From NCBI RefSeq assembly GCF_029626035.1, contig NZ_JARUBE010000003.1, positions 5,332,001 to 5,396,000 on the forward strand: a stretch of 64,000 nt of DNA, written 5' to 3'. This stretch comes from Micromonospora sp. WMMD980 (GTDB taxonomy: Bacteria > Actinomycetota > Actinomycetes > Mycobacteriales > Micromonosporaceae). Below the pieces are notes generated by a model, which was not told the origin of the DNA, searched no databases, and was given only the letters and a program-made list of their open reading frames with translations. The position numbers were made by a program, and so were the translations under genes. Shown here in pieces: positions 1 to 64,000 of the stretch; within the stretch, counting starts at the first letter, position 1, and every line of letters begins with the position of its first letter.

Positions 1-1266
1 CCCGTCCCGGTGCCGCCGGCGGCCGGCGTCGACCCGGAGCGGATGGAGATCGGTACGGTCACCGGGCGCGCCGACCCGGTCGGCGTCGACCTCGAAGCGT
101 TGCGCCGGCACACCGTCATCTTCGCCGGCTCCGGTTCCGGGAAGACCGTCCTGATCCGCCGCCTGGTCGAGGAGTGCGCCCTGCGGGGTGTGTCGGCGAT
201 CGTGCTCGATCCCAACAACGATTTGGCCCGGCTCGGCGAGGCGTGGCCCGAGCCCCCGCCGGGCTGGGGCGCGGACGACTCCCGCCGCGCGACGGAATAC
301 CTGACCGGCACCGACATGGTGATCTGGACGCCGGGACGGCAGGCCGGTCGCCCGTTGACCTTCCAGCCGCTGCCGGCGTTCGCGGACGTGCTCGACGACC
401 CGGACGGGTTCACCTCGGCGGTGAACGCCGCCGTCGCCACGCTCGCCCCGCACGCCCGCGTGGACGGCGGCACCGACAAGGCCCGACTCGGCCGGGCCGT
501 GCTGCGCGAGGCGCTCGTCGGCTACGCCCGCACCGGCGCCAACGACCTGCGCGAGTTCGCCGACGTCCTCAACGACCTCCCGGACGGGGTGAGCCAGCTC
601 GACAGCGCCCCGAAGCTGGCCGCGGGCATGGCGCAACTGCTCAAGGCCGCGTTGATCAACGATCCGCTCCTGGGCGGCGCCGGCACGCCCGTCGACCCGG
701 GCGAACTGCTCACCCCACCCCCGGGCCGCCGGGCCCGGATCTCGGTGATCAACCTCGCCGGCCTGACCGAGGAACATCAGCGGCAGAGCTTCGTCAACCA
801 GTTGCAGCTCGCGTTGTTCACCTGGATCAAACGGCACCCGGCCGGGGACCGGCCGCTGGGTGGGCTCTTCGTCATGGACGAGGCACAGACGCTGGCGCCG
901 TCCGGCGCGGTGACCGCCTGCACCCAGAGCACCCTCGCCCTGACCTCGCAGGCCCGCAAGTACGGGCTCGGGCTCGTCTTCGCCACCCAGGCCCCGAAGG
1001 CGTTGCACAACCAGATTCCCGGCAACGCCGCCACCCAGTTCTTCGGCCTGCTCACCGTGCCGGTGCAGATCGAGGCCGCCCGCGACGTGGCCCGGGCGAA
1101 GGGCAGCGACGTGCCCGACATCGGCAAGCTGCGGACCGGCCAGTTCTACGCCGCCGTGGAGGGGGCCCGGTTCGTCAAGATGCAGGCGCCGATGTGCCTG
1201 ACCCACCACCCCCGCAGTCCGCTGACCGTGGAGGAGATCGTCCGGCGAGCCGCCTCGCCCGGGTGA
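1..1266 (+). CDS. HerA-like ATPase (DUF87/FtsK-type), 3' part
   Basis: The frame is open from the first base, so the N-terminus lies outside the window; about 421 residues are visible. A Walker A motif (GSGSGKT) follows a short lead-in about 40 residues into the visible part, after which the chain reads VLDPNNDLARLG, typical of HerA/DUF87 ATPases. A Walker B-like VMDEAQ lies about 290 residues in, followed by a sensor-type segment (FATQAPKALHNQIPGNAA). Members are hexameric DNA-translocating or DNA-processing ATPases. The partner domain, which would specify the role, is probably upstream and not seen. The downstream methyltransferase gene converges on it. Confidence 0.75.
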   Translation, partial: PVPVPPAAGVDPERMEIGTVTGRADPVGVDLEALRRHTVIFAGSGSGKTVLIRRLVEECALRGVSAIVLDPNNDLARLGEAWPEPPPGWGADDSRRATEYLTGTDMVIWTPGRQAGRPLTFQPLPAFADVLDDPDGFTSAVNAAVATLAPHARVDGGTDKARLGRAVLREALVGYARTGANDLREFADVLNDLPDGVSQLDSAPKLAAGMAQLLKAALINDPLLGGAGTPVDPGELLTPPPGRRARISVINLAGLTEEHQRQSFVNQLQLALFTWIKRHPAGDRPLGGLFVMDEAQTLAPSGAVTACTQSTLALTSQARKYGLGLVFATQAPKALHNQIPGNAATQFFGLLTVPVQIEAARDVARAKGSDVPDIGKLRTGQFYAAVEGARFVKMQAPMCLTHHPRSPLTVEEIVRRAASPG

Positions 1267-1360
1267 GCGCCGGCTCGGGACATCGCCCGGCCGGCGCCAC
1301 CGGTCAGGCCAGGGCCGCGCGGCCTGGGCTGAGCCTCACGCCCTGGTCGGCGTCGGAAGG

Positions 1361-2134
1361 TCAGCGGCGCATCCCCACGCCGCCGTAGCCGTGTGACACC
1401 GCCGCCCGCGGCTCGCCGTCGGGCCGCCAGTCGGCCAGCCGGACCAGGCCCGGCTCGACCAGGTCGTAGCCGTCGAGGAAGCGGGCCACCTCGGCGTGGG
1501 TACGGGGCATCAGCGGCGCGCTGCTGCGCCGGTAGACCTCGGTGCCGGCCCGCGCCGGCATCGGCGGCGCGCCGTCCAGGGTCAGGTGGGAGAGCGCGAG
1601 CAGGCTGCCCGGGGCGGTGGCGTCGCGCAGCCGCGCCACCGCCGCCCACGGGTCGTCCGCGTCGGGCACGAAGTGCAGCACCGCGACCAGCAGCAGCGCG
1701 ACCGGCTCGGCCAGGTCGATCGTGGCCCGCAACGCCGGGTCGGCCAGCCACTCATCGGGCCGCCGCAGGTCACCCCGGATGACCACGGTGCGGCCGTCGG
1801 CGGGCAGCAGCCGCCGGGCGTACGCGACGGCCACCTCGTCGTGGTCGACGTAGACCACCCGGGCGTCGGGGTTCACCGCGCGGACCACCTCGTGCACGTT
1901 GCCCTGGGTGGGCAGCCCGGCGCCGACGTCGAGGAACTGGCGTACGCCTCGCTCGGCCGCCCAGCGCACGGCGCGGCGCAGGAAGGCACGGTTGGTCTGG
2001 GCCGCCACCGACGTGTCCGGGAAGATCGTCAGGATCTCCTCGGCGGCGGCCCGGTCGGCGGCGAAGTTGTGGCAGCCGCCCAGGTAGTAGTCGTACATGC
2101 GGGCGACGTTGGGTCGCGTCTCGGCGTCCGTCAC
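1361..2134 (-). CDS. SAM-dependent methyltransferase, DUF574 family
   Basis: 257 residues from a GTG start. The frame stays open upstream, but homologous sequence begins around TRPNVARMYDYYLGG, a family signature, so I use the internal GTG. The Rossmann SAM site is seen as FLDVGAGLPT, followed by VVYVDHDEVAV, where the acidic residue would bind the SAM ribose, and a later LLLVAVLHFVPD segment. The family (older name DUF574) is greatly expanded in Streptomyces and Micromonosporaceae, and the substrates are mostly unknown. It sits between a convergent ATPase gene and the prepilin peptidase gene, with no clear functional link to either. Confidence 0.85.
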   Translation of the reverse strand: MTDAETRPNVARMYDYYLGGCHNFAADRAAAEEILTIFPDTSVAAQTNRAFLRRAVRWAAERGVRQFLDVGAGLPTQGNVHEVVRAVNPDARVVYVDHDEVAVAYARRLLPADGRTVVIRGDLRRPDEWLADPALRATIDLAEPVALLLVAVLHFVPDADDPWAAVARLRDATAPGSLLALSHLTLDGAPPMPARAGTEVYRRSSAPLMPRTHAEVARFLDGYDLVEPGLVRLADWRPDGEPRAAVSHGYGGVGMRR

Positions 2135-2231
2135 GCCCTGATGTCTAGCACCCTGCGCGACCCTCCGCCGACCCGCCGTGCGGTGTTGAGGACGGGCCCC
2201 GCCTTGCCTCCGGGCGGGGCCGAGCACACGT

Positions 2232-3005
2232 TCAGGTGGTCAGCACGAGCGTGGCGGCGGTGCCGAGGACGAGGAACGGGCCGAAGGGCAGATCGCTCGA
2301 CCAGCGGAGCCGGCGGACCGCGAGCAGCGCCAGGCCGGCCACCCCGGCGAGGGTCATCGCGAGCACCAGGCCGGCGAGGAGCACCGGCCAGCCGTGCCAG
2401 CCGAGCAGCGCGCCGGCGCCGAGCGCCAGCTTGGCGTCGCCGAGGCCGAACCCGCGCCGGCCGAACAGCAGCGTGGTGACCGCGAAGCCGGCGGCGAGCG
2501 CCAGCCCGGCCTCGACCGCCCGCAACCAGGACGCCGGGCCGGATCCGGCCAGCGCGGTCACGCCGAGCAGCGCCCACACCCCGGCCGCCGCCGGCCAGGT
2601 GAGCCGGTCGGGCAGCCGGTGCGACGCGGCGTCCACCAGTGCCATGGGCACCGCCCAGGCGAGCCACCAGGCCAGTGCCAGGCGCACGCCGAGCGGCCCG
2701 CCGGACAGGGTCAGCACGGCCGCCGCGATCAGCAACGCCACCTCCGCCACCGCGGGCGGCGCGCCGACGCGGGCTCGGCAGCCCGGGCACCGGGCCGCCG
2801 GACCGAGCGCCGGCAGCGGTTGGTCCAGCCCGATCGGGGTGCCGCACGCGTCGCAGCCGATCCGGTCCGGGTGGTCCGGCTCTACGGCGTAGCGGGCCAC
2901 GGCGAGCCGGACCGGCGGTACGACCGCGAGGACGGCCAACAGCCGGACGACCGGGCGACGGGCGGCTACCGGTGGGTGGGGGCGGCGGGCCCGTTCGGTG
3001 GTCAC
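2232..3005 (-). CDS. prepilin peptidase, A24 family (TadV/CpaA-like)
   Basis: 257 residues from GTG; the upstream extension of the frame is Arg/Pro-rich and looks non-coding. This polytopic membrane aspartyl protease would cleave the leader of Flp-type pilins and pseudopilins. Two CxxC pairs (CDAC and CPGC) form the cytoplasmic zinc-binding loop usually found in bifunctional prepilin peptidases. The catalytic aspartates are in DAASHRLPDRL and in the GxGDxK signature (GLGDAKL). About seven hydrophobic segments follow. It is divergent from, and surely serves, the Tad pilus genes that start at 3574. Confidence 0.88.
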   Translation of the reverse strand: MTTERARRPHPPVAARRPVVRLLAVLAVVPPVRLAVARYAVEPDHPDRIGCDACGTPIGLDQPLPALGPAARCPGCRARVGAPPAVAEVALLIAAAVLTLSGGPLGVRLALAWWLAWAVPMALVDAASHRLPDRLTWPAAAGVWALLGVTALAGSGPASWLRAVEAGLALAAGFAVTTLLFGRRGFGLGDAKLALGAGALLGWHGWPVLLAGLVLAMTLAGVAGLALLAVRRLRWSSDLPFGPFLVLGTAATLVLTT

Positions 3006-3573
3006 GCCGGCTCCCCCGTCCGGCCGGCGTGGCCTCCACAGCGGAGCACGCAGAGTGACAGATCTTCGACCGGCGTGTGACGGATGGCGCGGAAAGAGGC
3101 GGCCGCGCGCCCGGTGCCGCCGGCGTGGACGAGCTGCGGCGGGCCGGTGGGACGGATCGGACGACCTGGGTGTTCCTCTCCCATATCGGTGGCCCCGAGG
3201 GGGGTCGCTGAGGGTTGGTGGACGAGTGCGGGTGGGCGCACGCCCTCCGCCCGGCCGACCGTGGCGCATCCACCCGTCGCGGTCCGGACATTCACCCGCA
3301 CCCACCACCCGTCTTCACTCACCGTGTTCACGTGAATTGCCTCTGTTGCATCGGCGGACGTCAGCCTATGCTCGCCCCTTGGGTACGACGCAACCCCCGA
3401 TCAATTGGCGTCGGAGGCCGACCGAGGACATCAGCTCCACATTCGACAAAGATCAGCACAGGTAAATGCAAGCGGTGGCCATCGAGGCCCGGTCGGACAG
3501 ATCCGGGCGTGCTTCCGCATGCCCGGGGCGACCCACGCGACCGCACCGGGCCGGCACCGAGGAGGGCTCGGCC
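3006..3573. other. 568-bp divergent intergenic region upstream of the Tad locus
   Basis: It lies between the prepilin peptidase start and the lipoprotein start. No reading frame in it has convincing protein character. The stretch 3330-3470 is markedly richer in A and T than its surroundings and is the likeliest promoter zone for the rightward pilus genes. I see no riboswitch consensus. A good Shine-Dalgarno (GAGGAGGG, 3559-3566) sits 7 bases before the TTG start at 3574. Confidence 0.5.
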
Positions 3574-4140
3574 TTGCGCGTATGGCAATCCCGCCGATGG
3601 GAAATCTGCCTGCTCAGCCTTGCACTGGTGGCCGGCACGGCCGGCTGCGGCGGCGGGGCCGAGGTGGCCGCCGGCCCGCTGGCCGGGGGCGCCGCCGCAC
3701 CCGCCACCCATTCCACCGCCGACGAGCGCGCCGCCGAAAAGGCGGCACTCGCCGCCTATTCCGGATATCTCGACGTCTCCCGGGCGGCGAGTGCGCGCAG
3801 CGATCCCGGCCATCCCGCACTGGACCGTTTTCTGGCCGATCCGCTGCTGACCCGGGTGCGGGTGGCAATTCGTGACGCGAAGGAGCACGGCGCGATGCGT
3901 ACCGGAAAACTCGTTTCCGATCCGACCGTCGTCTCGGTCGACCTGGCCGCCGACCCGCCCACCGTCGAGATCCAGGACTGCCTGGACGCGAGCGGCTACC
4001 GGCTGGTCTACGCCAAGGACCGCAGGACCGTGCCCGGCACCCGCGGCGGGCGCTACCTCGCCACCGCGACCGCGGCCCGCTACCCGGACGGCCGATGGCT
4101 GGTCAACACCGGCGCGGCGCACCAGGACCAGCCGTGCTGA
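3574..4140 (+). CDS. putative lipoprotein at the head of the Tad locus
   Basis: 188 residues. The TTG start is chosen because GAGGAGGG stands 7 bases upstream and because the product then begins with a short basic segment, a hydrophobic stretch and a lipobox (LVAGTAGC), giving a lipid-anchored cell-surface protein. The mature part starts with an Ala/Gly-rich linker, followed by a compact domain of about 120 residues with two cysteines (one in QDCLD, one at the C-terminus), ending in VNTGAAHQDQPC. Fold and function are not recognised. Its stop overlaps the next start (GTGCTGA), so it is translationally coupled to the pilus operon and may be an accessory or surface-assembly factor. Confidence 0.7.
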   Translation: MRVWQSRRWEICLLSLALVAGTAGCGGGAEVAAGPLAGGAAAPATHSTADERAAEKAALAAYSGYLDVSRAASARSDPGHPALDRFLADPLLTRVRVAIRDAKEHGAMRTGKLVSDPTVVSVDLAADPPTVEIQDCLDASGYRLVYAKDRRTVPGTRGGRYLATATAARYPDGRWLVNTGAAHQDQPC

Positions 4141-5081
4141 CCTGGGGAGGAGAGGACGTCCCGGCCCGGCCGGCCCGGGCCGGGACGTCCCACCGGCGGT
4201 GGTTCGCCGCCGGCCTGGCGGCGCTGCTCATGCTGACCGGCGCGCCGGCACGGGCCGCCGACCCGGGCGGCTCCTGCCCACCGGGACAGACCGACTGCGA
4301 CGTCTGGGACGACGACCCACCCGTCCCCGGAGACCCCGGCGGGCCGGGCGGCGGCGGAGACGGCGGCGGCAACGGGGGCGGCGCCGCGAAGTGCCAGTGG
4401 AACGGCCGCGCCATCCCCTGCTACGACGATCTGCTCGGCTGGTTCAACAACGGCGACGGCTGCTACTACAAGCTGGCGGAGCCGCAGGGGGACCCACCCC
4501 CCGGCAAGCAGTACTACGTGGCGAGCTGCAACGGCGGCGCCACCGGGCAGCAGACGCTCGTGCTGCGCGACGCCCCGCCGCCCGGCTACGGCACACCGCC
4601 CGACCCGGAGGAGTTGGCCCGGCGCGCGCTCGCCTCGATCTCGCTGCTGCGGCCCCGCGTCTCGGTCGCGCCCCGGCGCAGCAAGGGCCCCGGTCTGGTC
4701 GGCCTGCCGGTCTGGATGTGGGCCAGCCCCGGCGCCTCCTACTTCGGGCCGCTGTCCGCCTCGGCCTCGGACCGCGGGCTGACCGTCGAGATCACCGCCA
4801 AGGTGAGCCGCATCGTCTGGCACATGGCCGACGGCCTCGACGTCACCTGCACCGGGCCGGGCACCCCCTACCAGGCGGACGGGCCGAATGCCGGAGGGCC
4901 CTCGCCGGACTGCGGCCTCCCGCACGGCTACGCCCAGGCGCGCACCTACCAGGTCCACGCCACCACGTTCTGGACCGTCGAGTGGACGTCCAGCGGCGGG
5001 GAGAGCGGCGAGATCGCCCAGAGCCGGGTCAGCGGTGTCGTCCCGGTGCAGATCAACGAGCTTCAGGTGGTGACCCGATGA
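4134..5081 (+). CDS. secreted Cys-rich protein of the Tad locus
   Basis: 315 residues from GTG, overlapping the lipoprotein stop. A basic segment (RRW) and hydrophobic run ending APARA gives a Sec-type signal peptide with cleavage near residue 40. The mature N-terminus is Pro/Gly/Asp-rich with several cysteines (CPPGQTDCDVW), then a domain with paired cysteines (CQWNGRAIPCYDD; GDGCYYK) and a beta-rich C-terminal half with aromatic and Gly residues. No catalytic motif is seen. Position two in the operon and the exported character suggest a surface or pilus-associated component. No known family is recognised with confidence. Confidence 0.7.
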   Translation: MLTWGGEDVPARPARAGTSHRRWFAAGLAALLMLTGAPARAADPGGSCPPGQTDCDVWDDDPPVPGDPGGPGGGGDGGGNGGGAAKCQWNGRAIPCYDDLLGWFNNGDGCYYKLAEPQGDPPPGKQYYVASCNGGATGQQTLVLRDAPPPGYGTPPDPEELARRALASISLLRPRVSVAPRRSKGPGLVGLPVWMWASPGASYFGPLSASASDRGLTVEITAKVSRIVWHMADGLDVTCTGPGTPYQADGPNAGGPSPDCGLPHGYAQARTYQVHATTFWTVEWTSSGGESGEIAQSRVSGVVPVQINELQVVTR

Positions 5082-5743
5082 GTGTCGTGGCAGCCCGGAA
5101 CGGGACCCCGGTGGAGGCGCCCGTCGCACCGCCCAAGGTGGTCCGGCAGCGGCGGATCCGGCCCGGCCTGCTCGGCCTGGCGATCCTGCTGATCGCGCTC
5201 GGCGGCCTCGGCGCGGCGTTCGCGGTCACCTCGGTGCGCTCCACCGGCAGCTACCTGGCGGTGGCCCGGCCGGTCGAGGTGGGCCAGCAGATCACCGCCG
5301 ACGACCTGGTGCCGGTGCGCGTCTCCGGCGGACGCGAACTGCGTCCGGTGCCGGCCGCCCGGATGAAGGACCTCGTCGGCCTGCGCGCGGCCGTCCGGCT
5401 CACCCCGGGCACGCTGCTCACCCCGGCCCAGCTCACCGACGCCCCGCTGCTCGGCCCCGGCCAGCAGCAGATCGCGCTGGGCCTGGAGACCGCCCGGGTG
5501 CCGGCCCGCAAGCTGCACCCCGGCGACAAGGTGCTGCTGGTCAGCACGCCGGACAGCGGCGCCAGCGGCGCCGAGGCGACGCGTGGCGGCGGCACCCGGT
5601 TCGAGGCCACCGTGATCGACACGGCCACGCCGGAGAACGACGACGTGGTGGTCTACCTGGCGCTCGCCGTCCGGGACGTGCCGGCGGTGGTGGTGCTGGC
5701 CGCGGACGACCGGATCGCGCTCGTGCTCACCGGGGCGGCCTGA
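5078..5743 (+). CDS. CpaB-like SAF-domain pilus assembly protein
   Basis: 221 residues; ATGA overlap with the preceding stop. One N-terminal membrane segment (residues about 28-50, LLGLAILLIALGG) follows a basic cytoplasmic start. A SAF domain then begins at about residue 60: VARPVEVGQQITADDLVPV is the classic SAF opening, and LTPGTLLTPAQL continues it. The C-terminal beta-rich half resembles the RcpC/CpaB region. In Tad systems, CpaB/RcpC is a periplasmic or envelope component that engages the secretin in Gram-negatives. Actinobacteria lack the secretin, so here it probably acts at the cell-wall side of the membrane. Confidence 0.75.
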   Translation: MSVVAARNGTPVEAPVAPPKVVRQRRIRPGLLGLAILLIALGGLGAAFAVTSVRSTGSYLAVARPVEVGQQITADDLVPVRVSGGRELRPVPAARMKDLVGLRAAVRLTPGTLLTPAQLTDAPLLGPGQQQIALGLETARVPARKLHPGDKVLLVSTPDSGASGAEATRGGGTRFEATVIDTATPENDDVVVYLALAVRDVPAVVVLAADDRIALVLTGAA

Positions 5744-6576
5744 TGGCGATCATCGCTTTGCTCTCGGCGAAGGGTTCGCCGGGCGTCACCACCACCGCGC
5801 TCGCCGCGGCGCTGAGCTGGCACCGCCGGCTCGTGCTGGCCGAGTGCGACCCGGCCGGCGGCTCGATCCTCGCCGGTTACCTGGGCGGGGCGCTCGACGG
5901 GCCGCGCGGCATCGGCGAGCTGGCCGTCGGCGAGCTGCGCGACGGCAGCCTGGAGAGCGCGTTCTGGTCGCAACTGGTCGACCTGGACGCGCCGCGCCGC
6001 GAACGGCTGCTGCTGCCCGGCGTGGTCGACCCGGCCCAGGCCGGCAGCCTGGTGCCGCTCTGGCAACGCTTCGCCGACTACTTCACCGGCCTGGAACGGG
6101 GGATGCCCCCGTACGACGTGCTGGTCGACTGCGGACGGTTGGCGGTGGGTGGTCCACCGTGGCCGCTGCTGCGGGCCGCCGCGGTGGTGCTGCTGGTCAC
6201 CCGGGCGCACCTGCCCGACCTCTCCGCCACCCGGGCCACGGTCCGGGCCGTCGAACGGGACCTCACCGAACACCGGGTCCCGCCCGGCAACCTGCGCCTG
6301 CTGGTGGTCGGCGACGGGCACGGCACCAGCGAGATCAGCAAGGCGCTGCGACTGCCGGTGATCGCCCGGCTGCCGCACGACCCGCGTACCGCCGAGGTGC
6401 TCGCCCACGGCGGCACCGTGCGCGCCAACCGGCCGCTCATGCGCGCGGCCGGCGCGCTGGAGGTGCCGGTCCGGGCGCTGCTGGACCGGCGGCGGGCCCG
6501 GCTGGCCTGGCCCGGGGCGACCGCGCCGGCCACGACGCCGACGCCCAGCGTCCAGGGGGTGCCCGGTGCGGTTTGA
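5743..6576 (+). CDS. CpaE/TadZ-like ParA-family ATPase
   Basis: 277 residues; the start overlaps the previous stop (TGATG). The N-terminus reads IIALLSAKGSPGVTTTALA, a deviant Walker A of the MinD/ParA superfamily (KGSPGVTTTA); the second P-loop lysine is absent. An acidic strand LVLAECDPAGGS follows. In Tad systems TadZ/CpaE localises the secretion ATPase at the membrane. The replacement of the terminal GKT by GVTTT is common in the actinobacterial branch and may mean nucleotide binding without strong hydrolysis. The last 30 residues are Pro/Thr/Ala-rich. Confidence 0.78.
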   Translation: MAIIALLSAKGSPGVTTTALAAALSWHRRLVLAECDPAGGSILAGYLGGALDGPRGIGELAVGELRDGSLESAFWSQLVDLDAPRRERLLLPGVVDPAQAGSLVPLWQRFADYFTGLERGMPPYDVLVDCGRLAVGGPPWPLLRAAAVVLLVTRAHLPDLSATRATVRAVERDLTEHRVPPGNLRLLVVGDGHGTSEISKALRLPVIARLPHDPRTAEVLAHGGTVRANRPLMRAAGALEVPVRALLDRRRARLAWPGATAPATTPTPSVQGVPGAV

Positions 6577-8110
6577 GCCTGTCTCGTACGACCCGCGCGG
6601 GCAGCAGCCCGGCGTCGTCTCCACGGTTCCGCCGCTGGCGGCGCCGAACGGGCGGCACCACGTTTCCGGGCCGGCGCTGCCCGCCGCCCCGCCGGCCGCG
6701 CCGCCGCGCCCCCGGGTCGACTTCGCGGTGGTTCGCGAACTGCGCCGGGAGCTGAGCGAACGGCTCACCCACTGGCAGCGCGGCCGGGAGTTCGACGCCG
6801 ACGCCGAGGAGGTCGAGCGGGCCCGGCTGGCCGTCGCGGTGGTCTCCGCCTACGCGGACTCGGTGCGCCGGGGCGGCCGGCCGATGGCCGCCGACGAGGA
6901 GCGGCTGCTGCTCGACCAGGTGACCGCCGAGCTGGTCGGGCTGGGCCGGCTCCAGACGCTGCTGGTCGACGAGACCATCGAGGAGGTGCACATCCTCGGC
7001 TGCGACCAGGTACGCATCACCCGGCACGGCGGCGGCGTCGACTGGGCCGAGCCGATCGCCGAGACCGACGACGAGCTGGTGGAGATCCTGCAGGCCGCCG
7101 CCCGCCGGGCCGGGGCCACCGAGCGGTCGCTCTCCACCAGCAAGCCCACGCTCGACCTGCAACTGCCCGACGGCAGCCGGCTCGCCGCGGTGTTCCTGGT
7201 CAGCCACCGCCCCTACGCGGTGATCCGCAAGCACAACACGCTCGACGTGAGCCTGGAGGACATCGCCGGCGGCCGGCCCGACCTGGACGAGATGATCGAC
7301 CCGCTGCTGCGCGACTTCCTCCGCGCGTCCATGCGGGCCGGGCTGAACATCATGGTCGCCGGGCTGGCCGGGGCCGGGAAGACCACTGTCATCCGGGCGT
7401 TGATGGACGACATCCCGGCCGACGAGCCGTACGTGCTGCTGGAGGAGAGCCGGGAACTGCTGCCGGCCCGGCGCGGGCACAAGCACCGGGCGGTGATGAG
7501 CTTCGAGTCCCGGGAGGGGCACGGCGAACGCGGCGCGGACGGTCGACCCGCCGGCGAGGTGAGCATCGCCGACCTGATCCCGGTGTCGCTGCGGATGGGC
7601 GTGCTGCGGATCATCGTCGGCGAGGTGCGGTCCCGGGAGATCGTGCCGATGCTCCAGGCGATGACCACCAGCCGCGGGTCGATGTGCACCATCCACGCCC
7701 GCACCCCGGCGGGGGTGAGCGAACGCATCATCGAGCTGGCGCTCTCTCACGGCCGGGAGATGACCGTCGACCAGGCCCGGCGAATGGCCGGCAACGCGCT
7801 CGACCTGATCGTCTACGTCACGGTCGAGGACGAGACCGCGATCGGCGGCCGCAAGCACCGCTTCGTCTCGCACGTCGAGGAGGTCATCGGCGTCGGCGAG
7901 GGCAACCGGATCACCACCACCACGGTCTTCGGGCCGGGGCCGGACGGCCGGGCGGTCCCCCGCCACCTGCCCGAGCGGATCCGCGACCAGTTGCTGCGGG
8001 TCGGCTACGACGCCCGCCTGCTCACCCGGTTCGTCGAGGCCGGGGTGGGCGCCTGGCGGCGTCCCCGGCACACCCGTCTCGGGCACCGGCCGAACGGGGG
8101 GCCGGCATGA
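6566..8110 (+). CDS. tadA: Tad pilus assembly ATPase TadA/CpaF
   Basis: 514 residues, GTG start inside the end of the previous gene. This is the type II/IV secretion ATPase that powers pilin polymerisation. After a disordered N-terminus of about 60 residues comes the N-terminal domain (ELRRELSERLTHWQRG), then the core: Walker A GLAGAGKTT (about residue 265), an Asp box region, Walker B-like LRIIVGEVRSREI, and the His box TSRGSMCTIHA. All elements expected for an active hexameric ATPase are present. Length is normal for actinobacterial CpaF. It is coupled to tadB (ATGA overlap). Confidence 0.92.
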   Translation: MRFEPVSYDPRGQQPGVVSTVPPLAAPNGRHHVSGPALPAAPPAAPPRPRVDFAVVRELRRELSERLTHWQRGREFDADAEEVERARLAVAVVSAYADSVRRGGRPMAADEERLLLDQVTAELVGLGRLQTLLVDETIEEVHILGCDQVRITRHGGGVDWAEPIAETDDELVEILQAAARRAGATERSLSTSKPTLDLQLPDGSRLAAVFLVSHRPYAVIRKHNTLDVSLEDIAGGRPDLDEMIDPLLRDFLRASMRAGLNIMVAGLAGAGKTTVIRALMDDIPADEPYVLLEESRELLPARRGHKHRAVMSFESREGHGERGADGRPAGEVSIADLIPVSLRMGVLRIIVGEVRSREIVPMLQAMTTSRGSMCTIHARTPAGVSERIIELALSHGREMTVDQARRMAGNALDLIVYVTVEDETAIGGRKHRFVSHVEEVIGVGEGNRITTTTVFGPGPDGRAVPRHLPERIRDQLLRVGYDARLLTRFVEAGVGAWRRPRHTRLGHRPNGGPA

Positions 8111-9009
8111 CGCAGATCGAACTGATCGCGGTGGTCTCCGGCGCGGCCTGTGTGGCCGGTCTGGTGCTGACCGTGGTCGCGCTCGTCGGCACGCGCCGGC
8201 CACCGAGGTCGACGCCGGGCGGCGCCGGGCCGGGCCTGGGCCGGCTCTGGACCGGCTCCGGCGCCGGCCGGGCCGACCAGCGCCGGCACCAGATGCTGCT
8301 GGTGGCCGCGGTGGTCGTCGGGGCGCTGGCGTTCCTGCTCACCGGGCTGCCGGTGGTCGGGTTGCTGGTGGCGCTCGCGGTGCCCGGCGTGCCGTGGCTG
8401 TTCGCGGTCGGCCGGGCCGAGCAGCGGGCCATCGCCCGGATCGAGGCGGTCGGCGAGTGGACCCGGCGACTCAAGGACATCTCCGGCACCGGCCAGGGGC
8501 TCCAGCAGGCCATCGTCGGCACCATCACCACCGCGCCGGAGGAGATCCAGGAGGAGATACGCACGCTCGCCGCCCGCCTCCAGGCCGGATGGCTCGCGAA
8601 GTCCGCGCTGCTCGCCTTCGCCGACGAGATCGCCGACCCGGTGGCCGATCAGGTGGTGGCCGCGCTGATCCTGCACCTCACCGACCGGGGTGAGCGCCTC
8701 GGCGACGTGCTCGGTTCGATCGCCGGCGCCGCCTCCGCCGAGGTCGCCACCCGACGCGAGGTCGAGGCGAAGCGCACGCAGCCCCGGTTCGCGGTCCGCT
8801 TCCTCACCGGCATGACCCTGGCGACGCTTGCCTACGGGCTGGTGAACAGCGACTACATCCGCCCCTACGGGACGGTGACCGGGCAGCTCGTGATGGCGGT
8901 GCTCGGCGCGGCGTTCATCGCGCTGCTGGTCTGGGTGCGGTCGATGAGCCAGCCGCCGCGCCCGGCCCGCTTCCTGCCGGCCCCCGACCCGGAGGAGGCG
9001 ATCGCCTGA
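8107..9009 (+). CDS. tadB: TadB-like inner-membrane platform protein
   Basis: 300 residues from ATG overlapping the tadA stop. A type II secretion F-like domain: an N-terminal membrane segment, a Gly/Pro/Arg linker, two further membrane helices (about residues 60-105), a cytoplasmic helical domain containing EWTRRLKDISGTGQGLQQAI, and two C-terminal membrane helices (LATLAYGLVNSDY; LVMAVLGAAFIALLVWV). TadB and TadC form the membrane platform on which TadA acts. The start of the next gene overlaps the stop by one base. Confidence 0.88.
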   Translation: MTQIELIAVVSGAACVAGLVLTVVALVGTRRPPRSTPGGAGPGLGRLWTGSGAGRADQRRHQMLLVAAVVVGALAFLLTGLPVVGLLVALAVPGVPWLFAVGRAEQRAIARIEAVGEWTRRLKDISGTGQGLQQAIVGTITTAPEEIQEEIRTLAARLQAGWLAKSALLAFADEIADPVADQVVAALILHLTDRGERLGDVLGSIAGAASAEVATRREVEAKRTQPRFAVRFLTGMTLATLAYGLVNSDYIRPYGTVTGQLVMAVLGAAFIALLVWVRSMSQPPRPARFLPAPDPEEAIA

Positions 9010-9872
9010 TGATCATGAACTGGCAGCTCGTCGTCGCCGTGCTGGGCGGATCCGCCATCGGACTCGGTCTCTTCCTGGTGGTCCGGGAGGCGCTGCCGGC
9101 CACCCCGGCGCTCGGGCCGGCCCTGCGTCGGCTGCACCAGCCGCCGGGTCAGGCCCCGGTGACCGGCGCCGGGCCGGACTGGCTGGGCGGGTTCGCCCGC
9201 TGGCTGCGCCCGCCGACCCGGCAGCTCGCCCTGCTCGACCGCACCCCCGAGCAGTACGCCATGTCGGTGCTGCTCTCCGCGCTGATCGGCTTCGCCACCC
9301 CGGCGGTCGTCTCGGCCGTCCTCTTCGTCGGCGGGGTGGCCATGCCGGTGGTCGCGCCGGTGCTGGCCAGCCTGGGCCTGGCACTGGTCGCCGGTTTGGT
9401 GGCGCACCGGTCGGTGCTGGCCAAGGCGGACGCCGCGCGGGACGAGTTCCGGGCGGCGGTCTGCACCTATCTCGACCTGGTGGCGTTGCAACTCTCCGCC
9501 GCGCACGGCCCGGTGCAGTCGCTGGAACGCGCGGCGACGGTCTGCGACGGCTGGGTCTTCGACCGGATCCGGGAGGCGTTGCGGCTCGCCCAGCTCCAGA
9601 TGCACTCGCCGTGGGACGAGTTGCAGCACCTGGCCGACCGGATCGGCATCCCGGAGCTGGGCGACGTGGGCGCCATCATGCGCTCCTCCGGCAGCGAGGG
9701 CGCCCAGGTGCACGAGACGTTGCGGTCCCGTGCCGACTCACTACGCGACCAGATCCGCACCGACAACCTGGCCCGCGCCGAGGGGGTGACCAGCAAGTTG
9801 GACATTCCCGGCTCGCTGCTGGTCTTCGTCCTGCTCGGCTTCGCCGTCTATCCGTTCATCGCCCGTCTGTGA
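9009..9872 (+). CDS. tadC: TadC-like inner-membrane platform protein
   Basis: 287 residues. N-terminal membrane helix, two central helices (about residues 90-135), a cytoplasmic GspF-like domain with DEFRAAVCTYLDLVALQLSA and SGSEGAQVHETLRSRADSLR, and a final hydrophobic helix. The pattern SxGxxxxExL followed by RAxxLR is typical of the TadC/GspF fold. It partners TadB under the TadA ATPase. Only 26 bases separate it from the small pilin-like gene, including the ribosome-binding stretch GAGAAGGAG. Confidence 0.87.
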   Translation: MIMNWQLVVAVLGGSAIGLGLFLVVREALPATPALGPALRRLHQPPGQAPVTGAGPDWLGGFARWLRPPTRQLALLDRTPEQYAMSVLLSALIGFATPAVVSAVLFVGGVAMPVVAPVLASLGLALVAGLVAHRSVLAKADAARDEFRAAVCTYLDLVALQLSAAHGPVQSLERAATVCDGWVFDRIREALRLAQLQMHSPWDELQHLADRIGIPELGDVGAIMRSSGSEGAQVHETLRSRADSLRDQIRTDNLARAEGVTSKLDIPGSLLVFVLLGFAVYPFIARL

Positions 9873-9898
9873 CACCCACCCCCGAGAAGGAGACGACC

Positions 9899-10108
9899 AT
9901 GTACCTCTACACCTACCTGTACGCGGCGGTGAGCAACCGCCTCGCCGAGCTGCGCCGCGACGGCGAGCGCGGCGACAGCCCGGTGCCGACCGCAGTGATC
10001 ATCTTCGGTCTGGTCGCGGTGGCCATGGCGGTCACCGGGCTGGCCCTGGCCCGCGCGAACAACTGGATGGAGGCCATCCCGAACAACACGGCCCCGAAGG
10101 CGCCGTGA
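9899..10108 (+). CDS. small pilin-like peptide, candidate Flp subunit
   Basis: 69 residues with a strong ribosome-binding site (GAAGGAGA) before the ATG. It has a hydrophilic leader (about 26 residues, GERGDS), one hydrophobic helix (VIIFGLVAVAMAVTGLALA) and a short polar tail. Size, position between tadC and the tadE genes, and likely high expression fit the major Flp pilin. However, the usual processing site (G followed by XXXXE) is not present: after GD the sequence is SPVPTAVI, with no Glu at position 5 of the mature peptide. It could be an atypical pilin or a small membrane accessory. Confidence 0.6.
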   Translation: MYLYTYLYAAVSNRLAELRRDGERGDSPVPTAVIIFGLVAVAMAVTGLALARANNWMEAIPNNTAPKAP

Positions 10109-10596
10109 TGCTCCGCCCCGCCCGTACGCTCCGGAGCCGGCCGGCACCCGCCGGCCGGCCCGCCGGTCCGCGCGGTCCGGGGCGGATCGCCGCCGCCGTG
10201 CGCGCCCGCCTCCGCCGGGGCGGGCGCGAACGGGGCGCCAACCCGGTCGAGCTGGCCGTGATGATGCCGGTGATCCTGGTGCTGCTCTTCGGCTCGATCC
10301 AGGTCGCCGTCTGGTTCGTGGCCCGGTCCACCGCGTTGAACGCGGCGCAGACCGGGGTGAACGCCCAACGCACGTTCGACGCCTCGCCCACCGCCGGCCG
10401 GGACCGGGCGACCAGCTTCCTGCGCCGCTCCGGGGACTGGCTGATCGGCTGGGACCGGACCGGGCCGACCTGCGTCGAGACCGCCACCGACGTCACCTGC
10501 ACGGTGCGCGGCCGCTCCCTGTCGGTCATCCCCGGCGTCGACTTCGAGGTCGTGCAGACCGCGCACGGCCCCGCCGAACGCTGGACCGCGGGGTGA
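10108..10596 (+). CDS. TadE-like pseudopilin
   Basis: 162 residues; ATG overlaps the previous stop (TGATG). A basic Arg/Pro-rich leader ends in RERGANPVELAVMMPVILVL, a clear TadE signature: Gly at the processing site, Glu at mature position 5, then a hydrophobic helix. The mature domain of about 110 residues has paired cysteines (TCVETATDVTC). TadE and TadF are minor pseudopilins cleaved by the prepilin peptidase and needed for pilus assembly. It is coupled to the next TadE/F-like gene by GTGA. Confidence 0.82.
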   Translation: MLRPARTLRSRPAPAGRPAGPRGPGRIAAAVRARLRRGGRERGANPVELAVMMPVILVLLFGSIQVAVWFVARSTALNAAQTGVNAQRTFDASPTAGRDRATSFLRRSGDWLIGWDRTGPTCVETATDVTCTVRGRSLSVIPGVDFEVVQTAHGPAERWTAG

Positions 10597-11063
10597 GGCC
10601 GGTGCCACGGGACCGGGGTTCCGTCTCGATCGAGGTGGCGGTGCTGGCACCCGCCTTCATCGCGCTGATGGTGCTCGCCGGGGTGGCCGGCCGGACCGCC
10701 GTCGCCGACGAGGCGGTGGAGTCGGCCGCGCACGACGCCGCCCGGGCCGCCTCGATCGCCCGGACCGCCCGCGAGGGCGAGCAGGCGGCCGAGAAGGCGG
10801 CCCGCGACCAGCTCAACTGGTCCGGCCTGCGCTGCACCGCCCCGCCGAGCCTGAGTCTGACCGGGTCGGTGGGCGGGAAGCCGGCCGCCTTCGCCGGCGC
10901 GTACCGCAGTGACCCGGGCGTGCCGGCGACCGTGACGGTCACCGTGACCTGCACGGTCTCCTTCGACGACCTGCGCGCGCCGGGGCTGCCCGGGGTGCCG
11001 GGCGGCAAGACCGTCTCGGCGCGCTTCACCTCGCCCCTGGACACCTACCGGAGTCGCGGATGA
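10593..11063 (+). CDS. TadE/TadF-like pseudopilin
   Basis: 156 residues from GTG. The N-terminus DRGSVSIEVAVLAPAFIALM carries a processing site (G then SVSIE) and the hydrophobic helix of a type IVb pseudopilin. A helical AADEAVESAAHDAARAAS segment follows, then a beta-rich tail with two cysteines. It is the second pseudopilin of the operon, and overlaps both neighbours by four bases, so stoichiometric co-translation is likely. Confidence 0.8.
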   Translation: MRPVPRDRGSVSIEVAVLAPAFIALMVLAGVAGRTAVADEAVESAAHDAARAASIARTAREGEQAAEKAARDQLNWSGLRCTAPPSLSLTGSVGGKPAAFAGAYRSDPGVPATVTVTVTCTVSFDDLRAPGLPGVPGGKTVSARFTSPLDTYRSRG

Positions 11064-11494
11064 CCGGCCGGCGGGTGGCGGAGAGCGGCCGGGTGAGCCT
11101 CTTCCTGGCCGTGGCGATGACCGGCGTGCTCGGCATCGTCAGCCTCGCCTACGACGGCGCCGGGCAACTGCGCACGCTGCAACGTGCCGACAACCTGGCC
11201 GCCGAGGCGGCTCGCAGCGGCGGCCAGATGATCGACCGGGCGAGCGCCATCGAGGGCGGCCCGAAACGGATCGACCAGGACGCCGCCCGCACGGCCGTCG
11301 CCGGCTACCTCGACGCCGCCGGCGGCGTCGGCGGCCACGAGGTCGACTTCCCCGTGGTCGGCACCGAGACCCAGATCCGGGTACGCGTGCGGATCACCTA
11401 CCGCCGGGACCTGCTCGGTCTGTTCGGCGCGCCGAGAACCGCCACCGTCACCGGTGAGGCCACCGCTCGGGCGCTCACCGCGCCACCACCGTAG
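11060..11494 (+). CDS. TadG-like pilus-associated protein
   Basis: 144 residues. An N-terminal RVAESGRVSLFLAVAMTGVL resembles a TadE/TadG helix, but the expected Glu at position 5 is Phe, so processing by the peptidase is doubtful. The rest, with LAYDGAGQLRTLQRADNLAAEAAR, matches the Flp-pilus-assembly TadG N-terminal region (short 'putative Flp pilus-assembly TadE/G-like' proteins of actinobacteria). It has no von Willebrand domain, unlike full-length TadG. Confidence 0.72.
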   Translation: MTGRRVAESGRVSLFLAVAMTGVLGIVSLAYDGAGQLRTLQRADNLAAEAARSGGQMIDRASAIEGGPKRIDQDAARTAVAGYLDAAGGVGGHEVDFPVVGTETQIRVRVRITYRRDLLGLFGAPRTATVTGEATARALTAPPP

Positions 11495-11508
11495 GAAGGA
11501 AGGCCGCC

Positions 11509-12525
11509 ATGGGTGCACCAGGACGTTCCGCCGCCCGCCGCGCCGGTCAGGTCGTCACCGGGCTCGGCGCCCTCGTCGTGCTGGTCGGGGTGCTGGCCGG
11601 CGGGCCGGTCGCGCTGCTGGCCTTCGCCGGCAACCCGCTGCCCGACCACCTGCCCACGCTGGCCGAGGTGGGCACGACGTTGACCAGCCGCGACGACGGG
11701 CAGCTCTTCCTGCGGGCGCTGGCCGTGGTCGGCTGGTTCGGGTGGGCCACGTTCGCGTTCTCGGTGGTGGTGGAGCTGCTCGCGTCGGCGTTGCGCCGGC
11801 CCGCGCCGAAGCTGCCCGGGATGCACCGCCAGCAGCGGGCCGCCGCCGCGCTGGTCGGTTCGGTGGCGCTGATCCTGGCGGCGAGCCCGGCCGCGGCCAG
11901 TGCCGCCGCGCTGACCGCCCCGCCACCGGCGGTCGCGGCGCCGGCGGTCACCGCGGCGTACACCGCACCGCCTGTCGCCACGCCGGCCCCCGACGCCGCC
12001 GGCCCGGCGGTGTACCGGGTGGCGAAGGGCGACTACCTGGGCGAGGTGGCCGACCGCTACCTGGACGACTTCGACCGCTACCGGGAGCTGGCCCGGCTGA
12101 ACCGCCTCGCCGACCCGGACCGGATCCGGCCCGGCCAGTTGATCGAGCTGCCCGGCGGCGCGGTGGACGACGGCGCCCGGCGGCACGCGGCGGGCCGGCT
12201 GGTGGTGACGGCGGCGAAGCCGGCGCCGGCGAAGCCCGCCCCGGGTGCCGCGCCGTCGGCGGCGAAACCCAAGCCGAAGCCCGCGCCGGACTCGCCGGCC
12301 CGGGACGCCACGCCGACCGTGGAGGCGCCGGACGGGCAGCAGCCGGCCATGGCGGCGGGCGCGTCACGGGCCACCGCCGAGGAGGGCATCAACCGTCCGC
12401 TGGCCATCTCGGCGGTGCTGGCGGTGGCGAGCATCGTGGGCGCGCAGATCGGCGCCGTCCTCGGCCTGCGGCGGCGGCCGGTGCCGGCACGGGTGCCGGG
12501 CAACGGCCGGCACCGCCGCGACTGA
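11509..12525 (+). CDS. membrane-anchored LysM-domain protein
   Basis: 338 residues, ribosome-binding site GGAAGGAA before the ATG. Three hydrophobic segments in the first 140 residues (about 12-35, 68-92, 118-135), an Ala/Pro linker, then a LysM domain: YRVAKGDYLGEVADRYLDD with RIRPGQLIELP (about 165-215). A Pro/Lys/Ala-rich spacer leads to a last membrane helix (ISAVLAVASIVGAQIGAVLG). LysM binds peptidoglycan, so the protein may tie the Tad apparatus to the wall. It closes the operon and faces a convergent gene 15 bases away. Confidence 0.75.
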   Translation: MGAPGRSAARRAGQVVTGLGALVVLVGVLAGGPVALLAFAGNPLPDHLPTLAEVGTTLTSRDDGQLFLRALAVVGWFGWATFAFSVVVELLASALRRPAPKLPGMHRQQRAAAALVGSVALILAASPAAASAAALTAPPPAVAAPAVTAAYTAPPVATPAPDAAGPAVYRVAKGDYLGEVADRYLDDFDRYRELARLNRLADPDRIRPGQLIELPGGAVDDGARRHAAGRLVVTAAKPAPAKPAPGAAPSAAKPKPKPAPDSPARDATPTVEAPDGQQPAMAAGASRATAEEGINRPLAISAVLAVASIVGAQIGAVLGLRRRPVPARVPGNGRHRRD

Positions 12526-12539
12526 GGCGGGCCCGGGGG

Positions 12540-13391
12540 TCAGGGCAGTCGGGCCTCGACCCGGCCGGAGACCACCCGGGTGGGGAGCACGACCTGGTCG
12601 TTGGCGGCCGGGCCGTGCACCACCGCGCCGCCGTCGAGGCGGAACGCGCTGCCGTGCCACGGGCAGACCACGCAGGCGTGGCCGTCGATCTGCTGGACCT
12701 CGCCCTCGCCGAGCGGCCCGCTCTGGTGGGGGCAGCGTTCCAGCATCACGGCGACGTCGTCGCCGTGTCGGTAGACGAGGACCGACACGTCGTCGATCTT
12801 CCGGGTGAGCAGTTCCCGCTGCGGCAGGCTGCTCAGGTCGCCCACCGGGTGCCAGCCGTCGCCGATCAGGTGCAGCTCGGAGACGCTTTGGCTGACCTGC
12901 GCTCCCTGCTTGTAGGCCAGGTGCCCGCCCAGGTAGGCCCCACCGCTCGCCGCGGAGAGCCCCAGGTAGGCCAACGTGCGGCCGAGCCCGTGCCGCCCGT
13001 TCAGTCGGGCCGCGAGCGAGCCGGCGTAGAGGGTCAGGCCGACGATGTTGGCTCCGGCGTGCACCAGCCCGACCCGGCGCTGGTCGCGGGAGAGGGCCGC
13101 CCAGTCGTTCCACCCGGCGACCGCCGCCGGCAGCGCGCTGACCGTGCCGAGCCCGACCAGGGCGGTGGCCGCCCGGCGCTGGCCGGGGAGCAGGTCCACC
13201 ACGGCGGCCGAGATCCACGCGCCGACCGGGACCTGCACCATCGCGGGGTGCAGCGGATGCCCCAGCCAGACGCCGTGCAGCGCGTCCCGGACCCGCTGCG
13301 AGCTGAGCGTGCCCTGGACGGCACGTTGCAGCCGGTCACCCACCCGGTCGAGTCCGGCGGCCTGTTCGAGCTTCGTCAGTAGTCGGCGCAC
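12540..13391 (-). CDS. Rieske [2Fe-2S] protein with DUF2231 membrane domain
   Basis: 283 residues from GTG. An ATG further upstream would overlap the divergent gene at 13471, so the internal start is preferred. N-terminal half: DUF2231, with HGVWLGHPLHPAMVQVPVGA and about four hydrophobic helices. C-terminal third: a Rieske ferredoxin-like domain with cluster ligands CPHQSGPL and CPWHGSAF (C-x-H and C-x-x-H). The pairing is widespread in actinobacteria. It is probably a membrane-bound electron-transfer component, but the partner is unknown. Confidence 0.85.
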   Translation of the reverse strand: MRRLLTKLEQAAGLDRVGDRLQRAVQGTLSSQRVRDALHGVWLGHPLHPAMVQVPVGAWISAAVVDLLPGQRRAATALVGLGTVSALPAAVAGWNDWAALSRDQRRVGLVHAGANIVGLTLYAGSLAARLNGRHGLGRTLAYLGLSAASGGAYLGGHLAYKQGAQVSQSVSELHLIGDGWHPVGDLSSLPQRELLTRKIDDVSVLVYRHGDDVAVMLERCPHQSGPLGEGEVQQIDGHACVVCPWHGSAFRLDGGAVVHGPAANDQVVLPTRVVSGRVEARLP

Positions 13392-13470
13392 CTCTTCCGA
13401 CTTCCCGGCAGCAGAGCCCCCAAACCGGACGCCCGGGAAAACCGGATGATGCCGCGCGTACCGTCGGTGC

Positions 13471-13806
13471 ATGGCCCGTCGTCGTATCCCCCGCTGGCTC
13501 GCCCGCGCGCCGATCCCGCTCTACCGCAACGGTCTCGGCCGGCTGCTCGGCCGCCGGTTGATGATGCTGGAGCACCGGGGCCGCCGCTCCGGCCTGCCCC
13601 GGTACGTGGTGCTGGAGGTGGTGGACCGCGAGCCGGGCGCGCTCTTCCTCGCCTCCGGCTACGGCCCGGCGTCGCAGTGGTTCCGCAACGTGCGCGCGGA
13701 TCCGGCCGTGCGGGTGTGGACCGGGCCGGACCAGGGCGGCGGCCCGCTACCGGCGGACGTGGACGCCCGGCTCCCCCTGGTCCGCCTCGACCTCGCGCAC
13801 CACTGA
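13471..13806 (+). CDS. deazaflavin-dependent nitroreductase-like protein, shortened
   Basis: 111 residues. The first 85 residues match the F420/deazaflavin-dependent nitroreductase (DDN-like) family: MMLEHRGRRSGLPRYVVLEV, then FLASGYGPASQWFRNVRADP and VRVWTG. Family members usually run to about 140-150 residues. Here the sequence after VWTG turns into an unrelated Asp/Leu-rich tail and stops, so the C-terminal helix that closes the fold is missing. It may be a recent 3' truncation or deletion product; activity is doubtful. Confidence 0.6.
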   Translation: MARRRIPRWLARAPIPLYRNGLGRLLGRRLMMLEHRGRRSGLPRYVVLEVVDREPGALFLASGYGPASQWFRNVRADPAVRVWTGPDQGGGPLPADVDARLPLVRLDLAHH

Positions 13807-13873
13807 CGGCGCGATCAAGTAACAGGGCGGCGCCCGCTGGCGCGTCGGGCGCCGTCGCGGGCATGCTGGGCCC

Positions 13874-14638
13874 ATGGGGGTACGCGTCGAGCACGCCGGT
13901 GCCGTGACCACGGTGATCCTGGACCGGCCGGAGGCCCGTAACGCGGTGGACGGGCCGACCGCCCGCGCGCTGGCCGACGCGTTCCGCGCGTTCGACGCCG
14001 ACCCGGACGCGGCGGTCGCGGTGCTCTGGGGCGCGGGCGGCACGTTCTGCTCCGGCGCCGACCTGAAGGCGATCGGCACCCCACGCGGCAACCGGGTCGA
14101 GGCCGAGGGCGACGGCCCGATGGGGCCCACCCGGATGGCGCTGTCCAAGCCGGTGGTCGCCGCGATCTCCGGGTACGCGGTGGCCGGCGGCCTGGAGCTG
14201 GCGCTCTGGTGCGACCTGCGGGTCGCCGAGTCGGACGCGACGCTCGGGGTGTTCTGCCGGCGCTGGGGGGTGCCGCTGATCGACGGCGGGACGGTTCGGC
14301 TGCCTCGGTTGATCGGGGAGAGCCGGGCGATGGACCTGATCCTCACCGGGCGGGCGGTGCCGGCCGACGAGGCGTACCGGATGGGTTTGGTGAACCGGCT
14401 GGTCGCGCCCGGTGCGGCCCGGGCGGAGGCCGAGCGGCTGGCGGCCGGGATCGCCCGGCACCCGCAGACCTGCCTGCGCAACGACCGGGCGGCGCTGCTG
14501 GCCGGCGCCGACCGGCCGGAGCCGGAGGCGCTCGCCGTGGAGCTGGCCTACGGCATGGAGTCGCTGGCCGTGGACGGGGTGCGGGGTGCCGGCCGGTTCG
14601 CCGCCGGCGCCGGCCGGCACGGCGCGCCGGCCGGCTGA
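13874..14638 (+). CDS. enoyl-CoA hydratase/isomerase family protein
   Basis: 254 residues, crotonase fold. Seen: LDRPEARNAVDGP near the start, the oxyanion-hole segments GTFCSGADLKAIG and AISGYAVAGGLELALWCDLR, and later GLVNRLV. Of the usual hydratase acid pair, one position (in RWGVPLIDGGTVRLPRLIG) is Asp rather than Glu, so the exact reaction (hydration, isomerisation or other) is open. It would act on acyl-CoA esters in the cytoplasm. It stands alone between the nitroreductase-like gene and a convergent oxidoreductase 4 bases away. Confidence 0.85.
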   Translation: MGVRVEHAGAVTTVILDRPEARNAVDGPTARALADAFRAFDADPDAAVAVLWGAGGTFCSGADLKAIGTPRGNRVEAEGDGPMGPTRMALSKPVVAAISGYAVAGGLELALWCDLRVAESDATLGVFCRRWGVPLIDGGTVRLPRLIGESRAMDLILTGRAVPADEAYRMGLVNRLVAPGAARAEAERLAAGIARHPQTCLRNDRAALLAGADRPEPEALAVELAYGMESLAVDGVRGAGRFAAGAGRHGAPAG

Positions 14639-14642
14639 GGCG

Positions 14643-16127
14643 TCACTTCAGGTTGCGCAGCGCGTCGGAGATGGCCCGGTGGAACGTCGGGTACGCGTAG
14701 ATCATGTGCCGGAGCTGGCTGACCGGCACCGCCGCGTGCACGGCCACCACCAGCGCGGAGAGCACCTCACCGCCGGCCGGTCCGGCCGAGGTGGCGCCGA
14801 CCAGCACGCCCTGGTCGGCGTCGGCGATCAGCTTGATGAAGCCGGCGTTGCCGGTCTTGTGGATCCAGCCCCGGGCCGACGAGGTCAGGTCGGTGTGGCC
14901 GACCTGGACGTTGATGCCCCGGTCGCGGGCCTGCCGCTCGGTCAGGCCGACCGCGCCCACCTCGGGGTCGGTGAACGTGACCCTCGGCAGCGCCCGGTAG
15001 TCGGCGACCGGGACGCTGCCCGGCGCGACCGTGGAACCGCCCGCGCTCATCGCGCCGCCGACGGCGCTGACCACCCCGGCCGCGCCGCCGACCACGCTGG
15101 CGGTGCCGCTGGCGTCCGGGCCGCCCCTGGCGCGCCGCATGTGGTCGAGCACGTCGGCCACCACGATGCCGGCCTGGTACATGGCGATGTGGGTGAATGC
15201 GCCCTCGCCGGTGAGGTCGCCGACCGCCCAGATCCCGCCGGTGACGTGCATCCGGTCGTTGACCGCCAGGTATCGCTGCCCGGCGTCCACGCCGACCGTG
15301 TCCAGCCCCAACTCCTCCAGGTGCGCCTTGCGGCCGGTCACCACCAGCAGCTTCTCGCCGGTGAACGCGGCACCGTCGGCGTGGACGGTGAACTCGGCGC
15401 CGTCGTGGCTGACCCGGCCGACCTTGACGCCGGTGCGGATCTCCACCCCGTCGGCGCGCAGCGCCTCGGCGGCGAGCGCGGACGCCTCGGGCTCCTCGAC
15501 CGCGAGCACGCGGTCGGCCGCCTCGACGACGGTGACGCGGACGCCGAAGCGGGCGAACACCTGCGCCAACTCCAGCCCGATCGCGCCACCGCCGAGCACC
15601 AGCAGCGTGCCAGGCAGCTCCTCGACCTCGATGGCCTGGTGGTTGGTCCAGTAGGGCGTGTCGGCGAGCCCGTCGATCGGTGGGATCGAGGGGCGGGTGC
15701 CGGTGCCGAGGACCACCCCGAAGCGGGCCTCGAAGACCTGGTCGCCGACGCGTACCCGGTTGGGCCCGTCGAGCCGGCCGCTGCCGCGCACGAACCGGCC
15801 GCCCTTGCCGGCGAACCGGTCCACCGCGACCTTGTCGTCCCAGGTGTCGGTGGCCTCCTCGCGGATCCGCTTCGCCACCGGCGCCCAGTCGGGCCGCACC
15901 TGCGCGGAGCCGGCCAGCTCGTTCACCCGGTGCGCCTCGGCCAGCGCGTTCGCCGCCCGGATCATCATCTTGCTCGGCACGCATCCCCAGTAGGGGCACT
16001 CGCCGCCGACCAGATCCCGTTCGATGCCGACCACGTCGAGGCCGGCCTCGGCGAGCCGCTCGGCCACCTCCTCGCCGCCGACGCCGAGCCCGACCACGAC
16101 CACGTCCACCACTTCCGGCTCTGCCAT
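14643..16127 (-). CDS. FAD-dependent pyridine nucleotide-disulfide oxidoreductase
   Basis: 494 residues from ATG (MAEPEVVDVVVVGLG). FAD-binding GxGxxG-type motif at the start, then the redox-active disulfide in GGECPYWGCVPSK (C-x4-C) near residue 45, an NAD(P)H motif LLVLGGGAIGLELAQVF, and the second FAD motif WAVGDLTGEG. The C-terminal dimerisation domain is present (VTFTDPEVGAVGLTERQ), but the His-x4-Glu acid-base pair of lipoamide and glutathione reductases is not evident. Insertions of Gly/Ala-rich sequence (GGAAGVVSAVGGA) lie before that domain. It is closest to mercuric-reductase-like or dihydrolipoyl-dehydrogenase-like proteins of unknown substrate. Confidence 0.8.
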   Translation of the reverse strand: MAEPEVVDVVVVGLGVGGEEVAERLAEAGLDVVGIERDLVGGECPYWGCVPSKMMIRAANALAEAHRVNELAGSAQVRPDWAPVAKRIREEATDTWDDKVAVDRFAGKGGRFVRGSGRLDGPNRVRVGDQVFEARFGVVLGTGTRPSIPPIDGLADTPYWTNHQAIEVEELPGTLLVLGGGAIGLELAQVFARFGVRVTVVEAADRVLAVEEPEASALAAEALRADGVEIRTGVKVGRVSHDGAEFTVHADGAAFTGEKLLVVTGRKAHLEELGLDTVGVDAGQRYLAVNDRMHVTGGIWAVGDLTGEGAFTHIAMYQAGIVVADVLDHMRRARGGPDASGTASVVGGAAGVVSAVGGAMSAGGSTVAPGSVPVADYRALPRVTFTDPEVGAVGLTERQARDRGINVQVGHTDLTSSARGWIHKTGNAGFIKLIADADQGVLVGATSAGPAGGEVLSALVVAVHAAVPVSQLRHMIYAYPTFHRAISDALRNLK

Positions 16128-16192
16128 CCCGCCAGCATTCCGCACCGCCGGAGGCCGGGCCACCGGACCCGGCCGGAATTCCTCCGCCGGTA

Positions 16193-16459
16193 ATGAGTGC
16201 GACGGCCTACCGTGACCGGATGCACGCGCGCTTCGCCCCGGTCCGGGACGCCTTCCACGACCTGTTCGCCGCCGGCCGGGAGACCGGCGCGGCGCTGTCC
16301 GTCCGACTCGACGGCGTGCCGGTGGTGGAGCTGGTGGGCGGCACCACGGCGGCGGTACCGCCGGGCGCGGTCGTGCCGGCCGTCGGGGCGGACCGGCCGT
16401 GGCTGGCCGAGCACGACCGGGTGAACGAGCTGGCCGAGGTGTTGCACTCCTGCCTCTGA
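16193..16459 (+). pseudogene. remnant of a beta-lactamase-family serine hydrolase
   Basis: 88 residues. The first half (RFAPVRDAFHDLFAAGRETG, then VRLDGVPVVELVGG) matches the N-terminus of class-C-type serine hydrolases, normally about 370-400 residues. The last stretch (DRVNELAEVLHSCL) resembles the extreme C-terminus of the same family. The catalytic SxxK and YxN region between them is gone. The simplest reading is a large internal deletion that left both ends in frame. The product, if made, cannot be a hydrolase. It lies directly before the inverted-repeat element at 16539-16665. Confidence 0.5.
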
Positions 16460-16538
16460 CCACCCGTCACTTTCCGTCATGTCGGGACGTCGTCACGGAG
16501 CGCGTTCGGCCCGGTCGGCTGGCACGTCGCCCGTGGCC

Positions 16539-16665
16539 GCCTTTGCTCTGCAGCCAATGACACAGCACCGCATTGAGCAGGGATTCTCTTGCGGTTCCGA
16601 AAACCGCGCGAGGCTCGGCCGCTCACGGTGCGCAACCGGTGCGGATATGGCTGCAGAGCAAAGGC
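16539..16665. repeat. 127-bp element bounded by perfect 18-bp inverted repeats
   Basis: GCCTTTGCTCTGCAGCCA (16539-16556) and its exact reverse complement (16648-16665) enclose 91 bases. The interior has its own small hairpin (GCGGTT, 5-base loop, AACCGC, near 16591-16607). No frame in 16460-16753 looks protein-coding. The arrangement suggests a miniature inverted-repeat element or a structured non-coding RNA. I see no clear target-site duplication. Confidence 0.6.
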
Positions 16666-16753
16666 TGTCGTGGGTGACCACGTGGGCGGACACGCGCGTC
16701 ACCGACCGTCACCGACGAGCGCCGAACCGGCGCCGCGCGGCCTCGCGCCCCCG

Positions 16754-18076
16754 TCAGCGCATCCAGACCGGGTCGCTGCCGGGCACGTCCAGCGGCGGCG
16801 GGTAGTCGCGCGCGCGACGCTTCTCGTCGGGCAGCCGCCACGGCTGGTGCACCGCCTTGCCCGCCACCGACTCCAGTTCGGGCACCCACCGCCGCACGTA
16901 GGCGCCGTCCGGGTCGTACCGTTCGGCCTGGCGTACCGGGTTGAAGCCCCGGTAGGGCCGGCTGTCGTTGCCGGTGCCGGCCACCCACTGCCAGTTGCCC
17001 GAGTTGTTGACCCGGTCGCCGTCGAGCAGCCAGCGGAAGAAGACCCCCATCCCGGGCCGCCAGTCCAGCCCGAGATGCTTGGTGAGGTAGCCGGCGGTGA
17101 TCAGCCGGGCCCGGTTGTGCATCCAGCCCTCGGCGCGCAGCTGCCGCATGCCGGCGTCCACGATCGGCATGCCGGTGCGTCCCTCGGTCCAGGCCGCCAG
17201 CGCGTGCGGATCGTCCCGCCAGTCCTCCCTGGCGCCCCGCCGGTAGGCGGTCGTGGACAGGTCGGGGAAGCCGGCCACGACCTGGTGGTAGAAGTCGCGC
17301 CAGCAGAGCTGCCGGACGAACGGCCCGTCGCGGTCGCCGGCCCGGTTCGCCACCGCGAGCGGGGAGACGCAACCCCACCTGAGGTACGGGCTGAGCCGGG
17401 AGGTGTCGTCGCCGGCCATGTCGTCGTGGATGTCGTCGTAGCGGTCGAGCGTGGGCAGCCACACCTTGAGGCGGCGCTGGGCGGCGCTCTCCCCGCCCTC
17501 GGCCGCGTCCGGGCTGTCGCCCTTCGGCGGTTCCGGCAGCCGGCCCGGGTCGACGCCGTCGGGCAGCCGGATCCGCTTCGGCGCGGCCAGCTCGTCCCGG
17601 AGCTGCACGCCCTGCCAGGCGCGGAAGTAGGGGCTGAACACCCGGTAGTGGTCGCCACCGGCCGGGCGCAGCGCGCCCGGCTCGACGATGGTCAGCCCGG
17701 GGAACAGTCGCAGGAACATCCGGTGCCGGTCGCACTCGTCGCGCAGGCGGCGTTCCCGGCGGTGGGCGTACCGGGTCACGTCGGCGGAGAGCCCGACGCC
17801 CTCGGAGCCCACCGCGCGGGCCAGCTTGACCGTCTCGGCGACCGGGTCGCCGCGCCGGACGACCAGGTCGCCACCGCGCCTGCGGAGCGCCTCGCGCAGC
17901 TCGGCCAGGCTCTGGTGCAGGAACCGGGTGCGGTTCGGGGAGAGCTTCCGCAGCGTCGGGTCGAGCACGTAGAGCGGCACCACCCGGTCGAACGCCGAGG
18001 CGGCGGCGGCCAGCGCCGGGTGGTCGTGCACCCGCAGGTCGCGGGTGAACAGCACGACCGCCGTACGCTCGGTCAT
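16754..18076 (-). CDS. phr: deoxyribodipyrimidine photolyase (cryptochrome/photolyase family)
   Basis: 440 residues. It repairs cyclobutane pyrimidine dimers using light and FADH. N-terminal Rossmann antenna-domain start VLFTRDLRVHDHPAL; C-terminal FAD domain with RLSPYLRWGCVSP, QLCWRDFYHQVV, AEGWMHNRARLI and VNNSGNWQWVAGTGND, all hallmark segments. Length fits class I enzymes. Its ATG overlaps the crtB stop by four bases (ATGA), so repair and carotenoid synthesis are co-translated, consistent with light-induced expression. Confidence 0.93.
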   Translation of the reverse strand: MTERTAVVLFTRDLRVHDHPALAAAASAFDRVVPLYVLDPTLRKLSPNRTRFLHQSLAELREALRRRGGDLVVRRGDPVAETVKLARAVGSEGVGLSADVTRYAHRRERRLRDECDRHRMFLRLFPGLTIVEPGALRPAGGDHYRVFSPYFRAWQGVQLRDELAAPKRIRLPDGVDPGRLPEPPKGDSPDAAEGGESAAQRRLKVWLPTLDRYDDIHDDMAGDDTSRLSPYLRWGCVSPLAVANRAGDRDGPFVRQLCWRDFYHQVVAGFPDLSTTAYRRGAREDWRDDPHALAAWTEGRTGMPIVDAGMRQLRAEGWMHNRARLITAGYLTKHLGLDWRPGMGVFFRWLLDGDRVNNSGNWQWVAGTGNDSRPYRGFNPVRQAERYDPDGAYVRRWVPELESVAGKAVHQPWRLPDEKRRARDYPPPLDVPGSDPVWMR

Positions 18077-18999
18077 CCGGCCAGGGCCGGGGTGCGCGCC
18101 GGGCCGGGCACCTGGACCGGCGTGCCGGTCGGGGTGAGCAGCGCCCGCGCGGCCACCGCCATCCGCCGGCGTTGCGGCACCAGGGCCCGACGGACGAAGA
18201 CGTCGAAGCCCTGCCCGGCCACCTCGTCGAGGATCCCGCCGTAGAGCGCGTACGCGGTCCGCATGCACGCCTGCGAGGCGGGGTTGAGCAGCGGGATGCC
18301 GGGCGCGGCGGCGAGGTAGTGGGCCTGGGCGCGGGTCACCTCGTACTCGATCAGCTCGCGGATCGCCGGCGTGGTCCGCCCGGCGGCCTGGGCGGCGAGC
18401 AGGTCGTCGCGGGTGACGCCGAACTTGGCCAGGTCCTCGTCGGGCAGGTAGGTGCGGCCCCGGTCGAGGTCCTCGGCGACGTCCCGGATGAAGTTGGTGA
18501 GCTGGAACGCGAACCCGAGCTGGCGGGCGGGCTCGCGGGCGGCGGCCGGGTCGGAGCTGCCCAGGATCGGCAGCATCATGGTGCCGATGACGGCGGCCGA
18601 GCCCTCCATGTAGTCGAGCAGGTCGTCGTAGGTCGGGTACGACATGACGGTCAGGTCCATCGCCATGCTGCGCAGGAACGACGCGAAGTCGTCGCGGTCC
18701 AGGTCGAACACGGCGATGGTGTGCAGCACGGCGGGCAGCAGCGGGTCGTCGACCGACGCGCCGTGCAGGCCGGCGACGAACCGGTCGGACCACTCGCGCA
18801 GCCGGGCGGCGCGCTCGGCGGGCGGCAGGTCCTCGGTGCGGTCGACGATCTCGTCCGCGTAGCGGGTGAATCCGTACAGGGCGTGCACATGCCGCCGTTT
18901 CCAAGCGGGGAGCAGCCGGGTGGCGAGATAGTAGGTACGGCCGTGACGCCGGTGCAGCTCGCGGCAACGGTCATAGGCAGCGGTGAGATCCGTGTCCAC
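18073..18999 (-). CDS. crtB: phytoene synthase
   Basis: 308 residues from GTG with ribosome-binding site GAGGAGG. It condenses two geranylgeranyl diphosphates to phytoene. Both Asp-rich motifs of the squalene/phytoene synthase family are present: DEIVD (49-53) and FIRDVAEDLDRGRTYLPDED in the second half. It starts a leftward crtB-phr pair, divergent from crtE across a 65-bp intergenic region. A squalene-type synthase is less likely, given crtI next door. Confidence 0.9.
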   Translation of the reverse strand: MDTDLTAAYDRCRELHRRHGRTYYLATRLLPAWKRRHVHALYGFTRYADEIVDRTEDLPPAERAARLREWSDRFVAGLHGASVDDPLLPAVLHTIAVFDLDRDDFASFLRSMAMDLTVMSYPTYDDLLDYMEGSAAVIGTMMLPILGSSDPAAAREPARQLGFAFQLTNFIRDVAEDLDRGRTYLPDEDLAKFGVTRDDLLAAQAAGRTTPAIRELIEYEVTRAQAHYLAAAPGIPLLNPASQACMRTAYALYGGILDEVAGQGFDVFVRRALVPQRRRMAVAARALLTPTGTPVQVPGPARTPALAG

Positions 19000-19042
19000 C
19001 GGCCCTCCTCGGTTTTCGACGCAGCAATCGACGCAACTCGTA

Positions 19043-19052
19043 ACCCTAGGGT
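19043..19052. promoter_or_regulatory. palindrome in the crtB/crtE divergent promoter region
   Basis: The perfect 10-bp palindrome ACCCTAGGGT lies 12 bases before the crtE ATG and 43 bases before crtB, in the only non-coding DNA between the two arms of the carotenoid cluster. The right half (TAGGGT) could also serve as a -10 element for a crtE transcript with a very short leader. It is a candidate operator for the MerR-type regulator at 22334 or for another light-response factor; this is inferred from position only. Confidence 0.35.
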
Positions 19053-19064
19053 ACGCTCCCCCTC

Positions 19065-20219
19065 ATGGCCAACGACGCAGTTGCGGGTAATGCGCTCCGC
19101 GTCGCCCCGGCACAGCCGGAAGCGACGGACGATCCGGTCAACGGCGTGCTGGCCGCGTTCACGAAGGACCTGATCACGGGCGTCGACGACACGCTCGCCG
19201 CGTTCCTGACCGCCGAGGTCGACTCGCTCACCGAGATCGACGCAGCGATGGGTGGTTTCGCCGCGACGGCGCGCGACTCGGTGCTGGCCGGCGGCAAGCG
19301 GGTGCGCCCCACGTTCGCCTACTGGGGCTGGCGGGGCGTGGTCGGCGGCGACGGGTCACTGCCCGCGGTGCTGCCCGCCCTCGCCGCGCTGGAGCTGCTG
19401 CACACGTTCGCGCTGGTGCACGACGACGTGATGGACGCCTCCGACACCCGGCGCGGCAAACCCACCGCGCACCGCGCCGCCGCCGCGCGGCACCGGTCCG
19501 CCGGGCACACCGGCGATCCCGACCGCTACGGCGAGGCCGTCGCCGTGCTCATCGGCGACCTCTGCATGGTCTGGGCCGACCGGCTGATGGCGCACGCCGC
19601 CGTGCCCGCCGACCGGCTGCTCGACGTGCGCCGCTGCTACGACCAGATGCGGGTGGAGACGGTCGCCGGGCAGTTCCTGGACGTGCTCGGCGAGAACGAC
19701 GCGGCCAACTGGTCGGTCGACCGGGCGCTGCGGGTGGCCCGCTACAAGACCGCCAGCTACACCGTCCAGCGACCGCTGCTCTTCGGCGCCTGCCTGGCCG
19801 GCGTCGACGCGGACGGCCCGCTGATCGCCGCGTACACCCGCTACGGGCTGGCCGTCGGCGAGGCGTTCCAGCTCCGCGACGACCTGCTCGGCGTCTACGG
19901 CGACCCGGCGGTCACCGGCAAACCGGCCGGCGACGACCTGCGCACCGGCAAGCCGACCGCGCTGCTGATGCTGGCCCGGCAGCTCGCCGACCCGACCCAG
20001 CGGCGCGCGCTGGACCGGGCCGGCTCGGTCACCGGCGCCGGCGAACTGGCCCGCCTGGCCGACCTGGTCCGGGAGACCGGGGCCACCGCCCAGGTCGAGC
20101 GGATGATCTCCAAACGGGTGACCGAGGCGCTGGCCGCGCTCGACACCGCACCGATCGACGAGACGGCGCGCACCGCGCTGACCGGCCTCGCCACCGCCGC
20201 CACCGCGCGGCGGTCCTGA
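19065..20219 (+). CDS. crtE: polyprenyl diphosphate synthase (GGPP synthase)
   Basis: 384 residues. It elongates IPP and DMAPP to geranylgeranyl diphosphate for carotenoids. First Asp-rich motif DDVMDASDTRRGKPTAHR; second GEAFQLRDDLLGVYGDP; the GGKRVRPTF segment binds IPP. The N-terminal 60 residues are an Ala-rich extension common to actinobacterial homologues. The chain-length residues are not diagnostic by eye, so farnesyl or longer products are possible, but the crt context argues for C20. It is coupled to crtI (TGATG). Confidence 0.9.
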   Translation: MANDAVAGNALRVAPAQPEATDDPVNGVLAAFTKDLITGVDDTLAAFLTAEVDSLTEIDAAMGGFAATARDSVLAGGKRVRPTFAYWGWRGVVGGDGSLPAVLPALAALELLHTFALVHDDVMDASDTRRGKPTAHRAAAARHRSAGHTGDPDRYGEAVAVLIGDLCMVWADRLMAHAAVPADRLLDVRRCYDQMRVETVAGQFLDVLGENDAANWSVDRALRVARYKTASYTVQRPLLFGACLAGVDADGPLIAAYTRYGLAVGEAFQLRDDLLGVYGDPAVTGKPAGDDLRTGKPTALLMLARQLADPTQRRALDRAGSVTGAGELARLADLVRETGATAQVERMISKRVTEALAALDTAPIDETARTALTGLATAATARRS

Positions 20220-21727
20220 TGAGCGATCTGAACAAGGGAGCCGGAATGCGCACCGTCAACGGACGGACCGACCGGGTGGTCGTGGTCGGCGCCGGGCTGG
20301 GTGGGCTGGCCTGCGCGCTGCACCTGGCCGGCAGCGGCCGGCAGGTCACCGTGCTGGAGCGCGAGGCGGTGCCGGGCGGGCGCGCCGGCCGCCTCAGCGT
20401 CGACGGGTACGAGTTCGACACCGGCCCGACGGTCCTCACCATGCCCGACCTGATCGTCGAGGCGCTCGGCGCGGTCGGCGAGGAGCTGACCGACTGGCTC
20501 GACCTGACCCCGCTCGACCCGGCCTACCGGGCCTACTATCCGGACGGTTCGACGCTCGACGTCATCACCGACACCACCCGGATGGCCGCCGAGATCGCCA
20601 AGGTCTGCGGCCCCCGCGAGGCGGACGGCTACCTGCGCTTCGTCGACTACGCCCGCAACCTGTGGAAGTGGGAGCGGGCCGACTTCATCGAGCGCAACCT
20701 GGACGCGCCGACCGACCTGCTCACCGGCAACCTGCTGAAGCTGTTCGCCAACGGCGCCTTCCGGCGACTCCAGACGAAGATCAACCAGTTCTTCCGCGAC
20801 CCGCGTACCCAGCGGATCTTCTCCTTCCAGGCGATGTACGCCGGCCTGTCGCCGCACGACGCGCTGGCCATCTACACCGTCATCGCGTACCTCGACTCGG
20901 TGGCCGGGGTGAGCTTCCCGCGCGGCGGCATCCACGCGGTCTCCCGCGGCATGGCCGGCGCGGCCGAGAAGCACGGCGTGCAGATCCGCTACGGCACCAC
21001 GGTGAGCCGGGTGGAGACCGCACACGGGCGCGCCACCGGCGTGGTCACCGCCGACGGCGAGTTCGTCCCGGCCGACGTGGTGGTGCTCAACCCGGACCTG
21101 CCGGTCGCCTACCAGGAGCTGCTCCCGGAGAGCCGGCAGCGCAAGCTCACCTACTCGCCGTCCTGCGTGGTGCTGCACGTCGGCTCGAACCAGGGCTATG
21201 GCAAGATCGCCCACCACAACATCCACTTCGGACGGGCCTGGAAGGGCACGTTCGACGAGGTGATCCGGCGAGGCGAGCTGATGACCGACCCGTCGCTGCT
21301 GGTGACGAACCCGAGCCGCACCGACCCGTCGGTGGCCCCGGCCGGGAAGCACACCTACTACGTGCTGGCCCCGGTGCCGAACCTCGACCGGGCGCCGTTC
21401 GACTGGCCCGGCGACCTCACCGAGCGCTACTCCGACCAGCTCGTCCGCACGCTGGAGGAGCGCGGCTACGTCGGTTTCGGTGAGGGCATCGAGGTGCTGC
21501 GCACGGTCACCCCGGCCGACTGGGCGGCGCAGGGCATGGCCGCCGGCACCCCGTTCGCCGCCGCGCACAGCCTCTTCCAGACCGGCCCGTTCCGCCCGTC
21601 GAACCTGCACCGGACGCTGGGCAACGTGGTCTTCGTCGGCTCCGGCACCCAACCCGGTGTGGGCGTGCCGATGGTGCTGATCAGCGGCAAGCTGGCCGCC
21701 TCCCGCATCACCGGGCGTCTCTCGTGA
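20219..21727 (+). CDS. crtI: phytoene desaturase
   Basis: 502 residues from the ATG overlapping the crtE stop. An alternative ATG at 20246 has a better ribosome-binding site (AAGGGAG, 5 bases away), so the first nine residues are uncertain. It is a CrtI-type FAD enzyme: dinucleotide motif VVVVGAGLGGLACALHLAG with VLEREAVPGGRAG, substrate-region FDTGPTVLTMPDL, and the C-terminal signature VVFVGSGTQPGVGVPMVLIS. It introduces double bonds into phytoene to give neurosporene or lycopene. No cyclase gene is visible in the window. Confidence 0.92.
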   Translation: MSDLNKGAGMRTVNGRTDRVVVVGAGLGGLACALHLAGSGRQVTVLEREAVPGGRAGRLSVDGYEFDTGPTVLTMPDLIVEALGAVGEELTDWLDLTPLDPAYRAYYPDGSTLDVITDTTRMAAEIAKVCGPREADGYLRFVDYARNLWKWERADFIERNLDAPTDLLTGNLLKLFANGAFRRLQTKINQFFRDPRTQRIFSFQAMYAGLSPHDALAIYTVIAYLDSVAGVSFPRGGIHAVSRGMAGAAEKHGVQIRYGTTVSRVETAHGRATGVVTADGEFVPADVVVLNPDLPVAYQELLPESRQRKLTYSPSCVVLHVGSNQGYGKIAHHNIHFGRAWKGTFDEVIRRGELMTDPSLLVTNPSRTDPSVAPAGKHTYYVLAPVPNLDRAPFDWPGDLTERYSDQLVRTLEERGYVGFGEGIEVLRTVTPADWAAQGMAAGTPFAAAHSLFQTGPFRPSNLHRTLGNVVFVGSGTQPGVGVPMVLISGKLAASRITGRLS

Positions 21728-22344
21728 CGGCGCGGGAGGACCACCTGGTCGAGCTGGTGGACGACGGCGGCCGGGCGATCGGCGAGACCACCGTGGCCAC
21801 CGCACACCAGCCGCCCGGCCGGCTGCACCGGGCCTTCTCGGTCCTCCTGGTCGACCCCGCCGGCCGGGTGCTGCTCCAGCGGCGGGCCGCGGTGAAGACC
21901 CGGTTCCCGCTGCGCTGGGCCAACTCCTGCTGCGGGCACCCGCTGCCCGGCCAGTCGCTCACCGAGGCCGCCAACCGCCGGCTCGCCGAGGAACTCGGCC
22001 TCGGCCCGGTGGACCTCACCGAGGTGGGGGTCTACCTCTACTACGCCGAGGACCCGGCCACCGGCCGGGTCGAGTTCGAGTACGACCACGTGCTGCGCGC
22101 CGGGGTTCCCGCCGACGTGGCCGTCCGGCCCGACCCGGACGAGGTGGCCGAGCTGCGCTGGGTCGACCCGGGCGCGGTCTCGGCCGACCTCGACATCGAC
22201 CCGCGCGCGTACGCCCCCTGGCTGGGTGGCGTGCTGAACCGGCTGCTGCACCCGGCCGACCCGTCCCGGTCGAACGAGCCGGCCGGGCCGTCCCGGTCCG
22301 GCGCGCCGGCCACCGAGGCACCGGAGCGGTCGGGTGGCCGATGA
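21724..22344 (+). CDS. idi: isopentenyl-diphosphate delta-isomerase, type I
   Basis: 206 residues; GTGA overlap with crtI. NUDIX-fold IPP isomerase: catalytic Cys region RWANSCCGHPLPGQ, the helix EAANRRLAEELGL, and the acidic pair in RVEFEYDHVL. It supplies DMAPP for CrtE. The family is usually about 180 residues; the extra 25 at the C-terminus are a Ser/Pro/Arg-rich tail containing a near-duplicate (PSRSNEPAG, PSRSGAPAT). The next gene begins inside this tail. Confidence 0.9.
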   Translation: MTAREDHLVELVDDGGRAIGETTVATAHQPPGRLHRAFSVLLVDPAGRVLLQRRAAVKTRFPLRWANSCCGHPLPGQSLTEAANRRLAEELGLGPVDLTEVGVYLYYAEDPATGRVEFEYDHVLRAGVPADVAVRPDPDEVAELRWVDPGAVSADLDIDPRAYAPWLGGVLNRLLHPADPSRSNEPAGPSRSGAPATEAPERSGGR

Positions 22345-23281
22345 GGCGCTGAGCGCGGGGGCCGTCGCGCGCCGACTGGGTGTGGCGGTCACCACGCTGC
22401 GAACCTGGCACCAGCGCTACGGCCTCGGTCCCAGCGAACACGTGCCGGGTCACCACCGGCGCTACACGCCTGTCGACCTGGCCCGCCTGGAGATCATGCG
22501 ACGGCTGACCGCCGAGGGGATCGCGCCCGCCGAGGCCGCCCGCTGGGCCCGGCAGGCGCCGGCCGTGCTGCCGCCCGACCGGCTCGGCCTGAAGGCCGGC
22601 GCGCACTCGGTCCGGGACGGCGGCGGCACCACCATCCCGGTCGGCCGCGCCGGGCCGGTCGCCCGTGGCCTGGCCCGGGCCGCCATGCGTCTGGACTCGG
22701 TGACGATCGGCCGCACCATCGCCGACGCCCTGGCCAGCGACGGCGTGGTGGCGACCTGGGAGGGGCTGCTCCGGCCGGTGCTCGCCGGCATCGGGGAACG
22801 GCACGCCGCCACCACCGGGCTGATCGAGGTGGAACACCTCATGTCCCGGTGCGTGTCCGAGGCGTTCGCCTCGGTGGCCCGGGCGCGTCCCAGCGTCGGG
22901 CCGCCCCGGATCCTGCTCTCCTGCGCCGACGAGGAGCAGCACTCGCTGCCCCTGGAGGCGCTGGCCGCCGCGCTGGCGGAGGCCGGGGTGAGCTATCGCA
23001 TGCTCGGGGCCCGGGTGCCGGTGCCCGCCCTCGTCGAGGCGGTCAACCGGACCGGGCCGGCGGCGGTGGTGTTGTGGTCCCACACCCGCGCCACCGCCGA
23101 CCCGCACCAGCTCGCCGCGCTGCTCGCCGTCCCGCGCCGGCCGCTGCTGGCGCTGGCGGCCGGGCCCGGCTGGCGGGCCGACTCCCTGCCGGCCGGCGTG
23201 GTCCGACCGGTCGACCTGGCCGAGGCGCTCTCGCTGGCCGTCGCCGTACGGGATTCTCTGGATCAGTCGACGGCGGGCTGA
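22334..23281 (+). CDS. MerR-type regulator with B12-binding-like domain (CarH/LitR-like)
   Basis: 315 residues, overlapping idi by 11 bases. N-terminal MerR helix-turn-helix (AVARRLGVAVTTLRTWHQRY, then GHHRRYTPVDLARLE). The C-terminal half looks like the cobalamin-binding module of CarH/LitR photoreceptors: a helical part with GERHAATTGLIEVEH and a Rossmann-like part with CADEEQHSLPLEALA. The lower-ligand His is present (EEQH). The Trp of the CarH Wx9EH motif is His here (H-x9-EH), and the Gly after the ligand is Pro. It probably controls the flanking crt and phr genes. Whether it senses light through adenosylcobalamin is open. Confidence 0.8.
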   Translation: MADEALSAGAVARRLGVAVTTLRTWHQRYGLGPSEHVPGHHRRYTPVDLARLEIMRRLTAEGIAPAEAARWARQAPAVLPPDRLGLKAGAHSVRDGGGTTIPVGRAGPVARGLARAAMRLDSVTIGRTIADALASDGVVATWEGLLRPVLAGIGERHAATTGLIEVEHLMSRCVSEAFASVARARPSVGPPRILLSCADEEQHSLPLEALAAALAEAGVSYRMLGARVPVPALVEAVNRTGPAAVVLWSHTRATADPHQLAALLAVPRRPLLALAAGPGWRADSLPAGVVRPVDLAEALSLAVAVRDSLDQSTAG

Positions 23282-23358
23282 GGGGGCCTCCCGCTCGGAG
23301 GGTGTCGTCCACTACGGTCGGAAAGTCCGTCTGACCCGACCCCCTCCGGGAGCGACAG

Positions 23359-24150
23359 ATGCGTCCACGCACCGTTCTGGTGTTCGCGCTCGGCTTGGTG
23401 CTCCTCGTCACCGGCTGCGGCGGCCCGGGTAAGACCCCGCAGAAGGCCGCCGCCCCGCCGTCGGTCTCGGCCGCGCCGGTGCCGACACCCAGCCCGAAGC
23501 CGAAGCCGACCCGCACCACCCCACCACCGAAGCCTAAGCTGCGGCCGCTGCCCGAGAAGCTCCCGGCCGGCCTGCACCGGCGCAGCGGGAGCCCCGGGGT
23601 GGCGCTCACCTTCGACGACGGGCCGGACCCGCGCTACACCCCGCAGATCCTGGCCCAGCTCCGGGCGGCCCACGTCACCGCGACGTTCTGCCTGGTCGGC
23701 CGGCAGGCCAAGCGGCACCCGGAACTGGTGGCCCAGATCGTCCGCGAGGGCCACCAGCTCTGCAACCACAGCTGGCGGCACGACATGGACCTCGGCCGGC
23801 GCCCGCTCGCCGAGATCCGGGCCGACCTGGAACGAACCAACCGGGCCATCCACGCCGCCGCGCCGAACGCGCCGATCACCTGGTTCCGGCAGCCCGGCGG
23901 CCGGTGGACCGCCGAGGAGCTCACCGTGGCCCGGCAACTGGGGCTGCGTCCGCTGCACTGGAGCGTGGACCCGCAGGACTGGGACCACCCGCCGGCCACG
24001 AAGATCATCAAACGGGTGGAGTCGGCCAGCCGTCACGGGTCGGTCGTGCTGATGCACGACGCAGGCGGCGACCGGACCCAGACGATGGCCGCCTGCCGGC
24101 ACCTGATTCCCGATCTCAAGCGGCGGTACGGCATCGTCCGGCTGCGCTGA
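23359..24150 (+). CDS. lipoprotein polysaccharide deacetylase (NodB domain)
   Basis: 263 residues. Signal peptide with lipobox LVTGC, then a Pro/Lys/Ala/Thr linker (about residues 25-70) and a NodB carbohydrate-esterase-4 domain. Motif 1 TFDDGPD provides the catalytic base and a metal ligand; motif 2 HSWRHD gives the two His ligands (H-x3-H); motif 3 WFRQPGGRW; later LHWSVDPQDW and SVVLMHDAGG. It would remove N-acetyl groups from peptidoglycan or another wall polymer outside the cell. It stands alone after the carotenoid cluster. Confidence 0.9.
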   Translation: MRPRTVLVFALGLVLLVTGCGGPGKTPQKAAAPPSVSAAPVPTPSPKPKPTRTTPPPKPKLRPLPEKLPAGLHRRSGSPGVALTFDDGPDPRYTPQILAQLRAAHVTATFCLVGRQAKRHPELVAQIVREGHQLCNHSWRHDMDLGRRPLAEIRADLERTNRAIHAAAPNAPITWFRQPGGRWTAEELTVARQLGLRPLHWSVDPQDWDHPPATKIIKRVESASRHGSVVLMHDAGGDRTQTMAACRHLIPDLKRRYGIVRLR

Positions 24151-24203
24151 CCTGCGGTTTCACTCCGCGATACGCCTGCCGCCATACCGGTTTTGTCGTC
24201 CGA

Positions 24204-24233
24204 GGAGGCATGGCATATGCTTCTCATGCCTCC
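24204..24233. terminator. hairpin after the deacetylase gene
   Basis: GGAGGCATG (24204-24212) and CATGCCTCC (24225-24233) form a perfect 9-bp stem with a 12-base loop, 54 bases after the deacetylase stop and before the tRNA genes. There is no U-tract, as usual for actinobacterial terminators. Confidence 0.5.
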
Positions 24234-24293
24234 GGCGGGGCCGGATGGGAGCAAGTCCGCTTGAAGTTGCGAGTGTGCAATGATGGCGGGGCC

Positions 24294-24366
24294 GCCCTCA
24301 TCGTCTAGCGGCCCAGGACGCCGCCCTTTCAAGGCGGTAGCACGGGTTCGAATCCCGTTGGGGGCA
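24294..24366 (+). tRNA. tRNA-Glu (anticodon TTC)
   Basis: 73 bases. The acceptor stem GCCCTCA pairs with TGGGGGC (one G-T pair), discriminator A. The anticodon stem is CCGCC/GGCGG with loop CTTTCAA, anticodon TTC at 24328-24330. The T arm is ACGGG-TTCGAAT-CCCGT. The 3' CCA is not encoded. Confidence 0.95.
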
Positions 24367-24399
24367 CGATCCGGCTCACGCCGGTTGCAACACCAGCCA

Positions 24400-24473
24400 G
24401 GTCCTGTGGAGCAGTTGGAGTGCTCGCCGCCCTGTCAAGGCGGAGGTCGCGGGTTCAAGTCCCGTCAGGACCG
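24400..24473 (+). tRNA. tRNA-Asp (anticodon GTC)
   Basis: 74 bases. The acceptor GGTCCTG pairs with CAGGACC, discriminator G. The anticodon stem is CCGCC/GGCGG with loop CTGTCAA, anticodon GTC. The T loop is TTCAAGT. CCA is not encoded. It is 33 bases downstream of tRNA-Glu, probably in the same transcript. Confidence 0.95.
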
Positions 24474-24548
24474 CAAGCGCTGACGCCGCGCACATCATGC
24501 GCGGCGTTCTGCGTATCGGCCCGTGCGGTAGCATGTGCCGAGCACCAC

Positions 24549-24622
24549 GGCCAGGTAGCTCAGTTGGTACGAGCGTCCGACTGAAAATCGGAAGGTCGGC
24601 GGTTCGACCCCGCCCCTGGCCA
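24549..24622 (+). tRNA. tRNA-Phe (anticodon GAA)
   Basis: 74 bases. The acceptor GGCCAGG pairs with CCTGGCC, discriminator A. The anticodon loop CTGAAAA has anticodon GAA; the T arm is GGCGG-TTCGACC-CCGCC. CCA is not encoded. The Glu-Asp-Phe order is the common actinobacterial tRNA trio. Confidence 0.95.
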
Positions 24623-24645
24623 CATAGCCTTTCGCCGGGCTACAG

Positions 24646-24679
24646 AGATCCCCACCAGCCGAAACGCCGGTGGGGATCT
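24646..24679 (+). terminator. terminator of the tRNA cluster
   Basis: AGATCCCCACC (24646-24656) and GGTGGGGATCT (24669-24679) form an 11-bp stem with a 12-base loop, followed by TGCTGT. It lies 23 bases after tRNA-Phe and also just past the 3' end of the convergent ArsI-like gene, so it may serve both strands. Confidence 0.75.
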
Positions 24680-24691
24680 TGCTGTATCCGC

Positions 24692-25099
24692 TCAGGAGCA
24701 GCAGGTGCCTTCCGCCTTCTTCTCCAGTTTCGGCGAGTCGGCCTGCACGGTGTAGACCTCCCAGGGCTCGTCGCCCGGCCCACGCACCCAGACCTTGTCC
24801 TGGAGCGCGTAGCAACACTCGGTGTCGTTCTCCTCGAGAGTGATCAGGCCGGCGCCGGTGAGGCGTCCGGTGGCGGCGTCGACCTCGTCGGTGCTGGCGA
24901 CCTCGACCCCGAGGTGGTCCAGGACGGTAGGCCGGTCGGCCTCGCCTTCGAGGAGGACGAGCTTCAGCGGCGGGTTCTCCACGGCGAAGTTGGCGTAGCC
25001 GGGGCGGCGCTTCGCCGGCTCGACGCCGAACAGCTTGCTGTAGAAGGCCACCGAGCCTTCGAGGTCGGACACGCGCAGGGCGAGCTGGACGCGGGACAT
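24692..25099 (-). CDS. arsI: ArsI/CadI-type VOC metalloprotein
   Basis: 135 residues, ATG with ribosome-binding site AAGGAGACGG. Vicinal-oxygen-chelate fold: VQLALRVSDLEGSVAFYSKLFG at the start, HLGVEV (metal ligand His) and PWEVYTV (metal ligand Glu). The adjacent cysteine pair in TECCYALQDKVWV is the arsenical-binding signature of ArsI C-As lyase, which demethylates trivalent methylarsenicals; the family was also annotated CadI. A second CC at the very C-terminus (TCCS) is unusual. It is divergent from arsR across a shared operator. Confidence 0.88.
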   Translation of the reverse strand: MSRVQLALRVSDLEGSVAFYSKLFGVEPAKRRPGYANFAVENPPLKLVLLEGEADRPTVLDHLGVEVASTDEVDAATGRLTGAGLITLEENDTECCYALQDKVWVRGPGDEPWEVYTVQADSPKLEKKAEGTCCS

Positions 25100-25123
25100 T
25101 CCGTCTCCTTGTCTAGATGATTT

Positions 25124-25156
25124 TCGAAGCAGCACCCACGTTGCATGCTGTTTCGA
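25124..25156. promoter_or_regulatory. likely ArsR operator in the arsI/arsR divergent promoter
   Basis: TCGAAGCAGCA (25124-25134) and TGCTGTTTCGA (25146-25156) are inverted repeats matching at 10 of 11 positions, separated by 11 bases (two helical turns centre to centre). They sit 25 bases before the arsI ATG and 20 before arsR. ArsR-family dimers bind such dyads near promoters and leave when arsenite binds, so this single site could control both directions. Confidence 0.65.
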
Positions 25157-25175
25157 GATCTGTCAACCTAGAGCG

Positions 25176-25541
25176 ATGTCGAAACAATCGTTGCCGGTGG
25201 TGGACCTCCGCGCGGTCGCCTGCTGCCCGCCGATCGCCGCCCGTCCGATGGACGCCGACCAGGCCGTGGTGGTGGCGCCGATGTTCAAGGCCCTCGGCGA
25301 CCCGGTCCGGCTGCGGCTGATGTCGATGATCGCCTCGGTGCCGGAGATCTGCGTGTGCGACCTCACCCCGGCCTTCGACCTCTCCGGGCCCACCGTCTCG
25401 CACCACCTCAAGGTGCTGCGGGAGGCCGGCCTGGTCGACTCGGAGCGGCGCGGCACCTGGGTCTGGTACCGGGCCCGGCCCGAGGCGTTCCGCCGACTCG
25501 GCGACCTGCTGGCGATCGGTGCCGGAGGCGGCGACTCGTGA
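25176..25541 (+). CDS. arsR: ArsR/SmtB-family metalloregulator
   Basis: 121 residues. Winged helix-turn-helix: MFKALGDPVRLRLMSMI, the metal-site helix EICVCDLTPAF (C-x-C, the classic ArsR alpha-3 site), recognition helix SGPTVSHHLKVLREAGLV and wing RGTWVWYRA. An extra CC pair near residue 16 (AVACCPP) may supply a further arsenite thiol. It represses the ars genes until As(III) binds. GTGA overlap with the aquaporin gene. Confidence 0.92.
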   Translation: MSKQSLPVVDLRAVACCPPIAARPMDADQAVVVAPMFKALGDPVRLRLMSMIASVPEICVCDLTPAFDLSGPTVSHHLKVLREAGLVDSERRGTWVWYRARPEAFRRLGDLLAIGAGGGDS

Positions 25542-26275
25542 CCCTCGCCCTGCCCCGCCGGGCCACCGCGGAGTTCGCCGGCACCGCCCTGCTCGTCGCC
25601 GCCGTCGTCGGTTCCGGCGTCGCCGCCAGCAGGCTCTCCCCGACCGACGTCGGGCTCCAACTCCTGGAGAACGCGATCGCCACCGCGCTCGCGCTGGGCG
25701 CGCTGATCCTGACCTTCGGCCCGGTCTCCGGCGCGCACTTCAACCCCGTCGTCTCCGCGGTCGACTGGTGGCTCGGCCGCCGGGCCGGCGCCGGACTCGC
25801 CACCCGGGACCTGGCCGCGTACGTCGTCGCCCAGGTCGCCGGCGCGATCACCGGCGCGGTCCTGGCCCACCTGATGTTCGACCTGCCCGCCGTGGCGTGG
25901 TCACGCACCGGGCGCGGCGGCGGCCACCTGTGGTTGGCCGAGGTCGTCGCCACGGCCGGCCTGATCGTCCTGATCTTCGCCCTCGCGCGCTCCGGCCGGA
26001 CCTCCGCCGCGCCCGCCGCCGTGGGCGCCTGGATCGGAGCCGCCTACTGGTTCACCTCGTCGACCTCGTTCGCCAACCCCGCGGTCACCGTCGGCCGTGC
26101 GTTCACCGACACCTTCGCCGGCATCGCCCCGACCTCGGTGCCCGGCTTCGTCGCCGCCCAACTCGCCGGCGACCTGATCGCCGTCGCCGCCCTCGCCCTC
26201 TGGTACCCGCGCGCCGCCGACACGGCGGACGACGTGGTGGTGCCGCACCTCGCCCAGGAGACCGAAGTCCGATGA
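25538..26275 (+). CDS. aquaporin-family channel of the ars operon (AqpS-like)
   Basis: 245 residues, six hydrophobic helices. The two half-helix motifs are SGAHFNPVV (NPV instead of NPA) and SFANPAVTVGRAF (NPA). In rhizobia, AqpS replaces the arsenite pump: arsenate is reduced by ArsC and the arsenite leaves through the channel down its gradient. The order arsR-aquaporin-arsC here is the same logic, and no ArsB or Acr3 pump is nearby. Start GTG overlaps arsR; the stop overlaps arsC. Confidence 0.88.
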   Translation: MTLALPRRATAEFAGTALLVAAVVGSGVAASRLSPTDVGLQLLENAIATALALGALILTFGPVSGAHFNPVVSAVDWWLGRRAGAGLATRDLAAYVVAQVAGAITGAVLAHLMFDLPAVAWSRTGRGGGHLWLAEVVATAGLIVLIFALARSGRTSAAPAAVGAWIGAAYWFTSSTSFANPAVTVGRAFTDTFAGIAPTSVPGFVAAQLAGDLIAVAALALWYPRAADTADDVVVPHLAQETEVR

Positions 26276-26670
26276 GCAAGCCCAGCGTCCTGTTCGTCTG
26301 CGTGCACAACGCCGGCCGCTCCCAGATGGCCGCCGCGTGGCTCCGCCACCTCGCCGGTGACCGCGTCGAGGTCCGCTCGGCCGGCAGCGAACCCGCCGAG
26401 GGGATCAACCCGGTCGCGGTCGCGGCCATGCGCGAGGTCGGCATCGACATCACCGACCAGACTCCCGCCCGGCTCACCTGGGACGCGGCCGAAGCCAGCG
26501 ACGTCATCGTCACCATGGGCTGCGGCGACGCCTGCCCGGTCTTCCCCGGGAAGAGGTACGAGGACTGGCCGCTCACCGATCCCGCGGGTCAGCCGATCGA
26601 CGTGGTCAGGCAGGTACGCGACGAGATCCGGCAGCGCGTCGTCGAGCTGGTGGCCCGGCTCCCCGGCTGA
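26272..26670 (+). CDS. arsC: arsenate reductase, low-molecular-weight phosphatase type
   Basis: 132 residues, ATGA overlap with the channel gene. The P-loop CVHNAGRSQ (C-x5-R-S) near residue 10 holds the nucleophilic Cys. The MGCGDACPVFPGKRYEDWPL segment carries the further cysteines and the DP acid region (LTDPAG). It reduces As(V) to As(III), with either thioredoxin or mycothiol/mycoredoxin as reductant; the CGDACP spacing favours the thioredoxin-type relay, but mycothiol is plausible in this lineage. Confidence 0.92.
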   Translation: MSKPSVLFVCVHNAGRSQMAAAWLRHLAGDRVEVRSAGSEPAEGINPVAVAAMREVGIDITDQTPARLTWDAAEASDVIVTMGCGDACPVFPGKRYEDWPLTDPAGQPIDVVRQVRDEIRQRVVELVARLPG

Positions 26671-26705
26671 CCGGTCAAGTGGTGGCCGTGCCCTACCGTC
26701 GGGTC

Positions 26706-26915
26706 ATGACGACGCTGGTGCTCTCCCTCCTGGTGGCCGTGCTGCTGGTGCTCGCGGTGGCGATCCTCGTCGGTCGGCGCGACCGCAGCCGGAGCGTGTC
26801 GTCGGAAGACCCGACCGCGCTGCGGGCCGCCCGCGCCGAGCAGGCCCGCACCGACGTGCAGCGCCACCTCGGGCAGAGCGAGGCGTACCGCAGCCGCACC
26901 CCGAACAGCACCTGA
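26706..26915 (+). CDS. small single-pass membrane protein
   Basis: 69 residues. A strongly hydrophobic N-terminal helix (TTLVLSLLVAVLLVLAVAILVG) is followed by a basic and polar cytoplasmic tail (RRDRSRSVSSEDP, then QARTDVQRHLGQSEAYRSR). No known family recognised. Codon use matches the neighbours, so it is probably real. Confidence 0.55.
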   Translation: MTTLVLSLLVAVLLVLAVAILVGRRDRSRSVSSEDPTALRAARAEQARTDVQRHLGQSEAYRSRTPNST

Positions 26916-26975
26916 CGAGCCGCGCCCGGCTGCCGCGGCAGCACAGCGCCTTCCAACTCTCCTCGTCGGGTCCGG

Positions 26976-27799
26976 TCAGCGTCTCGGACGCTGCTGACGT
27001 TGCTGGCTCACGCCGCTCTGGATCGCCTCCCAGACGCTCCGGCCGGCCTGCCGCAGCGTTTGCCCGGCCTGCCCGGCCAACTGCGATGCCCCGGCCGCGG
27101 AAGACGGAGCGGCCCCACCAGCCCGGTCGCCACCGGCGGACCCAGACCCACCGCCCGACCCGGCGTCACCGCCCGACCCGGCGCCACCGCCCGACCCGGC
27201 CCCGGGGCTCGACTCGGCTCCGCCGCCGGGCGCACCCCCACCGGTGGGACCGGAACCGGCCGACCACTCCCTCCCGGACGACTCGCGCGCGGCCGGCTCG
27301 GCGGGTGCGGACCGCCCGATCCGCCCGGCCACCTCCGGCACGGTCCGGTCGACCACCGCGCCGGCGTCGGCGGTCCGGTGCACGGCCGGCGCGGCGACCT
27401 GCCCGGCCACCCGGTGCACGTCGTCGACCGTCACCCCGACCGACCGGGCCAGCGCGTCGATCAGCTCGGGATTGCGGTCGATGGTGGTCAGCGCCCGGTC
27501 CAGGATCTGCACCAGCTTCTCCAGCCGCACCTTCAGCAGTGCCTCCGCCCGGACGCCGGTGATGTCCAGCTCGACGCCCTCCAGGTGCACCGGACACCGG
27601 CGTCGAGCTGGAGCAGGTTGGCCAGCCGGGCACGCAGTGAGAGGTCCGCGTCGAGCCCGTCGACCGCCAGCCGGATCTCGTCGACCGACAGTTCCGGTAC
27701 GTCGAGCAGGACGTCCGGCTCCGTCTCGGCCGTGCCGGCGGCGGGTCGCCGCTCGTCGGTCGGCTCCCGCGCCCGTTCCGTGGCTCCGCTGTCGCTCAT
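26976..27799 (-). pseudogene. actinobacterial helical protein with Gly-rich tail, frameshifted
   Basis: Two overlapping frames make one protein. The first (from ATG at 27799) ends its homology at LANLLQLDAGV; the second resumes at HLEGVELDITGVRAEALLKV, then LDRALTTIDRNPELI. I recall intact actinobacterial proteins of this layout. The break lies near 27589-27592, and restoring one C there (plus strand CACCGG to CACCCGG) would give a continuous reading. Total about 275 residues; the last 100 are Gly/Ser/Ala-rich. Either a real frameshift, a programmed one, or a sequencing error. Function unknown. Confidence 0.6.
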
Positions 27800-27985
27800 G
27801 CTCCCGCTCCCCCGTCGGCCGGTCCGGATCAGCGGCGGTTACCCGCTTTCCGGTGGGGCATCCGCCGGCCCTGCCCACCCGCCGGTGACGGCCGGTGGGA
27901 CTGTCGGGAACCGGGGATCCCGGTGTCCGGAAGCGGGCGGAAGCAAAGCTGCACAGCGAGACATCAGCCGGTATGGTCCGGGCTT

Positions 27986-28501
27986 ATGGGACAGGAGATG
28001 GCCGATCAGGAAGAGGTCCGGCAGGAATCCGACCGTTTCTCCCTCCGCAGCAGCCTTCTCGTCACGGCGTCCGCCGAACGGGCGTACGCGGTCTTCACCG
28101 GCGCGCTCGACGACTGGTGGGTCCGCGAATACACCTGGTCCGGGCCGGAGGCGCTGGCCGGGCTCGGCGTGGAGCCGCGGGCCGGCGGCATGCTCTACGA
28201 GATCGGCCCGTACGGGTTCCGCAACGACTGGGGCCGGGTGCTGACCTGGGATCCGCCTCGGCGTCTGGTCTTCACCTGGCAGATCGGGCCGGACCGGGTG
28301 CCGGTGCCGGACCCGGCCCGGGCCAGCGAGGTGGAGGTGCTCTTCCACCCCGCGGGCCCGGGGTCGACAAGGGTGGACGTGGAACACCGCTACTTCGACA
28401 GGCACGGTACGGCTGCCGAGGGCTACCGCGAGGCGCTCACCGCCGGCTGGCACGAGTTGCTCTGCCGCTATCTGGCGACGGTCGCCCGCACCGCCGACTG
28501 A
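27986..28501 (+). CDS. SRPBCC/AHSA1-type lipid-binding-fold protein
   Basis: 171 residues from the ATG at 27986; an ATG four codons on (27998) is also possible, and both lack an ideal ribosome-binding site. START-like fold: LLVTASAERAYAVFTGALDDWW at the start, then RAGGMLYEIGP, RVLTWDPPRRLVFTWQIG and VEVLFHPAGPGSTRVDVEHRYF, ending with the long helix GWHELLCRYL. The family (activator of Hsp90 ATPase homologue 1-like) binds hydrophobic ligands or acts in stress responses; the ligand is not predictable. Confidence 0.82.
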   Translation: MGQEMADQEEVRQESDRFSLRSSLLVTASAERAYAVFTGALDDWWVREYTWSGPEALAGLGVEPRAGGMLYEIGPYGFRNDWGRVLTWDPPRRLVFTWQIGPDRVPVPDPARASEVEVLFHPAGPGSTRVDVEHRYFDRHGTAAEGYREALTAGWHELLCRYLATVARTAD

Positions 28502-28527
28502 TCGGGCCGGCGGAGCGGGAGCGGGCG

Positions 28528-29232
28528 TCAGCCGGCGACACCGCGGCTCGCGCCCGTCCCGGTGAGGCCGGGGTCGCCCAGGTCGGCGCGACGGCCGGCG
28601 GCGGCGCCCGGGCCGAAGCCCCCGCCGGCGAGCCGACGGCGCGGGGCGGTGCGCAGGCGCGGGTACACCTCGGCGAGCCGGCGCTGGACGCGGTCGGAGC
28701 GGTCCGCCAGCACCAGCGCCACCGACGGCACGCCGGACTCGGCGACCGCGCCGGCCTCGGCCGCGCGCAACCGCTCGGCGACCACCTGGGCGAAGCCGGC
28801 CAGCCAGGTGCGCCGGAACGCGGCCGGATGTTCCCCGACCGGTACGGCCGCCCCGGCCAGCCCGTGCGCGGCCTGCACCAGCAGCGAAGTGAAGAGCAGC
28901 TCGACGCGTTCCAGGTCGCTGGCGAAGCCGAACAGGTGCATGGCGAAGCCGTTGCCCTCCCGGCGGCGTACGCAGCGGCAGCGCAGTGGGTCGGCGACGG
29001 CGGCGAGCAGGCCGGCCTTGTCCCGGGCGTACGGGGCGACCACCTCGACCACCCGGTCGCCGACCGGGTCGGCGGTCGGCTCGCGGGCGGCGAGCAACGC
29101 GCGGTCGACGCCGTAGCGGGCGATCAGCTCGGTGGCCTTGGCCATGAAGGTGGCCGACTCGGCGGGTGTGCAGGCCGGGTCCTCGGCCTGGGCGAGCAGC
29201 TTGCGCACCTTGCTGAGCATCGCCTCGGACAT
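28528..29232 (-). CDS. DUF2786-domain protein
   Basis: 234 residues. The N-terminus MLSKVRKLLAQAEDPACTPAESATFMAKATELIARYGVD is split across helices in the typical DUF2786 pattern (first 40 residues), followed by a zinc-less central domain with RCRCVRRREG and FGFASDLERVELLF, as in DUF2786/DUF7168 proteins of actinobacteria and phages. The C-terminus is basic and Gly-rich. Function unknown; some family members occur in phage or plasmid genomes. Confidence 0.75.
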   Translation of the reverse strand: MSEAMLSKVRKLLAQAEDPACTPAESATFMAKATELIARYGVDRALLAAREPTADPVGDRVVEVVAPYARDKAGLLAAVADPLRCRCVRRREGNGFAMHLFGFASDLERVELLFTSLLVQAAHGLAGAAVPVGEHPAAFRRTWLAGFAQVVAERLRAAEAGAVAESGVPSVALVLADRSDRVQRRLAEVYPRLRTAPRRRLAGGGFGPGAAAGRRADLGDPGLTGTGASRGVAG

Positions 29233-29265
29233 CGTTCAGGGGTATCACAGACGCGACGCCCGGTG

Positions 29266-29655
29266 TCAGCCCTCCCGGCTGCGCAGCGTGGCGATGGTCG
29301 AGCCGGCCAGCGTGAGCAGGCAGTCGGGCAGCAGCCCATCGGCGGCCGCCGCGCCGAACAGCGCCTCACCGGTGTCGATGTCGTCGTTGGCGTACGCGCT
29401 GACGAAGCGGGCCACCCAGCGGGTGTCGTAGTCGGCCTGGTCGATGCCGGGGAAGTCGAGCGCGGCGGCGCCCCCGGGGGCGTCGTCGCCGAGCATCGTG
29501 GCGGCCAGGCACCACGCCACCCCGTACGCCCCGGCCAGCCCGGAACGGCCCACGACCGCGTCGAAGGCGCCGACGACGCCGGCGCCGTCGCCGGCCAGCG
29601 CCGAACGGAGCACGGCCGTCGCGTCGTCGAGCGTCTGCTCTGCGTCGTCGGTCAC
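29266..29655 (-). CDS. conserved hypothetical all-helical protein
   Basis: 129 residues from GTG (TDDAEQTLDDATAVL). Mostly helical, Ala/Asp/Leu-rich, without signal or membrane segment. A longer upstream frame exists but has no coding character. DTRWVARFVSAYANDDIDTG is the most distinctive stretch. It follows the DUF2786 gene on the same strand 33 bases upstream of it, so the two are probably cotranscribed. Function not recognised. Confidence 0.6.
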   Translation of the reverse strand: MTDDAEQTLDDATAVLRSALAGDGAGVVGAFDAVVGRSGLAGAYGVAWCLAATMLGDDAPGGAAALDFPGIDQADYDTRWVARFVSAYANDDIDTGEALFGAAAADGLLPDCLLTLAGSTIATLRSREG

Positions 29656-29821
29656 CTGCGGAAGAGTAGCGGCGAGGGTCAAGCGGTGACCCGCAACCGG
29701 GCCCACGATCACCCACAGTGATATCCGCAGTCGGCGTCCCGACGGAGCCAGGTCCACAGTCCCACGTGCCGCGCGGGCACGCTAATGTGCGCAGCGGACC
29801 TTCGCCGGAGGAAGGACGACC

Positions 29822-31156
29822 ATGCTTGGAAATCGCACGTCGCGCGCGGCCCTGTCCACGGCCTGCGCGGTGCTCCTGCTCGCCACCAGCGCCTGCGGGA
29901 GCGACGAGCCGAAGGACGCGGGCACCACCCAGGTCCGCCTCTACGGCACCGACGGCAACATGCAGAACTCCTTCGCAGCGGAGCTCAAGGACCGGGCGAG
30001 TCTGATCAACGGCATGAAGGGCACCACCCCGCTCACGCCGCTGCCGGAGAGCTTCAAGGAACGGCTACGCACCGTAGATCCGAAGTTGAACGACTTCCTC
30101 TATGCCGCCGAGTCGTACGACGCCGTGGTGATCAGCGCGCTGGCGACCCAGCTCGCCGGCACCACCGCGCCACGCGAGATCGCCCAGCAGATCGTCGGGG
30201 TGACCGCCGGCGGCCAGCGCTGCGACGAGGTAACGGCCTGCCTCCAGCTCGCCCGCGCCGGTCAGGACCTGGAATACCGGGGCGTGTCGCTGACCCGGGC
30301 CGGCTTCACCGACACCGGCGAGCCGGCGACCGCGAGCTACGGCACGTTGCACTTCGACAACCAGCAGCTCGACGACGGGAAGACCGAGTTCGTCGGCGCG
30401 GGCGAGGAGGCGGGTGCGAGCAGCAAGGCCCCGCCGCGCGGCCGCAAGACCCGCGGGAAGGCGAAGGACGCGCCGCTGGTGATGGGCGGCCTGCTGCCGA
30501 AGACCGGTGACCTGGCGTTGGCGTACCCGCCGATGGCCGCCGCGGTCAGGCTCGCGCTCAACGAGATCAACGCCGCCGGCGGGGTGCTCGGCGAGCCGGT
30601 GAAGTTCATCGAGGGCGACGACGGCACCAACCCGGCGGTGGCCAAGGCGACGGTGGCCGGGCACGTCGCCCAGGGGGTTTCGATCATCATCGGCGCCGGC
30701 GCGTCGGGCATCTCCCGGGCGGTGCTGCCGGACGTGGTGGCCGCCGGGCGGATCCTCTTCTCCCCGTCCAACACCGACGCCGGGCTGAGCGCTGTCGACG
30801 ACAAGGGCCTCTACTTCCGCACCGCGCCGCCGGACAGCCTCCAGGGCCGCGCGCTGGCCGACGTGATGCTGCGGGACGGGCCGCGCAAGATTGTGATCCT
30901 GGCCCGCAAGGACTCCTACGGCGAGGGCCTCCAGGAGAACGTCCGGGCCGAACTGGAGAAGGCGGGGGTCGGCGCGGACCGGCTCAAGCTGCTCACCTAC
31001 GCCCCGCCGGAAGACCCGAAGACTCCGGTCGACTTCGGCGGCATCGCCCAGGAGATCAAGAGCTTCGGCCCGGAGGCGGTGCTGGTCATCGGTTTCGGTG
31101 AGTCGGCCGGGGCGATCACCGCGCTGGCCGACGCCGGGGTGCGGATCAGGGGCTGA
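29822..31156 (+). CDS. branched-chain-type substrate-binding lipoprotein, circularly permuted
   Basis: 444 residues with ribosome-binding site GGAGGAAGGA. Signal peptide and lipobox (LLLATSAC). Residues about 38-190 match the C-terminal third of LivJ-type type-1 periplasmic binding proteins (VRLYGTDGNMQNSF; FLYAAESYDAVVISALA; CLQLARAGQDLEYRGVS). After a Gly/Lys/Arg linker (about 195-218) comes what is normally the N-terminal two thirds (LVMGGLLPKTGDLALAYPP; INAAGGVLGEPVKFIEGDDG; IIIGAGASGISRAVLPDVV; DKGLYFRTAPPDSLQGRALA), ending at ALADAGVRIRG, the point where a normal protein would run on into the first block. No permease or ATPase genes are adjacent. Confidence 0.85.
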   Translation: MLGNRTSRAALSTACAVLLLATSACGSDEPKDAGTTQVRLYGTDGNMQNSFAAELKDRASLINGMKGTTPLTPLPESFKERLRTVDPKLNDFLYAAESYDAVVISALATQLAGTTAPREIAQQIVGVTAGGQRCDEVTACLQLARAGQDLEYRGVSLTRAGFTDTGEPATASYGTLHFDNQQLDDGKTEFVGAGEEAGASSKAPPRGRKTRGKAKDAPLVMGGLLPKTGDLALAYPPMAAAVRLALNEINAAGGVLGEPVKFIEGDDGTNPAVAKATVAGHVAQGVSIIIGAGASGISRAVLPDVVAAGRILFSPSNTDAGLSAVDDKGLYFRTAPPDSLQGRALADVMLRDGPRKIVILARKDSYGEGLQENVRAELEKAGVGADRLKLLTYAPPEDPKTPVDFGGIAQEIKSFGPEAVLVIGFGESAGAITALADAGVRIRG

Positions 31157-31169
31157 GCCACCAGGCAAC

Positions 31170-31202
31170 GAGGGCCGCACCGGATGATCCGGTGCGGCCC
31201 TC
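31170..31202. terminator. bidirectional terminator
   Basis: GAGGGCCGCACCGGA (31170-31184) and its exact complement (31188-31202) form a 15-bp perfect stem with a 3-base loop between the convergent binding-protein and enoyl-CoA hydratase genes. Confidence 0.85.
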
Positions 31203-31213
31203 GCCGTGGTGGT

Positions 31214-31957
31214 TCAACGCGGCCGGCGGCGCTCCAGGAACTCGGTCATCCGCCGCTGCTTCTCCTCGTCCTCGAAGAGCACCGCCTGGCTCAGCAGGTC
31301 GAGCTGCGGGTGCGCGGCCGGCGGCGCGTCCACCGCCAGCTTGGTCAGGCGCAGCGCCAGCGTCGAACCCTTGGCCATCTCGTCGAGCAGACCGTGGGCG
31401 GTGGGGAGCAACTCCGCCGGGTCGGCCACCACCCGGTTGACCAGCCCGATCCGCAGCGCCTCGCCCGCGTCCACCCGGCGGCCGGTGAAGAGCAGCTCCT
31501 TGGCTCGCGCCTCGCCGATCAACGCGGGCAGCCGGTAGGTCGCGCCGGCGCCGGCCAGGATGCCCAACCGCACCTCGGGCTGGCCGAAGACCGCCCGGCC
31601 CGTGCACACCCGAAGATCGCAGGCGTACGCCAGCTCGGCGCCGCCGCCCAGCGCCGGGCCGTCGACCGCCGCCACGGTGGGCAGCGGCAGCGACCGGATC
31701 CGGGCGAAGACCCCCTGGTTGATGGCGGCCAGCGCGTCCAGCCGGCCGCGCTCGCGCAGTTGGGCGATGTCGGCACCGCCGGCGAAGATCCCCTCCGTGC
31801 CGCCGGTGAGCAGCATCAGCCGGGGCCGCGCCTCCAGCTCGGCGCAGATCGCGTGCAGCTCGCCGACCAGGTCGGCGTCGATCGCGTTGCGCTTCTCCGG
31901 CCGGTCCAGCGTGACCACGAGCCGGTCCGGCTGTTCCTCGATCCGCAGCCCGCTCAC
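31214..31957 (-). CDS. enoyl-CoA hydratase/isomerase family protein
   Basis: 247 residues from GTG. Crotonase signatures: VTLDRPEKRNAIDADL, GIFAGGADIAQLRERG, AAVDGPALGGGAELAYACDLR, and EVRLGILAGAGATYRLPALIG, in which the first hydratase Glu position (near PEVRLG) is preserved. It lies 55 bases downstream of a 3-hydroxyacyl-CoA dehydrogenase gene on the same strand, so the two probably perform successive steps of acyl-CoA beta-oxidation in the cytoplasm. Confidence 0.88.
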   Translation of the reverse strand: MSGLRIEEQPDRLVVTLDRPEKRNAIDADLVGELHAICAELEARPRLMLLTGGTEGIFAGGADIAQLRERGRLDALAAINQGVFARIRSLPLPTVAAVDGPALGGGAELAYACDLRVCTGRAVFGQPEVRLGILAGAGATYRLPALIGEARAKELLFTGRRVDAGEALRIGLVNRVVADPAELLPTAHGLLDEMAKGSTLALRLTKLAVDAPPAAHPQLDLLSQAVLFEDEEKQRRMTEFLERRRPR

Positions 31958-32012
31958 CGCTGCGCCAGCCTTTCGTTCGCGACTGCGGGGCTCGCAAGCT
32001 CACTCCTCGCGC

Positions 32013-32870
32013 TCACTGTCGTGTGCCGCCTTCCCAGGTGTAGAACCCCTGCCCGGACTTCTTGCCCAACCGGCCGGCGGCGACCATCTCCTCCAGCAGC
32101 GGCGGCGGCGCGAACCGGTCCCCGTACGCGGCCTGGAGGGTGCGCGCGATGTCGAGCCGGACGTCCAGCCCGACCAGGTCGGTCAGCTCCAGCGGGCCGA
32201 TCGGGTGCCGGTAGCCCAGCACCATCGCCTTGTCGATGTCGACCGGGGCGGCCACCCCGTCGGCCACCATCCGGATCGCCTCCAGGCCGAGCGTGACGCC
32301 GAGCCGGGAGGTGGCGAAGCCGGGCATGTCGCGTACCACGACGGGGTCCTTGCCCAGCCGGGCGGCGAGCGCGACGGCCGCGTCGGTGGTCGCCGGCGCG
32401 GTGGCCGGGCCGACCACGACCTCGAGCAGCGCCATCGCCCAGACCGGGTTGAAGAAGTGCAGCCCGAGGAAGTCCGCCGGACGCGCCAGCCCGTCGGCGA
32501 GTTCGGCGATCGGGATGCTCGACGTGTTGCTGCCGAGCAGCGCCGGCCGGCGACCCTCGGCCTCGCGGAGCACGGCCCGCTTGAGGTCGAGCCGCTCGGG
32601 CACCGCCTCCACGATCACGTCCGGCCCCTCGGCCACCTCGGCCAGGCCGGTCCGCAGTGTCACCCGGACCCGGTTGGCGGTGGCCGCCTCCGCAGTCAGC
32701 CTGCCCCGCCCGACGGCGCGGTCCCACAGCTCGCCGAGCCGCCGGACGGCGTCGGCGCCCCGCTCCGGGTCGACCTCGACCAGCTCGACCGCGTACCCGG
32801 CGCCGGCCGCCACGTACGCGATGCCGAGGCCCATGGTGCCGGCCCCGACGACCACAAAACGACCACTCAT
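32013..32870 (-). CDS. 3-hydroxyacyl-CoA dehydrogenase (HbdA type)
   Basis: 285 residues. NAD-binding start FVVVGAGTMGLGIAYVAAGAGY, then LLGSNTSSIPIAELA and FLGLHFFNPVWAMALLEVV (catalytic His in LHFFNP), PVVVRDMPGFATSRL (Asn of the usual PGF-NR motif replaced by Thr-Ser), and the C-terminal helical domain DKAMVLGYRHPIGPLELTDL and LGKKSGQGFYTW. It oxidises 3-hydroxyacyl-CoA to the ketoacyl form. It is the first gene of a leftward pair with the enoyl-CoA hydratase. Confidence 0.9.
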   Translation of the reverse strand: MSGRFVVVGAGTMGLGIAYVAAGAGYAVELVEVDPERGADAVRRLGELWDRAVGRGRLTAEAATANRVRVTLRTGLAEVAEGPDVIVEAVPERLDLKRAVLREAEGRRPALLGSNTSSIPIAELADGLARPADFLGLHFFNPVWAMALLEVVVGPATAPATTDAAVALAARLGKDPVVVRDMPGFATSRLGVTLGLEAIRMVADGVAAPVDIDKAMVLGYRHPIGPLELTDLVGLDVRLDIARTLQAAYGDRFAPPPLLEEMVAAGRLGKKSGQGFYTWEGGTRQ

Positions 32871-33034
32871 CGCTGTCCCTTCGTCGCGGCGGTGGCGCGC
32901 GGGGTCTCCGCCGCGCCGGGCCGGCCGCTCGCTCGATCCTGGATGCGACCCTATGCAGGGCGGGTCCGTCGGGCATGCGTGGGGGCCGGCCGGACGGGGT
33001 AAAGACCGCCGTCAACGCCGAAGGAAGGAACGAG

Positions 33035-33331
33035 ATGAGCCAGGCACCGGAGAGCGCGCAGGGCACCGAGACGGTCGAGACGGTCGAGACGCGCGGTGAC
33101 GAGCGGGTGGACCTGCTTCGTGCCGACACCAACAACGACGGCAAGACCGACGTGTGGGTGGTGGACACCGACGGCGACGGCAAGGCCGACCTGTTCCAGT
33201 TCGACACCGACGGCGACGGCAAGGTGGACATCACCATGGTCGACATCGACGAGGACGGCACGCCGGACGAGGTGGTCGACGGCGACGGCGGCCTGCCCCC
33301 CGAGGAAACCGCGCCCACCGTCCAGGTCTGA
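33035..33331 (+). CDS. small acidic protein with Asp-rich calcium-type repeats
   Basis: 98 residues, ribosome-binding site AAGGAAGGAA. After an acidic Glu/Thr-rich start it carries four tandem repeats of 12-13 residues with the pattern D-T-D-G-D-G-K-x-D (ADTNNDGKTD, DTDGDGKAD, DTDGDGKVD, DIDEDGTPD), like the calcium loops of EF-hand, dockerin or thrombospondin type-3 repeats. It has no signal peptide or membrane helix, so it would stay in the cytoplasm unless exported by another route. It could bind Ca2+ or Mg2+ as a buffer or sensor. Family not named with confidence. Confidence 0.7.
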   Translation: MSQAPESAQGTETVETVETRGDERVDLLRADTNNDGKTDVWVVDTDGDGKADLFQFDTDGDGKVDITMVDIDEDGTPDEVVDGDGGLPPEETAPTVQV

Positions 33332-33334
33332 GAG

Positions 33335-33391
33335 GTAAGGAGGGGCCCCTTCTTATCGCCTACGCGATAGGAGGGGCCCCTTCCTAACGCC
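33335..33391. repeat. GGGGCCCC interspersed repeat, copy 1
   Basis: Two direct copies of AGGAGGGGCCCCTTC (33338-33352 and 33369-33383), each with a GGGGCCCC palindrome core, enclose TTATCGCCTACGCGAT and end in CTAACGCC. It lies between the Ca-repeat gene and the convergent methyltransferase, whose TAG stop (33384-33386, minus strand) is inside the repeat. Related copies are at 60343, 63266 and 63961. Confidence 0.85.
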
Positions 33392-34163
33392 TCAGCTCGA
33401 GCGTGGCGAGGTAGTACGGACGGTCGGTGGTGTCCACGTCGGCCAGCCGCCACGGCGAGCCGTGGACCAGTTCGGCGAACTCGTCGGGCGAGCACACGAG
33501 GTAGTCGAACCACTCGGTGCCGAGCAGCCGGTAGCGCAACCGCAGCCGCAGTTGCCCGCCCAGCCGGCCCCGCCGCCGGTTCGCCTCGTGGTAGGCGGTG
33601 TGCACCGGGTCGGTGGTGCCGTACGGGTCGGTGCCGTGCGCGATCACCCGCGCGCCGGGGCGGGCCAGCGCGGCGAGCGCGGCCAGCAGCGCGGGGGCGC
33701 GCTCGCGTCCCTCGAACAGGCCCAGGTTGTTGCCGAGCAACAGGAAGCTGTCGTAGCGCCGGCCATCGGCGACGTGCTCGTCGACCGTGGCGTGCACCAG
33801 CTCGCGGACGCCCCGGTGGCGGCTGACCCGCAACGCACCGAGCGAGGTGTCCAGGCCGGTGACCGGCACCCCACGCTCCTGGAGGCGCAACGCGATCCGG
33901 CCGGCGCCGACGCCGACGTCGAGCACGTGGCCGTGCACCCGGTCCACCGCCCGGTGGTCGTGCGGCTGCCACCGTTCGGGCGGATCCAGGTAGTCGTCGG
34001 CGGGCGCGCCGTTGACCAGCCCGTCGTCCCGCTCGATGATCTCGATGACCGGGCGCGGCAGCCGACCGCCGGCCATCGGCCGGGGCCCGACGCCGGTGGC
34101 CACCGCGTACGCGTCGCGGATCATCTCGCCGAACACGTCGCCGATCGTGGGCTCGGAGGTCAT
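33384..34163 (-). CDS. class I SAM-dependent methyltransferase
   Basis: 259 residues. SAM-binding motif HVLDVGVGAGRIALRLQERG, then VTGLDTSLGALRVSR (acidic ribose contact) and FLLLGNNLGLFEGRE. The first 65 residues form a helical cap. The substrate cannot be inferred. The last codons (LRR-stop) are written by the flanking interspersed repeat, so the natural C-terminus may have been altered by its insertion. Confidence 0.82.
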   Translation of the reverse strand: MTSEPTIGDVFGEMIRDAYAVATGVGPRPMAGGRLPRPVIEIIERDDGLVNGAPADDYLDPPERWQPHDHRAVDRVHGHVLDVGVGAGRIALRLQERGVPVTGLDTSLGALRVSRHRGVRELVHATVDEHVADGRRYDSFLLLGNNLGLFEGRERAPALLAALAALARPGARVIAHGTDPYGTTDPVHTAYHEANRRRGRLGGQLRLRLRYRLLGTEWFDYLVCSPDEFAELVHGSPWRLADVDTTDRPYYLATLELRR

Positions 34164-34217
34164 GGGAGCACGCTATCTCCGGCTCGCCGGCACGGTCGCG
34201 GCCGTATCCTGGGCGAC

Positions 34218-34616
34218 GTGACCGATCTGGATCGCCTCGCGGCGGAGAAGTACGTCCTGCTCACGACGTTCCGCAAGGACGGTCGGGCGGTGCCGACGCC
34301 GGTGTGGGCGGTGCGCGACGGTGACGCGCTGGCGGTGTGGACGGTGTCCGACTCCGGCAAGGTGAAGCGGATCCGGCGTGACGGTCGGGTGACGGTGGCA
34401 CCGTGCGACGTGCGCGGCCGGCCGCACGGGGAGGCGGTGCCGGGTCGCGCCACCATCGACGACCCGGAGAGCACCCGCCGGGTGCGGGAGTTGCTCAAGC
34501 GCAAGTACCGGCTGATCGGCCGGCTCAGCCTGCTGGGCAGCCGGCTGCGGCGCGGCGAGGGTGGCACGGTGGGGCTGCGGATCGTGCTGGACCCGACCGC
34601 CCCCGGACACGATTAA
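34218..34616 (+). CDS. PPOX-class F420-dependent oxidoreductase
   Basis: 132 residues from GTG. Split beta-barrel flavin/deazaflavin-binding fold: YVLLTTFRKDGRAVPTPVWAV, LAVWTVSDSGKVKRIRRDGRV and GEAVPGRATI, characteristic of the Rv-type 'PPOX class F420-dependent' family (about 130-140 residues). Members reduce biliverdin, quinone-like or unknown substrates with F420H2. Its TAA overlaps the start of a strong terminator. Confidence 0.85.
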   Translation: MTDLDRLAAEKYVLLTTFRKDGRAVPTPVWAVRDGDALAVWTVSDSGKVKRIRRDGRVTVAPCDVRGRPHGEAVPGRATIDDPESTRRVRELLKRKYRLIGRLSLLGSRLRRGEGGTVGLRIVLDPTAPGHD

Positions 34617-34645
34617 GGGCGGTGGCCCGTCGGCCGACCGCCCTT
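34615..34645. terminator. terminator between the F420 oxidoreductase and bldC
   Basis: AAGGGCGGT (34615-34623) and ACCGCCCTT (34637-34645) form a 9-bp perfect stem with a 13-base GC-rich loop between two convergent genes. It can act in both directions. Confidence 0.8.
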
Positions 34646-34672
34646 GATCGGGAAGCTGGAAACTCCGTGTCG

Positions 34673-34882
34673 TCAGTCCCCCTGACGCTGCTGGGGGATC
34701 TGCCCCTGCAGCAGGGCCCGTACCTCCGACTCGCGGTAACGGCGATGGCCGCCCAGGGTCCGGATGGCGCTGAGCTTGCCAGCCTTGGCCCACCGGGTCA
34801 CCGTCTTCGGGTCGACTCGGAACATCGACGCCACCTCGGCCGGTGTGAGTAGCGGCTCTGGTTCGTGCGTTCGCGATGCCAT
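34673..34882 (-). CDS. bldC: developmental regulator BldC (MerR-like)
   Basis: 69 residues from ATG with ribosome-binding site GGAGGAG. A near-complete match to the BldC family: LLTPAEVASMFRVDPKTVTR, then WAKAGKLSAIRTLGGHRRY and ending IPQQRQGD. BldC is a single-domain MerR-type DNA-binding protein that forms head-to-tail oligomers on direct repeats and holds back sporulation genes in Streptomyces. The frame extends further upstream, but the family start is clear. Confidence 0.95.
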   Translation of the reverse strand: MASRTHEPEPLLTPAEVASMFRVDPKTVTRWAKAGKLSAIRTLGGHRRYRESEVRALLQGQIPQQRQGD

Positions 34883-35138
34883 CGGGGTCACTCCTCCACA
34901 TGTATAGACATCGGCCGGGGTCCCGCCGGCCGACGCGTCTCCCATGGTCCGGCTAGTCCCCGATGTCCGACATGGGCCGAACGGCTGAAGGTCGCTAGAC
35001 GGACGGATGAACCATGCCCGATTTTTACGACTTTTATGCCGCAGAAACTACCTTATTCGGACTCATGATCACGGTTCGTGATGCGTCAACTACGAGACAG
35101 TCTCGCATCCCCTACCCCGAAGGGGGGCAAAGCGGGCG
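34883..35138. other. AT-rich leader and promoter zone of bldC
   Basis: 256 bases between the end of a leftward gene and bldC. The part 35000-35100 is conspicuously AT-rich for this genome (runs such as GATTTTTACGACTTTTATG). On the minus strand TTGACG occurs at 35084-35089, but no good -10 follows at the right distance. A small perfect dyad CGAGAC-A-GTCTCG sits at about 35093-35105. No convincing small gene is seen. Confidence 0.4.
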
Positions 35139-35978
35139 TCAGTTACAGCGTTCCAGAAGTTGCACCGCGCGCCAGCGGGCGACCAGCTTGTCGTACGCCG
35201 CCGACGCCTCCTCCGCCTCGCCCCGGGCGAGCCCGGCCAGCCCGGTCGCGACCAACTCGGTCGAGTCGTCCTCCGCGAGCGTCTCGTCCGGCAGCAGCCG
35301 CACCAGGCCGCCGTAGTCCAGCTCCACCACCGAACGCGGGTGGAACTCCTCCAGCCAGCGGGCGGCCTCCTCGACCGCCTCGGTGATCGGCGCCTCGCCC
35401 ACCGACTTGCGCAGCACCGACAGCGCCCGCGACGAGCGGCGACGCGCCTTGGAGATCTCGGTGCGGTAGCGCAGCGCCCGCCGCTCCGGGTCGGTGACCA
35501 GGTGCCGCTCGCCGGCCTCGAAGAGCACGAACCACCGCAGCGGCACGCCCCAGGTGGCGACCTGCTCGTGCACCCGCGGCACCCCGTGCTCCAGCACCCG
35601 GGCCCCGCTACGCCAGTCCTCCACCACGGCCTTGGCCTGCCCAGCGAGCACCGGCGGCACGAACGCGTCGGCAAGGACCGAGGGCACCCCGTCGCGGGCG
35701 CTCAACGCCGCCTCGGCGACCCGGATCCGCAGGTTCCACGGGCAGACCAGCAGCGTGTCGTCGGCCTCCAGGACGTACGCCTCCTCGGGCAGGTCGGGCA
35801 GCCGGGTCCAACCCGCGCCCAGCGCCTCGATCACCGAGGTCCGCTGCCGGCCCGGCCCCTCCAGCGGGGCGATCGCCCGGCCCTCGCTGACGTACCGGCG
35901 CCAGTACGACTGCCGGTCCCGGTCGAAGGCGGTCAACGGCTCGTACACGCGCAGGTATGAAGCGAAGAGCGACGGCAC
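35139..35978 (-). CDS. conserved actinobacterial hypothetical protein
   Basis: 279 residues. The GTG at 35978 is chosen because GGGAGG stands 8 bases upstream and because the product then begins [17 protein letters not shown], the conserved family start. No signal or membrane segments. Mixed alpha/beta with charged helices ([46 protein letters not shown]). Widespread in actinobacteria with no assigned function that I can name securely. Confidence 0.75.
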
Positions 35979-36154
35979 GGCGCGATCCTCCCACGAGACG
36001 GGACCGTCCGTCGCCGCCGTCACACCGGCGACGTGACGTGGGCGACAGTACGGTTCCGGCCGATATTAGGCTCAACGGCACCGGCAGCATCCCGCCGGCG
36101 TGCCATCGAAGGTTCCGCGCCCCACAAGGGCGCACACCGACACAGGAGTCAGCC

Positions 36155-37237
36155 ATGGGCGTATTCGCCAGCACCGACGACCCGGGGTCCACGGGTCACG
36201 AACAGGTCGTGTTCTGCCAGGACAAGCAGTCCGGCCTGAAGGCGATCATCGGGATCTACTCCACCGCGCTGGGGCCCGCCCTCGGTGGCACCCGCTTCTA
36301 CCCGTACGCCAGCGAGGCCGACGCCCTCGCCGACGTGCTCGACCTCTCGCGCGGCATGGCGTACAAGAACGCCCTGGCCAACCTCGACCTCGGTGGCGGC
36401 AAGGCGGTCATCTGGGGCGACCCGGAGCAGCTCAAGAGCGAGGCCCTGCTGCGCGCGTACGGCCGCTTCGTGGAGTCGCTCAACGGCCGCTACTACACCG
36501 CCTGCGACGTCGGCACCTATGTCGCCGACATGGACGTGATCGCCCGCGAGACCCGCTACGTGACCGGCCGCAGCGTGGAGCACGGCGGCGCCGGCGACTC
36601 CTCGATCCTCACCGCCTGGGGCGTCTACCAGGGCATGCGGGCCGCCGCCGAGCACGTGTGGGGCGCACCGACGCTGGCCGGCCGGCGGGTCGGCGTGGCC
36701 GGCCTGGGCAAGGTCGGCAAATACCTGACCGCGCACCTGCTGTCCGACGGCGCCGAGGTGGTGGCGACCGACGTCAACCCGCGCGCCCAGGAGTGGGTGC
36801 GCACCACCCACCCGCAGGTCACCCTGGTCGACGACACCGCGGCGCTGGTCGCGTCCGACATTGACGTGTACGCCCCGTGCGCGCTGGGCGGCGCGCTGAA
36901 CGACGAGACCGTGCCGGTGCTGCGGGCCAAGGTGGTCGCCGGCGCGGCGAACAACCAGCTCGCCCACCCGGGCATCGAGAAGGTCCTCGCCGACCGGGGC
37001 ATCCTCTACACCCCGGACTACGTGGTGAACGCCGGTGGCGTGATCCAGGTGGCCGACGAGATCGAGGGCTTCAACGTCGAGCGGGCCAAGCTGCGCGCCA
37101 CCCGGATCTTCGACACCACCCGGGAGATCCTGCGGCTCGCCGACGACGAGGGTGTCCCGCCGGCGGTCGCGGCGGACCGACTCGCCGAGCGGCGGATGGC
37201 CGAGGTCGGCCGGCTGCGCGCCATCCACCTGCGCTGA
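36155..37237 (+). CDS. Leu/Val/Phe-type amino acid dehydrogenase
   Basis: 360 residues. Oxidative deamination of branched-chain amino acids with NAD. The catalytic segment [12 protein letters not shown] and [20 protein letters not shown] holds the substrate-binding and catalytic lysines; the Rossmann motif is [29 protein letters not shown] and [13 protein letters not shown] follow. It is the Glu/Leu/Phe/Val dehydrogenase family, similar to valine dehydrogenase of Streptomyces, where it feeds acyl-CoA precursors. It is followed by its own terminator. Confidence 0.92.
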
Positions 37238-37243
37238 CGGCCT

Positions 37244-37273
37244 TCGGGGGCGGGCCGCCAGCTCCGCCCCCGA
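37244..37273 (+). terminator. terminator of the amino acid dehydrogenase gene
   Basis: TCGGGGGCGG (37244-37253) and CCGCCCCCGA (37264-37273) form a 10-bp perfect stem with a 10-base loop, 6 bases after the stop. Confidence 0.8.
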
Positions 37274-37536
37274 GCCGCGCGATCCACGTCGGGGCGTTAA
37301 GCTGGTCCTCGGTGGCTTCGTGCCGATTTGCCCGCTGTCACGGCCACCCCCGGTGGTCACCCCTTACCCGGTACACTGTGTGACAGCCGGAACACTGCGA
37401 CGCGCAAGGCCGGTCGACGGTGACCCGAGGTGCCGAACGGTGGCATCCCCATGTACCGTAAGAGCCACGAGAGATGCCTGACGTCATCGGGGCCCGCCTT
37501 CGGGCTGCCCCGCATTCTGTGCGAGGGGGTCGAGCC

Positions 37537-37752
37537 ATGGGGCGCGGCCGTGCTAAGGCCAAGCAGACGAAGGTGGCCCGGGAGTTGAAGTACCACTCCC
37601 CGAACACCGACCTAACCGCCTTGCAACGTGAACTGGCGGGTAGTGGAAAGTCTGAGCACAACTTCGACGACGACTACAAAGAGTATGTCGACGACGATGA
37701 CGAGGACCACACGGACGACGACCCGGATCCCTGGGCCCGTCCGACCCGCTGA
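37537..37752 (+). CDS. DUF3073 family protein
   Basis: 71 residues from ATG (GRGRAKAKQTKVARELKYHS). Basic N-terminus, then TDLTALQRELAG, and a very acidic tail of Asp runs (YVDDDDEDHTDDDPDPW). The family is actinobacteria-specific, and in M. tuberculosis the homologue (Rv0810c) sits beside purM and purF, as it does here. Function unknown; the polar halves suggest interaction with nucleic acid or a basic partner. The 260 bases upstream are non-coding and probably hold its promoter. Confidence 0.88.
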   Translation: MGRGRAKAKQTKVARELKYHSPNTDLTALQRELAGSGKSEHNFDDDYKEYVDDDDEDHTDDDPDPWARPTR

Positions 37753-37767
37753 CCTCCGGTCGCATCT

Positions 37768-37793
37768 GAGCACGCGGTAGCCCCCGCGTGCTC
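37768..37793 (+). terminator. terminator after the DUF3073 gene
   Basis: GAGCACGCGG (37768-37777) and CCGCGTGCTC (37784-37793) form a 10-bp perfect stem with a 6-base loop, 15 bases after the stop. Confidence 0.85.
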
Positions 37794-37829
37794 ACGCATG
37801 TGCCCACCCGGAGCCGGTGGACGACCGAC

Positions 37830-37885
37830 GATCAGGGACCTGCCGCACCGGGTGCCTCCCCGGCCGCGCCGGCAGGTCCTTGATC
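37830..37885 (-). terminator. hairpin after the RiPP precursor gene
   Basis: GATCAGGGACCTGCCG (37830-37845) pairs with CGGCAGGTCCTTGATC (37870-37885) with one mismatch region; the loop is 24 bases and itself GC-rich. It lies 14 bases beyond the precursor stop on the minus strand and is its probable terminator. Confidence 0.7.
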
Positions 37886-37899
37886 TCGGGACCGCCGCC

Positions 37900-38112
37900 T
37901 CAGCGCGGCCGGTTGTTCCAGTTGTAGAACGTCGGGATGTTCTCGAAGTGGTTCCACGCGCACACCGCGTGGGCGCCGTCGGAACCCGACACCTCCGCCC
38001 GCAGCAGGCGCGCCGCCTCGGCCTCGTGGAGCAGCGCGGACAGCCCGACGGCGGCCTCCCGCACCCGGTCGGCGACCACGTCCCGGTCGGTGTCACTGGT
38101 GATCTCGGGCAT
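37900..38112 (-). CDS. RiPP precursor peptide, multi-cyclophane (AmcA-like) type
   Basis: 70 residues. A helical, acidic leader (residues 1-48) is followed by a C-terminal core with CAWNHFENIPTFYNWNN near residues 51-67, ending RPR. The core has four aromatic-x-polar motifs: WNH, FEN, FYN and WNN, three ending in Asn. Radical-SAM enzymes of the 3-residue-cyclophane class join the aromatic ring to the beta-carbon of the third residue in such motifs. The start overlaps the 3' end of the radical-SAM gene by 20 bases. I recall a named family, AmcA, with multiple cyclophanes, which this resembles; the product structure is inference. Confidence 0.78.
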   Translation of the reverse strand: MPEITSDTDRDVVADRVREAAVGLSALLHEAEAARLLRAEVSGSDGAHAVCAWNHFENIPTFYNWNNRPR

Positions 38113-39208
38113 GCTCCAACACTCCCTCCAGTAGGCGGATCTTGCTGTTGCGGCAGTGCTCGGTCTCCGTGCCGTCGAACCGCCCCTGCTCGAAGTAGCG
38201 GTTCGCGGCGTGCCCGCCGCCACAGAAGCCGAAGTAGGCGCAGGACGCCCGGCACGCCTCCACCCCGGCGAGGAACTCACCCACCCAGGGTGTCCGCCCG
38301 GCGTCGGCGAGGATCTCCCGCAGCGGGGTGCTGAGCACGTTCCCGCTGCCGAAGTCGCCGTAGTGGGGATCGGTGAAGCCGGCCAACTCGGGGGAGAGCA
38401 CCACCACCGAACCGTCGTGGCCGATCGTCGGGATCGGGTCGAGCCGGCGGGGCAGCAGGTCGTCGGCGGCACCGGCCAGGACCGCGCCGGCGTACCGCAG
38501 CGACCACTCCACCTCGCGCAGGTGGATCCGGGGATCGCGGCGCCAGGCCGCGACCAGCTCGGCCCAGAAGCCGGTCACCGCGGCAGCGTCCCGCGCGTTC
38601 GTCCGGGTGTTGACGCCCTCGGTCTCCTCGATGTTGACGCCCAGCACCTCGCAACCCAGGTCGAGGAAGTAGCCGTACAGCTCGGCCGCCAACCCCGGCT
38701 CCGGCCGGGAGACCACCGCGAGGGCCGAGAAGGGCAGCCTGTGCCGGCGCAGCGCCGCCACCCCGGCCACGATCCGGTCGTACGCCGGACGGCCGCCCCG
38801 GGTCACCCGCTCGGCGTTGCACGCCTCCGGGCCGTCCACGCTCACGCTGACCCGCACCCGGTGCTCGGCGAAGAACGCGCACCAGGCGTCGTCGATCAGG
38901 GTGGCGTTGGTCTGCACGTGGTGCTCGACCTCCGGCCCGAACGGGGCCAACAGGGCGGCCAGGTGCTCCCGGCCGGCGGCGAGCGGCTCACCGCCGTGCC
39001 AGACCACCGAGCAGCGACCCTGGGCCGCCCAGGGGTTCACCGACGCCGCCACCGCCTCGGCCACCGCCACCGGCATCCGCCGGTCCGCCGCGCGCCACGG
39101 CAGGTAGCAGTAGGCGCAGTCGAGGTTGCAGAGCGTGGTCGGCTGCATCACCACGTACGAGGGAACGGCGGCGATGCCCCGCATTCCCCCGGGCGCGCGC
39201 GCAGCCAT
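38093..39208 (-). CDS. radical SAM/SPASM peptide maturase (cyclophane-forming, AmcB-like)
   Basis: 371 residues. The radical-SAM cluster motif is CNLDCAYC (C27, C31, C34), with the SAM-contact HGGEPLAAG, and VSVSVDGP further on. The C-terminal SPASM region has a set of Cys (EACRASCAYFGFCGGGHA and HCRNSK) for auxiliary [4Fe-4S] clusters. It would install carbon-carbon crosslinks in the overlapping precursor peptide. Gene order is maturase first, precursor second. No exporter or peptidase is visible next to the pair, so the release step may be encoded elsewhere. Confidence 0.85.
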   Translation of the reverse strand: MAARAPGGMRGIAAVPSYVVMQPTTLCNLDCAYCYLPWRAADRRMPVAVAEAVAASVNPWAAQGRCSVVWHGGEPLAAGREHLAALLAPFGPEVEHHVQTNATLIDDAWCAFFAEHRVRVSVSVDGPEACNAERVTRGGRPAYDRIVAGVAALRRHRLPFSALAVVSRPEPGLAAELYGYFLDLGCEVLGVNIEETEGVNTRTNARDAAAVTGFWAELVAAWRRDPRIHLREVEWSLRYAGAVLAGAADDLLPRRLDPIPTIGHDGSVVVLSPELAGFTDPHYGDFGSGNVLSTPLREILADAGRTPWVGEFLAGVEACRASCAYFGFCGGGHAANRYFEQGRFDGTETEHCRNSKIRLLEGVLEHARDHQ

Positions 39209-39240
39209 CGAGCCTCCCCGCCGGAAAAAACCGCACCTTC

Positions 39241-39270
39241 AGGCTAGGCGGAGGCGGCCACTCGGGTGAA
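39241..39270 (-). promoter_or_regulatory. candidate promoter of the RiPP operon
   Basis: On the minus strand TTCACC (39270-39265) and TAGCCT (39246-39241) are separated by 18 bases. Transcription would begin about 25-30 bases before the maturase ATG, whose ribosome-binding site is GGGGAGG. Confidence 0.4.
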
Positions 39271-39288
39271 CCCCCGATCAGGTGCCCA

Positions 39289-39312
39289 GATGATCAACGC
39301 AGTGTGATCATC
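39289..39312. promoter_or_regulatory. 8-bp dyad between purM and the RiPP operon
   Basis: GATGATCA (39289-39296) and TGATCATC (39305-39312) are perfect inverted repeats with an 8-base spacer, placed just upstream of the candidate -35 of the RiPP operon and touching the purM stop codon. It could be an operator for the peptide operon or a weak terminator for purM. Confidence 0.4.
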
Positions 39313-40465
39313 AGCCCCGGGTGTGCTGACCGACCATCTGCACGTTGCCGGTGCCCTCGATGATCCCGCCAGCCTGCCAGGCGTCGACGCCACGACCGGT
39401 CAGGGTGGCCAACGCGCGGTCGGCGTCCTCGGCGGCGACGATCGCGAACATGCCGACGCCCATGTTGAACGTCGACTCCATCTCCGGGTCCTCGATCCGG
39501 CCCTTGGACTGGATCAGGTCGAAGATCGGCTGCGGCTTCCAGGTGGACCGGTCGACCACCGCGTCGACGTGCTCGGGCAGGACCCGGACCAGGTTTCCCG
39601 GGATGCCTCCGCCGGTCACGTGCGCCAGCGCCCGCACCTCCGCCTCGGCGATCAGCTTGAGGCAGTCCTGCGCGTAGATCTTGGTCGGGGTGAGCAGCTC
39701 CTCGCCCAGCGTGCGCTGGCGACCGAAGTCCTCGATCACCACGTCCAGCCGCATCCGGCCGGCGCCCAGCAGCACGTGCCGGACCAGCGAGTAACCGTTG
39801 GAGTGCAGACCGGACGACCGCATGGCGATCACCACGTCGCCCACCTCGACCCGCTCCGGACGGAGGATCTCGCTCTCTTCGACCACGCCGACGCCGGTGG
39901 CCGAGATGTCGTACTCGTCCGGACGCAGCACGCCGGGGTGCTCGGCGGTCTCGCCGCCCAGCAGCGCGCAGCCGGCGTACCGGCAGCCGTCGGCGATGCC
40001 GGCGCCGATCTCGGCGACCCGATCCGGCACTACCTCGCCGGTGGCGATGTAGTCGAGCAGGAACAGCGGCTCGGCGCCGCAGGCGACCAGGTCGTCGACG
40101 ACCATGGCGACCAGGTCGATGCCGACCGTGTCGTGGATGTCGAGCTGCTGGGCGATCACCAGCTTGGTGCCCACCCCGTCGGTGGAGGAGGCCAGGATCG
40201 GGCTCTTGTACTTCTTCGTGTCCAGCCGGAACAGGCCGGCGAAGCCGCCCAGGTCACCCATGACCTCCGGGCGCCGGGTCTCCCGGACCTTGGACTTGAG
40301 CAGCTCGACCGCGCGGTCGCCCGCCTCGATCGACACCCCGGCGTCGGCGTACGAGACCGAGCGTTTGCGCTGCGTCCGGCCGGACCCCGCCGACCAGGGC
40401 TGGCGGTCGCCGCCGGCGCCCGTCGGGCTGGATCCTGCGCCGCTGCGCTCGGACACGTGCGTCAC
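39311..40465 (-). CDS. purM: phosphoribosylformylglycinamidine cyclo-ligase (AIR synthetase)
   Basis: 384 residues from GTG with ribosome-binding site GGGGAGA. It forms aminoimidazole ribonucleotide in purine synthesis. Core start SYADAGVSIEAGDRAVELLK, then SSTDGVGTKLVIA (ATP/Mg site), VDDLVACGAEPLFLLDYIAT, ALLGGETAEHPG and AHVTGGGIPGNL. Length is usual apart from about 35 extra residues at the N-terminus (Ser/Gly-rich). It follows purF, 56 bases behind, as in other actinobacteria. Confidence 0.95.
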   Translation of the reverse strand: MTHVSERSGAGSSPTGAGGDRQPWSAGSGRTQRKRSVSYADAGVSIEAGDRAVELLKSKVRETRRPEVMGDLGGFAGLFRLDTKKYKSPILASSTDGVGTKLVIAQQLDIHDTVGIDLVAMVVDDLVACGAEPLFLLDYIATGEVVPDRVAEIGAGIADGCRYAGCALLGGETAEHPGVLRPDEYDISATGVGVVEESEILRPERVEVGDVVIAMRSSGLHSNGYSLVRHVLLGAGRMRLDVVIEDFGRQRTLGEELLTPTKIYAQDCLKLIAEAEVRALAHVTGGGIPGNLVRVLPEHVDAVVDRSTWKPQPIFDLIQSKGRIEDPEMESTFNMGVGMFAIVAAEDADRALATLTGRGVDAWQAGGIIEGTGNVQMVGQHTRG

Positions 40466-40521
40466 GGTTCTCCCCTTTGTGGTTCCGCGGGGCCGGAGCG
40501 GCCGGACCCGCGTCGGTGGTG

Positions 40522-42039
40522 CTACGGGTGATGGGTCGGTGTGGCGACGAGCGGGTTGGTGGGCTCGGCCGCCTCGGCGACGACCCGGCGGCCCACTCCC
40601 TCGAGCACGTGCTTGCCGATCAGGTTCCCGGCCGGCAGTTCGATCGGATATTCCCCATCGAAGCACGCCCGGCAGAGCCGGGTCTTCGGCTGCTCGGTCG
40701 CCGCGATGAGACCGGGCAGGGATACGTAACCGAGCGTGTCGGCGCCGATCGACCGCCGGATGCCCTCGTTGTCCAGCCCGTTGGCCAGCAGTTCGGCCCG
40801 GGTGGCGAAGTCGATGCCGTAGAAACAGGGCCAACTGACCGGCGGCGAGGAGATCCGGACGTGCACCTCCAGCGCGCCCGCCTCCCGCAGCAGCCGGACG
40901 ATGGCCCGCTGGGTGGTGCCCCGGACGATCGAGTCGTCCACCACCACCAGCCGCTTGCCACGCACGTTCTGCCGCAGCGGATTCAGCTTGAGCCGGACGC
41001 CGAGCGCGCGCAGCGTCTGCGAGGGCTGGATGAACGTGCGCCCGACGTACGGGTTCTTCATCAGGCCCTGGCCGTAGGTGACGCCGGACTCCTCGGCGTA
41101 GCCGATGGCCGCCGGCGTGCCCGACTCCGGCACCGGTATCACCAGGTCGGCCTCGACCGGATGCTCCTTGGCGAGCTGGCGACCGATCTGCACCCGGGCG
41201 GCGTGCACGTTCCGGCCGGCAATGGTGGCGTCCGGCCGGGCGATGTAGACGTACTCGAAGAGGCAGCCCTTGGGTTCGGGGGCGGCGAACCGGCTGGACC
41301 GCAACCCACCCTCGTCGATCGCGATCAGCTCGCCCGGCTCGACCTCGCGGACCACGCTCGCGCCGACGATGTCCAGCGCGGCGGTCTCGCTCGCCACCAC
41401 CCAGCCGCGCTCCAGCCGGCCGAGGACCAGCGGGCGCACGCCGTGCGGGTCGCGCGCCGCGTAGAGCGTCGACTCGTCCATGAAGACGAAGCTGAACGCG
41501 CCGCGCAGCTGCGGCAGCACCTCCAGCGCGGCCGCCTCGACCGAGAGGTCGGGCCGACTCGCCAGCAGCATGGTGACCAGTGACGTGTCGTTGCTCGACC
41601 CGTCGGAGTCCATCCCCCGGGCGGACACCTCGCGCTGGAGGTCGGCGGTGTTGACCAGGTTGCCGTTGTGCGCCAGCGCGATCGTCGTGCCGGCGCTGGT
41701 GGCCCGGATCGTCGGCTGGGCGTTCTCCCAGGTCGACCCGCCCGTGGTCGAGTAGCGCGCGTGCCCGATCGCGACGTGCCCGCGCAGGCTGGCCAGGGTC
41801 GGCTCGTCGAACACCTGGGCGACCAGGCCGAGATCCTTGTAGACCACCACCCCGGAGCCGTCACTGACCGCGATGCCGGCGGCCTCCTGGCCGCGGTGCT
41901 GGAGGGCGTAGAGCCCGAAGTAGGTCAGATTGGCGACTTCTTCCCCGGGCGCCCAGACACCGAAGACGCCGCACGCGTCCTGGGGGCCGGGTCGTTGGGG
42001 GTCAAGGTCGTGGCTCAGCCGGCCATCGCCTCGGGGCAC
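40522..42039 (-). CDS. purF: amidophosphoribosyltransferase
   Basis: 505 residues from GTG (GGGAG 6 bases upstream). First committed step of purine synthesis: PRPP and glutamine to phosphoribosylamine. N-terminal glutaminase with catalytic Cys in QDACGVFGVW, preceded by a short propeptide that must be removed (about 20 residues); AHNGNLVNTA; the C-terminal PRTase motif LVVVDDSIVRGTTQRAI binds PRPP. The CFYGIDFATR and LCRACFDG cysteines suggest the [4Fe-4S]-type B. subtilis class. Confidence 0.95.
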   Translation of the reverse strand: MPRGDGRLSHDLDPQRPGPQDACGVFGVWAPGEEVANLTYFGLYALQHRGQEAAGIAVSDGSGVVVYKDLGLVAQVFDEPTLASLRGHVAIGHARYSTTGGSTWENAQPTIRATSAGTTIALAHNGNLVNTADLQREVSARGMDSDGSSNDTSLVTMLLASRPDLSVEAAALEVLPQLRGAFSFVFMDESTLYAARDPHGVRPLVLGRLERGWVVASETAALDIVGASVVREVEPGELIAIDEGGLRSSRFAAPEPKGCLFEYVYIARPDATIAGRNVHAARVQIGRQLAKEHPVEADLVIPVPESGTPAAIGYAEESGVTYGQGLMKNPYVGRTFIQPSQTLRALGVRLKLNPLRQNVRGKRLVVVDDSIVRGTTQRAIVRLLREAGALEVHVRISSPPVSWPCFYGIDFATRAELLANGLDNEGIRRSIGADTLGYVSLPGLIAATEQPKTRLCRACFDGEYPIELPAGNLIGKHVLEGVGRRVVAEAAEPTNPLVATPTHHP

Positions 42040-42195
42040 CTGCCGCTCCCTCGTGCTGGGGGTCTGGACTGGCCTGGCGGAGTCGGGGGGCAGCTCCGCA
42101 CCGTGGGCCGGGACCGTCGTCGGCCACCAGTGTACGCGAACAGACGTCGCCACCGACAGTCACGATATGTACGCCGAGCGCGACGATTCGGCCGA

Positions 42196-42549
42196 CTAAA
42201 TCGGGAGGTACGCGGAGAGGTCGGCCCGGTTTCCCGAGACCCGTACGCGACCCTCGGTGACCGCCTCCGCCCACCCGAGGCGACCGGTGGCGACCGCCAG
42301 CCAGGTGGCCGGATCCATCTCCACCACGTTCGGTGGCGTGCCCCGGGTGTGTCGCGGGCCGATCACGCACTGCACCGCGCCGTATGGTGGGACGCGCACC
42401 TCCACCGATCGGCCGGGGGCGCGGTCCGTGAGGGCGGCCAAGAGCGTCCGGACCGCTTCCCGGAGCACCGGCCGTTCGGGCGTACGCCCCTCGTCGAGCG
42501 CGGTGAGCGCGGCGAGCACCGAGTCGGAATAAGCGTGCGGAGAGGACAC
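42196..42549 (-). CDS. sterol-carrier-family (SCP2-like) protein
   Basis: 117 residues from GTG. SCP2-type fold: APGRSVEVRVPPYGAVQCV, NVVEMDPATWLAVATGRLGW and VRVSGNRADLSAYLP at the C-terminus. In M. tuberculosis the equivalent gene (Rv0807) also lies beside purF, so the neighbourhood is ancestral. Binding of a lipid or acyl group is likely for the family, but a role linked to purine synthesis is unknown. Confidence 0.82.
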   Translation of the reverse strand: MSSPHAYSDSVLAALTALDEGRTPERPVLREAVRTLLAALTDRAPGRSVEVRVPPYGAVQCVIGPRHTRGTPPNVVEMDPATWLAVATGRLGWAEAVTEGRVRVSGNRADLSAYLPI

Positions 42550-42709
42550 GACGGGACGATACGACCCGGCAGAAGGCCGCCCGACGCCGGCCCTGGGTAG
42601 AGATGATCCGGTCAGACAAGGCATAGTTGCCGACGGCGTAATTCGTACCGTGAGTGATCAACCCGGCCGGACCGGCCGGCGGGGAGATCAGACCCGGAAG
42701 GCGGTGGAC

Positions 42710-44965
42710 GTGTCAACACACCGACGTGCCTGGAAGCATCGGGCCGGTGTGGTCGTGGCGCTGGTGTTCGGCGCGCTGCTCACCGTCCCCGCCACACCCG
42801 CCCTCGCGGCGTCGATCGTCACTGCCACCAACTCCGTCTCGATCGATGCGGGCAAGAGCAGTCAGGTCGTCGTCAAGGTTCGCCTGGGCAACGGGGAGAC
42901 GTCTGCCGACATCGACGTGAGTGACCTGCCCGACGGCGTCAACTGCGGAGGCTGCGGTTCGGTCGACTTCAAGGGCGGGCAGGAAACGGACGTCACGCTG
43001 ACGCTGTCGGCAGCCGGGGACGCCCCGGCCAACAACGCGTTGGCGAAGATCACGGTGACCGGTGGGGGCGTACGCCCGCTTCGCGTCGCCGTGAAGGCCG
43101 CCGCCCCGCCGCCGCCGCAGCAGCCGCAGACCGTCAAGACGGTCTCCGGCAAGGTGATCAACTCCGACGGTGAGCCGATCTCCGGCGCGCTTGTCATGCT
43201 GCGCGACAGCGCCGGCAAGGAGCGCCGGACGAACACGAACGGCAGCGGCAACTTCAGCTTCAGCGGCTCGGTCGACAACCCGATCGCACCGGGCCGGATC
43301 GACCTGGGCGCCTCCGCGGACGGTGCCAGCCCGACCGCCAAGTCGATCAACGCGGCCGCGGGTCAGTCCGCCACCGGGATCCGGCTCAGCATCGCGGTCA
43401 AGGCGGCGTCGGAGAGCCCGAGCGCGAGCCCGTCGGCCAGCGAGTCGGCCCCGCCGTCGGAGGAGGCGACCGAGGAAGCGGCCAGCGAGCCGCCCGCCTC
43501 CGACACGCCGGCCGCACCGCAGCCGGCCGCCAGCGAGGAGGACTCCGGCGGCTTCGGCTCCTGGTTGCTCATCCTGCTCGGTGGCCTCTTCGTCGCCGTC
43601 GGCGTGGGCACCATCGTGCTGCTCTACATGCGCCGCAAGAACGAGGACGGCGACGGCCCGGACGGCCCGATCGGTCCCGGTGGCCCGGACGGGGCCGGCG
43701 CGATCCCCGCGGCGCGCGGCGCCTACCGGGGCGCCGACGACCAGACCCGGATGGTCAACGGCATGGGCGCCGGACCGGCACCGACGATGGTCGGTGGCGC
43801 CGCGCTCAGCGAGGCGCCGACCATGCTCCAGCGCCCGGTCGTGGACGATGTCCCACCGGATCCGTACGGTGCCCCGCCCGGGCCCGCCTACGGCGTCGGC
43901 GCGGGCCAGGGCGGTTACGGCTACGGCGAGAACGCGGCCGGTCCGGGCGGCAACGACGGCTACGGCAACGCGCCCTCCTCGGGTGGCGGCTACGGCAGCG
44001 CCCCGTCCTCCGGCGGCGGCTACGGCAACGGCCCGTCCTCCGGCGCCGGCTACGGCGGCCCGGACTACGCGGCCGGCTATCCGCCGGCTCAGGGCGGTGG
44101 CTACGGCAACGAGCGCTTCGACGAGCCCACCGGCCGCTACCCGGGTGACGGCACCCAGTACACGCCGGCGGCCGACCCGTACCCGACCAGCACCTACCAG
44201 TCCGAGGCGGATCGGGGCTATGAGCAGATTGCCCCGGGGCAGTACGGCCGGGGCTCGGAGCAGGGCGACGGCTATCGCACCGGCGGCGGCTACGGTGACG
44301 CGCCCAGCGGTTACGACAACGCCTCCGGCGGCTACGACGGCGGCCGGCAGCAGGCCGGCTACGGCGACAGGCCGACCGGCGACTACGACGCCGACCCCGC
44401 CGGCGGCTACGGCGCCACCCGGGGCGCGACCTACGGCGACGCCCCCACCGGCGGCTACGGCGACACGCCGGGCTACGGCGGTGGCCGACCCGGCAGCGGC
44501 TACGACAGCCCCCCGACGGGCGGCTACGACAGCGCCTCGACGGGCGGCTACGACAGCGCCTCGACGGGCGGCTACGACAGCGGCCGGCCGACGGGCGGCT
44601 ACGGCGACGCGCCGACCGGCGGTTACGACGCCACCCCGGCCGGTGGCTACGACGGGCGGCAGTCGGGCGGTTACGACGGCGGCCAGGCCGGCTACGGTCA
44701 GCAGGGCGGCTACGACGGCGGTCAGCAGGGCGGCTACGAGCAGCGCCCCGGCTACGGCGACGGCTACGGCCAGTCGCCGCAGGGCGGCTACGGCCAGGGT
44801 GGCTACGGCGACCAGGCTGGCTACGGCGACCAGGAGCCCCCGCAGCAGCGCGGCGGCTACGACAACCAGGGCGGCTACCACAACGACCCGGCCCAGGCCG
44901 GTCGCGCCCGGGACGGCGGCCAGCCCGACCGGGGTGGACGGCGTCTGGACTGGCTGGACGACTGA
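42710..44965 (+). CDS. single-pass membrane protein with long Gly/Tyr-rich cytoplasmic tail
   Basis: 751 residues from GTG (GGAAGG 8 bases upstream). Signal peptide ending ALA near residue 33; an extracellular beta domain with CGGC (about residue 85); a carboxypeptidase regulatory-like domain (SGKVINSDGEPISGALVML, about 146-215); a Ser/Pro/Glu/Ala stalk; a membrane helix (about 283-308, WLLILLGGLFVAVGVGTIVLL) with stop-transfer RRKN; then a tail of about 440 residues, dominated by GGY, GYG and GGYDS units with many Tyr, Gln, Asp and Asn. The tail also holds DQTRMV, APTMVG and APTMLQ, possible phospho-Thr sites. The tail is probably disordered; function unknown. Confidence 0.75.
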   Translation: MSTHRRAWKHRAGVVVALVFGALLTVPATPALAASIVTATNSVSIDAGKSSQVVVKVRLGNGETSADIDVSDLPDGVNCGGCGSVDFKGGQETDVTLTLSAAGDAPANNALAKITVTGGGVRPLRVAVKAAAPPPPQQPQTVKTVSGKVINSDGEPISGALVMLRDSAGKERRTNTNGSGNFSFSGSVDNPIAPGRIDLGASADGASPTAKSINAAAGQSATGIRLSIAVKAASESPSASPSASESAPPSEEATEEAASEPPASDTPAAPQPAASEEDSGGFGSWLLILLGGLFVAVGVGTIVLLYMRRKNEDGDGPDGPIGPGGPDGAGAIPAARGAYRGADDQTRMVNGMGAGPAPTMVGGAALSEAPTMLQRPVVDDVPPDPYGAPPGPAYGVGAGQGGYGYGENAAGPGGNDGYGNAPSSGGGYGSAPSSGGGYGNGPSSGAGYGGPDYAAGYPPAQGGGYGNERFDEPTGRYPGDGTQYTPAADPYPTSTYQSEADRGYEQIAPGQYGRGSEQGDGYRTGGGYGDAPSGYDNASGGYDGGRQQAGYGDRPTGDYDADPAGGYGATRGATYGDAPTGGYGDTPGYGGGRPGSGYDSPPTGGYDSASTGGYDSASTGGYDSGRPTGGYGDAPTGGYDATPAGGYDGRQSGGYDGGQAGYGQQGGYDGGQQGGYEQRPGYGDGYGQSPQGGYGQGGYGDQAGYGDQEPPQQRGGYDNQGGYHNDPAQAGRARDGGQPDRGGRRLDWLDD
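44519..44581. repeat. tandem 24-bp repeat inside the Gly/Tyr-rich tail
   Basis: GGCGGCTACGACAGCGCCTC plus GACG is present in two exact copies (44519-44542, 44543-44566) and a third partial copy to 44581. It encodes GGYDSAST units and suggests recent slippage-driven growth of the tail. Confidence 0.85.
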
Positions 44966-44980
44966 GTTTCGCCTGCACCA

Positions 44981-45013
44981 CGGTGGCCGCCCGCTCTCCG
45001 CGGGCGGCCACCG
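44981..45013. terminator. bidirectional terminator
   Basis: CGGTGGCCGCCCG (44981-44993) and CGGGCGGCCACCG (45001-45013) form a perfect 13-bp stem with a 7-base loop between the convergent membrane-protein and acetyltransferase genes. Confidence 0.85.
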
Positions 45014-45016
45014 TCG

Positions 45017-45571
45017 TCAGGCCACCGGATCGGTGGAGGAAGGCTGCCTGATCAGGACCATGAACTTGGGCGCGTCATCCCAGGTCGGCGTCAGATGGGT
45101 GACGTGCTGCCATCCCCAGGAGTCGTAGGCGCGTCGGGCGACGGCATTCTCCGGATCCACCAGAAGTGTCGCGCGGTCCTCGGCGCGGCGGCTCAGCAAC
45201 TGGTCGTGCAGCGCCCGCGCCACACCGCGGCGTCGCCACTGTGGCCGCACGAGCAACTCACTGACGGCGAACGTGCGTCGGCCCGTCTCCTCGGTGAAAC
45301 CCGTCGGCGTGGGTTGTTCGATCCCCGCCCACCACCCGGTCTCCGGGGGCAGGGGAAAGCCGTAGATGTATCCCACCAGCTGACCGTCGGCCGTGGCGGT
45401 GACCAGGGTCCAGCCGGCGCGCGTCATGTGAGCGTCGAGTTGACGGCGGTACCGGTCCTCGCTGTGGAACTCGCCGCCGTCCGCGTACACCTGTCGGTAG
45501 ACGGCGACGAGGTCGTTGACGAGCGGCACCGCCTCGGCGGCGGCGTGGTGACGCAGGTCCAGTTTCTGCAC
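45017..45571 (-). CDS. GNAT-family N-acetyltransferase
   Basis: 184 residues. Acetyl-CoA-binding motif A is RPQWRRRGVARALHDQLLSR, with the preceding strand FAVSELLV; motif B is TLLVDPENAVARRAYDSWGW. It would transfer acetyl from acetyl-CoA to an unknown amine. Its GTG overlaps the stop of the upstream helix-turn-helix regulator by one base, so the pair is an operon and the acetyltransferase may act on something the regulator controls. Confidence 0.85.
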   Translation of the reverse strand: MQKLDLRHHAAAEAVPLVNDLVAVYRQVYADGGEFHSEDRYRRQLDAHMTRAGWTLVTATADGQLVGYIYGFPLPPETGWWAGIEQPTPTGFTEETGRRTFAVSELLVRPQWRRRGVARALHDQLLSRRAEDRATLLVDPENAVARRAYDSWGWQHVTHLTPTWDDAPKFMVLIRQPSSTDPVA

Positions 45572-47088
45572 TACCGCCTCACCGCCTGGTCGTACGCGTC
45601 GACGAACTCCCGGCGCGCGGGGGTCGGTCGCTGGGTCTGCGCCAGGCTCGCCCTGACCCTCGCGAGATCACGCCGCACCCGCCCGGAATTCACCTGGTCC
45701 AGGTCCGGCAGGACGTCCATCGCCGTCCGCGCGGCCTCGTCGACGTCGCCGAGACGGCACCGCGCGTCGGCGAGTTGCACCGCGTAGTAGATCCGATTCC
45801 GGCGCAGCGCCGGAGGGATGCTGTCGGTGATCGCCTGGAACGCGTCCGCCGCGCGGTCGGCCCGGCTCATCGCGAGGTACGACAACCCTTCGATGCCCTC
45901 GACCTCCTGCGCGGTGACGAAATGCAGGAACGGCAGGTCGTCGTCGCTGGTGCCGCGCTCGAACTCGCGGCGGGCCCTGGTCATCGCCCGGCCGAAGCCG
46001 CTCACGTCCCGCAGTGCGGCGTATGCGTGCGCCGTCCGCAGGTGGACCAAGGTCGCCAGCCTCGGCGTGCCCCACCCGGCGGAGGCCCGCAGCGCCGCAT
46101 CCGCGCTGTGCAGCGACTCGGCGGGGTGGTCGTCCCGGACGAGCAGCGCGAGCTGGATGAAGGCGAGAACCTCCAGGCGCGGATCGTCGGCGATGCGGGC
46201 CCGGGTGATCGCCTCGTTCAGGTACGGCCGCGCCATCGGCCGGCGGTCGGAGTCGATGGCCAGCCAGGCGGTCGCAATCGCGAGGTCGGCCAGCGCGATC
46301 TGCAAGGCCTCGCCGACCTCCCTGGTGTAGGTGGCCTTCGTCGCCCACGACGAGAGGCGCGCATGGACCCGGGCGGCGATGTCGTAGAGCTGGTCGGCGC
46401 CCGCCACCGCATCGGCCTGCCGGAGCTGCTCCACCAGCGAGCCCGCGTAGCGCACCTGTTCCATGCCGACGCTGCGAGGTGCGTCGGCGGGTGCGGAGAG
46501 CAGGTCGTGGAAACCGGTCGCGGCGATGCCGGCAAGCGCGGCCAGGGCGTGAAAATGTCGCCGGTCCGTGGTGCCACCTCCTCGGTTTGATGCCGATGTC
46601 GCGGCATCCGCCGGGGCCGGCGGGTTCGCCGCCCCGGCTGTCTCCATGGTCGCGGCCGACTCGTGGTCGGGCCGCCCAGCGTCCCCGTGCGATCTGGCCA
46701 ACGGCTGGTCGGGCAGGCTGATCCACAGCCGGAAGGCCGGAATCCGCAGCAGCCGCGCCCAGTGGATGAGGCGGTCCAGGTGAACGATCGGCGGCCCGTT
46801 CTCCACCCGGCTCAACTGCGCCTGCGTGATCCCCAGCCACCCGGCCACCACGCTCTGCGGCAGCGGGCTCCGGCCCTGATAGGGGTGATTCCGGTACGCG
46901 CGGATCACCTGCCCGAGATGCCGCCCGGCCAGTGCCACCCGTACCGGTTCGTGCTTCCAGAAGGATGCGGGCACCACCGGCGGTGCACTCCACCGGTCCC
47001 GCTCGGCGGCCTGGCAGGGCGCGCAGCGTCCACTGTCGTTGTCGCGAGCCAGGCGTCCCCCGCACCGGGGGCAGTTGGCGTGGGTCAC
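45571..47088 (-). CDS. XRE-type regulator with zinc ribbon and TPR-like repeats
   Basis: 505 residues from GTG (GAGG 6 bases upstream); an ATG 51 bases earlier is possible. N-terminal zinc ribbon CPRCGG with CAPC; helix-turn-helix SVVAGWLGITQAQLSRVENG (about residues 80-100); an Ala-rich linker; then a long helical region with degenerate TPR features (residues 210-480; LYDIAARVHARLSSWATKA; FIQLALLVRDDHPAESLHSA). This XRE-plus-TPR layout is common in Streptomyces and Micromonospora and usually means a ligand- or peptide-responsive regulator. It probably controls its own operon with the acetyltransferase. Confidence 0.82.
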   Translation of the reverse strand: MTHANCPRCGGRLARDNDSGRCAPCQAAERDRWSAPPVVPASFWKHEPVRVALAGRHLGQVIRAYRNHPYQGRSPLPQSVVAGWLGITQAQLSRVENGPPIVHLDRLIHWARLLRIPAFRLWISLPDQPLARSHGDAGRPDHESAATMETAGAANPPAPADAATSASNRGGGTTDRRHFHALAALAGIAATGFHDLLSAPADAPRSVGMEQVRYAGSLVEQLRQADAVAGADQLYDIAARVHARLSSWATKATYTREVGEALQIALADLAIATAWLAIDSDRRPMARPYLNEAITRARIADDPRLEVLAFIQLALLVRDDHPAESLHSADAALRASAGWGTPRLATLVHLRTAHAYAALRDVSGFGRAMTRARREFERGTSDDDLPFLHFVTAQEVEGIEGLSYLAMSRADRAADAFQAITDSIPPALRRNRIYYAVQLADARCRLGDVDEAARTAMDVLPDLDQVNSGRVRRDLARVRASLAQTQRPTPARREFVDAYDQAVRR

Positions 47089-47219
47089 CGGCGACCTCGC
47101 TTCGCACGGGTTGCTGTGTCCGAATTCGAGCTTAACCATTCAAGCGGTTCCGCGGCGCGACAGTATGCGTGGCGCGTATATCGCCGTTGGTGCCACTCGA
47201 CAGCGGCCCCGGCGACCAG

Positions 47220-47969
47220 TCAGGCGGCGGTGAAGTAGCCCTGCCGGAGCACCGGCACCACGTCGGAGACACCGACCTCGGTGGCGATCACGACGTCCTG
47301 GGCGAAGCCTCCCTCGGCCAGTTCCCGGCCGGAGACGCAGCCCCGGACCGCCGCCGGCACGTCGGGCGTGCTGGCCAGCGCGGCAAGCGTCACGGCCGCC
47401 TCGACCGAGAGGCCGCCGCGCACCCCGGCCAGCGCGTCCAGCACGCACGCCGCCCCGAGCTGGTCCTCCACGCAGGGTCGCAGTGATCCGTCGGGCCAGC
47501 GCTCCCCGGCGGCCACCACACCCACCGGGGCGTCGTTCGTCCCGTACCCCTGGTCGCGGAGCCACCGCCCGACGGCGCGCGCGTTGCGCAGGCACGCCGC
47601 CACCACCGGCAGGCCGGTGGCGCTCGCCGCGGCGCTGATCGCCGAGCCGTTGGGCGACGGCAACACCAGGTCGGTGACCGCCGGCGCGGTCCGCAGCGCC
47701 GCCGGGGAGAGCGACCACGGATGCTTCGGGGTCGTCTGCCGGCGACCCACGGCGGCGACGGCGCCGATCCGGCGGGCGTACTCGGCGGCCTGCTCGCCCC
47801 ACGGGAACGGGTGCACCCGGGAGCCGCGGCTGACCGCGACCTGCACGGCGGTGGTGAACGACAGCACGTCCACCACCACCAGGGCGGCGCAGACCCGGCC
47901 GAGCTCCGCCGCCCCGGCCAGCCCCCAGTCGAACCGGGCGCCGGCTCCGGGCTGGGCGAAGACGGCCAA
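47220..47969 (-). CDS. ComB-like 2-phosphosulfolactate phosphatase family protein
   Basis: 249 residues from TTG (LAVFAQPGAGARFDWG); start uncertain. Family features: CAALVVVDVLSFTTAVQVAV with the key Asp, PFPWGEQAAEYARRIGAVAA, DLVLPSPNGSAISAAAS and ACLRNARAVGRWL, then EDQLGAACVLDAL. ComB hydrolyses 2-phosphosulfolactate in coenzyme M synthesis of methanogens, but actinobacterial homologues have no coenzyme M, so the substrate is unknown. It starts 11 bases past the purL stop, in the purS-purQ-purL transcript. Confidence 0.75.
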   Translation of the reverse strand: MAVFAQPGAGARFDWGLAGAAELGRVCAALVVVDVLSFTTAVQVAVSRGSRVHPFPWGEQAAEYARRIGAVAAVGRRQTTPKHPWSLSPAALRTAPAVTDLVLPSPNGSAISAAASATGLPVVAACLRNARAVGRWLRDQGYGTNDAPVGVVAAGERWPDGSLRPCVEDQLGAACVLDALAGVRGGLSVEAAVTLAALASTPDVPAAVRGCVSGRELAEGGFAQDVVIATEVGVSDVVPVLRQGYFTAA

Positions 47970-47979
47970 GGTCAGGGCC

Positions 47980-50673
47980 TCAGCGCTGGTCCGGCGCCGG
48001 GCGCTGGTCGGGCTCACCGGAAGCCGGTTCGGTGCCGTCCGAGGCGGTCGCCCCGGGCGCCTCGCTCGGGCCGCCGGCGGGCGTCGCCTCGGGCCCGCTC
48101 GCCGCGGGCTCGGTGGACTCGGCCGCGACAGTGCCCCGGTCGCCCGGAACCTCGGCCTCGGCAGCGGGACCGGTCTCGGCGATCGGCTCCGCGTCGACAG
48201 CGGCCGGCTCCACGCCGACCGGTTGCTCGGCGGTGGACGGCAGCACGGTGGTGGTGCCGGCACGCGTCGCCGCCACCTCCACCTGCGGCGCCTCGGTCTG
48301 GCCGAAGAGACGCGGCAGGGTCGCTCCGTGCGCCTCGCGCAACTCGTCGCGGCCGATCCGGAACTGGCCGCGCACCTCAAGCGCGCCGCTGGCCGGGTCG
48401 GTGACGCCGATGAACTCCCACGGCACGCCGTGCTCACCGCAGAGGGCGGTGAACGCCTTCTCGTGCCCGCGCGGCACCGACACCAGCACCCGGCCGGCGG
48501 ACTCGCTGAACAGGAAGACGAACGGCATCGAGCCCTCGGCGAAGTGCTCCGGCAGCGCGATCTGCGCGCCGACGCCACGACGCAGGCTGGACTCGACCAG
48601 GCTCTGCGCCAGGCCGCCGTCGGAGAGGTCGTGCGCCGAGCTGACGTGCCCGACCCGGGCCGCCTCCGCCAGCAGCTCGCCGAGCTGCCGCTCGCGGGCC
48701 AGGTCGACCTGCGGCGGGATGCCGCCGAGGTGCTCGTGGGTCACCCAGGCCCACTCCGAGCCGGACAGCTCGACGTGCGTCTCCCCCAGCAGGAAGAGCT
48801 GGTCGTGGTCGCCGGCCGGCCGCGGCTCGAAGCCCATCGGCACCCGCTGCGCGACGTCGTCCAGCACCCCCAGCACGCCCACCACCGGGGTCGGGTGGAT
48901 GGCCGCGGCGCCGGTCTGGTTGTAGAAGCTCACGTTGCCGCCGGTGACCGGGATGCCCAGCTCCAGACAGCCGTCCGCCAGGCCGCGCACGGCCTCGGCG
49001 AACTGCCACATCACGCCCGGGTCCTCCGGCGAGCCGAAGTTGAGGCAGTTGGTCACCGCGATCGGCTTCGCGCCGGTCACGGCCACGTTCCGGTACGCCT
49101 CGGCGAGCGCCAGCCTCGTCCCTTGGTAGGGGTCGAGGCGGGCGTACCGGCCGTTGCCGTCGACGGAGAGAGCGACGCCGAGGCCGCTCCGCTCGTCGAT
49201 CCGGATCACGCCGGAGTCCTCCGGCTGGGCGAGCACGGTGTTGCCCAGCACGTACCGGTCGTACTGCTCGGTCACCCAGGTCTTGTCGGCCAGGTTCGGC
49301 GAGGCGATCATGCGAAGCACGGTCTCCCGGAGCGCGTCCGGGGTGCTCGGCCGGGGCAGCGTCTCGGCCCGGTCGGCCTGGAGCAGGATCAGGTCGGCCG
49401 GCTCCCGCATCGGGCGGGCGTAGACCGGACCGTCGTCCACCAGCGAGCCCGGCGGCACGTCGACCACGAGCTGGTCGCGCCAGGTGATGACGAGCCGGCC
49501 CGGACGACCGTCCGGGGACGGCGCGGTGACCTCGCCGATGGCGGTGGCCCAGACGCCCCACTTCTCGGCGGTCTTGAGCACCGCCTCCAGCTTCTCCGGC
49601 GTGACGACCAGCAGCATCCGCTCCTGGGACTCGCTGGCCAGGATCTCGTGCGGCTCCATCGAGGGCTCGCGCAGCGGCACCCGCTCCAGCCAGACCCGCA
49701 TGCCGGTGCCGGCGGAGGCGGCGGTCTCGGTCAGGGCGCAGGTCAGGCCGGCGCCGCCGAGGTCCTGGATGCCGACGACCAGCTCGGCGTCGTACAGCTC
49801 CAGGCACGCCTCGATGAGCAGCTTCTCCATGAACGGGTCGCCCACCTGCACCGACGGGCGGCGCTGCTCGCTGCCCTCGTCGAAGGTGGCGCTGGCCAGC
49901 ACGGACACGCCGCCGATGCCGTCCCGGCCGGTCTTGGCGCCCATCAGCACCACGACGTTGCCGGGGCCGGTGGCGTCCTTCTTCTGCAGCCGGTCGACCG
50001 GCAGCACGCCCAGGCAGAGCGCGTTGACCAGCGGGTTGCCCTGGTAGCAGGGGTCGAAGACGACCTCGCCGCCGATGTTGGGCAGGCCCAGGCAGTTGCC
50101 GTAGCCGCCGACGCCGGCCACCACGCCGGGCAGCACGCGCGCGGTGTCCGGGTGGTCGGCGGCGCCGAAACGCAGCGGATCCATCACGGCCACCGGCCGG
50201 GCGCCCATGGCGAGGATGTCGCGGACGATGCCGCCGACGCCGGTCGCCGCGCCCTGGTAGGGCTCGACGAAGCTCGGGTGGTTGTGCGACTCGACCTTGA
50301 AGGTCACCGCCAGTTCGTCGGAGACCCGGACCACGCCGGCGTTCTCCCCGATGCCGGCGAGCAGCCGGTCGCTCGGCGGCGCCTTCTCGCCGAACTGGCG
50401 CAGGTGCACCTTGCTCGACTTGTAGGAGCAGTGCTCGCTCCACATGATCGAATACATGGCCAGCTCGGCCTGGGTGGGCCGGCGGCCGAGGATGTGCCGG
50501 ATCCGGTCGTACTCGTCGTCGCGGAGCCCCAGCTCGGCGTACGGCTGAAGCTCCTCCGGCGTGCCGCCGGCGCGCTGCACGGTGTCCACGCCCGGCGCCC
50601 AGTCGTCGGTCGGGCCGGTCTGCGGCACCACGCCCTGCGCCTGGGGCAGGGTCGGCTCCGGATGGGTGGTCAT
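47980..50673 (-). CDS. purL: phosphoribosylformylglycinamidine synthase, large subunit
   Basis: 897 residues, ribosome-binding site AAGGAGA. It forms FGAM from FGAR, ATP and glutamine-derived ammonia. Seen: [68 protein letters not shown], and [10 protein letters not shown]. The catalytic core of about 760 residues is followed by an unusual extension of about 100 residues rich in Glu, Pro, Ala, Thr and Gly (starting near QTEAPQVEV), which small-type PurL proteins lack. It works with PurQ and PurS encoded just upstream. Confidence 0.95.
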
Positions 50674-50701
50674 GACGTCTCCTTGCTGCGCTCGCTCGCG
50701 C

Positions 50702-51385
50702 TCACGCGGGGGCTCCCACCAGGTGCTTGAGCACCGAGGTGAAGAAGCCGAGGCCGTCCAGGGAGGGGCCGGTGAGAGCCTCCACCGCGTGCTCGGGGTG
50801 CGGCATGATGCCGACGACGTTGCCGGCTTCGTTGGTGATCGCGGCGATGTCACGCTGCGACCCGTTGGGGTTGCCGCCCAGGTAGCGGGCGACGACCCGG
50901 CCCTCGGCCTCCAGCCGGTCGAGCGTGGCGGCGTCGGCGACGTAGCAGCCCTCGCCGTTCTTGACCGGGACGAGCACCTCCTGGCCCGGCTGGAACGCGT
51001 TGGTCCACGCGGTGCCGGTGGCCTCGATGCGCAGGACCTGGTCGCGGTTGCGGAAGTGCAGGTGCTGGTTGCGGGTGAGCGCCCCGGGCAACAGATGGGC
51101 CTCGCAGAGGATCTGGAAGCCGTTGCAGATGCCCAGCACCGGCAGGCCGCCCCGGGCGGCCTCGACGACCTTCTCCATCACCGGGGCGAACCGGGCGATG
51201 GCACCGCAGCGCAGGTAGTCGCCGTAGGAGAAACCGCCGGGCAGGACGACGGCGTCCACCCCGTGCAGGTCCGGGTCGCCGTGCCAGAGCCGGACCGGCT
51301 CGGCGCCGGCGATGCGGACGGCCCGGGCCGCGTCCCCGTCGTCGAGCGAGCCGGGGAAGGTCACCACACCGACCCGGGCGGTCAC
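50702..51385 (-). CDS. purQ: phosphoribosylformylglycinamidine synthase, glutaminase subunit
   Basis: 227 residues, GTG start overlapping the purS stop. Class I glutamine amidotransferase: nucleophile Cys in [14 protein letters not shown], and the His-x-Glu pair in [33 protein letters not shown] is a PurQ hallmark. It delivers ammonia to PurL. Confidence 0.95.
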
Positions 51386-51645
51386 GAGTGCGCGCCCGCG
51401 GTCTCGTCGGCGGTGACGACGTGGACGGTGAAGTCCTCGATCACCGGGTTGGCGAGCAGCTTGTCGGCGATCTCGCAGGCCCGGTCAAGGTCCGGTTCGC
51501 CGGTGAACTCGATCTCGATCCGCCTGCCGATCCGGACCGAGGCGACGTCGCTGACGCCGAGCCGGGGCAGCGCGTTTGCGACGGCCTGGCCCTGTGGATC
51601 GAGGATCTCGGGCTTGAGCATGACGTCGACGACGACGCGAGGCAC
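51382..51645 (-). CDS. purS: phosphoribosylformylglycinamidine synthase subunit PurS
   Basis: 87 residues from GTG, with AGGAG 6 bases upstream. [20 protein letters not shown] and [20 protein letters not shown] are typical PurS. PurS dimers bridge PurQ and PurL in the three-part enzyme of Gram-positives. It is the first gene of the purS-purQ-purL operon. Confidence 0.93.
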
Positions 51646-52117
51646 TGGGCACTCCTGACTGTGTACGCAGTTGGGTGCCGGCCCACAAACGGCCGAGCGC
51701 AGCCAGCCTACCTGGCAGATACCGTCCCGCCCGCACCGGCCGGGGGCAGTTCGGGCGATGATCGGCGGGACCGGCGGCGCGGGTCGACGACCGTTGCGAG
51801 TTCGTTGCGCCGTCGATACGTAAACGTTGCCCGCCGAGCCGCGCCCCGGCCGCCCGCAGCGGCTCTCACCAGGCATTTTGCTTATCACTGCCGGTTCATG
51901 GGACCGGTTTCCGACATCACCCCGCCACGCCGCGCGGCGCACCTCACACGATCGACCTCGTTCGATCCCTATCTTGTGACACGGCCGGGCACACCCGTAG
52001 CATGCATCGTCAGATGTCGATGTGAATGATCGATGTCGCCCGTCGGTCCACCCCGCCCGGCGGGCCCGGTCCCACACCCGGCGACCCCGGGTGTCCCCCC
52101 GCAGAAGGAGCCCGACC
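51646..52117. other. 472-bp divergent intergenic region between purS and a secreted protease
   Basis: No protein-like frame is seen. It must contain the promoter of the purS operon (leftward) and of the protease gene (rightward; see 51974-52003). The stretch 51880-52030 is relatively AT-rich. Three ATCGATG/GTCGATG-like words near 52008-52035 form imperfect repeats. I see no recognisable purine riboswitch or PurR box. Confidence 0.4.
51974..52003 (+). promoter_or_regulatory. candidate promoter of the secreted protease gene
   Basis: TTGTGA (51974-51979) and TAGCAT (51998-52003) are separated by 18 bases. Transcription would start near 52010, giving a leader of about 108 bases. Confidence 0.4.
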
Positions 52118-52801
52118 ATGCGCCTCCGTTCCCTGCTCGCCGTGCTGACCACCGCGCTGGCCGGCGTGCTGGCCACCGCGTCCGGCGCCGGCGCCGCACC
52201 GGCCGGCCCGCAGCCGATCATCGGCGGCGGCACCGTCTCGTCCGCGCCCTGGGCCGCGGCCGTCTTCAGCAACGGCTCATTCACCTGCTCCGGCAGCGTG
52301 ATCGCGTCCCAGTGGGTGCTCACCGCCCGACACTGCGTCAGCGGCACCATGTCGGTCCGGGTCGGCAGCGTCTACTATGCCTCGGGCGGCGTCACCCGTA
52401 GCGTGAGCGCCTCCTACACCCGCTACGACCTGGCCCTGCTCCGGCTCTCCAGCACGGTCAGCACCTCCACCGTGTCGCTGGCCAGCAGCAACCCGCCGGT
52501 CGGCTCCACCAACTCGATCTACGGCTGGGGCATGACCTGCTACAGCGGCTGCGGCGCGTCGCCCCAACTCAAGACCGCCAGCGTCCGGGTGACCAGCACC
52601 AGCGTCAGCGACGCGTACGGCGGCCAGGCGATCCGCAGCACCCGGGTCAACGGCAACGCCTGGCGCGGCGACTCGGGTGGCCCGGAGTTCTACAACGGCC
52701 AGCAGGTCGGCGTGGCCTCCACCGCCGACGGCTCCAGCATCCAGAACTACGGCAGCGTCGCGTACAACCGGGCCTGGATCACCTCGGTGGCCGGTGTCTG
52801 A
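52118..52801 (+). CDS. secreted trypsin-like serine protease
   Basis: 227 residues, ATG with ribosome-binding site AGAAGGAG. Signal peptide ending SGAGA (about residue 26), short propeptide, then mature IIGGGTVSSAPWAAAVF. The catalytic triad is His in VLTARHCVSG, Asp in YDLALLRL, Ser in GDSGGPEF. Cysteine pairs flank the His and the CYSGC loop. The S1 pocket residue cannot be assigned by eye. Family S1 extracellular proteases are common in Streptomyces-like bacteria. Confidence 0.92.
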   Translation: MRLRSLLAVLTTALAGVLATASGAGAAPAGPQPIIGGGTVSSAPWAAAVFSNGSFTCSGSVIASQWVLTARHCVSGTMSVRVGSVYYASGGVTRSVSASYTRYDLALLRLSSTVSTSTVSLASSNPPVGSTNSIYGWGMTCYSGCGASPQLKTASVRVTSTSVSDAYGGQAIRSTRVNGNAWRGDSGGPEFYNGQQVGVASTADGSSIQNYGSVAYNRAWITSVAGV

Positions 52802-52881
52802 CGCTTTGCACCGGATGCGGCGCGGATGGGCCGGGAGCCGCCCGGCCGTCCGCGCCGCGCCGTTTCGCAGCATGCGATCAG

Positions 52882-53391
52882 GTGCACACGGCACCCGAAC
52901 CACCCCCGCCGGTGACTGACAGCATCGGAACCGTGCTGGTCGTGACGACGGATCAACTGCCCGGCTACGAGATCCGCCAGATCCTCGGCGAAGTGGTCTC
53001 CTCGATGGCGAGGACCCGCAACCCGTACCGCGAGGGGGTCAAGAACCTGCGCGGTGGCGCCTACGACCCGATGGCGCCGGACAACCTGACCCGGTGGCGG
53101 ACCGACTCGGTGGCGCGCCTCGGCGAGGAGGCGCAGCGGCTCGGCGCGAACGCGGTGATCGGCATGCGCTTCGACAGCCGCGACTGCGGCGAGATGTGGA
53201 TGGAGATCTGCGCCTACGGCACTGCGGTGATCGTCGCGCCGAAGACCCCCGACGTCATGCCGCCCGACCAGCCGATGATCGCGGCCGAAACGGCCCACGA
53301 CCCGGAGATCGCCTCCGCGCCCGGCGGCATCGCCGAGCCGGCCAGCGCCCCCAACCTCAGTTCGGCGGCCGAAACCCCCACCGGCCCCTGA
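52882..53391 (+). CDS. YbjQ/DUF74 family protein
   Basis: 169 residues from GTG; a later GTG (52912) is possible. The YbjQ core is VVTTDQLPGYEIRQILGEVV, then GGAYDPMAPDNLTRWRTDSV and LGANAVIGMRFDS, and EICAYGTAVIV. It forms a compact pentameric fold in known structures. Family members have been called heavy-metal-binding, without firm evidence. A polar tail of about 45 residues (Pro/Ala/Glu) follows the core. Confidence 0.85.
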   Translation: MHTAPEPPPPVTDSIGTVLVVTTDQLPGYEIRQILGEVVSSMARTRNPYREGVKNLRGGAYDPMAPDNLTRWRTDSVARLGEEAQRLGANAVIGMRFDSRDCGEMWMEICAYGTAVIVAPKTPDVMPPDQPMIAAETAHDPEIASAPGGIAEPASAPNLSSAAETPTGP

Positions 53392-53449
53392 CAGCCTCCA
53401 CCACCCACCCCGCCCCGCACTGTTGATCAAGGAGTGGGGAGCGGTGCAG

Positions 53450-54874
53450 TCAGAGGATGGGGGGTGGGGAGTAGGCGGCGGCCTCGGGGTGGGCCTCGAT
53501 GATCCTGGTGATTCGCACGTTGACCCGGGTCACCTGGTCGTCGGCGGCGCCGGTGAAGGTGTTGCGGTCGGCGACGAGGGCATCGATCTCGGAGCGGGTC
53601 AGGTTCAGGCGGCCGTCCGTGGCCAGGCGGTCGAACAGGTCGTTCTCGGCCGCGCCCTTCTCCCGCATGGCCAGCGCCACGGCGACCGCGTGCTCCTTGA
53701 TCACCTCGTGCGCGACCTCCCGGCCGACACCCCGGCGCACGGCGGCGACCAGGATCTTCGTGGTCGCCAGGAACGGCAGGAAGCGCTCCAGCTCCCGGTT
53801 GATCACCGCCGGGTACGGGCCGAACTCGTCGAGCACGGTGAGGAACGTCTGGAACAGGCCGTCGGCGGCGAAGAACGCGTCCGGCAGCGCCACCCGGCGC
53901 ACCACCGAGCAGGAGACGTCGCCCTCGTTCCACTGGTCGCCGGCCAGCTCGCCGACCATCGACAGGTAACCGCGGATGATCACCGCGAAGCCGTTCACCC
54001 GCTCCGAGGAGCGGGTGTTCATCTTGTGCGGCATCGCGCTGGACCCGACCTGGCCCGGCTTGAAGCCCTCGGTGACCAGCTCCTGACCGACCATCAGTCG
54101 GATCGTGGTGGCCAGCGACGACGGCGCGGCGGCCACCTGCGCCAGCGCGGCGAGCACGTCGAAGTCGAGCGAGCGCGGATAGACCTGGCCGACGCTGTCC
54201 AGCACCCGGGCGAACCCCAGGTGCCCGGCCACCCGCCGCTCCAGCTCGGCGACCTTGCCGGGGTCGCCGTCGAAGAGGTCGAGCTGGTCGGCCGCGGTGC
54301 CCACCGGACCCTTGATCCCACGCAGCGGGTAGCGCCCGATCAGGTCCGCCAGCCGCTCGTACGCGATCAGCAACTCCTCGGCGGCCGACGCGAAGCGCTT
54401 GCCCAGCGTGGTCGCCTGCGCCGCCACGTTGTGCGACCGGCCGGTCATCACCAGCGGCGAGTATTCACCCGCGTGCCAGGCCAGCCGGGCCAGCGTGGCG
54501 ACCACCCGGTCCCGGATCAGCTCCAGCGACGCCCGCACCTGGAGCTGCTCGACGTTCTCGGTCAGGTCGCGGGAGGTCATCCCCTTGTGCACGTGCTCGT
54601 GGCCGGCGAGCGCGCTGAACTCCTCGATCCGGGCCTTCACGTCGTGCCGGGTGACCCGCTCCCGCGCGGCGATCGAGGCCAGGTCGACGTCGTCGACCAC
54701 CCGCTCGTACGCCTCGACCACGCCGTCCGGCACCGGCACACCGAGGTCGCGCTGGGCCCGGAGCACCGCCAGCCAGAGCCGGCGCTCCATCCGTACCTTC
54801 TCCTCCGGCGACCAGAGGGCGACCAGCTCGGGCGAGGCGTACCGGTTGGCGAGCACGTTCGGGATCGTCGTCAC
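53450..54874 (-). CDS. purB: adenylosuccinate lyase
   Basis: 474 residues from GTG (TTIPNVLANRYASPELVAL). It cleaves SAICAR and adenylosuccinate. The fumarase-superfamily signature is GSSAMPHKMNTRSSERVNGF; HVHKGMTSRDLTEN carries a catalytic His region, and LVMTGRSHNVAAQATTLGKR another. The C-terminus ends YSPPPIL. The length is normal. The start overlaps the stop of the small gene upstream by four bases. Confidence 0.93.
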   Translation of the reverse strand: MTTIPNVLANRYASPELVALWSPEEKVRMERRLWLAVLRAQRDLGVPVPDGVVEAYERVVDDVDLASIAARERVTRHDVKARIEEFSALAGHEHVHKGMTSRDLTENVEQLQVRASLELIRDRVVATLARLAWHAGEYSPLVMTGRSHNVAAQATTLGKRFASAAEELLIAYERLADLIGRYPLRGIKGPVGTAADQLDLFDGDPGKVAELERRVAGHLGFARVLDSVGQVYPRSLDFDVLAALAQVAAAPSSLATTIRLMVGQELVTEGFKPGQVGSSAMPHKMNTRSSERVNGFAVIIRGYLSMVGELAGDQWNEGDVSCSVVRRVALPDAFFAADGLFQTFLTVLDEFGPYPAVINRELERFLPFLATTKILVAAVRRGVGREVAHEVIKEHAVAVALAMREKGAAENDLFDRLATDGRLNLTRSEIDALVADRNTFTGAADDQVTRVNVRITRIIEAHPEAAAYSPPPIL

Positions 54875-55107
54875 GGTGCCATTCTTCCGCACCCGTCGGC
54901 CGGTCCCGGTCGGGGTGGGCGCGCCAGGATGTGGAACAACGCGGCTGTCGCCTCCGCCTCGGAGGCGTACCGCCGCCACAGCTTGTAGCGGCCGCGCTCG
55001 TAGGGGCCGATCTCCCAGCCGCCGTCACCGGATCGCAGGAACCAGAAGTCGGGCGGGACCGGCTGGTACTCGTGCGCGTCCGCCAACTGGAAGGCGTCGG
55101 GTGACAC
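54871..55107 (-). CDS. small hypothetical protein coupled to purB
   Basis: 78 residues from GTG (SPDAFQLADAHEYQPVPPDF). Its stop overlaps the purB start (GTGA). WFLRSGDGGWEIGPYERGRY and KLWRRYASEAEATAALFHIL look like a real small alpha/beta domain, but I know no family name. Its 5' part overlaps the remnant of a sigma-factor gene in another frame, so it may be the surviving end of a larger gene that was fused to or cut by that remnant. Confidence 0.5.
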   Translation of the reverse strand: MSPDAFQLADAHEYQPVPPDFWFLRSGDGGWEIGPYERGRYKLWRRYASEAEATAALFHILARPPRPGPADGCGRMAP

Positions 55108-55426
55108 CCCGTTGTTCGCGGTCGGCCAGCGCCGCCTCCGGCAGGTACGCCTCGGCGTGGTCGGGCAGCTCGTCGGTGGATCGCTCGCGGCGCCACGGGC
55201 GGCGCCGCTCGTCCAGCCAGGCATTGGTGAGCATGCCCCGGACGTACGCGTCGACGTGTTCCACGCGGCGCACCCGACGCCAGTGTCGATAGAGCTTGCC
55301 GACGGTGATGGCGACCAGGTCGTCCGCCGTGTGCCAGTCCCGGCACAGCAGGAAGGCGGTGACCCGCAACGGCTCCAACCGGGCGCTCACGAACTGCCGG
55401 TACTCGTCCTCGTCGGCCTGGTTCAC
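55025..55426 (-). pseudogene. truncated SigE-family ECF sigma factor
   Basis: 133 residues from GTG. EDEYRQFVSARLEPLRVTAF, LLCRDWHTADDLVAITVGKL and YRHWRRVRRVEHVDAYVRGM are region 2 of the actinobacterial SigE-type sigma factors, up to RRPWRRERSTDELPD. Around ALADREQ the match ends, and the frame runs on into sequence that makes better sense in another frame (the small gene at 54871-55107). Region 4, needed for -35 recognition, is absent. It probably arose by deletion. It could still bind RNA polymerase core as an anti-sigma-like fragment, but that is speculation. Confidence 0.6.
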
Positions 55427-55509
55427 CGCGGCGGACCTTGTATGCGTCTCATGTCTGGGGAACGGGGCGACCCGCCAGGCGGGTTGCCCCGGCCCTCGAA
55501 GTCGGTGGG

Positions 55510-56802
55510 TCAGCGCTCCAGGATCGCGGTCACGCCCTGCCCGCCGGCCGCGCAGATGGAGATCAGGCCGCGCCCGCTGCCCTTGCCGTCGAGCAGCTTG
55601 GCCAGCGTGGCGACGATCCGGCCCCCGGTGGCCGCGAACGGGTGCCCGGCGGCCAGCGACGAGCCGTTGACGTTCAGCCGGTCCCGGTCGATCGACCCGA
55701 GTGGCGCGTCCAGGCCCAGCCGCTCCTTGCAGAACTCCGGCGACTCCCAGGCCGCCAGCGTGGCCAGCACCTGCGAGGCGAACGCCTCGTGGATCTCGTA
55801 GAAGTCGAAGTCCTGGAGCGTGAGCCCGGCCCGGGCCAGCATCCGGGGCACCGCGTAGGCGGGCGCCATCAGCAGCCCCTCGTCGCCGTGCACGAAGTCG
55901 ACGGCCGCCGTCTCGGACCAGGAGAACCAGGCCAGCACCGGCAGGCTGTGCGCCCGGGCCCACTCCTCGGAGGCGAGCAGCACCGTCGACGCGCCGTCGG
56001 TGAGCGGCGAGGAGTTCCCGGCGGTCATGGTGGCCCGCTCGGCGTCCGGGCCCTTCGTGCCGAAGACCGGCTTGAGCGAGCCGAGCTTCTCCGAGGTGGT
56101 GTCCGGCCGGAGGTTCTGGTCGCGGGTCAGCCCCAGGTAGGGGGTCATCAGGTCGTCGAAGAACCCCTTCTCGTACGCGGCCGCGAGCCGCTGGTGCGAG
56201 CGGAGCGCCAGCTCGTCCTGGGCCGCCCGGTCGACGTTCCAGCGCAGCGCGGTCACCGCGGCGTGGTCACCCATCGACAGCCCGGTGCGCGGCTCGGCGT
56301 TGCGCGGGATCTCCGGCTTGAACGGCTGCGACGGGCGCAGCTTCGCCGCCACCTTGAGCCGCGCGCCGAGGGTACGGGCCGAGTTGAGCTGGATCAGCGT
56401 GCGGCGCATGTCCTCGTTGACGGCCAGCGGAGCGTCCGAGGTGGTGTCCACGCCGCCGGCGATGCCCACCTCGATCTGCCCGAGAGCGATCTTGTTGGCG
56501 ACCAGGATGGCGGCCTCCAGCCCGGTGCCGCAGGCCTGCTGGACGTCGTACGCCGGGGTGTGCGGGTCGAGCCGGGAGCCGAGCACCACCTCGCGGGTGA
56601 GGTTGAAGTCGCGCGAGTGCTTGAGCACCGCGCCGGCCACCACCTCGCCGACCCGCTCGCCGGCCAGCCCGAACCGGGCGACCAGCCCGTCGAGCGCCGC
56701 GCCGAGCATGTCCGCGTTGGACGCGTGCGCGTAGCGCGAGTTGGACCGGGCGAAGGGGATGCGGTTGCCGCCGATCACCGCGACCCGCCGGACACTCTGC
56801 AC
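55510..56802 (-). CDS. acetyl-CoA C-acyltransferase (FadA2-like thiolase)
   Basis: 430 residues from GTG with AGGAGG 6 bases upstream. Thiolase active-site Cys in DVQQACGTGLEAAI, the NVNGSSLAAGHPFAATGGR histidine motif, and the second Cys in SICAAGGQG. RVAVIGGNRIPFARSNSRY at the start is typical of the FadI/FadA2 branch. It performs the last step of beta-oxidation (or its reverse). It is divergent from a FabG4-like gene, the same arrangement as fadA2-fabG4-htdX in M. tuberculosis. Confidence 0.92.
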   Translation of the reverse strand: MQSVRRVAVIGGNRIPFARSNSRYAHASNADMLGAALDGLVARFGLAGERVGEVVAGAVLKHSRDFNLTREVVLGSRLDPHTPAYDVQQACGTGLEAAILVANKIALGQIEVGIAGGVDTTSDAPLAVNEDMRRTLIQLNSARTLGARLKVAAKLRPSQPFKPEIPRNAEPRTGLSMGDHAAVTALRWNVDRAAQDELALRSHQRLAAAYEKGFFDDLMTPYLGLTRDQNLRPDTTSEKLGSLKPVFGTKGPDAERATMTAGNSSPLTDGASTVLLASEEWARAHSLPVLAWFSWSETAAVDFVHGDEGLLMAPAYAVPRMLARAGLTLQDFDFYEIHEAFASQVLATLAAWESPEFCKERLGLDAPLGSIDRDRLNVNGSSLAAGHPFAATGGRIVATLAKLLDGKGSGRGLISICAAGGQGVTAILER

Positions 56803-56822
56803 GATCAGCCTCCTGGTAGCTG

Positions 56823-56850
56823 TTGCCCAAACCCTACTCGCCAGTAGGCT
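56823..56850 (+). promoter_or_regulatory. promoter and overlapping dyad between thiolase and fabG4-like genes
   Basis: TTGCCC (56823-56828), a 16-base spacer and TAGGCT (56845-56850) form a candidate promoter whose start point would fall at or next to the ATG at 56857, where no ribosome-binding site is present: a leaderless transcript is likely. Within it lies the perfect dyad CCTACT-CGCC-AGTAGG (56833-56848), placed to block RNA polymerase and also 31 bases before the thiolase start. A TetR-type fatty-acid regulator is the obvious candidate, but none is encoded nearby. Confidence 0.5.
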
Positions 56851-56856
56851 ACGCCT

Positions 56857-58212
56857 ATGACCGACAGGTACGCGAGCTTCGTCCAGACGGGGGCCGGTCG
56901 TGCGCTGGTCAAGCGCCTCGGCCTGCCCGACCCGCCCCGACTGCGCCGGCACACACCGGGCGACCCGCTCGTCCCCGGGCCGGTCCTGCTCGGCGCCGCG
57001 ACCGGCGGCCGGCTCGCCGAGCCGACCGGCAAGATCCTGACCGCCGCCGGGGTCGAGCTGGCCGACCCCGCCACCACGACCGGCGAGAGCCGCTTCGCGG
57101 CCCTGGTGTACGACGCCAGCGGCGTCACCGACTCCACCGGGCTGCGGCAGCTCTACGACTTCTTCCACCCGCGGGCCCGCTCGCTGATGCCCAGCGGCCG
57201 GGTGATCGTGCTGGGCACGCCGCCAGCCGAGTGCGGCTCGCCCCGGGAGGCGACCGCCCAACGCGCCCTGGAGGGGCTGACCCGCAGCATCGGCAAGGAG
57301 TTCGGCCGGGGCGTCACCGCCCAGCTGGTCCACGTCACCCGCGACGGGGACGCCGGCACCCCGGTGAGCCTGGAGTCCACGCTGCGGTTCCTGCTCTCCG
57401 GCCGCTCCGCGTACGTCTCGGGCCAGGTCGTCCGGGTCGGTGCCGGCACCGCCGTCGCGCCGGCCGACTGGGACCGGCCGCTGGACGGTCAGGTCGTGCT
57501 GGTCACCGGCGCGGCCCGGGGCATCGGCGCGGCGCTGGCGAAGGTGCTCGCCCGCGACGGCGCCCAGGTGGTGGCGCTGGACATCCCGGCGGCCGGCGAC
57601 GAGCTGGCCGCGGTCGCCAACGAGATCGGCGGCAGCGCGGTGCAGCTCGACCTGACCGCGCCGGACGCGCCGACCCGGCTGGCCGAGCACCTCGCGTCCC
57701 GGCACGGCCGGGTCGACGTGGTGGTGCACAACGCCGGCATCACCCGGGACAAGACGCTGGGCCGGATGGACGCCGACCGGTGGGACTCGGTGATCGACGT
57801 CAACCTGTCCAGCCAGGAGCGGATCAACGACGTGCTGCTGGAGCGCGACCTGATCCCGGCCGGCGGCCGGATCGTCTCGGTCTCCTCGATCGCCGGGATC
57901 GCCGGCAACCGGGGGCAGACCAACTACGCGACCAGCAAGGCCGGCGTGATCGGCCTGGTCGACTCGCTGTCGCCGGTGCTGCGCGAGCGCGGGATCAGCC
58001 TGAACGCGGTCGCGCCCGGGTTCATCGAGACCCGGCTGACCGCCCGCATCCCGTTGACGCTGCGCGAGGCGGGCCGGCGGATGAACAGCATGGCCCAGGG
58101 CGGCCTGCCGGTGGACGTGGCCGAGACGATCGATTGGCTCTCCTGGCCGGCGTCCGGCGCGGTCAGCGGCAACGTGGTCCGGGTCTGCGGCCAGAGCCTG
58201 CTGGGGGCGTGA
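56857..58212 (+). CDS. fabG: high-molecular-weight 3-oxoacyl-ACP reductase (FabG4-like)
   Basis: 451 residues, longer than ordinary FabG (about 250). N-terminal half: a flavodoxin-like domain without cofactor motifs. C-terminal half: a short-chain dehydrogenase with the cofactor motif VVLVTGAARGIGAALAKVLA, VVVHNAGITRDKTLGRMD, the catalytic Ser in SVSSIAGIAGN and the Y-x3-K motif NYATSKAG. HMwFabG proteins such as FabG4 of M. tuberculosis use NADH and reduce 3-ketoacyl-CoA. Coupled to the MaoC gene (TGATG). Confidence 0.93.
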   Translation: MTDRYASFVQTGAGRALVKRLGLPDPPRLRRHTPGDPLVPGPVLLGAATGGRLAEPTGKILTAAGVELADPATTTGESRFAALVYDASGVTDSTGLRQLYDFFHPRARSLMPSGRVIVLGTPPAECGSPREATAQRALEGLTRSIGKEFGRGVTAQLVHVTRDGDAGTPVSLESTLRFLLSGRSAYVSGQVVRVGAGTAVAPADWDRPLDGQVVLVTGAARGIGAALAKVLARDGAQVVALDIPAAGDELAAVANEIGGSAVQLDLTAPDAPTRLAEHLASRHGRVDVVVHNAGITRDKTLGRMDADRWDSVIDVNLSSQERINDVLLERDLIPAGGRIVSVSSIAGIAGNRGQTNYATSKAGVIGLVDSLSPVLRERGISLNAVAPGFIETRLTARIPLTLREAGRRMNSMAQGGLPVDVAETIDWLSWPASGAVSGNVVRVCGQSLLGA

Positions 58213-59516
58213 TGGGGCGGCGCAAGCAGCGGCCGGAGGAGCCGGCCGAGGAGCTGTCGGTGCACGACCTGATCGAGGGCCCCACCCAGGACCTCACCTC
58301 CGCCCGGGCGGCCCTGGCCGCGCGCGGCACGCCACAGCCACCGGTCGAGGCGACCCAGGATCTCTCCGCGCTGGCCGACCAGCTCGGCCGGCAGCCGTCC
58401 GGGCCGGCGGACGACCGCACCCAGGACCTGACCGCCTCGGCCGGGCGGCTCGGCGGCGGCCGGACCCCGGCGGACGACCGCACCCGTGACCTGACCCAGG
58501 CGGCGGCGACCGTCACCGCGGGCTCGGCGGCTGGCCCGGACGAACCGGCCGGCGCGGACCTCGCCACCGGCGCGGCGGCCACCTCCGACGGGTCGGCCCG
58601 GGCGGACGGTGCCGCCGGGGACGGCCGGCCCGCGCCGGACCACGCCGGGCCGGACGGGCGGGCACGCGTCGACCTGCCCGGGCTGCCCGCGCCCGGAGCG
58701 CTCTACCGGCGCGCCCTGTTCGGGGCGCTGCCCGGCACCGGTCGGCGGCGGGGGCGGGAGCTGCCCGCCGTCGAGCTGGGTGCCGCCGGGGTGACGGTCG
58801 ACCCGGCGCACCTCGCCGACTACGACCGGGTCTGCGGGCTCCGGCTGGCCGACCGGCTGCCGGCGACCTACCTGCACGTGCTCGGGTTCCCGCTGTCGCT
58901 GCGGCTGATGACCGCCGCCGACTTCCCGATCCCGCTCACCGGCGTGGTGCACGTGGCCAACCGGATCACCGTGCACCGACCGGTCCAGGTCGGCGAAAGC
59001 GTCGACTTCCGCACGTACGCGGAGAACCTGCGCCCGCACGAGCGGGGCCGGCAGCTCGACGTGGTGCTGGTCGGCTCGGTCGACGGCGAGGAGGTCTGGC
59101 GGGGCGTGTCGACGTACCTCGGGAAGGAGCGTGCGGCCGGCGGCGGCCCGCGGCGTGACCGGGGGGACCGACCCGCGCCGCCGGCCGCGTCGGCCCGATG
59201 GCGGGTGACGCCGCGCGTCGGTACGGACTACGCGCGCGTCTCCGGCGACCACAACCCGATCCACACCTCCAAGCTGGGTGCGCGGCTGTTCGGCTTCCCC
59301 CGCCCGATCGCGCACGGCATGTGGAGCAAGGCCCGGTGCCTGGCCGCGTTGGAGAGCCGGCTGCCGGACGCGTACACCGTGGACGTGGCGTTCAAGCTGC
59401 CGGTGCCGTTGCCGTCCACGGTCGCCTTCAGCGCCGCCACCTCGGGCGGCGGCTGGGACTTCGCGCTGCACGGCGACCGGGACGGCAGGCCGCATCTGGT
59501 GGGCACCGTCCGCTGA
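58212..59516 (+). CDS. MaoC-type acyl dehydratase (HtdX-like) with repetitive N-terminal extension
   Basis: 434 residues against about 280 for HtdX. Residues 1-145 are a low-complexity extension with four spaced TQDL-type units (GPTQDLTSA, EATQDLSAL, DRTQDLTAS, DRTRDLTQA). From about residue 150 comes a double hot-dog dehydratase: LADRLPATYLHVLGFPLSLR, then the catalytic motif YARVSGDHNPIHTSKLGARL (Asp-x4-His) and FPRPIAHGMWSKA. It would hydrate or dehydrate 3-hydroxyacyl-CoA, paired with the FabG4-like reductase and the divergent thiolase for fatty acid turnover or elongation. Confidence 0.88.
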   Translation: MGRRKQRPEEPAEELSVHDLIEGPTQDLTSARAALAARGTPQPPVEATQDLSALADQLGRQPSGPADDRTQDLTASAGRLGGGRTPADDRTRDLTQAAATVTAGSAAGPDEPAGADLATGAAATSDGSARADGAAGDGRPAPDHAGPDGRARVDLPGLPAPGALYRRALFGALPGTGRRRGRELPAVELGAAGVTVDPAHLADYDRVCGLRLADRLPATYLHVLGFPLSLRLMTAADFPIPLTGVVHVANRITVHRPVQVGESVDFRTYAENLRPHERGRQLDVVLVGSVDGEEVWRGVSTYLGKERAAGGGPRRDRGDRPAPPAASARWRVTPRVGTDYARVSGDHNPIHTSKLGARLFGFPRPIAHGMWSKARCLAALESRLPDAYTVDVAFKLPVPLPSTVAFSAATSGGGWDFALHGDRDGRPHLVGTVR

Positions 59517-59517
59517 G

Positions 59518-59546
59518 GAAAGTGGGGGCTTGGCATCCCCACTTTC
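59518..59546 (+). terminator. terminator of the fabG-maoC operon
   Basis: GAAAGTGGGG (59518-59527) and CCCCACTTTC (59537-59546) form a perfect 10-bp stem with a 9-base loop directly after the MaoC stop. Confidence 0.85.
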
Positions 59547-59555
59547 GTGCGCTAG

Positions 59556-59587
59556 GTTGTTCTCGGATTGAGTTGTTCTCAGGTTGA
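59556..59587. promoter_or_regulatory. tandem 16-bp repeat before the NUDIX regulator, likely operator
   Basis: GTTGTTCTCGGATTGA (59556-59571) and GTTGTTCTCAGGTTGA (59572-59587) are head-to-tail copies with two mismatches; the second overlaps a small dyad TCTCA-GGT-TGAGA. They end 4 bases before the GTG start at 59592. NrtR-type regulators bind sites of about this size and repress their own or nearby genes. Confidence 0.55.
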
Positions 59588-59591
59588 GAGA

Positions 59592-60338
59592 GTGAGCGCC
59601 GTGAACGAGCAGGACTTCCTCGCCGGATACGACCCCCGGGCCTACCCGGCGGTCGCGGTCACCGTCGACGTGGTGGCGCTGACCATCCGCGAGGGCGCGC
59701 TGCACCTGCTGCTGATCCGACGGGGCGCGCCGCCCTACGCGGGGCACTGGGCGCTGCCCGGCGGCTTCGTCCGCCCCGACGAGGACCTGCTCGCCGGCGC
59801 GCGACGCGAACTGGCCGAGGAGACCGGGCTCGGCGGCGAGCGGCTCGACCGGGTGCACCTGGAACAGCTCGGCAGCTACGGCGCGCCCGACCGGGACCCG
59901 CGCATGCGTGTCGTGTCGATCGCCCACCTGGCGTTCGCGCCCGACCTGCCCGACCCGGTCGCCGACACCGACGCCGCCGAGGCGCTCTGGCTGCCGGTCA
60001 CCGCGCTGCCCAACCGGCAGCTCGCCTTCGACCACGGCCGGATCATCGACGACGGGCTGGAGCGGGCCCGCTCCAAACTGGAGTACACGTCGCTGGCCAC
60101 CCGCTTCCTCGCCCCCGAGTTCACCGTCACCGAGCTGCGGGCGGTCTACGAGACGGTCTGGGGCGAACCGCTGCACGCCGGCAACTTCCACCGCAAGGTG
60201 CTCTCCGTGCCCGGCTTCGTGGAGAGCACCGGCGCCAGCACCGAGCGCGGCGGCGCCCGGGGCGGGCCGCGCGCCAAGCTCTACCGCCCCGGCACCGCCC
60301 GCCTCCTCCACCCCGCCCTCCTCCGGACCCTCCGATGA
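59592..60338 (+). CDS. NUDIX-domain transcriptional regulator (NrtR-like)
   Basis: 248 residues from GTG; a second GTG 9 bases on is equally possible. NUDIX domain at residues 20-150: WALPGGFVRPDEDLLAGARR and ELAEETGL make the NUDIX box (GX5EX7REUXEE), here with the first Glu replaced by Asp (RPDEDL), so hydrolysis is uncertain. The C-terminal winged helix (LAPEFTVTELRAVYETVWG, then FHRKVLSVPGF) is the NrtR DNA-binding module. NrtR proteins sense ADP-ribose and control NAD genes. The tandem repeat at its start suggests autoregulation. Confidence 0.85.
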   Translation: MSAVNEQDFLAGYDPRAYPAVAVTVDVVALTIREGALHLLLIRRGAPPYAGHWALPGGFVRPDEDLLAGARRELAEETGLGGERLDRVHLEQLGSYGAPDRDPRMRVVSIAHLAFAPDLPDPVADTDAAEALWLPVTALPNRQLAFDHGRIIDDGLERARSKLEYTSLATRFLAPEFTVTELRAVYETVWGEPLHAGNFHRKVLSVPGFVESTGASTERGGARGGPRAKLYRPGTARLLHPALLRTLR

Positions 60339-60342
60339 GGTG

Positions 60343-60392
60343 CAAGGAGGGGCCCCCTGTTAACGCCTCCGGTAGAGAAGGGCACCCTTCTC
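60343..60392. repeat. GGGGCCCC interspersed repeat, copy 2
   Basis: CAAGGAGGGGCCCCCTGTTAAC, split here as CAAGGAGGGG and CCCCCTGTTAAC, is followed by GCCTCCGGTAGAGAAGGGCACCC and TTCTC. It begins 4 bases after the NUDIX stop and ends 8 bases before the start of the kinase-like gene, whose N-terminal lobe is missing. Confidence 0.8.
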
Positions 60393-60400
60393 ACCGGCAG

Positions 60401-61087
60401 ATGAAGGCACCGCGGCACCCGAGCGACAACGACCTGATGGCACGCGAGGCGCGGGCACTTCGGCGGATCGCGGAGCGCGGGGATCCGCGCCACCTGGCGT
60501 ACGTGCCCCGGTTGGTCGACTCCTACCCGGTGCGCGACCCCACGACCGGCGCGCAACTGCTGGTCAACGTGCTGGAGACCGTACCCGGGCTGCACAGCCT
60601 GGACGACGTGCGGCGGGCGTACCCGAACGGGGTCGACCCCCGCGACGCGGCCTGGATGTGGCGGCGGCTGCTGGTGGCGCTCGGCCTCGCCCACCGCGCC
60701 GGCGTGGTGCACGGCGCGGTCCTGCCCCGCAACGTGCTGATCGAACCGGACGCGCACGGCCTGGTGCTCGTCGACTGGTGCTTCTCCGCCGAACCCGGCG
60801 GGCTGGTGCCGGCGCTGGTCACCGACCTGGCCGACTGGTATCCGCCGGAGGTCACCGCCAAGCGGCCGTGCGGCCCGGGCACCGACATCGCGCTCGCGGC
60901 CCGGTGCCTGACCTGGCTGATGGCCGACCGCGCGCCGCGCGAGCTGCGCGCCTTCGCCCACGGCTGCCGGCAGCCCGCGCTGTCCGCCCGGCCCGACGAC
61001 GCCTGGCGGCTGCTGCGCGAACTCGACGAGGTGCTGGAACGGCTCTACGGGCCGCGCACCTTCCGACCCTTCACCCTCAACCCCTAG
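60401..61087 (+). CDS. pseudokinase, protein-kinase-like, N-lobe missing
   Basis: 228 residues from ATG. PSDNDLMAREARALRRIAER is the kinase segment after the beta-3 lysine, which appears as Lys2 (MKAP). The catalytic loop reads VVHGAVLPRNVLIEP instead of HRDxKxxN: the catalytic Asp is Ala, while the Asn is kept; the DFG position is VDWCFS (Asp kept). The rest is C-lobe helices (AWMWRRLLVALGLAHRAG; ADWYPPEV; PDDAWRLLRELDEVL). Intact relatives that I recall carry an upstream N-lobe. Here the interspersed repeat abuts the start, so the N-lobe was probably lost. Phosphotransfer is unlikely. 10 bases precede the vWA gene. Confidence 0.75.
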   Translation: MKAPRHPSDNDLMAREARALRRIAERGDPRHLAYVPRLVDSYPVRDPTTGAQLLVNVLETVPGLHSLDDVRRAYPNGVDPRDAAWMWRRLLVALGLAHRAGVVHGAVLPRNVLIEPDAHGLVLVDWCFSAEPGGLVPALVTDLADWYPPEVTAKRPCGPGTDIALAARCLTWLMADRAPRELRAFAHGCRQPALSARPDDAWRLLRELDEVLERLYGPRTFRPFTLNP

Positions 61088-61097
61088 GGAGGCTGCC

Positions 61098-62057
61098 ATG
61101 GGCAGCGGAATCTGGTCCACCGACGTGTACGACGCCGCCGACCGCTACCGGCGGAAGACCGGACGGAGCGCGTTCTCCTACAGCGACAGCGGGGCCCGAA
61201 CCGTGCACCCTGCCCTCGACCCGCGCGGCGCGACCCGGGAGAGCCGCGACTCCGCCGAACACCCGCAGTCCACCCCGATCGCGGTGCTCTTCGACGTCAC
61301 CGGCTCGATGGGCCACGTGCCCCGCGTGCTCCAGAGCAAGCTGCCGCAACTGCTCGGCCTGCTGCAACGCCAGGGGTACGCCCGCGACCCGCAGGTCATG
61401 TTCGGCGCGATCGGCGACGCCACCTGCGACCGGGTGCCGTTGCAGGTCGGCCAGTTCGAGTCCGACAACCGGATGGACGACGACCTCGGCCGGATCGTGC
61501 TGGAGGGCGGCGGTGGCGGCCAGATGACGGAGTCGTACGAGCTGGCGCTGCACTTCATGGCCCGGCACACGGTCACCGACAGCTGGGCCAAGCGCGGCCG
61601 GCGCGGCTACCTGTTCGTCATCGGCGACGAGCTGGCGTACCCCCGGTTGAAGGCCCGCGAGGTGACCCGGTGGATCGGCGACGGCCTGGCCGAGGACCTG
61701 CCGATCCGGCAGGTCGTGGACGAGGTGACCGCCCGCTGGGACACCTACCACCTCCTCCCGGCCGGCAGTCACTACGCCGGCAACCGCAAGGTGCTCGACT
61801 TCTGGCGCGGGCTGCTCGGGCAGAACGCGGTCGAGCTGGACGACCTGGACGCGGTCTGCGAGACCATCGCGCTCACCGTCGGCCTCGGCGAACAGGCCAT
61901 CGACCTCGACGCCGGCCTGGACGACCTGGCTCGGACCGGCTCGACCGCCACCCGTACCGTCTCCCGGGCGCTCGCCTCACTCGGCGGCGACCGGCGGGCG
62001 GTGGCGGCACTGCCGTTCACCCCGACCGACGGCGGCAGCGGGGTCACCCGGCTGTGA
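61098..62057 (+). CDS. von Willebrand factor A-domain protein
   Basis: 319 residues, ribosome-binding site AGGGAGG. After a polar N-terminus of about 55 residues comes a vWA fold: PIAVLFDVTGSMGHVPRVLQ holds the metal-site DxTGS (DxSxS variant), later MFGAIGDATCD, LEGGGGGQMTESYELALHFM and YLFVIGDELAYP. A helical C-terminus follows. vWA domains mediate metal-dependent protein contacts; here the partners are probably the neighbouring pseudokinase and PurA-like enzyme, to which it is coupled by a GTGA overlap. Confidence 0.85.
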   Translation: MGSGIWSTDVYDAADRYRRKTGRSAFSYSDSGARTVHPALDPRGATRESRDSAEHPQSTPIAVLFDVTGSMGHVPRVLQSKLPQLLGLLQRQGYARDPQVMFGAIGDATCDRVPLQVGQFESDNRMDDDLGRIVLEGGGGGQMTESYELALHFMARHTVTDSWAKRGRRGYLFVIGDELAYPRLKAREVTRWIGDGLAEDLPIRQVVDEVTARWDTYHLLPAGSHYAGNRKVLDFWRGLLGQNAVELDDLDAVCETIALTVGLGEQAIDLDAGLDDLARTGSTATRTVSRALASLGGDRRAVAALPFTPTDGGSGVTRL

Positions 62058-63316
62058 ACCACGTGCTGGTGGTCGACCTCGGCTACGGCGACGCGGGCAA
62101 GGGCACGGTCGTCGACGCGCTCTGCGCCACCCGACCGGTCCACACTGTGGTGCGCTTCAACGGGGGCGCGCAGGCGGCACACAACGTCGTCCTGCGCGAC
62201 GGGCGGGCGCACACGTTCGCGCAGTTCGGGGCCGGCACGTTCCGCCCCGGCGTGCGGACCCACCTGGCACGGCACGTGGTGGTGGACCCGCTGGCGCTGG
62301 CCGCCGAGGCCGACCACCTCGCGTCGGTCGGGGTGCCCGACGCGCTCGACCGGTTGACCGTGGACGGGGAGGCGCTGCTGGCCACCCCGTACCACCGGGC
62401 CGCCAACCGGGCCCGGGAGATCGCCCGGGGAGCCGACCGGCACGGCTCCTGCGGGCTGGGGGTGGGCGAGGCCGTCGCGTACGGCCTCGCCCACCCCGAC
62501 GAGGCGCCCCGGGTGGCCGACTGCCGCCGGCCGGCGGTGCTGCGCCGCCGGCTGGCCGCGCTACGGGACCGGCTCACCGCCGAACTCGGGCCGCTGCACG
62601 CGCCGCCGGTCGACGACTGCCTGCCGGCGTACGCCGCCTTCGCCGACCGGGTGGCGATCGTCGACCGGAGCTGGCTGGCCAGGGCGCTACGCGAGGGCAC
62701 CTGCGTCTTCGAGGGCGCGCAGGGGGTGCTGCTGGACGAGTGGCACGGCTTCCACCCGTACACCACGTGGAGCACCACGACGTTCGCCAACGCGGAGACG
62801 CTGCTCGCCGAGGCGGGGATGGCCGGCACCGCCCAGCGGCTCGGGGTGCTGCGGGTGACCACCACCCGGCACGGCCCCGGGCCGCTGGTCACCGAGGACC
62901 CGGCGCTGCCGTTCACCGACCCGCGCAACCCCGCCAACGAGTGGCAGGGCCGGTTCCGGTTCGGGCACTTCGACGCGGTGGCCCACCGGTACGCGCTGGA
63001 GGTGGCCGGCGGGGTGGACGGGCTGGCGCTCACCCACCTCGACCTGGCCGGGCCTCGCCTGCGCATGTGTCGTCGTTACGTCGGCGGCGTCGACCGGCTC
63101 GATCCCGGACCGGCCGGGGACCTGGCGCGGCAGGCGGCGCTGACCGGGCGGCTGATGCGGGCGCGGCCGGTGTTGGAGTCGGCCCCGGGCGACTGGGTGG
63201 CGGCGGTGGAGGAGGCGCTGGGCGCGCCGGTGCTGCTCAGCTCGCACGGCCCCACCGCCGAGGAGAAGGAGGGGCCCCTTGTTAACGCCTTTTGTATAGG
63301 AAGGGCCCCCGCTTAA
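62054..63316 (+). CDS. divergent adenylosuccinate synthetase-like enzyme
   Basis: 420 residues from GTG. PurA fold: YGDAGKGTVVDAL (residues 11-23) replaces the GDEGKGK loop, with the catalytic Asp13 kept; His43 in GGAQAAHNVV matches PurA His41; FEGAQGVLLDEWHGFHPYTT and the GPGPLVTED segment are also present. Sequence and context differ from housekeeping PurA, which is expected elsewhere. It may condense IMP or another purine nucleotide with Asp or a different amine. The last 15 residues (from EGPLVNAFCIGRAPA) are encoded by the interspersed repeat. Confidence 0.8.
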   Translation: MNHVLVVDLGYGDAGKGTVVDALCATRPVHTVVRFNGGAQAAHNVVLRDGRAHTFAQFGAGTFRPGVRTHLARHVVVDPLALAAEADHLASVGVPDALDRLTVDGEALLATPYHRAANRAREIARGADRHGSCGLGVGEAVAYGLAHPDEAPRVADCRRPAVLRRRLAALRDRLTAELGPLHAPPVDDCLPAYAAFADRVAIVDRSWLARALREGTCVFEGAQGVLLDEWHGFHPYTTWSTTTFANAETLLAEAGMAGTAQRLGVLRVTTTRHGPGPLVTEDPALPFTDPRNPANEWQGRFRFGHFDAVAHRYALEVAGGVDGLALTHLDLAGPRLRMCRRYVGGVDRLDPGPAGDLARQAALTGRLMRARPVLESAPGDWVAAVEEALGAPVLLSSHGPTAEEKEGPLVNAFCIGRAPA

Positions 63317-63319
63317 CAC
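63266..63319. repeat. GGGGCCCC interspersed repeat, copy 3
   Basis: AAGGAGGGGCCCCTTGTTAA is followed by CGCCTTTTGTATAGGAAGGG and CCCCCGCTTAACACC. It overlaps the 3' end of the PurA-like gene, encoding its last residues and providing the TAA stop (63314-63316). Confidence 0.85.
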
Positions 63320-63340
63320 CGCAGCGTCGAGCATGGGGGC

Positions 63341-63964
63341 ATGGGGGACGTGCTCGACCTGCTGCACCAGACGGTGACCTCGCCGTGGGTGTACCTGGTG
63401 ATCATCGCGGTCACCGCCGTCGACGCGTTCTTCCCGGCGGTACCCGGCGAGACCGTGGTGATCACCGCCGGGGTCTTCGCGGCCGGCGGCGAACCGAACC
63501 TGGTGGCGGTGATCGTGACCGCCGCGCTCGGCGCGCTGCTCGGCGACCACGTCTCGTACGCCATCGGGCGCGGCGGCGGCGCGCACCGGCTGGCCCGGCT
63601 ACCCGGCGACAGCCGGCGGCGGGCGAGTTCCGACTGGGCCCGCCGGGCGGTCGACCGGCGGGGCGGGATGATCCTGACCACCGCCCGCTACGTCCCCGGC
63701 GGCCGCACCGCGGTCACGCTCACCATGGGCGCGGTCCGCTATCCGCTGCGCTCGTTCCTGCTCTACGACGCGCTGGCGTGCGGCACCTGGGGGATCTACT
63801 GCGGGCTGCTCGGCTACTTCGGCGGTCTGGCCTTCGAGCACAACCCGGTCACCGCTCTGCTCGCCGGCGTCGGCATCTCGCTGGCGGTCACCGGGCTGTT
63901 CGAGGCAGCCCGTTGGGCCCGGCGGCGGGCGCGATCCCGGGCCGCCGCGCGGCGGGGGTGTTAA
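63341..63964 (+). CDS. DedA-family membrane protein
   Basis: 207 residues. DedA/SNARE-associated (VTT) fold: VDAFFPAVPGETVVITAGV near the start, GALLGDHVSYAIGRGGG, and ARYVPGGRTAVTLTMGAVRY, with reentrant and membrane helices and a basic C-terminus. DedA proteins are undecaprenyl-phosphate or phospholipid flippases involved in envelope recycling and membrane potential. Its TAA (63962-63964) is made by the fourth repeat copy. It lies 24 bases behind the PurA-like gene, but its link to that cassette is unclear. Confidence 0.88.
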   Translation: MGDVLDLLHQTVTSPWVYLVIIAVTAVDAFFPAVPGETVVITAGVFAAGGEPNLVAVIVTAALGALLGDHVSYAIGRGGGAHRLARLPGDSRRRASSDWARRAVDRRGGMILTTARYVPGGRTAVTLTMGAVRYPLRSFLLYDALACGTWGIYCGLLGYFGGLAFEHNPVTALLAGVGISLAVTGLFEAARWARRRARSRAAARRGC

Positions 63965-64000
63965 CAGGGGCCCCCGCCTATGCAAAATGCGTTAGTAAGG
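63961..64000. repeat. GGGGCCCC interspersed repeat, copy 4 (reverse orientation, cut by window end)
   Basis: TTAACAGGGGCCCCCGCCTA then TGCAAAATGCGTTAGTAAGG. Read in reverse it matches copy 3 (TTAACGC, ATTTTGCATAGG, GGGGGCCCCTGTTAA). It supplies the DedA stop codon and continues past the window. Confidence 0.8.

Follow-up and report, generated by a model that had tools for sequence, protein, structure and literature searches.

In the 64,000-nucleotide stretch of Micromonospora sp. WMMD980 DNA analyzed here (the window), the gene at 29822..31156 on the forward strand encodes a substrate-binding protein (SBP) of the LivJ/LivK (HAAT) type in which the two homologous blocks stand in exchanged order. 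Our main reading, to which we give a probability of about 0.78, is that this is a circularly permuted protein with the C-block first, a predicted lipoprotein that would close into one two-lobed amino-acid-binding fold, that its probable origin is a tandem duplication with in-frame fusion and trimming, that in Micromonospora it likely works with no dedicated importer, and that the same kind of permutation has likely occurred at least four times in the phylum.

Block order and predicted fold

The open reading frame starts with ATG and codes for 444 amino acids followed by a stop codon; a purine-rich stretch, GGAGGAAGGA (29807..29816, +), which by eye resembles a ribosome-binding site, ends 5 nt upstream of the ATG. 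The signal peptide and lipobox extend up to Cys25 (29822..29896, +), and the sequence predicts a lipoprotein; A24, C25 and G26 are each kept in at least 90% of 89 aligned rows, and Cys25 is presumably where the lipobox ends. Residues 36-179 (29927..30358, +) form the C-block, which corresponds to the final third of standard LivJ-type proteins and now comes first. It is followed by a linker, residues 180-216 (30359..30469, +), that runs as ancestral C-tail to about residue 194 and then as a Lys/Arg/Gly-rich spacer joining the old termini, and by the N-block, residues 217-440 (30470..31141, +), the first two thirds of a standard protein, now second. The chain ends at the cut loop with a new C-terminus, consisting of the four-residue tail RIRG and the stop codon (31142..31156, +).

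Searches with the window protein gave a single full-length match in permuted relatives and two pieces, N-block and then C-block, in standard ones; for example, the standard relative in genome G058 matched query residues 198-440 and then directly residues 34-185. HMMs of the two blocks both matched all 76 selected relatives, of which 46 were permuted and 30 standard. These matches confirmed what an earlier reading of the sequence alone (the sequence-only reading) had proposed, namely that the last-third block comes first, after the lipobox; the Lys/Arg/Gly linker that it placed between the old C- and the new N-block was also seen, at residues 206-215. Both blocks are homologous to the standard parent in exchanged order, the old termini are joined and the new termini lie at one former internal loop, as in a natural permutant. 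The N-terminal two thirds do not precede the C-terminal third, as they do in standard members, and the window protein is therefore a permuted variant of the HAAT binding proteins and no standard member. Because of the permuted block order, annotation finds a partial domain in such genes: Pfam Peripla_BP_6 (PF13458) matches residues 221-440 only, corresponding to profile positions 4-215 of 343, with 111.7 bits against a curated cut-off of 31.7, and the best NCBIfam model, PRK15404, stays far below its cut-off (65.4 vs. 477). There is one permuted gene in the genome of the window, and the next matches there are 23-30% identical.

Four residues that we take to be the Ser, Thr, Tyr and Asp/Glu amino-acid-ligand set of HAAT/LivJ proteins are split between the two blocks. 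Asp44 (codon 29951..29953, +) lies in the C-block and aligns to D226 of Atu2422 (3ipc); Ser295 (30704..30706, +), Thr318 (30773..30775, +) and Tyr366 (30917..30919, +) lie in the N-block and align to S79, T102 and Y150 of the same protein. All four are invariant in 89 aligned rows. The AlphaFold model of the window protein gave one confident fold (pLDDT 89.3, pTM 0.88). A sequential structure aligner matched only the last ~230 residues (206 onward) to LivJ-type chains among the 50 matches listed, and in the same kind of alignment the whole chain of a standard relative was matched to LivJ-type chains. No full-length sequential match of the permuted model to a solved chain was found among the matches listed, an absence that is no sign of a new fold, and the solved relatives listed were matched in standard order. 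Compared directly by profile with solved structures, the C-block matched only marginally (3ipc, E 0.015), so that the identity of this block rests on the standard relatives. The two blocks are predicted to close into one ordinary two-lobed amino-acid-binding fold, a closure that rests on the confidence of the model, and the single model together with the invariant ligand-site residues from both blocks supports the earlier suggestion of a permuted protein able to fold into two lobes.

Conservation, recurrence and origin

A search for the same order among relatives, as the sequence-only reading had proposed, found it in 36/36 same-genus genomes sampled, several of them single-contig, and also in other families of the phylum. 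An assembly join within the gene, which that reading had named as grounds for giving it up, is ruled out by this shared order. One same-genus copy, in a draft assembly (G014:C76:12842-14178), is interrupted and appears as two overlapping matches with one TGA, in the same order. Six pairs gave dN/dS values of 0.10-0.54 for the blocks, and both blocks are thus under constraint (dN/dS < 1). The broken copy in G014 is what could be expected of a decaying gene or an assembly artefact, an explanation with next to no probability in our view, since the gene is unbroken in 35/36 other same-genus genomes sampled, single-contig ones included, all six pairs tested stay below 1 and the ligand-site residues do not vary.

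The permuted forms make up four groups: g1, with families f1 (Micromonosporaceae), f16 (Geodermatophilaceae by names) and f13; g2, with f39 and f49; g3, with f41, placed in the tree with a named row of Nocardioidaceae; and g4, with f68, f81 and f122, which lies outside the class and was found in 5/346 genomes sampled. An event private to Micromonosporaceae is ruled out by the permuted forms in several other families of the phylum. Among 360 proteins listed, the best 120 from each of three database searches (with the window protein, a permuted Modestobacter protein and one standard protein as queries), the block order was C-N in 238, C-N-N in 2, N-C in 119 and N-C-N-C in 1.

In most permuted rows the chain ends 17 residues past a conserved Glu (427 in the window protein), as seen in 28/46 rows of g1, 4/6 of g2 and 11/14 of g3. 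Standard rows have 24 residues from the same Glu to the Asp opening the other block in 28/51 cases, with the motif missing in 15/51. These two spacings put the stop at the point where the first block would start, which bears out the earlier observation that the chain stops exactly there. The g4 proteins (n=5) have a chain 20-22 residues longer, reaching beyond the next helix, and their other block begins correspondingly later. By anatomy alone, this later cut separates g4 from g1-g3, even though the g4 rows do not form one clade in the tree; L254 stands apart there and may represent a fifth permutation event.

A single origin of all permuted forms was rejected by the trees and by AU tests, whose p-values are optimistic because the groups were named after the tree was seen: with the two blocks together, joining was rejected for g2 and g3 (p 4.4e-4), g1 and g3 (2.7e-128) and g1 and g2 (7.5e-7), joining g4 was rejected with g1 (0.0049) and with g2 (9.1e-7), and all permuted forms as one clade gave p 1.8e-8 with the N-block alone and 0.0021 with the C-block alone. 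Group g3 lies within a clade, supported at 100/100, that also holds standard f41 rows, and within this one family permuted and standard N-blocks are up to 74% identical. Within g1, permuted rows of f1 came together with those of f16/f13 in three trees, with support of 72/39, 93/82 and only 23/36; in a fourth, free tree the f1 permuted rows joined standard f8 rows (97/87), though a tree that kept the permuted rows together scored better by 0.55 log units. The f1 and f16 linkers beyond the old C-terminus had 2.27/8 identities, compared to 0.97 ± 0.34 in column shuffles, where 0/2000 were as high, and when slid by one place they had 1.51 or 0.5. This likeness beyond chance favors a single event for the f1 and f16 permuted forms. 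On these sequence data, the same kind of permutation has likely arisen at least four times in Actinomycetota, three times at one cut point.

One ancient permutation followed by repeated return to the standard order could also explain the scatter, and it would fit with three groups sharing the cut loop to about a residue and with change counts on the tree, which cannot tell gain from loss. We nevertheless consider it quite unlikely, since the fourth group was cut 20-22 residues later, the linkers differ by group, each looking by eye like the C-tail and leader of its own group, the solved relatives listed match in standard order, so that several returns would be needed, and g3 is nested within its standard family with closely similar N-blocks. 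Fewer origins would likewise be needed if horizontal transfer had spread the permuted genes, which are scattered within f41, f49 and other classes, and the support inside g1 does vary between trees. However, since a gene is transferred as a whole, permuted genes spread in this way would still be expected to cluster in the tree, and the all-permuted clade was rejected for each block alone, as was each g1-g3 pair for both blocks together; spread by transfer therefore appears very unlikely.

The likely route to the permuted form is tandem duplication, fusion and trimming. By eye, the linkers start like the group's own C-terminal tail and end like its own leader. P0246 (759 aa), one protein among the 360 listed, consists of two binding proteins, almost identical to each other, fused head to tail in the order N-C-N-C with the last block incomplete; its source is a 36 kb ena contig, and the fusion may have been produced by the assembly. 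The linkers and this one fused relative are in agreement with the earlier proposal of a tandem duplication followed by loss of the outer halves. Separate SBP genes in tandem were found at L247 (permuted and standard) and L248 (two standard). At L247 (G1239), the ORFs starting near 1056 and 2487 are a divergent permuted gene and then a standard one on the same strand, with an ANTAR regulator on one side of the pair and a LivF/G-type gene on the other. P0147 and P0181 are permuted with a partial extra copy of the N-block start (C-N-N).

After duplication, an in-frame fusion would have given N-C-N-C, from which the N-block following the signal peptide and the C-block at the far end would have been lost. 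The protein would then be anchored through its other lobe by the new amino end, with the old termini bridged by a flexible linker, so that ligand closure would be unchanged.

Gene neighborhoods and the importer

In the standard loci drawn, all four liv-type genes (two ABC_tran and two BPD_transp_2 by Pfam) adjoin the SBP gene in 24/30, mostly facing it, and the other flank often carries gltD, pyruvate kinase and an ANTAR response regulator. The liv-type neighbors pass Pfam, yet they are below the NCBIfam cut-offs for LivF/G/M/H, and the transported substrate of the family may therefore be other than a branched-chain amino acid. Permuted loci of f16/f13 have all four liv-type genes in 8/11 and at least one in 10/11; for g2/g3 the numbers are 20/23 and 23/23. 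The ANTAR flank is also retained at many permuted loci of f16, f13, f39, f49 and f41, and at most permuted loci examined outside Micromonosporaceae the permuted protein thus occupies the place of the standard one. At least 16/245 sampled f41 genomes have the permuted form, each with that single match at E<=1e-30. Both forms occur in one genome in f16 (G398, G559) and in f1 (G065, G074, G103, G122, G082), and in these f1 genomes the importer is beside the standard gene. At L160:11026-12390 (-), a LivH-type permease has a CarboxypepD_reg domain (residues 67-153) ahead of BPD_transp_2, which could be an outside docking domain.

No LivF/G/M/H-like stretch was detected by tblastn (E<=1e-3) in the 64 kb window, in line with the earlier remark that no transporter genes are adjacent. 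A liv-type gene is nearby in 2/45 Micromonosporaceae permuted loci with gene calls and absent from 43/45. The f1 genomes with the permuted protein only (17/27 hand-picked) have no close LivM, the best being 31-36% identical to Geodermatophilaceae LivM, and those with the standard protein (10/27) have a LivM 51-59% identical to it. A close LivM was not found in the genome of the window, where three matches are 31-33% identical to Geodermatophilaceae LivM, the best 33% at E<=1e-15. The Micromonosporaceae permuted gene is an orphan without a livFGMH-type importer. L155 (G368) is a second permuted copy in a Geodermatophilaceae genome (f16) with no importer gene adjoining; orphan copies are therefore not confined to Micromonosporaceae. 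Among g4 loci, no importer gene was recognized at L256, and L254 has another arrangement.

Several neighbors recur in the 45 Micromonosporaceae loci. The 163-residue protein at 29269-29757 (-) of the window has no Pfam or NCBIfam match, and its cluster lies immediately upstream of the permuted gene, divergently, in 26/45. An acidic protein with DTDGDGK-type repeats and no Pfam match is encoded at 32975-33328 (+), with cluster members at L163:4888-5142 (-) and L128:9938-10222 (+); a member of this cluster is found immediately downstream on the same strand in 19/45. Other steady neighbors are a 4HBT thioesterase upstream (6/45) and an enoyl-CoA hydratase downstream (20/45).

The orphan of Micromonosporaceae may serve not in transport but as a receptor that feeds into a sensor or regulator, although we place the odds somewhat against this. 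It would be consistent with the lack of a cognate importer in genomes of its own type and of importer genes in the window, with the conservation of the gene in 36/36 same-genus genomes sampled and with AmiC, a regulator with the same fold, among the structure matches. On the other hand, no kinase, chemoreceptor or regulator was recognized among the steady neighbors at the 45 loci, and 14 BPD_transp_2 permease matches in the genome of the window could be served by the orphan. The step from no transporter to a sensor in the sequence-only reading thus holds only in part: the Micromonosporaceae copy does lack an importer, whereas the usual locus of the family holds one of livFGMH type. In Geodermatophilaceae, f41, f39 and f49, the permuted protein would hand its ligand to the adjoining livFGMH-type importer; in Micromonosporaceae the gene would have moved and the importer disappeared, leaving the orphan to supply another permease or report the ligand.

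A broader reading, with about even chances, makes a permutation hot spot of the loop that precedes the ligand-Asp strand in actinobacterial LivK-type proteins, with at least three cuts in this loop and a fourth nearby. The permuted protein would stand in the standard one's place beside the importer because a lipid anchor on the other lobe is tolerated or favored by these LivHM importers, and Micromonosporaceae would then have made one form an importer-free receptor.

Comparison with known systems

Natural circular permutations are mostly single old events, and the recurrence of permutation in the LivJ/LivK-type family is new here. Living bacteria still carry one protein side by side in standard, permuted and, in one case, fused double-length form, and with N-blocks so similar within one family the steps of permutation are directly testable. 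This further suggests that the membrane tether of a binding protein can switch lobes while the importer stays. No natural permuted LivJ-type protein is described among the matches listed from the open-licence literature, which lacks most subscription journals, nor in the available portions of PMC10927120, PMC2395249, PMC2096629, PMC10601554 and PMC9815098.

The window protein shares homologous blocks, ligand-site residues and predicted fold with the LivJ/LivK and HAAT SBPs (Peripla_BP_6; 4n0q, 3ip5/3ipc Atu2422, 3td9 LivK), and many of its permuted relatives have livFGMH-type neighbors in common with them. It differs from them by its reversed blocks, an anchor ahead of another strand and linked old termini, and the Micromonospora permuted gene by having no adjoining importer. 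The closest standard relatives (L172-L176, 40-48% identity per block) are actinobacterial SBPs encoded beside livFGMH-type genes and an ANTAR regulator, for example P0241 of Lolliginicoccus (L172); there the order is standard and the importer present, whereas in Micromonospora the order is permuted and there is no importer. Engineered permutants of ribose-binding protein, which has the type-1 periplasmic-binding fold, are described in the accessible parts of two reports (7QSP, 7QSQ; PMC10601554, PMC9815098); as presented there, those are man-made permuted halves, whereas the window protein is natural, full-length and kept across a family. The permutation-by-duplication model, as far as it is laid out in the available text of PMC2096629, proceeds through duplication, fusion, a new start and a new stop, and P0246 looks like its fused step. 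In contrast to that general scheme, permutation has recurred here within a single family, the same loop being cut three times, and a signal peptide has stayed in front.
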